This document shows, piece by piece, positions 1 through 8,533 of a stretch of DNA of 8,533 nt. A program made the position numbers and the translations under genes. The stretch spans positions 1-8,533 of the forward strand of contig PEWQ01000038.1 of NCBI GenBank assembly GCA_002780065.1, given 5' to 3'. Below the pieces are notes generated by a model. It had not been told where the DNA came from. It made no database searches and saw nothing but the letters and a program-made list of their open reading frames with translations. Numbering within the stretch: the stretch's first letter is position 1; each line of letters begins with the position of its first letter. This DNA comes from Candidatus Hydrogenedentes bacterium CG07_land_8_20_14_0_80_42_17 (GTDB lineage Bacteria; UBA8481).

Positions 1-681
1 ATTTTCGCCTTGGCTTATCATCTGCTTCGCCGAAATGGAAAAGAAGAGATCAAAATTTACTTCAACTCCCAGTCCTACTTTAGACGGTTTGTAATTCCCG
101 GTGCTTGAATCAATCTCGATAGGAGAAGCCTGACCTGCATCTACAGCCTGCTTTGCCGCAGTATTTTCCATTCCTAATATCTTCTGAGCCACTTCAAGAA
201 ATCTATCTTTGAGTGCGTCAGGAACAAGTCCTACACCCGTCACGACATCGGCAACCCGCCGGCTCGGGTCCGGTGAGCCGGCGGCCTCGTTGAGCGCGGA
301 AGCGAGAAGTTCAGGGCTTGCCCCCTTAGGCCCTTCATTCTGCAACCCTGCCCGCTTCGCGATTATCGCTCTTATGGACTTCATCACACTTGGATAATTT
401 TCTTTTACGATCTTCAAAATATCACTGGTGCTCTGCTGACCTTTTTCATCAAGTTTTTTTGCGAGTTTTTTGGCTATTTGCTCATCGATAGAATTTGTTT
501 TCTGTTTAGAATCGGAAAGTTCAACATTATCGCCTTTCTTCTCTTCATCATGTTTTGGAACATTAGGAAGATAAGAAATTGCTTTTGGATTAGCGTCATT
601 GGATGATGAAGATAATGTTCTCTTCATAACATCTTGAGACAAATATGAGTTCATTTTTATCAAATCCATTTTGTTTTTCAT
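1..681 (-). CDS. Unrecognised protein, 3' end cut by window edge
   Basis: An open frame of 227 codons runs from an ATG at 681 to the left edge with no stop, so the C-terminus lies outside the window. I do not recognise the family. Residues 1-80 are polar and low in complexity (serine, lysine, aspartate and glutamate rich, with no signal peptide) and look disordered. Residues about 80-110 are probably helical and basic. Residues about 115-150 are rich in alanine, proline and glycine and come from a GC-rich DNA patch. Residues about 150-227 look folded and end in a hydrophobic stretch (VNFDLFFSIS at 208-217). AAGGAAGG lies directly before the start at 681. In-frame ATGs at 669 and 654 are alternatives; the one at 669 sits 12 nt after the purine tract. 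Coding is supported by the uninterrupted frame and amino-acid-like composition. The function is unknown. Confidence 0.7.
   Translation of the reverse strand, partial: MKNKMDLIKMNSYLSQDVMKRTLSSSSNDANPKAISYLPNVPKHDEEKKGDNVELSDSKQKTNSIDEQIAKKLAKKLDEKGQQSTSDILKIVKENYPSVMKSIRAIIAKRAGLQNEGPKGASPELLASALNEAAGSPDPSRRVADVVTGVGLVPDALKDRFLEVAQKILGMENTAAKQAVDAGQASPIEIDSSTGNYKPSKVGLGVEVNFDLFFSISAKQMISQGEN
256..284. repeat. Perfect GC-rich inverted repeat inside a coding frame
   Basis: CCGCCGGCTC (256-265) and GAGCCGGCGG (275-284) are exact reverse complements separated by a 9-nt loop. The element is in frame with the minus-strand gene and encodes residues 133-142 (AAGSPDPSRR). It sits in a patch at about 225-360 that is clearly richer in G and C than the AT-rich DNA on both sides. 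It may be an inserted palindromic element or just a GC-rich linker; no T-run follows it on either strand, so it is not a classical terminator. Confidence 0.6.
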
Positions 682-689
682 CCTTCCTT
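682..689 (-). promoter_or_regulatory. Shine-Dalgarno-like tract of the left-edge gene
   Basis: On the minus strand AAGGAAGG abuts the ATG at 681. Pairing of the first AAGGA with 16S rRNA would leave 3 nt to ATG 681 or 15 nt to the in-frame ATG at 669. Neither spacing is ideal, so the exact start of this gene is uncertain. Confidence 0.4.
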
Positions 690-716
690 GGATTACTTCT
701 ATTGTCGGCAATAATC

Positions 717-762
717 AAAAAAACTTTAGCGGCTTATTTTTGTTAAAACTACTCATAAAGCC
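717..762 (-). terminator. Weak candidate terminator after the FAD oxidoreductase gene
   Basis: On the minus strand, nine bases past the stop codon, GGCTTTAT (762-755) can pair with ATAAGCC (737-731) with a one-base bulge and a 17-nt loop. A run of seven T follows (723-717). The stem is short and the T-run begins 7 nt after it, so this is a poor intrinsic terminator at best. The 89-nt gap to the next start shows no clear promoter, so read-through into the left-edge gene is possible. Confidence 0.3.
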
Positions 763-770
763 TCTGAGGT

Positions 771-3374
771 CTATTTAAAGATAAGTTTCCAGAGTAGTTT
801 CATTAATCCATTTTTTCTGAAGTCAGACCAAATTTCACCATAAGTTCTATGTGCGGATATACAATCGAAAAGCATCCTTCTGGTCGCTACTTCTTTTTTT
901 GCAATTCGTATTATTTTGTCGAGTAAACCAGTTTTTGAAATTACTTTAGTTATTCCTCTTAAGGCAGTCCCGAAAGGCATGTCGTGAATTACATTTTGAA
1001 AATGATCCTCATATTTTGAAAAACATTTTTTTGAAATACCATAGTTCAAAGCAATATCAGCAACGCATTTTGCCGTCATTATCGCCGCGTTTACGCCTTT
1101 TCCTTTGAACGGTCTAACTAATCCGCTTGCATCTCCAATTATAGCGTAGCGATCACCGTAATATGATTTTGCAGGCGCTGTAGGAAATTTGCCTTTGAAA
1201 AAATTTAATGCAGGTCTCAACTCATCAATCGTATTCGGTAATATATTCCGAACTTGAGGAAGATCTAGAAATGCATCCAGCTCTCTTGCCGTCACTTTAG
1301 CTCCTGCAATATTCAATACTACATGATCACGCTTAGGAGTAATCGCTCCGAATTCGACACCGGCGAGTTCAGGCAGATACGCGTGAATCGAACCTCCATA
1401 GCTATTAACCATTTCTATTCCTGGATGAATTTTCGTCAGTACCGATTGAGTTGATCTTGGGGGAATATAAGAAGTCTCGGATTTAAAAAGTGACATTGCT
1501 CCGTCGTCCATTCCAAAAGCTCCTATAACAAGATCGACTGCTCGTGAGTCCGTGTCCGAATATATCATCACTCGATCCCGCTCTATTTCTATTCCGACAA
1601 CTCTGGCATTTAATATCTCTGCCCCGCGCTCTTTCGCTATATCCAACAAATATCTGTCAAACGTAATTCTTCTTACTGCATACGCCGCGCTCTTTTCATC
1701 GGGTAATTCGATCGACTCATTTCGTCCGTGGAGAACGTATTTATCAATCTTTCTCTGAACTAAATCGTGAGGAAAAGAAACTCCGATATCTTCTAATATC
1801 TTTTCAATTGGAGGAGAAAGCACTCCTACACATGGATTGTAATTTCCTCTTCCGTCGTAGCGTTTCCCTTCGTAAACTGCAACGTGTATGTCTATCCCTT
1901 TCCGCTTTGCTCCGCCAATAAGCGCAATTGCCGCGGAAGCTCCGGCAGGTCCGCCTCCAATGATTGCAATCTTTGCTCCGGATTTCAAAGGGCCAAGCTC
2001 GTCTTTTATTCCAAACTTCATATCAGTTATACCTTTCGCCCGCTTCATGAATTGCTTGAAAGTGGAACGAATTAAACTCATCTGCAATGACATCGAAATA
2101 AATTCTTTCCATGATTCTTTGTACGAACGATTTCCCGTTAATATGTCCCACGTCACTCTTCTTAATGATTTTCCGACTTCGGTCGAATTTGTAAGCACTT
2201 CGACAAATGAAGCCGACATGAACTCATGTCTTCTCATCAAGTCATGAAGCAAAAATAATGGAACGCTGTATCGGTTATCTCTAACAAATTTTTCCGTCAT
2301 TGACCGAACATAATTTTCGTTCAAAGTTTTTTTGTCTATTCCATGATTTATTATTGCATCCGCCGCTTCACGAGCACAAACAAATGCAGAATAAATTCCA
2401 TTCTTGTAAGAACGTGAAAATGCCGCGTCGCCGACAAATATCAATCGGTCAGAAACTGCGCCGCGTGCACCGCCAATTGGAATTCTCGGCCGACATGTGC
2501 AAAATCTTTTAGGCGGTGTCCAAGTCGGCGGTAGAAGTGCTCTGAAAGATGGTATCTCCAAAAATCTGTGAAGATCCTCTAATGTCGCATTGCGCTTCGG
2601 AACAATCAAAACTGTTAAATATTTTGTCTTCGGTATGACAGCGGCAAACCTCTGTAATTCAAATGTCGGTGAAAAAACATGAATGTCGTCTCCAAAATGC
2701 TCCTCTATCCAATCCTCATCGATCGGCAATTCCGCTTGAATAGTGACAAGAGAATCTGGAGGACGATAGCCTATTTTTTTTGCGGTTAAATCTCGGATTA
2801 ATCCCGAATTTATGCCGCATGCAATAATGACTAGATCAAATTCCTCTTCTCTCTTCTGAGTCACTACCTTAATTTTAGAACCTTTTACTGACGGAATTAT
2901 TTCGGCGACATTTTCCTGTATGAGTTCTATTCCCTCGTCGACTACATGTTCGAGTAAAAAATCGTCGAATGAAATAGGCGCATCTGGAATTGAGCATAAC
3001 GGTCCGTTGCCGCGGAATACTACTGAGATGCGTTTGACTTTATCCGGCTGAGTAATCCGAACTGTTTGCCCCGGAGCATGAATCGTATATCCACTAATCT
3101 TTCTCTGCACCCGCGTCTCGGGTATGTTTATGCCTTCGGCTCTCATGAGCTCAACAAGAGTCTCCGATATAACTCCTGCGCAGAGATTGCATCCTGCCGG
3201 ACCGGTTGTCAGAAAATGCTTTGCATCGAAAATTTTTATTTTGAGGTCGAGGCCCCGGAGCCGTGCTTCTTTAGTGATAAAATGCGCCGTAAATGTTCCG
3301 GCAGGTCCGCCTCCAATGACTGCGATCCTAGAACCATCTTCAAGTTTTATTACCATAATTAAAAAATACCTCAT
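771..3374 (-). CDS. Tandem (two-module) geranylgeranyl-reductase-like FAD oxidoreductase
   Basis: This 867-aa protein is two homologous FAD modules in one chain; family members are usually a single module of about 350-450 aa. Module 1 (about 15-440) has the dinucleotide-binding GGGPAG at 21-26, a Cys motif CNLCAGVIS at 62-70, VQRKI at 89-93 and GDAAFSRSYKNGI at 315-327. Module 2 (about 465-867) repeats these: GGGPAG 473-478, NPCVGVLS 513-520, VQRKI 539-543 and GDASGLVRPFKGKG 747-760. Even the helical tails match (GNRSYKESW 414-422; AHRTYGEIW 841-849). Relatives reduce isoprenoid double bonds in lipids, quinone or chlorophyll side chains using FAD; the substrate here is unknown. There is no signal peptide. 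ATG 3374 has no Shine-Dalgarno; the in-frame ATG at 3356 has GAGG 12 nt upstream and is an equally plausible start. The gene is monocistronic or leads the left-edge gene, and is divergent from the esterase. Confidence 0.85.
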   Translation of the reverse strand: MRYFLIMVIKLEDGSRIAVIGGGPAGTFTAHFITKEARLRGLDLKIKIFDAKHFLTTGPAGCNLCAGVISETLVELMRAEGINIPETRVQRKISGYTIHAPGQTVRITQPDKVKRISVVFRGNGPLCSIPDAPISFDDFLLEHVVDEGIELIQENVAEIIPSVKGSKIKVVTQKREEEFDLVIIACGINSGLIRDLTAKKIGYRPPDSLVTIQAELPIDEDWIEEHFGDDIHVFSPTFELQRFAAVIPKTKYLTVLIVPKRNATLEDLHRFLEIPSFRALLPPTWTPPKRFCTCRPRIPIGGARGAVSDRLIFVGDAAFSRSYKNGIYSAFVCAREAADAIINHGIDKKTLNENYVRSMTEKFVRDNRYSVPLFLLHDLMRRHEFMSASFVEVLTNSTEVGKSLRRVTWDILTGNRSYKESWKEFISMSLQMSLIRSTFKQFMKRAKGITDMKFGIKDELGPLKSGAKIAIIGGGPAGASAAIALIGGAKRKGIDIHVAVYEGKRYDGRGNYNPCVGVLSPPIEKILEDIGVSFPHDLVQRKIDKYVLHGRNESIELPDEKSAAYAVRRITFDRYLLDIAKERGAEILNARVVGIEIERDRVMIYSDTDSRAVDLVIGAFGMDDGAMSLFKSETSYIPPRSTQSVLTKIHPGIEMVNSYGGSIHAYLPELAGVEFGAITPKRDHVVLNIAGAKVTARELDAFLDLPQVRNILPNTIDELRPALNFFKGKFPTAPAKSYYGDRYAIIGDASGLVRPFKGKGVNAAIMTAKCVADIALNYGISKKCFSKYEDHFQNVIHDMPFGTALRGITKVISKTGLLDKIIRIAKKEVATRRMLFDCISAHRTYGEIWSDFRKNGLMKLLWKLIFK
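1941..1963. repeat. 23-nt exact copy shared with 3297-3319 (module 2 copy)
   Basis: These 23 bases encode, on the minus strand, the IGGGPAG loop of module 2 and are identical to 3297-3319, which encode the same loop of module 1. Apart from a shorter shared stretch over VQRKI, the two modules have diverged strongly. Confidence 0.8.
3297..3319. repeat. 23-nt exact copy shared with 1941-1963 (module 1 copy)
   Basis: This is the module 1 copy of the nucleotide-identical FAD-loop segment, 1,356 bp from the other copy in the same orientation. Confidence 0.8.
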
Positions 3375-3466
3375 TATCAGGTTATTAGCTATCTTCTTTC
3401 TATTTCATACGCATCTTTATTATGATAAAATTTGACGGCTATGATTCCAATATCGCAAATCGTCTT

Positions 3467-3472
3467 AGGAAG
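3467..3472 (+). promoter_or_regulatory. Shine-Dalgarno deciding the esterase start
   Basis: AGGA (3467-3470), extended to AGGAAG, lies 6 nt (from AGGA) before ATG 3477. Neither TTG 3432 nor ATG 3441, the two upstream in-frame starts, has a purine-rich site, so 3477 is preferred. Confidence 0.55.
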
Positions 3473-3476
3473 TGTT

Positions 3477-4664
3477 ATGCTTCTCAACATTATGACTTCA
3501 TCTGAAAATTTCGGCTCAAAAAATATTGAAGTTTTTTTAGAAGTTCGTCTGCCGAATGAAACTCCTGATGAAAAGATTTTCATTGCAGGCAGTTCTGAGT
3601 CTATCGGTAATTGGAAAGCAGACGGCTTTGAACTTTCACGTATAGATTCTTTGACGGCAAGTTGCAGATTTAAAATCTCCCGCAATGAAATTTTTGAATA
3701 TAAAATTACTCGAGGTTCTTGGCAGACTGTTGAAAAAGATAAAAATGGAGCAGAGATTCAAAATAGAAAATTCGATCCGCGCGGCTTTGCCGGCAAAGAT
3801 ACCATAGAGATAAAAGTCGATGTTGCTTCGTGGTCTGATACTGCAAAACCTGCTTCTCATACGCTCACAGGAGATATACGCTTCCACGAAAATTTTCAAT
3901 CTCATATTTTGGAAAATTCCCGCACGATTTCTGTATACTTGCCGCCCGGCTATAAAAACTCTCGTCGAAGATATCGCGTGCTATACATGCACGACGGTCA
4001 AAATATATTTGACGCCGCAACATCGTTTTCTGGAGTCGAATGGGGAGTTGACGAAGCTTGCGAGCAATTAATATCTGAAGGCAAGATTGAACCGATTATT
4101 GTTGTAGGAATAAATAATAATGACAAAAGAGTCGATGAATATACGCCTGCTGAGTCAACTGACCCGAAGCGAGAAGGCGGAGGAAAAGGCGTTGCTTACG
4201 GAAAATTTATTATAGAAGAGCTTAAACCATTTATCGACAGAATATACCGCACAAGAAGTTCCAGAAAAAATACTTTCATTATGGGTTCCTCGCTTGGTGG
4301 ATTGATATCTCTGCATCTTGCATGGACAAGACCGGATATATTCGGCAATGCCGGCATAGTTTCTCCCGCGCTTTGGTGGGCTGACTCGGAAATACTTCAG
4401 CGAATAAAAAAAGAGCCTCCGCCTAAACCTCTTCCAAAACTTTGGATCGATATGGGCACTGAAGAGGGGAACAGTCACGATTCCTTTAAGGAATGCATAG
4501 AAGAACTTTCAACATTAAAATCTATTCTCAAAGAAAAGGGATGGCGAGAAGGAAGAAATTTGAAGGCTTATCTTGCAGAAGGACAGAATCACAGCGAACG
4601 CGCATGGAATTCAAGAATTGAAATTATACTGGAATACTTTTTTAAAATTCCAAAAAATAACTAA
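3477..4664 (+). CDS. Esterase (esterase D/Fes-like) with N-terminal CBM20-like domain
   Basis: This is a 395-aa protein counted from ATG 3477. Residues about 15-120 resemble a starch-binding (CBM20-type) beta-sandwich: IFIAGSSESIGNW at 34-46, then EYKITRGSW at 74-82. Residues about 140-390 form an alpha/beta hydrolase of the putative esterase family (PF00756): YLPPGY 154-159, HDGQNIF 172-178, and the nucleophile elbow GSSLG 270-274 with Ser272. His372 in GQNHSERAW is the likely catalytic His. Asp325 (WIDMG) is a candidate acid. Relatives cleave carboxylic esters, including feruloyl/acetyl esters and siderophore lactones; the substrate cannot be read from sequence. The frame stays open upstream to TTG 3432 and ATG 3441. 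Those longer forms add a hydrophobic stretch (IPISQIVLGSVMLL) with no basic residue before it, a poor signal peptide, and they lack a ribosome site. The protein is therefore predicted cytoplasmic, though export is not excluded. It is a single gene, divergent from the FAD oxidoreductase and convergent with ilvN. Confidence 0.8.
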   Translation: MLLNIMTSSENFGSKNIEVFLEVRLPNETPDEKIFIAGSSESIGNWKADGFELSRIDSLTASCRFKISRNEIFEYKITRGSWQTVEKDKNGAEIQNRKFDPRGFAGKDTIEIKVDVASWSDTAKPASHTLTGDIRFHENFQSHILENSRTISVYLPPGYKNSRRRYRVLYMHDGQNIFDAATSFSGVEWGVDEACEQLISEGKIEPIIVVGINNNDKRVDEYTPAESTDPKREGGGKGVAYGKFIIEELKPFIDRIYRTRSSRKNTFIMGSSLGGLISLHLAWTRPDIFGNAGIVSPALWWADSEILQRIKKEPPPKPLPKLWIDMGTEEGNSHDSFKECIEELSTLKSILKEKGWREGRNLKAYLAEGQNHSERAWNSRIEIILEYFFKIPKNN

Positions 4665-4692
4665 TTTTGTTAACCAACTTTTAAATTCCGTG

Positions 4693-4721
4693 AAGGTGTC
4701 AAAGTATCAATATGACGCCTT
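4693..4721 (+). terminator. Hairpin between convergent esterase and ilvN
   Basis: AAGGTGTCA (4693-4701) pairs with TGACGCCTT (4713-4721) over nine base pairs, one of them a G-U wobble on the plus-strand RNA, with an 11-nt loop. On the minus strand the same wobble becomes a C-A mismatch, so the hairpin favours the esterase transcript. It begins 28 nt after the esterase stop and ends 2 nt before the ilvN stop codon. No good U-run follows on either strand, so intrinsic termination is uncertain. Confidence 0.4.
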
Positions 4722-4723
4722 TA

Positions 4724-5242
4724 TCAAGTCTCTTCTCTGCCTCGCGCCATCAGCATCTTTCCGGAACGAACAACTTCTAATATTCCGTATTTCTTAAATA
4801 ATTCAAAGCTTGCATCTATCTTCTCTGTTGCTCCTGAAATTCCAATTAGCAGATAGTCTTCGCCGAAATCTAAGGTCTGTCCCTTAAAATGCTCCACTAT
4901 CTGAAGAACCTCTGTTCTCTTTTCTGTCGGCGTTTCAACTTTGAATAACGCGTATTCCCGCTCGATTACATCTTCTCCGCTATGATCCTTCGCATGCAGA
5001 ACATCAACGAGTTTCGAAACCTGTTTAATTATCTGTTCGAGCGTCTCTGCATCTCCGGTAGAAACTATTGTCATTCTGGAAAATCGAGAATCCTGGCTTT
5101 CGCTGACCACTAGCGAATCTATATTGAATCCTCTTCTCGCGAAAACCTGAGCTACACGCATAAGAACACCGGGTTTGTTCGCAACATAAATGCTTATCGT
5201 ATGTTTTGGTAATTCTTTATTCCCATTCTTCTTCGCATTCAT
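4724..5242 (-). CDS. ilvN: Acetolactate synthase, small (regulatory) subunit
   Basis: This 172-aa protein is the regulatory subunit that activates IlvB and confers valine feedback inhibition. An N-terminal ACT domain spans about 14-88 (HTISIYVANKPGVLMRV, RRGFNIDSLVV). A C-terminal small-subunit domain spans about 95-167, with YLLIGISG at 130-137. Asn22, Gly25 and Asn40 align with Asn11, Gly14 and Asn29 of E. coli IlvH, residues known to matter for valine binding, so feedback control is probably retained. The length is normal for the family (about 160-175 aa). The start ATG overlaps the ilvB stop (ATGA, 5239-5242), and AAGGAG lies 9 nt upstream, indicating translational coupling. The gene is also called ilvH in other bacteria. 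ilvC, a common next gene, does not follow; the convergent esterase does. Confidence 0.95.
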   Translation of the reverse strand: MNAKKNGNKELPKHTISIYVANKPGVLMRVAQVFARRGFNIDSLVVSESQDSRFSRMTIVSTGDAETLEQIIKQVSKLVDVLHAKDHSGEDVIEREYALFKVETPTEKRTEVLQIVEHFKGQTLDFGEDYLLIGISGATEKIDASFELFKKYGILEVVRSGKMLMARGREET

Positions 5243-6993
5243 TTTTCTTCACTCCTTGGCTTTCTTCTTCGTTTAGCAGGCTTAGCGGCAATTTCAGTCG
5301 GAGCACTCTTTGGAGGTGAAATAATCATCTTCGATAGAGGCGCTCCTGCAGGAACCATCGGAAATACATTGTCTTCTTTAATAAGCTCTGCCCATATCAG
5401 ACACGGTCCTTTGTATTCAATGGCTTCCTTCAATGTCCGCTCAACGTCCGCATTTCTACGAATTCTAAATGACTTGCACCCGTATGCTTTTGCAATCAAA
5501 GCAAAATTCGGATTACCGGTCAAATCAACTCCGGAAAGACGATTATCAAAGAAAAGTTCCTGCCATTGCCTCACCATTCCGAGATATCTATTTTCCATCA
5601 CTATAATCTTCACGGGCAGATTGTTGTTCATCATCGTTGCCAATTCGGACATAGTCATCTGAAAACCTCCATCCCCGACAATAGCAACCACGAGTTCGTT
5701 GGGTCTTCCAAATTGAGCTCCCAACGCGGCAGGGAATCCAAAACCCATTGTTCCTGCGCCGCCCGAAGATATCCACGACCTGTTCTTATGAACCTTGTAA
5801 AACTGAGCAGTCCACATCTGATGCTGTCCTACATCAGTCACGATTATGGCTTCACCCTTTGTGAGTCTATACAATGTATCTACAATATAAGGAACTTTTA
5901 AGCCGCCTTTCTTTGAACATTTCAGAGGAAACTTATTCCGCCACTTTTCAATCTTTCTCCACCAGTCATCTGTATCTAACCGTGAAATGTGTTTATTCAG
6001 TTCTCTTAAAACATGCTTTGCATCGCCAATCACATAATAGTCGGGTCTAATAATCTTATTTATTTCTGCAGGGTCTATGTCAATGTGAATCTTAACTGCA
6101 TCAACGCAGAATTCACTTAATTTTCCGGTGATTCTGTCGTCCCATCTTCCACCTATCGAAAAGATAAGATCACATTCGGAAACTGCCTTGTTCGCGTATA
6201 CCGTGCCATGCATTCCGAACATTCCTAAAGACAATTCGTGATCTTCAGGAAATGCTCCTTTGCCAAGCAAAGTATTCACTACAGGCGCATGTAGAGTTGT
6301 AGCCAGCTTCATCAATTCAGAACATGCATTTGAAATTACTGCGCCGTGACCGACATATAACACGGGGCGCTTCGAACGCCTAAGCGCGCCCGCAATTCGT
6401 TCGACCTCTTCTCTGTCGAAGTCTTCGAGGTCGCGCGGCTTGTAGCCTGGAAGATCCATCTCCGCATTTAGCGGCACTGTGCACGGTGAGGTCGCAACAT
6501 CTTTCGGAATATCAATGTGAACCGGACCAGGCCGGCCAGTTTGCGCAATATAAAATGCTTCCTTCATTACTCTGGGCAAATCATTGGCATCTTTAACTAG
6601 ATAGCTATGTTTTACAACTGGAAGAGTCATTCCGAAAATATCGCCCTCTTGAAACGCATCTTTTCCAAGCATAGATGTAACCGTCTGACCGGTAATCACT
6701 ATTACCGGAGCAGAATCCATATACGCATTCAATAATCCAGTAACAGTATTCGTAGCTCCAGGACCGCTTGTCACACAAACAACTCCAGGTCTGCCTGTTG
6801 CCCTGGCGTAACCCTCTGCGGCATGCATTGCCCCCTGTTCGTGCCTAACTAATATAAGTTTTATTCCAGAATCAACTAATGCATCGTATATTGGAATAGT
6901 AACACCACCAGGTATGCCCCAAATATACTCGACATTCTGTTCTTTGAGACATTCTATTAATACTTCTGCACCACTTAAAGATTTTGTTTCCAT
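5239..6993 (-). CDS. ilvB: Acetolactate synthase, large (catalytic) subunit
   Basis: A thiamine-diphosphate enzyme that condenses two pyruvates to 2-acetolactate, or pyruvate plus 2-oxobutyrate to 2-aceto-2-hydroxybutyrate, the first common step of branched-chain amino acid synthesis. It is 584 aa from ATG 6993. The N-terminal TPP domain carries the catalytic Glu52 (RHEQGAMHAAEGYA). The central FAD-binding domain has SIGGRWDDRITG at 279-290. The C-terminal TPP domain has GDGGF at 440-444, with Asp441 and Asn468 as Mg ligands. Trp477 in GMVRQWQ marks the acetolactate synthase channel, distinguishing it from pyruvate oxidase and glyoxylate carboligase. AAGGAG lies 9 nt before ATG 6993; an in-frame ATG at 7020 has no such site and is rejected. 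An unusual basic tail (about 559-584, KPAKRRRKPRSEEK at the end) follows the usual terminus. The gene is the first of an ilvBN operon. Confidence 0.96.
   Translation of the reverse strand: METKSLSGAEVLIECLKEQNVEYIWGIPGGVTIPIYDALVDSGIKLILVRHEQGAMHAAEGYARATGRPGVVCVTSGPGATNTVTGLLNAYMDSAPVIVITGQTVTSMLGKDAFQEGDIFGMTLPVVKHSYLVKDANDLPRVMKEAFYIAQTGRPGPVHIDIPKDVATSPCTVPLNAEMDLPGYKPRDLEDFDREEVERIAGALRRSKRPVLYVGHGAVISNACSELMKLATTLHAPVVNTLLGKGAFPEDHELSLGMFGMHGTVYANKAVSECDLIFSIGGRWDDRITGKLSEFCVDAVKIHIDIDPAEINKIIRPDYYVIGDAKHVLRELNKHISRLDTDDWWRKIEKWRNKFPLKCSKKGGLKVPYIVDTLYRLTKGEAIIVTDVGQHQMWTAQFYKVHKNRSWISSGGAGTMGFGFPAALGAQFGRPNELVVAIVGDGGFQMTMSELATMMNNNLPVKIIVMENRYLGMVRQWQELFFDNRLSGVDLTGNPNFALIAKAYGCKSFRIRRNADVERTLKEAIEYKGPCLIWAELIKEDNVFPMVPAGAPLSKMIISPPKSAPTEIAAKPAKRRRKPRSEEK
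5252..5257 (-). promoter_or_regulatory. Shine-Dalgarno of ilvN
   Basis: AAGGAG on the minus strand, 9 nt before ATG 5242, inside the end of ilvB. Together with the ATGA overlap it supports coupled translation of the two subunits. Confidence 0.8.
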
Positions 6994-7002
6994 TTTTTGA
7001 CT

Positions 7003-7008
7003 CTCCTT
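7003..7008 (-). promoter_or_regulatory. Shine-Dalgarno deciding the ilvB start
   Basis: AAGGAG on the minus strand, 9 nt before ATG 6993, the same spacing as for ilvN. It lies inside the longer reading from ATG 7020, which argues that 6993 is the real start. Confidence 0.8.
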
Positions 7009-7106
7009 GTTTATGATCATATCTATTTCTTATTAAAATTGCAATAATAAATACATAATATCTATTTAAAAATTATTTTTCAGCAATAATTAGTAATTTA
7101 CTTAGA

Positions 7107-7135
7107 AAAATACACTAACAAATAATAAATGTCAA
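7107..7135 (-). promoter_or_regulatory. Candidate sigma-70-type promoter of ilvBN
   Basis: On the minus strand TTGACA (7135-7130) is followed by exactly 17 nt and then TATTTT (7112-7107), a perfect -35 and a fair -10. Transcription would start near 7100, giving a leader of about 105 nt before ATG 6993. The leader is very AT-rich and shows no clear attenuator hairpin, leader peptide rich in Leu/Ile/Val codons, or T-box. AT-rich DNA gives such matches by chance, so this is a candidate only. Confidence 0.45.
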
Positions 7136-7154
7136 TGATTTAATATTATTTATA

Positions 7155-8048
7155 TCAAAAAGAGGTGTGTAATTCCGAATTGATATTATATTTTGATGCT
7201 ATTAATAGAATTTTGTCTTGCTCTTCTTTAGTTAAACTGTAATATGGAAGACGAATACCCCCAACTTCAATGTCTCTGAATTTCATCCACCTCTTTAATC
7301 CCGCTAAAAATGGTATTTGACCTAATGCCTTTCTTACTTCGCTTAGTCTTTTCTGCAATATAGTTACTTCTTTTCCGCTAAGATAACCTTTTCGTATATT
7401 TACAACTAGCTCGGGAACTACATTGGCGCATGCTGAAATTATTCCTTCGACTCCTAATTCTAATCCTCTTAATAAATTCATATCGGAACCTAATAGAATT
7501 CTCTTCGGCTTCGTCAAAAGATATTTCGAGGTCTCTTGTATCTTCCCGCTGGATTCTTTTATTCCGTAAAGCGTATCAAACCGTGAAAGCCGCTCAAGCA
7601 TCCCTCGGCTCAACGAAATTCCGGTATTTGAAGGTATATTGTAAAGAAGAATTGGAACCTCTGAACGTTCCAATACATATTCAAAATATTTTTCTATTCC
7701 CTCTTCAGGCACCGACTTGTAATAAAATGGAGGTGGAATCAAAAGAGCAGTAGCATTCTTCTTTTTCCCCAATTGCACAAGTTCCATAAGTTCGCTCATA
7801 GAGGTCGTAATACAACCTAATATCAATTTTAATCCGCCTCTGCACGACGAGGCTTCATCTATCAAAACCTTCTTCTCTTCAAGGGAAAGCGATGCCCCTT
7901 CTCCTGTTGACCCCAACAAAAGTATTCCGTCTAGTCCCGAGGTAGAAAAATAGTGAAAGAGCGGACCTATATTTTCAGGAAGTATTCTCTCTCCATCTTT
8001 TGTCATCGGTGTTACTGTTGCGCAAAAAGCTCCATTCAATATCTTCAT
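7155..8048 (-). CDS. DapA/NAL-family pyruvate-dependent class I aldolase, probably not DHDPS
   Basis: A 297-aa TIM-barrel Schiff-base aldolase of the DHDPS/N-acetylneuraminate lyase family, which joins or releases pyruvate (or glyoxylate with pyruvate) and an aldehyde. Seen directly: GSTGE at 46-50 (pyruvate carboxylate loop), Tyr136 in LLYNIPSNTG, and Schiff-base Lys164 in YGIKESSG. In DHDPS the position after the YNxPS motif is Arg (Arg138 in E. coli), which binds aspartate semialdehyde; here it is Asn141. The YNIPSNTG loop and the C-terminal AGLKRWM segment recall 4-hydroxy-2-oxoglutarate aldolase and sugar-acid aldolases more than DapA. An annotation pipeline may still call it dapA. The length is typical. 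Start ATG 8048 overlaps the upstream stop (ATGA), with GAGGA 7 nt before it. The substrate is unproven. Confidence 0.85.
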   Translation of the reverse strand: MKILNGAFCATVTPMTKDGERILPENIGPLFHYFSTSGLDGILLLGSTGEGASLSLEEKKVLIDEASSCRGGLKLILGCITTSMSELMELVQLGKKKNATALLIPPPFYYKSVPEEGIEKYFEYVLERSEVPILLYNIPSNTGISLSRGMLERLSRFDTLYGIKESSGKIQETSKYLLTKPKRILLGSDMNLLRGLELGVEGIISACANVVPELVVNIRKGYLSGKEVTILQKRLSEVRKALGQIPFLAGLKRWMKFRDIEVGGIRLPYYSLTKEEQDKILLIASKYNINSELHTSF

Positions 8049-8533
8049 TCCGCCATCCTCTCATAATCCTCCGGAGTATCAAAATCGACAGGCAGATTCG
8101 AATCAACATGAATCTCCTTAACTAACCTCGGATATCTCTGAATCAAACTTTTCATACCCGTCGGCAAATCTTCAGTAAGTAATGAATATCCTCGGCGCAA
8201 AAGTAAAACAGGATGTCCTCTTCTGCCATTGTAAACAGGAATTCCTAAAATACTATCTTCTTCAAATTCCGAATTCATCATAGAAGTTAAAACTTTTTTA
8301 TCAAGATATGGAATATCCACCGGAGCAATAAACGCCGCATAAGAGTCTTTCAACTCCTCTATACCGATTCTTATCGAAGAGAGCATTCCATCTTCAGGCC
8401 GGTGATTGATAAAAATTTCTGCCACTCTGCCAATTTCTTTTTTCACTCCAAAATAATTTTCTTTATTTGCAACAACGCAGATACGTTCAACTTCAGCCTC
8501 TTCAAAAATATTGCAAATTGTTTTAATAAAAGT
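8045..8533 (-). CDS. MobA/MocA-like nucleotidyltransferase, 5' end cut by window edge
   Basis: The frame is open from the stop at 8045 to the right edge (162 codons), so the N-terminus with the expected nucleotide-binding GxxxRMG loop lies outside. The GTG at 8446 is only an internal Val: the 29 codons before it continue the fold (ERICVVANKENYF). Visible family marks are GMLSSIRIG (typical of molybdenum-cofactor cytidylyl/guanylyltransferase relatives), APVDIPYL with the metal-binding Asp, IPVYNGRRGHPVLL, and the C-terminal FDTPEDYERM. Members transfer CMP or GMP to molybdopterin; others in this superfamily activate sugars or phosphorylated alcohols. GRRGHP with a DTPEDY end fits the MocA group best, but the substrate is not certain. 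It overlaps the aldolase start by 4 nt, implying cotranslation. Confidence 0.8.
   Translation of the reverse strand, partial: TFIKTICNIFEEAEVERICVVANKENYFGVKKEIGRVAEIFINHRPEDGMLSSIRIGIEELKDSYAAFIAPVDIPYLDKKVLTSMMNSEFEEDSILGIPVYNGRRGHPVLLLRRGYSLLTEDLPTGMKSLIQRYPRLVKEIHVDSNLPVDFDTPEDYERMAE
8056..8060 (-). promoter_or_regulatory. Shine-Dalgarno of the aldolase gene
   Basis: GAGGA on the minus strand, 7 nt before ATG 8048, within the last codons of the nucleotidyltransferase. It supports reinitiation or coupled translation at the ATGA overlap. Confidence 0.65.

What the first reader, a model, noticed from the sequence alone, without database searches (positions are those of the whole stretch)
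771..3374. Two geranylgeranyl-reductase-like modules fused in one 867-aa chain
Every family landmark occurs twice in the same order: GGGPAG, Cys motif, VQRKI, GDA motif, and an (N/H)R(S/T)Y-x-E-x-W tail. The duplication therefore covers the whole protein, tail included. Enzymes of this family that I know are single-module. A fused pair could be a pseudo-dimer, catalyse two successive reductions, or pair a catalytic with a regulatory module. That is inference; the duplication itself is visible.
Basis: partly seen in the sequence, partly recalled or inferred. Interest (0 to 1): 0.6.

Follow-up and report, generated by a model that had tools for sequence, protein, structure and literature searches.

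The report
Fused pair of diverged reductase-like flavoproteins
One long bacterial protein is made of two distantly related halves that resemble lipid-reducing flavin enzymes; the same two halves occur together, fused or as separate genes, in anammox bacteria and several other phyla, which marks an old and apparently undescribed two-part enzyme or redox device of unknown substrate.

Summary
An 867-aa ORF on the MINUS strand (771-3374) holds two full-length geranylgeranyl-reductase (GGR)-fold halves, 26% identical. It is not an assembly join: 38 fused copies were collected from several phyla, among them Aminicenantes, most of the anammox class, Myxococcota and Poribacteria. The same halves are also encoded as adjacent genes, mainly in Anaerolineae. 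N and C halves form two separate clades, so the pair is an old duplication kept together; fused and split forms interleave on the tree. In a domain-wide sample 11 of 12 genomes with C also have N (p 5e-15), while N also occurs alone. Neither half reaches NCBI's GGR-family cut-off, and both lack the catalytic YxWxFP motif. C keeps the active-site Cys and FAD landmarks. N carries three extra invariant cysteines (98 of 98 sequences) absent from C and from ordinary GGRs. Some N copies are fused or adjacent to cyclic-nucleotide-binding domains; some C copies are fused to GNAT acetyltransferases. My reading: an obligate flavoprotein pair in which C does the redox chemistry and N supplies or gates electrons through a cysteine site. 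Substrate and chemistry are unknown.

The parts
771..3374 (-). Whole ORF, 867 aa, two GGR-fold halves; probable true start Met7 at nt 3356
   Evidence: ORF and translation; homolog starts; upstream sequence
2055..3356 (-). N module, residues 7-440
   Evidence: BLASTP of halves, N clade, fold match to GGR 3oz2 Z 30.3
1986..2054 (-). Linker, residues 441-463; 450-458 below pLDDT 50
   Evidence: AF2 model
774..1985 (-). C module, residues 464-867
   Evidence: BLASTP of halves, C clade, fold match to GGR 3oz2 Z 34.1
3297..3314 (-). GGGPAG of N module (residues 21-26), dinucleotide-binding loop
   Evidence: near invariant in N set
3180..3191 (-). CNLC of N module: C62 specific to N, C65 equals the GGR active-site Cys
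   Evidence: C62 98/98; C65 Cys 77, Ser 21; comparison with C modules and outgroup
2493..2501 (-). CTC of N module: C292 and C294, specific to N
   Evidence: 98/98; absent in C modules and outgroup GGRs
2424..2432 (-). GDA of N module (residues 315-317), FAD-binding motif
1941..1958 (-). GGGPAG of C module (residues 473-478)
1830..1832 (-). C515 of C module, equivalent of the GGR active-site Cys
   Evidence: 59/59; aligned with outgroup Cys
1656..1670 (-). RxxFD motif of C module (residues 569-573)
   Evidence: R569 and D573 59/59
1335..1352 (-). FGAITP of C module (residues 675-680), in the place of GGR YxWxFP
   Evidence: alignment with ordinary GGRs
1095..1136 (-). GDA (747-749) and GKG (758-760) of C module, FAD and catalytic loop
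   Evidence: D748 59/59, G760 59/59

Best explanation
The protein is the fused form of an old, near-obligate pair of GGR-superfamily flavoproteins. Shown: the two halves descend from one duplication, and C is almost never found without N. Inferred: C is the catalytic flavoenzyme that reduces (or desaturates) a hydrophobic, probably lipid- or prenyl-like substrate; it keeps GxGxxG, RxxFD, GD, a GKG loop and the active-site Cys. N is a flavoprotein partner whose extra cysteines (C62, C292, C294, with C65) form a redox site near the flavin, either a metal or Fe-S site or a dithiol, and it passes or gates electrons to C. Fusion holds the two together; split genomes would form a heterodimer. N can also serve other partners, because it occurs alone and next to cyclic-nucleotide-binding domains.
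For: Two clades and wide co-occurrence: C 100/97, N 88/98; C with N 11 of 12 genomes, Fisher p 5e-15; C never alone. C keeps all FAD-site residues in 59/59 sequences. N-specific invariant cysteines in 98/98, absent elsewhere. Fold of both halves is GGR/FixC. Precedent: an archaeal GGR gains activity with its neighbouring ferredoxin-like protein (PMC9385802).
Against: No substrate, cofactor or interaction was measured. Distances between the cysteines could not be computed because no coordinates were given. Whole-chain pTM of 0.56 leaves the contact of the halves open. One nearly complete genome (G006) has C without N. N has changed flavin-loop residues and may not bind FAD in all lineages.
Confidence: 0.38

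Rival explanations
1. Redox sensor or signalling device: N is a sensing module tied to two-component and cyclic-nucleotide signalling, and controls the output of C.
For: cNMP-binding domain fused to N (L101) or adjacent (L070, L104, L105, L107, L108), GNAT fused to C (L009, L025); histidine kinases, an HD-domain response regulator and a response regulator-cyclase nearby.
Against: Such neighbours are absent from the window and from many split pairs; fully conserved FAD and active-site residues in C argue for catalysis. Sensor kinases are abundant in these genomes, so adjacency alone is weak.
Confidence: 0.2
2. Two catalytic sites: both halves carry out successive reductions on one substrate.
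For: Both halves keep GxGxxG, GD and usually the active-site Cys position; GGR substrates carry several double bonds (established knowledge of the family).
Against: N lacks the GxG loop and has an insertion before FD; some fused N modules have lost the GD Asp while C never has; N occurs alone more often than C does.
Confidence: 0.15
3. Ordinary prenyl reductase (menaquinone, dolichol or similar) in which the second half is only structural.
For: Best family and fold matches are GGRs.
Against: Scores far below the family cut-off for each half, YxWxFP absent in both halves, strongly conserved N-specific cysteines.
Confidence: 0.12
4. Artefact: an assembly join or a recent local duplication.
For: The source is a fragmented assembly of 207 contigs.
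Against: The same fusion in the same order in many independent assemblies, including the record titled complete genome of Brocadia pituitae; deep split of the halves.
Confidence: 0.01

Closest known systems
Archaeal geranylgeranyl reductase (SaGGR 3atq/4op*, Thermoplasma Ta0516 3oz2)
   Same: Fold of both halves (C Z 34.1, N Z 30.3 to 3oz2), GxGxxG, GD, active-site Cys
   Different: Single module with YxWxFP and GxG; this pair lacks YxWxFP, N also lacks GxG and has extra cysteines
FixC, the ETF-quinone oxidoreductase-like subunit of Fix/EtfABCX (7koe)
   Same: Second-best fold match of both halves; one of the best profile matches of N
   Different: No EtfA, EtfB or FixX was recognised among the recurrent neighbour clusters; no fused FixC pair known to me
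NCBIfam TIGR02032 geranylgeranyl reductase family / TIGR02023 BchP-ChlP
   Same: Best profile matches of each half
   Different: N 56.3 and C 80.9 bits against the cut-off of 158.8 for TIGR02032
Bacterial sterol C-24 reductase Bsr, a GGR homolog of Myxococcota (PMC12004948)
   Same: Shows that GGR homologs can act on non-prenyl lipids
   Different: Bsr keeps YxWxFP according to the paper; this pair does not

Membership tests
Geranylgeranyl reductase family (TIGR02032 GG-red-SF) | Score above the curated cut-off | tested here: not met
   N 56.3, C 80.9, whole protein 132.8 bits against 158.8
Geranylgeranyl reductase family (TIGR02032 GG-red-SF) | GGR fold | tested here: met
   Both halves match 3oz2 best
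Geranylgeranyl reductase family (TIGR02032 GG-red-SF) | Active-site Cys (Cys47 of SaGGR) | tested here: met
   C515 59/59; C65 present in the window, Cys 77 and Ser 21 across N; definition from PMC6309074
Geranylgeranyl reductase family (TIGR02032 GG-red-SF) | Catalytic YxWxFP motif | tested here: not met
   RFAAVIP in N, EFGAITP in C, whereas three ordinary homologs shown have GYGWVFP, GYGWIFP or GYAWIFP
Geranylgeranyl reductase family (TIGR02032 GG-red-SF) | GGG/GEG/REG loop | tested here: inconclusive
   GKG in C, near invariant; K-N-G in N
Geranylgeranyl reductase family (TIGR02032 GG-red-SF) | Reduces prenyl double bonds | not testable with these tools
   Needs an assay
ETF-quinone oxidoreductase / FixC | Encoded with EtfA/EtfB and a FixX-type ferredoxin | tested here: inconclusive
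   No recurrent neighbour cluster that I examined was of that kind, but not every neighbour was scanned by HMM

The most novel reading that the evidence does not exclude
A previously undescribed two-component flavoenzyme, found across several phyla and nearly universal in the class of the anammox bacteria, in which the N half carries a metal or Fe-S site of cysteines beside its flavin and relays electrons to a catalytic C half, with some versions under cyclic-nucleotide control.
Probability: 0.27. Interest if true: 0.68.

Novelty: new variant of a known kind. Interest (0 to 1): 0.47.

Why it matters
GGR-type flavoenzymes are described as single modules. An old, near-obligate N-C pair that re-appears as one chain or as two genes implies that the halves work as one unit, and predicts an interaction that can be tested directly. 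Its frequency in the anammox class, where much lipid and redox biochemistry is unassigned, and its patchy spread elsewhere make it a good target for finding a new lipid- or quinone-directed redox activity. N's invariant cysteines give a precise, cheap hypothesis to test.

Tried and rejected
Assembly join: rejected, the same fusion occurs in many independent assemblies. Recent tandem duplication: rejected by the tree. Ladderane-specific enzyme, suggested by the anammox hits: not favoured; the pair also occurs in many other phyla, and term searches of two ladderane candidate-gene papers found no geranylgeranyl or flavoprotein mention in one and nothing relevant in the other. Triple fusion N-N-C in one frame, suggested by open-frame lengths: checked, they are separate ORFs. 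Conserved biosynthetic operon: none found; recurrent neighbours differ by lineage. A ketoacyl synthase beside one N gene (L011) did not recur. Literature: no paper on a fused or paired GGR was found in the held library, which lacks most subscription journals. The ~200-aa C-terminal extension of some N proteins has no Pfam or NCBIfam match.

Full report
WHAT IS THERE. The ORF lies on the minus strand, 771-3374, and encodes 867 aa. BLASTP of its two halves gives 26% identity over 435 columns, E = 4e-36, so the duplication is real and spans the whole chain. Relatives begin at Met7, the likely start, nt 3356. Upstream and divergent is an esterase; further along are an acetolactate synthase pair and a DHDPS-family enzyme; downstream is an ORF without a family match that runs off the contig. 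Nothing nearby suggests a pathway.

NOT AN ARTEFACT. A search of 60 genomes found three more fused copies, and split or single copies. A scan of genome contigs found 77 loci. With separate N and C profiles I classified the ORFs. Fused N-C proteins of roughly 870-940 aa occur in Aminicenantes, Brocadiales and other Planctomycetota, Myxococcota, Abyssobacteria and Poribacteria, including the Brocadia pituitae record titled complete genome. Adjacent, often overlapping N then C genes occur in Anaerolineae/Chloroflexi, one Aminicenantes (JdFR-78), Nitrospinota and Glassbacteria. Divergent N and C genes occur in Acidobacteriota. In all, 38 fused pairs and 21 separate C genes were collected; a few near-identical records may be counted in these sets.

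AGE AND PAIRING. In the careful tree (70 rows) C modules form one clade (100/97) and N modules another (88/98), apart from ordinary GGR homologs. The outgroup branches are long, so the root is less sure than the N/C split. Fused and split forms are interleaved in both clades (quick tree), so fusion or fission happened more than once. In 241 genomes across the domain 16 had a strong match: 11 with both, 1 with C only, 4 with N only; Fisher p = 5e-15, without correction for relatedness. In the class of Brocadia 49 of 60 genomes matched, mostly fused; in several small genomes N and C lie on different contigs. In Anaerolineae 8 of 80 matched, six of them with both. In the phylum sampled around L033 7 of 80 matched, five of them N only. 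C was never alone in these three searches. C therefore appears to need N, while N can act without C.

ANATOMY. Predicted structures are confident: whole chain pLDDT 89.2, pTM 0.56; N alone pLDDT 93.3, pTM 0.92. The low whole-chain pTM means that the arrangement of the halves is not determined. Both halves match Thermoplasma GGR 3oz2 best (C Z 34.1; N Z 30.3) and FixC 7koe second. Sequence profiles point to the GGR family but stay below its curated cut-off. GGR hallmarks from the literature are the active-site Cys, YxWxFP-x7-8-GxG and a GGG/GEG/REG loop (PMC6309074), and RxxFD and LxGD (PMC10821996). C has the Cys (59/59), RxxFD, GD and a GKG loop, but FGAITP in place of YxWxFP. N has the Cys position (Cys 77, Ser 21) and GD, but an insertion before FD, K-N-G in place of GxG, and no YxWxFP. 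N alone has C62, C292 and C294, present in 98 of 98 sequences and in none of 27 C modules or 8 outgroup GGRs at those columns. From general knowledge of the related p-hydroxybenzoate hydroxylase fold, both segments should lie near the exposed edge of the flavin; this is inference, as I had no coordinates.

A FURTHER ASYMMETRY. The Asp of the GD motif is kept in 59/59 C modules and 60/60 separate N modules. It is changed in 10 of 38 fused N modules, nine of them in loci that carry another N gene, mostly Scalindua and near relatives, so probably few independent events. The invariant cysteines stay in these copies. This suggests that the flavin site of a fused N can relax when a second N is present, while C's never does. 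The window protein keeps all of these residues.

CONTEXT. There is no conserved biosynthetic operon. Signalling genes recur in some lineages: histidine kinases and an HD-domain response regulator near the pair in planctomycetes; a cNMP-binding domain adjacent to N in L070, L104, L105, L107 and L108 and fused to N in L101; a response regulator-cyclase near L107; multihaem cytochromes upstream in some Scalindua. C is fused to a GNAT in L009 and L025 and, judged from sequence likeness only, in L147. So at least some versions are wired to signalling; the window copy shows none of this.

MECHANISM. Shown: homology, old pairing, dependence of C on N in gene content, and distinct invariant residues. 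Inferred: C is the catalytic flavoenzyme on a hydrophobic substrate; N is a flavoprotein with a cysteine redox site that feeds or gates electrons. A literature precedent is that an archaeal GGR gained activity in E. coli with its neighbouring ferredoxin-like protein (PMC9385802). The substrate remains unknown. A sensor role, two successive reductions, or an ordinary prenyl reductase remain open with the weights given.

NOVELTY. No description of a paired or fused GGR-type protein was found in the held papers. I rate it a new variant of a known kind: known fold, new two-module arrangement with a new cysteine signature.

Noticed in passing
L101 1668-3428; L070 4370-4786; L104 6427-6882; L107 6377-6907; L108 6344-6712; L105 6308-7171: A cyclic-nucleotide-binding domain is fused to, or encoded next to, one subclade of the N module in several phyla.
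   Followed up: partly
L009 859-2649; L025 1492-3219; L147 752-2470: C modules fused to a C-terminal GNAT acetyltransferase domain; the first two by Pfam, the third by sequence likeness only.
   Followed up: partly
L053, L054, L055, L056, L057, L060, L076, L047, L051: The fused N module has lost the GD-motif Asp in loci that also carry another N gene.
   Followed up: partly
L119 1119-3857, L120 1448-3574, L028 31-1578: A divergent N variant with a ~200-aa C-terminal extension that has no Pfam or NCBIfam match.
   Followed up: partly
L006/L029 (G002:C5): The C gene is preceded by only remnants of N; residues about 89-407 of the query are missing, a deletion or a misassembly.
   Followed up: no
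window 1-711, minus strand: An ORF of 237 aa or more that runs off the contig directly downstream of the fused gene, without a Pfam or NCBIfam match.
   Followed up: no
window 3432-4664, plus strand: Divergently transcribed esterase with a CBM20-like (starch-binding) stretch near its start; the CBM20 match is just under its cut-off.
   Followed up: no
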